Assembly: GCA_029779375.1 (NCBI GenBank)
Contig: JAKPAR010000254.1
Coordinates: 1 to 8,598 of the forward strand
Direction of reading: 5' to 3'
DNA length: 8,598 nucleotides
Source of the DNA: Bacillota bacterium
GTDB lineage: Bacteria > Bacillota > Clostridia > Tissierellales > Sporanaerobacteraceae
The number at the start of each line of letters is the position of its first letter. The first letter of the stretch is position 1. Positions 1 through 8,598 of the stretch are shown piece after piece. The position numbers and the translations under genes are program-made. The notes under the pieces are model-generated. The model worked only from the letters and a program-made list of their open reading frames with translations, ran no database searches and had not been told where the DNA came from.

Positions 1-311
1 ATACTTCCTTTTTTTTGAGTCTCGATTTCTTTTTTGCATTCCCTGATAGTATGCCTAGAAACCTTAAATCCCATATCATTTACTTTTTGAGTCAAGTCTC
101 TTTCTGAAATATTTTCATTCTTCTCCAATATAGAATTTACCACATCAACTAGATTGTTCATCCTTCTTTCTCTGGAATTTGGTATGCCCAACTCATTTCG
201 CAAGTTTGTTACCAATTCTCTGCTCACTTGAAGAAGATCTGAAATTTGTTCATCTGTATAAGGATTTTTTTTATCTTCTCTTTCTATTAGTCTTTTTAAT
301 TTTTCTTTCAT
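1..311 (-). CDS. N-terminal part of a helix-turn-helix regulator, probably sigma-54-linked (cut by window edge)
   Basis: An open frame of 103 codons runs from ATG at 311 off the left edge with no stop. It is rich in Lys, Glu and Arg, and has two helix-turn-helix-like stretches. Residues about 19-44 read like a winged-helix or HTH segment (TDEQISDLLQVSRELVTNLR), followed by SRERR. Residues about 67-95 (ISERDLTQKVNDMGFKVSRHTI) resemble the last DNA-binding part of RpoN, where an ARRTVAKYRE-like box is usual. The start is chosen because GUGAGG lies 9 nt upstream of ATG 311; the in-frame ATG at 320 abuts that same sequence. A full sigma-54 promoter lies just upstream. From memory of clostridial sigma-54-dependent activators, an AAA+ domain would be expected downstream, but that part is outside the window. 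That this is a DNA-binding protein is fairly sure; the sigma-54 activator identity is inference. Confidence 0.6.
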   Translation of the reverse strand, partial: MKEKLKRLIEREDKKNPYTDEQISDLLQVSRELVTNLRNELGIPNSRERRMNNLVDVVNSILEKNENISERDLTQKVNDMGFKVSRHTIRECKKEIETQKKGS

Positions 312-336
312 TCTTATCATCCTCACTTGTCATATA

Positions 337-353
337 TGCAATCATCGTGCCAA
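337..353 (-). promoter_or_regulatory. Sigma-54 (-24/-12) promoter for the left-end regulator
   Basis: On the minus strand the sequence is TTGGCACGATGATTGCA, which fits the sigma-54 consensus YTGGCACGRNNNTTGCW at every defined position. The -24 GG is at 351-350 and the -12 GC at 339-338. Counting 12 bases on puts the transcript start near 326, so the leader would be only about 15 nt, beginning at the GUGAGG that serves as ribosome binding site. It faces the partial regulator gene and is placed correctly for it. Such promoters need an AAA+ activator bound upstream. Confidence 0.85.
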
Positions 354-519
354 CATTATGAAACCATTTTCCAGGTTGAATTTTAAATATTTTTAACAGC
401 TATATAACATAAAAATCCACACTATAACTAATTGTACCATACTTTGTAACTATATATACCGCAATAGCTTACTAATTCAACCACTTTTTTCTGAAAGTAA
501 GGCATAAAAAAGAACCTAT
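354..519. other. Intergenic region upstream of the sigma-54 promoter, possible activator sites
   Basis: About 165 very AT-rich bases lie between the HAD gene and the sigma-54 promoter. No gene is seen on either strand. An imperfect dyad lies at 446-472: GTAACTAT at 446-453 against ATAGCTTAC at 464-472, with one extra base in one arm. Its centre is about 130 bases upstream of the predicted sigma-54 start, a usual distance for activator sites. Related CTATA-type words recur at 400-408 and 422-428. A 9-base inverted pair also occurs (GGTTGAATT at 374-382, AATTCAACC at 474-482). In DNA this AT-rich, such matches can arise by chance. No convincing terminator for the HAD gene was found here. Confidence 0.3.
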
Positions 520-1332
520 CTATTCTCCCCAGTATTTTTTGATAACGTAACTCACGCCATCTTCACTATTTGATAAAGTTATAAAATCTGCACTTTTTTT
601 AACAATACTTAATGCATTTTCCATTGCTATTCCCACACCTGCATATTCAATCATAGAAATATCATTTTCTCCATCTCCAATAGCTATTATTTCATCTCTA
701 CTTATACCATAGCTTTCTGCGATTTTAGCCATAGCATGTCCCTTGCTTGCTAAACTATTATATACTTCTAAAAAAAACGGAAGCGAAAACTCAGCCTTAA
801 TATCATCTTTATATGCTGATAAATTTTTTTCTTTAAACATAGTCAATATTTCGTTGTCTCCTGATTGCAATATTTTCCCTACATTTCCCCACAAATTGTT
901 TTTATCAAGAAATTCATATAAATTTCCTACTTCTTCTATTCCGCTAGTAGTATATTTTTCAAATAATTTAAATCTATCATCATCTTTATTGGATACATAT
1001 AGCTTATTCCTTATGAATACTACATTGTATATGTCTTTTTCTATACATATTTCAATTATTTCTCTTGTAACCTTAGAATCTATATTTTGTTCATATATTA
1101 CTTGTTCTCCTGTATAATCTGTAATTATAGCCCCATTAAATCCTACCAAGCAATCCTTTAATCCTACCTTTCTACCAATAAGGGCTATAGAAGAAGGCTC
1201 CCTTCCTGAAACCAATATGATTTTTACACCCTTATCTATCAGCTTATTTATATTTTCTATATTAGTTTTAGATACCTCATGATTTGGATCTAAAAGTGTA
1301 CCATCTAAGTCTAATGCAAGTATTTTGTACAT
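520..1332 (-). CDS. Cof-type HAD-IIB family phosphatase
   Basis: A 270-residue cytosolic hydrolase of the haloacid dehalogenase superfamily, the usual length for the Cof/YidA group. Motif I is DLDGT at residues 8-12, with nucleophile Asp8 and acid/base Asp10. Motif II is the Ser42 of VSGRE. Motif III is Lys197, within SKGHAMAK. Motif IV is GDGEND at 219-224, with Mg-binding acids Asp220 and Asp224. The region between motifs II and III (about 60-190) is the type IIB cap that sets substrate choice. Family members remove phosphate from sugar phosphates, flavin or pyridoxal phosphate and similar metabolites; the substrate here cannot be read from the sequence. The ATG has an AGGAGG (1344-1339) 6 nt upstream. 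Only 15 bases separate it from the stop of the flavoprotein gene, so the two form one operon. Confidence 0.93.
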   Translation of the reverse strand: MYKILALDLDGTLLDPNHEVSKTNIENINKLIDKGVKIILVSGREPSSIALIGRKVGLKDCLVGFNGAIITDYTGEQVIYEQNIDSKVTREIIEICIEKDIYNVVFIRNKLYVSNKDDDRFKLFEKYTTSGIEEVGNLYEFLDKNNLWGNVGKILQSGDNEILTMFKEKNLSAYKDDIKAEFSLPFFLEVYNSLASKGHAMAKIAESYGISRDEIIAIGDGENDISMIEYAGVGIAMENALSIVKKSADFITLSNSEDGVSYVIKKYWGE

Positions 1333-1347
1333 GTTTTTCCTCCTTTT

Positions 1348-2580
1348 TTAATCTAATGCTGCATTTAGCCCAGCTACATAGCCAGATGACCAGGCCCATT
1401 GAAGATTGAAGCCTCCGCAATCTCCATCTATATCAACTATTTCTCCAGCGAAATATAAACCCTTAATCAATTTAGATTCCATGGTTTTGCTGTCTATTTC
1501 ATTTGTATCTACCCCTCCAGCAGTAACTTGAGCATCAGCCCAAGATTTACTTCCAACTACCTGAAATCTCCAATCTGTCAAAACATCAGCTATTTTCTCT
1601 ATTTCCTCATTGGATAAATTTGCAACTTTTTTATCTTTATCAATATTTATTTCTCTTAAAATCACATTTATTAACCTTTTATTTATGAGCCCAATAAGAG
1701 CAATATCAATATTTTTTTTTGGCATATAGCTAAATCTCGTCTTCAAGTATTCAAACAATTCTTCTTTTTTCCTGCTGTTTATTATAGATATTTTAAGTAT
1801 TGGCTTTTCTCCTCTACTTAAAATTTCTAATGCACTCCTACTCAATTGCAATATTGGCGGACCCGATATGCCATAATTGGTAAATAAAATGTCCCCTGTA
1901 TCTTCTTTTATAACCTTTCCCTTATGTAAAAGAGTTGCTGTACCTACTACTTTCACTCCATCAATGGCCTTTAGAAAATCTCCCTCTAATTTCAATTGAA
2001 CCAATCCCGGAAATACTTCTACTATATTATGACCAAATTTTTTTGCTAAAGTATACCCATTCCCATCAGAACCAGAAGAAGGCATGGCTTTTCCACCTGT
2101 AGCCAATATAACTGCATCTGCATTTTTTGTTCTTCCATCCTCAAATGTTACTAAGAACTTTTTCTTAGCCTTCTCTATACTCTTTACATAAGCATCGCAT
2201 ACAATATCTACTCCAAGTTCTGCCAATTCATATCTTAAAACGTCTAGTACGCTTGATGCTTGAAAGGATAAAGGAAATACCTTCCCATTGTCTTCTATTG
2301 TATGAGCAATCCCTAGTCTTTCAAAAAAATCTATAGTTTCTTTTGCTCCAAATTGAGAAAGAGGACTGTATGCAAATTTTGAATTTTTCCCATGATAATT
2401 TTTAATATCTGTAAACACATTTGTATAATTGCATCTGCCATTTCCCGTAGCCAATATTTTTTTACCTACTCTTGCATTTCTTTCAAGAACAACTACATTT
2501 GCCCCTTGTCTTTTTGCTACAATTGCAGCCATCATACCAGCTGCTCCACCACCAACAACTATTATATTCTTAACTTTCAT
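1348..2580 (-). CDS. HI0933/BaiN-family FAD-dependent oxidoreductase
   Basis: A 410-residue flavoprotein, full length for the HI0933/YhiN (BaiN/RdsA, 'aminoacetone oxidase') family. The N-terminus is a Rossmann dinucleotide fold with GGGAAG at residues 10-15 and the ribose-binding Glu33 of VVLERN. The family hallmark GNGRCN lies at 46-51. The C-terminus carries the second FAD-contact region, with TAGGV and then GLYFAGEIVDIDGDCGGFN, as in other members. The protein is soluble, with no signal peptide. The family has been linked to bile-acid dehydroxylation and to aminoacetone oxidation in different organisms, so the physiological substrate is open. The ATG has AAGGAG (2593-2588) 7 nt upstream. 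It is the first gene of a two-gene unit with the HAD phosphatase, read from an extended -10 promoter just upstream. Confidence 0.92.
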   Translation of the reverse strand: MKVKNIIVVGGGAAGMMAAIVAKRQGANVVVLERNARVGKKILATGNGRCNYTNVFTDIKNYHGKNSKFAYSPLSQFGAKETIDFFERLGIAHTIEDNGKVFPLSFQASSVLDVLRYELAELGVDIVCDAYVKSIEKAKKKFLVTFEDGRTKNADAVILATGGKAMPSSGSDGNGYTLAKKFGHNIVEVFPGLVQLKLEGDFLKAIDGVKVVGTATLLHKGKVIKEDTGDILFTNYGISGPPILQLSRSALEILSRGEKPILKISIINSRKKEELFEYLKTRFSYMPKKNIDIALIGLINKRLINVILREINIDKDKKVANLSNEEIEKIADVLTDWRFQVVGSKSWADAQVTAGGVDTNEIDSKTMESKLIKGLYFAGEIVDIDGDCGGFNLQWAWSSGYVAGLNAALD

Positions 2581-2612
2581 AGCAAAACTCCTTTTAATTT
2601 TATCAATCTTTA

Positions 2613-2646
2613 TCTATTATATCAAAAAATAATATCTTTAAAACAA
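2613..2646 (-). promoter_or_regulatory. Extended -10 promoter for the flavoprotein/HAD operon
   Basis: On the minus strand TGATATAAT at 2624-2616 is a full extended -10 element (TG, one base, TATAAT). There is no good -35: the best is TTGTTT at 2646-2641 with a long 19-base spacer, which suits an extended -10 promoter. It overlaps the tail of the uraA terminator, so one unit ends and the next begins within a few dozen bases. A start near 2609 gives a leader of about 30 nt. Confidence 0.6.
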
Positions 2647-2686
2647 AAATAAAGATCTTCCCTAATTTAAAGGAAGACCTTTATTT
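2641..2686 (-). terminator. Intrinsic terminator of uraA
   Basis: The arm AAATAAAGGTCTTCC (2686-2672) pairs with its complement at 2661-2647 over 15 base pairs with a single G-U. The loop is 10 nt, and the 3' arm runs into a U-rich tail. It begins 15 bases after the uraA stop codon. Confidence 0.9.
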
Positions 2687-2701
2687 TATATTACTTATAT
2701 A

Positions 2702-3967
2702 TTATTTATTTACGTTTCTATTTAGCAATGCATTTAGCAACACACCTACTATAGCTGCAAAACTCAAACCTGAAATTTTTACACTTTCATTTATAGGTAT
2801 TCCTATAACTATTCCAAATTTCTTTTCTATTATACTACTGCTAAGACCTAAAACTATTATCGAAGACATAACTATTATATTCTTCCAATTGAACTTTACC
2901 TTATTATTTTTTATAGTCTGTACTCCTACTAAAGATATCATACTAAAAAGCATTATACTTATTCCGCCCATTACAGGTACTGGTATTGTATTTAAAAATG
3001 ATCCCACTTTTGAAACAAACCCCAGTGCTATAGCAAATACTGCTGCTAATCTTAAAGTAGATGGATCATAGTTTTTAGTTAGTGCAAGAACCCCTGTGTT
3101 TTCTCCATAAGTTGTATTTGCAGGTCCTCCTACAAGTGAAGCAGCCATAGTTGCAAGACCATCTCCAAGTAATGTCCTATTTAGTCCCGGATCTTCTATA
3201 AAATTCTTTCCTACTACTTGACCATTTGTAGTGATATCTCCTATATGTTCCATGAATACCGCTAGTACTACTGGTGCTATTATAGCGATAGCTCCTATAT
3301 CAAATTTAGGTGAATTGAAAGGTGGCAATGAAAACACTGGACTTTCCTTTACTAGATTTAAGTCTACTAAACCAAGTTTCAAGGATACCAAGTATCCAAC
3401 TATTACTCCAGTTAAAATAGCCAATTGCTTAAAAAATCCTTTTCCTTTAAAATTTACAAGTACTGCGACTCCCAATGTAATTCCTGCTACTAAAAAATTG
3501 TTGCTAGCCATATTTATTGCCGTTGGAACAAGATTCATTCCTATAACTATAATCATTGGTCCTACTACTTGTGAAGGAAGATATTTTTCTATTTTTTCTA
3601 CACCTATTTTCTTAATCAAGAAAGATATTATTACATATATAAGCCCTGCTACAAGCATTCCACCTTGTGCATAAGATAAATCTCCATTGTACATTTCTTT
3701 TACAGTTAAAATCACTGGTATAAAAGCAAAGGATGAACCTAAAAATACTGGTACTTTTCCCTTTGTACATAGGTGGAATATAAGTGTTCCCATTCCTGCT
3801 GAAAAAAGAGCTATGGATGGATTTAGACCTGTAAGCATTGGAACTAATACCGTAGCTCCAAACATAGCTATTAAATGTTGAAGTGCCAACACCACTTTTC
3901 TTGATGAACTTTTAAGACTTATTTCTTCTTTTGTATACACATTCTCTTTAATCACATTTTCAGTCAT
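2702..3967 (-). CDS. uraA: Uracil permease (NCS2 family, UraA type)
   Basis: A 421-residue polytopic membrane protein of the nucleobase-cation symporter-2 family, importing uracil with protons. The N-terminal stretch after about residue 24 reads LALQHLIAMFGATVLVP, very close to E. coli UraA, followed by FLGSSFAFIP. The substrate site is intact: Glu240 in VFMEHIGD and Glu289 in NTTYGENTGV correspond to the uracil-binding glutamates of E. coli UraA (241 and 290). About 14 hydrophobic segments are visible, matching the family fold, and the length is usual. The ATG follows AGGAGG (3980-3975) with 7 U bases between. The gene stands alone between its own promoter, with a PyrR-type leader, and a strong terminator. 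Regulation by PyrR, which responds to UMP, supports uracil over xanthine or another base as substrate. Confidence 0.95.
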   Translation of the reverse strand: MTENVIKENVYTKEEISLKSSSRKVVLALQHLIAMFGATVLVPMLTGLNPSIALFSAGMGTLIFHLCTKGKVPVFLGSSFAFIPVILTVKEMYNGDLSYAQGGMLVAGLIYVIISFLIKKIGVEKIEKYLPSQVVGPMIIVIGMNLVPTAINMASNNFLVAGITLGVAVLVNFKGKGFFKQLAILTGVIVGYLVSLKLGLVDLNLVKESPVFSLPPFNSPKFDIGAIAIIAPVVLAVFMEHIGDITTNGQVVGKNFIEDPGLNRTLLGDGLATMAASLVGGPANTTYGENTGVLALTKNYDPSTLRLAAVFAIALGFVSKVGSFLNTIPVPVMGGISIMLFSMISLVGVQTIKNNKVKFNWKNIIVMSSIIVLGLSSSIIEKKFGIVIGIPINESVKISGLSFAAIVGVLLNALLNRNVNK

Positions 3968-3968
3968 A

Positions 3969-4014
3969 AAAAAACCTCCTATTTTTAGTTTTAAGGAGAT
4001 TTTCTAATCTCCTT
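3969..4014 (-). promoter_or_regulatory. Mutually exclusive hairpins at the uraA ribosome binding site
   Basis: Two alternative structures share the segment at 4005-3993. Hairpin 1: AAGGAGATT (4014-4006) pairs with AATCTCCTT (4001-3993), 9 perfect pairs around a 4-nt loop. It leaves the Shine-Dalgarno free. Hairpin 2: AGAAAATCTCCT (4005-3994) pairs with AGGAGGTTTTTT (3980-3969), 12 pairs including two G-U, with a 13-nt loop. It buries the Shine-Dalgarno sequence and reaches almost to the ATG. The 5' arm of hairpin 1 overlaps the closing stem of the second PyrR loop, so PyrR binding should disfavour hairpin 1. Neither hairpin is followed by a U-run, so this is not a terminator. The pairing is read directly; the translational switch is inference. 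Confidence 0.6.
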
Positions 4015-4043
4015 TTTCAGCCTCACAGGACTGAGTTAAAAGG
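4011..4043 (-). promoter_or_regulatory. PyrR binding loop 2 (proximal to uraA)
   Basis: The RNA core AGUCCUGUGAGGCU (4032-4019) matches the PyrR consensus ARUCCNGNGAGGYU. CAGUC pairs with GGCUG around the loop CUGUGA, and a lower stem CCUUUU/AAAAGG (4043-4038 with 4016-4011) encloses a purine-rich bulge. The lower stem shares bases with the hairpin next to the uraA ribosome binding site. PyrR, an RNA-binding protein of Firmicutes, binds such loops when UMP is high. Confidence 0.88.
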
Positions 4044-4064
4044 TTCACAATATTTGATTGCAAT

Positions 4065-4095
4065 AAAAAACTTCTTGCAGCTAGCAAGAAGTTTT
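4065..4095 (-). terminator. PyrR-controlled attenuator in the uraA leader
   Basis: The arm AAAACTTCTTGC (4095-4084) pairs perfectly with GCAAGAAGTTTT (4078-4067) around a 5-nt loop, and the RNA ends in six U bases (4070-4065). An alternative antiterminator is visible. CUGGCAAGA, at the 3' side of PyrR loop 1 (4127-4119), pairs with UCUUGCUAG (4089-4081) over 9 pairs, and GUUUU at 4104-4100 pairs with AAAAC at 4095-4091. Forming these removes the terminator's 5' arm. PyrR-UMP holding loop 1 would prevent the antiterminator and stop transcription. Confidence 0.9.
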
Positions 4096-4113
4096 GTTTA
4101 AAACCCGTTCTAT

Positions 4114-4155
4114 CACAATCTTGCCAGTCTCACAGGACTGAGTTAAAGATTTGTG
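4114..4155 (-). promoter_or_regulatory. PyrR binding loop 1 (promoter-proximal)
   Basis: The RNA core AGUCCUGUGAGACU (4139-4126) fits the PyrR consensus except A for G at one paired position, which turns a G-U into an A-U pair. The upper stem CAGUC/GACUG is perfect around the loop CUGUGA. The lower stem is CACAAAUCUU (4155-4146) against AAGAUUGUG (4122-4114), with one bulged A. A 19-base exact repeat is shared with loop 2 (4129-4147 and 4022-4040). Its 3' strand is also the antiterminator strand for the following terminator. Confidence 0.9.
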
Positions 4156-4173
4156 TTCCTTTTTTTCTTTTCA

Positions 4174-4202
4174 ATTATAGCACCATATTCCCTTTATTGC
4201 AA
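4174..4202 (-). promoter_or_regulatory. Sigma-A type promoter of uraA
   Basis: On the minus strand, TTGCAA (4202-4197), a 17-base spacer and TATAAT (4179-4174) form a near-consensus housekeeping promoter. The start would be near 4167, giving a leader of about 200 nt that holds both PyrR loops. The -35 begins only 9 bases after the stop codon of the radical-SAM gene. The -35 lies inside the perfect palindrome TATTGCAATA (4195-4204). Confidence 0.85.
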
Positions 4203-4210
4203 TATTTATT

Positions 4211-5080
4211 TTACAATCTCCTAAATATTTCTTCCTCCTCAAGACCTTCCATTTTAAGTCCTTCTTCTATTTGTGCCAATATAAGATTTTTATCTTTATT
4301 TAATGTTCCTCCTAATGCTACATAATTGGAAGCGTGATTGCTTCTAAAAATACAATTATCCACATTTAACCTTTTTACAAATTCTCTAGTTTCCAAAAGA
4401 ACTTCTTTAGGAGTCAGCAATTTAAATTTTCCATTCAAAACATCATCATAAAATTCTGTCCCTTCTTCTACTAAAAGAGTTAATAACCCTATATAATCAG
4501 GATTCATTTCATTTACCACTCTAGCAGATTCCACTACATGTTCCATAGAATGTTCTTTCCCTCCAAGACCAGATATGAGAGTTATGGAAAGTAAAATATC
4601 TGCTTCTTTTATTTTTCTACCCGCAGCAATCATTTCAAAAGAATTGACTCCCTTTTTTATTTTTTCAAGAATTAAATCACTCCCAGATTCAACTCCAAGA
4701 TAAACAATTCCAAGACCTAATTTTCGTAGTTCTATAAGCTCTTTTGTACTCTTTCCAAGTATAGATTTAGGTGAACCATAAATTCCTACTCTCTTACATT
4801 CAGGGAAAATTGTTTTTATTGCTTCTAATATCTTTAACAATTCTTCCGTCTTTATAATCAATGCATCTCCATCAGCTAAAAATATTCTCTCTACTTTACT
4901 ATACTCTTGTCTTCCCAAAATTAAATCTTCTATTATGTCTTCAGTTTTTCTTATTCTAAAATTTTTTTCTTTATACATAGAACAAAAAGTACATCTATTT
5001 TGAGAACATCCTATAGTAGCCTGAACTATAAGGCTATATGCTTCACTAGGAGGTCTATAAACAGTTCCCTCATATCTCAT
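4211..5080 (-). CDS. Radical-SAM protein of unknown substrate
   Basis: A 289-residue protein with an iron-sulfur cluster motif near the N-terminus: GCSQNRCTFC with Cys25, Cys30 and Cys33, spacing Cx4Cx2C rather than the standard Cx3Cx2C. Further radical-SAM core features follow in order: FLADGDAL (strand 2 region), GVESGSD (the SAM-contacting GxxS region) and ISGLGG. A conserved-looking C-terminal RSNHASNYVALGGTL closes the core. No extra cobalamin, TRAM or SPASM domain is seen, so it is the core barrel only. The ATG at 5080 is preferred: GAGGUG lies 5 nt upstream and the nrdJ stop 10 bases before. A longer form from GTG 5113 would overlap nrdJ by 23 bases and has no ribosome binding site. 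It is probably co-transcribed with nrdJ. The opening MRYEGTVYRPPSEA is a pattern I recall from an uncharacterised family; the reaction is unknown. Confidence 0.85.
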   Translation of the reverse strand: MRYEGTVYRPPSEAYSLIVQATIGCSQNRCTFCSMYKEKNFRIRKTEDIIEDLILGRQEYSKVERIFLADGDALIIKTEELLKILEAIKTIFPECKRVGIYGSPKSILGKSTKELIELRKLGLGIVYLGVESGSDLILEKIKKGVNSFEMIAAGRKIKEADILLSITLISGLGGKEHSMEHVVESARVVNEMNPDYIGLLTLLVEEGTEFYDDVLNGKFKLLTPKEVLLETREFVKRLNVDNCIFRSNHASNYVALGGTLNKDKNLILAQIEEGLKMEGLEEEEIFRRL

Positions 5081-5090
5081 ATCTCCACCT

Positions 5091-8000
5091 CTAATTACAT
5101 TTAGAATATCCACAATTCATGCATATCGTACAACCACCTTCATGCCCTATTGGACTTCCACATTCTGGACATAAAGCTGAACTTTTTTCTTCTTTTGTTC
5201 TAGAAAACTCATCTATAATATCTTCATCTATAGGATCTTCCACTTGTACACAAGTATCCATTGCTTTTTCCAATGCTTTCCCTATAGCATCTGGACAAGA
5301 TAGTACTTTTATATCTTTGTTTGTGGCTTTTTGCCTTAATGTAGAATGGCATCTAATTCCCTTTAGTTGTTCTATTATTTCCTTTACATCCATACCTGAT
5401 CTTAAAGCTATAGATATAAGTCTACTAGTAGCTTCACTTTGACTTGGACAACCTCCTGCTCTCCCTAAATTTGTAAATACCTCACATATCCCATTTTCAT
5501 CATAATTGACAGTTATATATAAATTTCCACATCCTATCTTTACCTTTTCAGTTATACCCCTTGTTATTTCTGGCCTCATCCTTGGTTTCACAAGTGGAAG
5601 ATTTCCTACAACAACTTCTCTCTTCTTTTCTTTCTTTCCAGTACTTAGTACTTGATTTTCTCTACTTCCATCTCTGTAAATAGTCACACCTTTACAACCC
5701 AATTTATAAGCTAGCATATATACTTCTTCTACATCCTCTTTTGTTGCTTCATTTTTAAAGTTTACAGTTTTAGAAACAGCATTATCTACATGATTTTGAA
5801 AAGCTGCTTGCATCTTTATATGCCAAAATGGTATTATATCATGAGCTGTAACAAATACCTTCTTTACATCTTCGGGTATTTCTTCGATATGTTGAATAGT
5901 CCCTTCCCTAGCTATTCTCTCCATCAATTCTTGTGAATAAAACCCTCTTTCTTTAGCAATCCTTTCGAAATATGGATGTACCTCCAGCAACTTGTCATTA
6001 TCCATTACATTTCTAATGAAGGATATGGCGAATAGTGGTTCTACCCCACTGCTTGCTCCCGCTATAATACTTATAGTTCCCGTTGGAGCAATGGTAGTTG
6101 TAGTTGCATTCCTCATCTTCATTCCAGTTTCATAATAAGTACTCATTTCATATGCTGGGAATACTCCTCTTTCTTCTGCCAATCTCATAGATTCTTCTTT
6201 AGATATTCTATCAATGAAGCCCATCAATTTATCCGCCAAATTCACAGCCTTATCTGAATTGTAAGGAATACCTAAATAAAACAATAAATCTGCAAATCCC
6301 ATAACTCCAAGACCTATTTTTCTCGTCTTTTTAGTCATCTCATCTATTTCTTTTAGAGGATATTTATTCATATCTATGACATTATCTAAAAAATGTACTG
6401 AATTTCTTACAGTAGCTTCTAATTTATCGTAGTCAATTTTATATCCATTTGAATCTTCTACTACCATCTTAGCTAAATTTATTGAACCTAAATTGCAAGA
6501 TTCAAAGGGCAAAAGTGGTTGTTCCCCGCATTGGTGAACCACTATTCCATTACAAATCATAGAATGTGTGGTAGGCTCTGTCAAATCATATACTGTTTCT
6601 TTTCCAATATAGTCAGTAGAAATAACCATATCATAGTTTTTTTCTTTATAAAAAGACTTAAATTCTATGCTCTCAAGAGCTCTTTGTTTTTTCTCACTCA
6701 TAAACCCTATAGTTTTTGCAAATCTATCCCGTGATTTTCCGAATATAGCCAATTCATACAACACACCATCACAATCATACTGCCTCTCCTCACCACTTAC
6801 AGTAGTATATTTAAATACTCCTTCTCTTGGCTCTCTGGAGCGATCTAATATCGTACTCTTTATTCCCAAATTGATCAATAATTTTTGCACACCTTTTAAT
6901 AATTCTTTACTTTTAGATGTTAGAACCACCCAAGAACTATTTGCTTTAGGATTGTCTCTAACACTTCCATCCGCTGTAAATAAGGCTTGCAAAAATCCTA
7001 CAACTACCTCATATGGAGCATTATATATACTTTGAGGCACTTCTTTTTCCTCTGATTTAACAGGTTTTACCCCTAAATCTTTGAAAAATTCTACAAAGTA
7101 TTTACTATGATACGAAAGATGATAAACACCATTTTCTCTTTCAACTTCTTTGATATCTTTACCATACATATTATTTACAATTGGTTTTAAATAATTTAAA
7201 ATCTCTGTATCATCTTCTGAGAAAACAAACCCTACTCTCGGATTTTTAGGATCATCCCTTAACCAACCATCACCGATAATCCAACCTAAAGTTTGCCCAA
7301 GTTCCTTAGACCACTCATTAGGCAGATTCAACTCGTACATTCTTCCATCGCCACCAATATAAGTATTTTCCGTTCTAAAAGGAAGATTGTACTCTTTTGA
7401 AAAAACTCCTTCTCCAGATTGTATTAAAACTTCATCACCATTCTTTATTTCACTAAGTTCTTTCCAACCTTCTGGTGTTAAAAATCTATGATCATAAGTA
7501 GCTTTTATTTCATAACCAGATTTTGTAGTTAACTTGAATACATCCTTTTCTCCATTATTATATACCTTAGTTATTGCATTAAAGGAAACACCATCACATT
7601 CCATACATGGAATAGTCTTAGCAACACTTCCACCATTTACTACTTCGTATTGAGTCATAGGCACTCTATCGTCAGTAGCTATAACAAGTCCACCATTCTC
7701 ATATCTTTTATATATTTCATCAATCCTCATCAAACCATATTCCGTTGAGACATAAGTATCTCCAGTAACACATGGGTTAGTGCTTTCTATTTCTCCCAAT
7801 TTTCTTACAGGGCTCGTTTTATTTATTCTATCTAAAAATACTATTCCAGGTTCTCCTGTACTCCAAGCCATTTCTACAATATGTTTAAATACCTCTTTAG
7901 CATTTAAACTTCCTACAGGCTTTTTAGTATGAGGATCTATCAAATCATAATCTTCTCCATTTTGAACAGCTTCCATAAACTTTTCAGTAATTCCAACACT

Positions 8001-8582
8001 TATATTGAAATTAGTTATCTCACTAGTATCTCTTTTGCACTCGATAAATTCCATTATATCAGGATGATCTATTCTCAATATTCCCATATTTGCTCCTCTA
8101 CGAGTGCCCCCTTGTTTTACAGCTTCAGTAGCTGAATTGAATACCTTCATAAAACTAACAGGGCCAGAAGCAACTCCCCCAGTTGATTTAACTGAAGAAC
8201 CTTTTTGTCTAAGTCTTGAAAAACTAAATCCAGTACCACCGCCGCTTTTATGTATTAAAGCTGCATTTTTTATAGCATCAAAAATTCCCTCCATAGAATC
8301 TTCTACTGGCAATACAAAGCAAGCTGACAATTGCCCAAGTTCTTTTCCTGCATTCATAAGAGTAGGTGAATTTGGTATAAATTCCAAATTAGTCATCATA
8401 GTGTAAAACTTTATAGCAGTTTCTTTTACATTTGCATCTTTATCATATATTTTGTCTGCTTCAGCAATAAAATTTGCTACTCTTTCAAACATTTCCTCAG
8501 GAGTCTCTAAAATTTTTCCGGTATCATCTTTCGTCAAGTATCTTCTTTCAAGGACTTTTCTCGCATTATCTGTAAGCTCCAC
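5091..8582 (-). CDS. nrdJ: Adenosylcobalamin-dependent (class II) ribonucleotide reductase with in-frame intein
   Basis: A 1163-residue precursor; removing the intein (residues 271-684) leaves 749, the usual size for clostridial NrdJ. The mature enzyme reduces ribonucleotides to deoxyribonucleotides using a thiyl radical made from coenzyme B12, without oxygen. Landmarks: Cys88 (LSACFVLP) and Cys696 ([10 protein letters not shown]) as the redox pair; Asn269, Cys685 and Glu687 as the split NPCGE active site, with Cys685 the thiyl residue; APTGTIS at 832-838 for substrate phosphate. A TSCPD domain lies at about 1010-1110 (with GGCPSQSE and LSCPDAIG). A C-terminal tail has six cysteines (1138, 1141, 1151, 1154, 1157, 1162), as in other long NrdJ proteins, likely for re-reduction or metal binding. 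The start is GTG at 8582, with GGAGGTG (8594-8588) 5 nt upstream and a typical NrdJ N-terminus. The promoter lies outside the window. Confidence 0.95.
6531..7772 (-). mobile_element. Intein with LAGLIDADG homing endonuclease, inside nrdJ
   Basis: A 414-residue protein-splicing element in frame in nrdJ, residues 271-684 of the precursor. It starts with Cys271 ([10 protein letters not shown], block A). Block B follows: TYDH with Thr362 and His365, then [11 protein letters not shown]. Two endonuclease motifs come next: LGWIIGDGW (432-440, Asp438) and [10 protein letters not shown] (530-539, Asp538). Block F is VYDLTEP at 664-670, and the end is NGIVVHQ. The next residue is Cys685, a proper +1 nucleophile. 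The penultimate His683 is present, but the last residue is Gln684 where most inteins have Asn; the atypical Gln class is known and has been reported in ribonucleotide reductase inteins. Both catalytic aspartates are kept and the frame is intact, so splicing and homing both look possible. The insertion separates Asn-Pro from Cys-Gly-Glu of the active site. Confidence 0.95.
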
Positions 8583-8587
8583 AAAAA

Positions 8588-8594
8588 CACCTCC
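8588..8594 (-). promoter_or_regulatory. Ribosome binding site of nrdJ
   Basis: GGAGGTG, an extended match to the 16S anti-Shine-Dalgarno, lies 5 nt before the GTG start codon at 8582. It settles that non-ATG start, which also gives the N-terminus usual for NrdJ. Confidence 0.85.
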
Positions 8595-8598
8595 AGCA

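Follow-up and report, generated by a model that had tools for sequence, protein, structure and literature searches.

PyrR is the textbook attenuation protein, and the pyr attenuators of Bacillus subtilis (RF00515) resemble the leader analysed here in their effector, which is the same, in a near-identical binding loop and in an anti-antiterminator logic; the first of two loops in our leader is followed by a terminator that a possible antiterminator overlaps. The leader differs from them in that its second loop is followed by a Shine-Dalgarno sequestor and no canonical terminator, and in that two kinds of loop stand in one leader. PyrR-dependent translational repression was reportedly found in Mycobacterium smegmatis by Fields and Switzer in 2007, at a site said to overlap the ribosome binding region. 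The likeness lies in PyrR acting on the translation of a pyrimidine gene, which for our locus is a prediction. In contrast to the mycobacterial site, however, the loop in our leader lies 30 nt away and would act through a pair of mutually exclusive hairpins, and a closer match is provided by 17 direct-occlusion relatives described below.

In the TRAP system, one binding region serves both layers of control. TRAP is unrelated to PyrR in protein and pathway, and the leader described here has a loop of its own for each layer. One report describes attenuation and Shine-Dalgarno sequestration in one leader for the Bacillus subtilis trp leader and trpE, with pausing that allows time for binding (PMC12288461). 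Riboswitch platforms include translation attenuation, dual and direct forms, and likewise use an antisequestor/sequestor pair or hold the ribosome binding site inside the sensor (PMC2258182); the sensor in our leader is a protein-binding loop and no metabolite aptamer. A binding-loop consensus for PyrR, ARUCCAGAGAGGYU, is given in PMC7430163. Leaders in which a PyrR site accompanies another kind of cis-regulatory RNA have been reported (PMC4342826), so that tandem elements as such are not new. In the open-licence literature searched, whose partial coverage does not establish absence from print, we saw neither a Shine-Dalgarno sequestor under PyrR control described nor a clostridial leader that combines an attenuator with a translational PyrR site.

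Here we report on the uraA leader in the window, the whole stretch of 8,598 nucleotides that was analysed. We read it, with a probability of roughly three in four, as a PyrR switch with two layers: loop 1 is predicted to control a transcription terminator, and loop 2 access of the ribosome to the Shine-Dalgarno sequence by way of exclusive hairpins.

Two PyrR-type loops ahead of uraA

The uraA product scores 321.5 bits against TIGR00801, exceeding the cut-off of 291.8, and its top score is with the PRK10720 uracil permease model (332.8, below that model's cut-off of 477). The PyrR-type sites stand directly ahead of this pyrimidine gene, and PyrR itself is encoded in the genome (C106:1372-1902, NF003549, 253.5 bits against a cut-off of 138), the assembly of which consists of 402 contigs with a completeness of 88.8%. 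The features of the locus are as follows.

2702..3967, minus strand: uraA, NCS2-family uracil permease, 421 aa
3968..3974, minus strand: U7 run between Shine-Dalgarno and start codon, from the sequence
3975..3980, minus strand: Shine-Dalgarno of uraA, AGGAGG, from the sequence; spacer to the ATG 7 nt
3969..4005, minus strand: H2, sequestor helix, 4005-3994 with 3980-3969, loop 13 nt
3993..4014, minus strand: H1, antisequestor hairpin, 4014-4006 (AAGGAGAUU) with 4001-3993 (AAUCUCCUU), loop 4005-4002
4011..4043, minus strand: PyrR-type loop 2, closing stem CCUUUU 4043-4038 / AAAAGG 4016-4011, apical stem 4034-4029/4022-4017
4065..4095, minus strand: terminator-type hairpin of loop 1, 4095-4084 / 4078-4067, 12 pairs, loop 5, U-run to 4065
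4081..4127, minus strand: possible antiterminator of loop 1, CUGGCAAGA 4127-4119 with UCUUGCUAG 4089-4081, 9 pairs, from a crude script
4117..4151, minus strand: PyrR-type loop 1, closing stem AAUCUU 4151-4146 / AAGAUU 4122-4117, core CAGUCCUGUGAGACUG 4140-4125
4174..4202, minus strand: promoter-like site TTGCAA-17-TATAAT with TG ahead of the second hexamer, consensus scan, 10/12 matches

The promoter scan of 3900-4300 returned two sites where 1.2 are expected, which is weak evidence for a promoter; we infer a transcription start of the leader at about 4167. Loop 1, whose closing stem was taken by reading the sequence, is matched by Rfam RF00515 at 4153-4062 (52.5 bits, E 3.3e-5) and follows the usual attenuator plan, its 3' closing strand pairing over 9 bases with the 5' arm of the terminator. 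The terminator hairpin has a folding energy of -15.3 kcal/mol and passes our terminator test (loop up to 10), while a separate simple terminator scan of 3900-4300 listed no terminator, neither that of loop 1 nor H2. The script that gave the antiterminator is anchored on the last CUUCUU-like word; among 28 tandem leaders, it gave a possible antiterminator of 8 or more pairs in 23, and it reported short runs for L014, L024, L028, L031 and L075.

Loop 2 is matched by RF00515 at 4047-3966 (47.5 bits, E 2.8e-4). Both loops miss the gathering score of 54, which at least one site reaches in four of the six genomes of the family, the window genome being among those that fall short. The loop 2 sequence AGUCCUGUGAGGCU agrees with the binding-loop consensus at 12 of 14 positions, within a stem, and the two departures fall at what we take to be free positions; loop 2 is a likely PyrR binding site as judged by its sequence. 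Weak Rfam matches to STnc280 and TCL6_1 were dismissed as chance. A third PyrR-type site of the genome, at L002:1400-1680 (G000:C91), lies 5' of pyrB (aspartate carbamoyltransferase) and, with a terminator-like hairpin CCTTCC...GGAAGG-T7 seen by eye, has the form of an ordinary attenuator.

Between loop 2 and the start codon, three pairings compete for the same bases. H1 has 9 Watson-Crick pairs (-10.6 kcal/mol alone) and has 4014-4011 in common with the closing stem of loop 2. H2 has 12 pairs, 10 Watson-Crick and two G-U (-11.5 kcal/mol alone), covers AGGAGG 3980-3975, and its 5' arm (4005-3994) has eight bases in common with the 3' arm of H1. Loop 2, H1 and H2 are therefore mutually exclusive in sequence, and the sequestor covers the Shine-Dalgarno. 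A first-pass annotation, made from the letters alone, had described the overlap of the closing stem with H1 and the 12-base pairing over the Shine-Dalgarno, and a script reproduced both base by base. Its further statement that no U-run follows either hairpin was wrong: seven U (3974-3968) directly follow GGAGG. This run has a likeness to the T-rich pause motif for NusG given in PMC12288461. A Shine-Dalgarno inside or abutting loop 2, as in the mycobacterial type, was not found in the window, where 30 nt separate the end of the loop (4011) from the Shine-Dalgarno (3980). The Shine-Dalgarno 3980-3975 has a further complement in CCUUUU 4043-4038, which forms the 5' side of the loop 2 closing stem and is a possible third partner.

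We propose that, when pyrimidines are plentiful, PyrR-UMP would clamp the closing stem 4043-4038/4016-4011 and so remove 4014-4011 from H1; the freed 4001-3994 of the H1 3' arm could then pair with the Shine-Dalgarno as H2, turning uraA translation off. When pyrimidines are scarce, H1 would form once transcribed, before the Shine-Dalgarno exists, and as the latter emerges a ribosome could load while the site is fresh. Transcripts that have passed the loop 1 attenuator would thus face a second lock at loop 2.

Folding of the window's leader with and without loop 2

Transcripts starting at 4167 were folded with successively later ends, with and without an enforced loop 2. With the loop enforced, the H2 core reached a probability of 0.99 in all transcripts ending from 3969 on, while both H1 and an unpaired Shine-Dalgarno stood at 0.00. 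In the free transcript, H1 had a probability of 0.94-0.96 at ends 3993-3975 and was still at 0.51-0.84 from 3969 on. Enforcing loop 2 raised the cost of opening the Shine-Dalgarno by 2.90 kcal/mol, a value that none of 40 linker shuffles of the window reached. The bound and free states deduced in the first-pass annotation were thus reproduced by constrained folding of the window, and likewise by an opening cost that rises in 51 of 53 related leaders (see below). It had also cautioned that the GAGATT/AATCTC part of H1 could survive PyrR binding; in silico, this inner part does persist in early transcripts (0.76-0.81 at ends 3993-3985), falls to 0.32 at 3975 and is gone (0.00) from 3969 on.

The free state is less clear-cut. 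The Shine-Dalgarno is unpaired with a probability of 0.76 when the transcript ends at 3975 and of only 0.01-0.37 from 3969 on, because it finds other partners, including the freed CCUUUU region of loop 2, which pairs with it at 0.93 in the short free transcript. Loop 2 thus decides between H1 and H2, yet at equilibrium the Shine-Dalgarno is largely paired even in the free leader, so that an open site needs timing. A purely thermodynamic switch was rejected, as equilibrium folding alone gives no clean ON state, and with the Shine-Dalgarno of the free leader largely paired at equilibrium, the ON state of the proposed switch would have to be kinetic. Sequence and computation show the two PyrR-type loops and three pairings that overlap one another, and they show that these are conserved. 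On this computational and comparative basis, the first-pass interpretation is supported, with two corrections, which concern the U-run and how common the arrangement is, and with one weakness, the ON state at equilibrium.

The arrangement in related clostridial leaders

A scan of genome contigs with UraA confirmed 199 loci, the best 80 of which were used. Together with the window and two further loci of its family (L099 and L104), they gave 83 leaders, in which the last PyrR core was sought with up to 4 substitutions within 450 bases 5' of the start codon; G001-G003 were taken as the same records as L012, L011 and L013, respectively, and counted once. The distance from the last loop to the start codon was 61-81 nt in 53 leaders, 30-36 nt in 17 and 148 nt in one (L015), and no core was found within the 450 bases in 12 of the 83. 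The 53, all from related clostridia, were picked by this distance alone and are referred to as switch leaders. L015, which lies outside them, has the same loop and H1, with some 80 additional bases between these and the Shine-Dalgarno. At the uraA loci of Clostridioides difficile, four in number (L081, L083, L084 and L086), no PyrR loop was found within 450 bases of the start codon, although the switch is present in the sister group, which includes Paraclostridium.

We defined a triple overlap as at least 2 nt common to loop and H1, at least 3 nt common to H1 and H2, each helix at -3 kcal/mol or better, and H2 on the Shine-Dalgarno. All 53 switch leaders from the best 80 of 199 plus three have it, compared with 158 of 5300 linker shuffles, which places the observation of the first-pass annotation beyond chance, although the leaders are related and do not amount to 53 independent cases. 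The complementarity to the Shine-Dalgarno, whose absence from orthologous leaders had been named there as counting against the proposal, is kept in 53/53. With the loop enforced, the opening cost of the Shine-Dalgarno rose in 51 of the 53 (window included), by 3.10 kcal/mol on average over the set, whereas shuffles of the linker that kept loop and Shine-Dalgarno gave a mean effect of -0.05 kcal/mol (sd 0.52); effects of at least 1 kcal/mol occurred in 48/53 leaders and 38/2120 shuffles. Two leaders went in the opposite direction (L028, -1.22; L043, -0.25 kcal/mol) and three showed a weak effect (L020, 0.16; L047, 0.05; L021, 0.76 kcal/mol). The probability of H2 was higher with the loop than without it in every one of the 53; with the loop it was above 0.5 in 47 and at or below 0.5 in six.

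These counts bear on the idea that PyrR does not switch folds at the start codon at all, and that loop 2 is an extra PyrR site aiding loop 1, with an incidental pairing of the Shine-Dalgarno. As CCUUUU and AAAAGG resemble an anti-Shine-Dalgarno and a Shine-Dalgarno, some complementarity is indeed automatic, yet the effect is lost in the linker shuffles given above, no loop 1 was found within 450 bases in 25 of the 53 switch leaders, and the Shine-Dalgarno and its complement tend to covary. We consider an incidental pairing very improbable.

Before the Shine-Dalgarno is transcribed, H1 exceeds 0.5 in 52/53 free and 11/53 bound leaders, while in free full-length leaders at equilibrium the Shine-Dalgarno is unpaired with a mean probability of only 0.19 (n=53), and H2 exceeds 0.5 even without PyrR in 20/53. 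The 5' region of the loop pairs with the Shine-Dalgarno at more than 0.3 in the free fold of 17/53 leaders.

In 17 of the 83 leaders (best 80 of 199 plus three), the PyrR loop itself holds one to five of the five Shine-Dalgarno core bases. For some of these, 'direct' partly means abutting, as the Caloramator-like L046, L049 and L051 have a second GGAGG 3' of the loop and L033, L053 and L061 have a single base of the 5-nt core within it. The opening-energy measure is meaningless for these 17 leaders, in which the Shine-Dalgarno lies in the enforced stem, and their negative values (17/17) were not used. On the UraA tree, the direct type requires six state changes, at least three of them forced by well supported branches, which suggests that a site acting at the level of translation is kept while its form varies. 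Such relatives lend some credit to the reading that PyrR on loop 2 blocks the ribosome directly beside the Shine-Dalgarno, with H1 and H2 of minor importance. The gap between the end of the loop and the 5-nt core is, however, 26-46 nt over the 53 switch leaders and 30 nt in the window, and a direct block leaves the conserved H1 and H2 unexplained; among the readings weighed here, we hold it to be the least probable.

The U-run behind the Shine-Dalgarno suggests another reading, namely that H2 is mainly a second intrinsic terminator before the start codon, with burial of the Shine-Dalgarno as a side effect and loop 2 as a second attenuator or dual platform. Six of the seven U that follow GGAGG lie inside the 12-pair H2, behind its G+C core, which gives it a terminator-like outline, and the Rfam PyrR model contains a terminator stem, onto which H2 is aligned, albeit with non-standard pairs. 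The window's H2, with its U7, nonetheless has a 13-nt loop, above the limit of 10 in the terminator test; H2 loops range from 5 to 27 nt across the 53 leaders, and the test (loop up to 10) was passed by 16/53 H2 regions as against 27/28 tandem loop-1 segments. Runs of six to eight U precede the AUG in 34/53 leaders, yet H2 is kept in the 11 of 53 whose longest U-run is below 4, and a U-run of at least 5 is found in only two of seven pyrB versions of the leader (L164 with seven, L170 with five). Nor is the U7 spacer peculiar to this leader, since among the first 100 listed of the 178 GGAGG-N7-ATG sites of the genome it occurs in five, the window's own and four other starts. Dual riboswitch platforms with the ribosome binding site in the 3' side of a terminator are known (PMC2258182), whereas in the 17 relatives the loop lies on the Shine-Dalgarno with no room between them for H2, and a core held within the loop points to translation. 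A second terminator as the main function of H2 is in our view unlikely, while the U-run behind the Shine-Dalgarno makes partial termination at H2 possible in the window. Elsewhere in the same genome, at L112:430-490 (G000:C65), another GGAGGTTTTTTTATG start has a 12-base perfect upstream complement (ACCTCCATTATA ... TATAATGGAGGT); hairpins over a Shine-Dalgarno with U7 behind them thus occur outside PyrR control as well.

Compensatory changes, for which the first-pass annotation had proposed to align related leaders, gave a mixed picture. Of the 51 leaders scored (L011 and L012 have no GGAG), 37 have A/U, nine G/C, three G/U and two A/C for the base preceding GGAG and its partner, which tend to covary (Fisher 3.5e-6, kinship ignored). 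The table is weakened by helices having been chosen by energy, a choice biased towards complementary bases. In the MAFFT alignment A1, 93.2% of cells of loop and H2 were paired, compared with 89.8% for shuffles and 50-68% for slid partners, and the covariation score was 0.321 against 0.248 for shuffles. Two of the five measures were no better than shuffles: nine pairs of A1 changed on both sides (7.9 shuffled, reached in 172/500 shuffles) and there were 30 further pair types (27.7 shuffled, reached in 66/500), neither of which is outstanding. For H2 alone, 87.8% of cells were paired and three of seven pairs changed on both sides. These alignment counts cover loop and H2 only; the H1 5' arm is one base out of register in many A1 rows, and H1 pairs were therefore parsed and counted locus by locus. 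Overall, the covariation is modest, and the known PyrR loop contributes part of the signal.

Upstream of the translation-level site, loop 1 was searched over 450 bases before the start codon (only about 400 upstream bases for L016 and L030). Among the 53 switch leaders, 27 had loop 1 together with a terminator, one had loop 1 but no terminator that was detected, and 25 had a single loop; for the 17 direct leaders, the corresponding numbers are nine, one and seven. An attenuator followed by a translation-level site (27/53 switch, 9/17 direct) is thus a frequent plan in this clade, and two kinds of control in one leader, which the first-pass annotation had called unusual, are common there.

Leaders of pyrB and pyrC

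With a covariance model built from the 53 leaders, 199 genomes of the order were sampled and 81 of them had matches; by hand count, 49 matches, in 42 genomes, reached at least 57 bits. In the class, 63 of 391 sampled genomes had matches, 16 of which reached at least 56.6 bits, including that of the window; L196 among these 16 reads as an attenuator and one of the 16 was left unread. Of the 49 matches in the order, 43 were read, and 35 stand before uraA, six before pyrB and two before a short ORF. Among 52 stretches, 46 were scored, four of them repeats, and all 42 new ones had the triple overlap together with a positive effect, compared with 75 of 2100 shuffles. As the search model contains H2, these 42 later leaders show consistency and are no independent test. 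The six unscored stretches (L173, L174 and L176-L179) fell outside the script's distance or start-codon range and, by eye, hold mostly an attenuator or a directly occluding loop.

The pyrB genes of L164 and L170 were recognised by their first 70 residues, which match aspartate carbamoyltransferase models below the whole-protein cut-offs because they are partial; the remaining four of the six were named by the likeness of their first residues, and so was L175, a seventh case with a lower score. In each of these seven pyrB leaders, a PyrR-type loop and with it a terminator-like hairpin were seen by eye further upstream. A switch of the loop 2 type was seen in the pyrB leaders L164, L165, L166, L167, L168, L170, L175 and L192 (L164 and L170 assigned by model, the rest by likeness). 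In five of them (L164-L167 and L170), the Shine-Dalgarno is GGGGGA and is matched by UCUCCC, which fits a constraint exerted by the sequestor.

The two short-ORF cases have the order pyrR, loop with H1/H2, an ORF of 21 or 26 codons, and pyrC, with the PyrR loop and short ORF at L180:400-600 (G021) and L181:450-690 (G034). The pyrC of L180 and the PyrR of L181 were identified through NCBIfam, the remaining two genes by likeness. In Thermus, a leader peptide is under PyrR control. The final codons of the L180 ORF fall, by eye, within the 5' arm of a hairpin that resembles a terminator (AAAGGATAA...TTATCC plus T7), thus translation of the ORF could prevent termination; no comparably clear hairpin was seen in L181.

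It is tempting to extend the proposed two-layer switch to a wider picture, for and against which we see the odds as evenly balanced. Beyond its role in attenuation, clostridial PyrR may act as a general repressor of translation, using a portable antisequestor/sequestor cassette that would be stacked behind an attenuator as a double lock before uraA and pyrB, would have converted repeatedly to or from direct occlusion, and before pyrC would gate a short ORF whose translation decides on a downstream terminator. A conserved second layer acting on translation would mean that in many clostridial lineages PyrR regulation has been interpreted from half the machinery, that the Rfam PyrR model of loop and terminator lumps two kinds of platform, and that PyrR governs RNA polymerase and the ribosome within a single leader, in the way that TRAP acts for tryptophan. 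The repeated exchanges between sequestor and direct occlusion would then be natural experiments on why both layers persist.

The record that holds the leader L025 is labelled Lutibacter sp. B2, which is a name from the Bacteroidota; the L025 UraA groups with the clostridial proteins and the leader is of the clostridial type, and the record is probably misnamed. In the window itself, 5091-8582 on the minus strand holds a ribonucleotide reductase gene (PF02867, PF00317, TSCPD) that is split by an intein carrying a LAGLIDADG domain (PF14890, PF14528).
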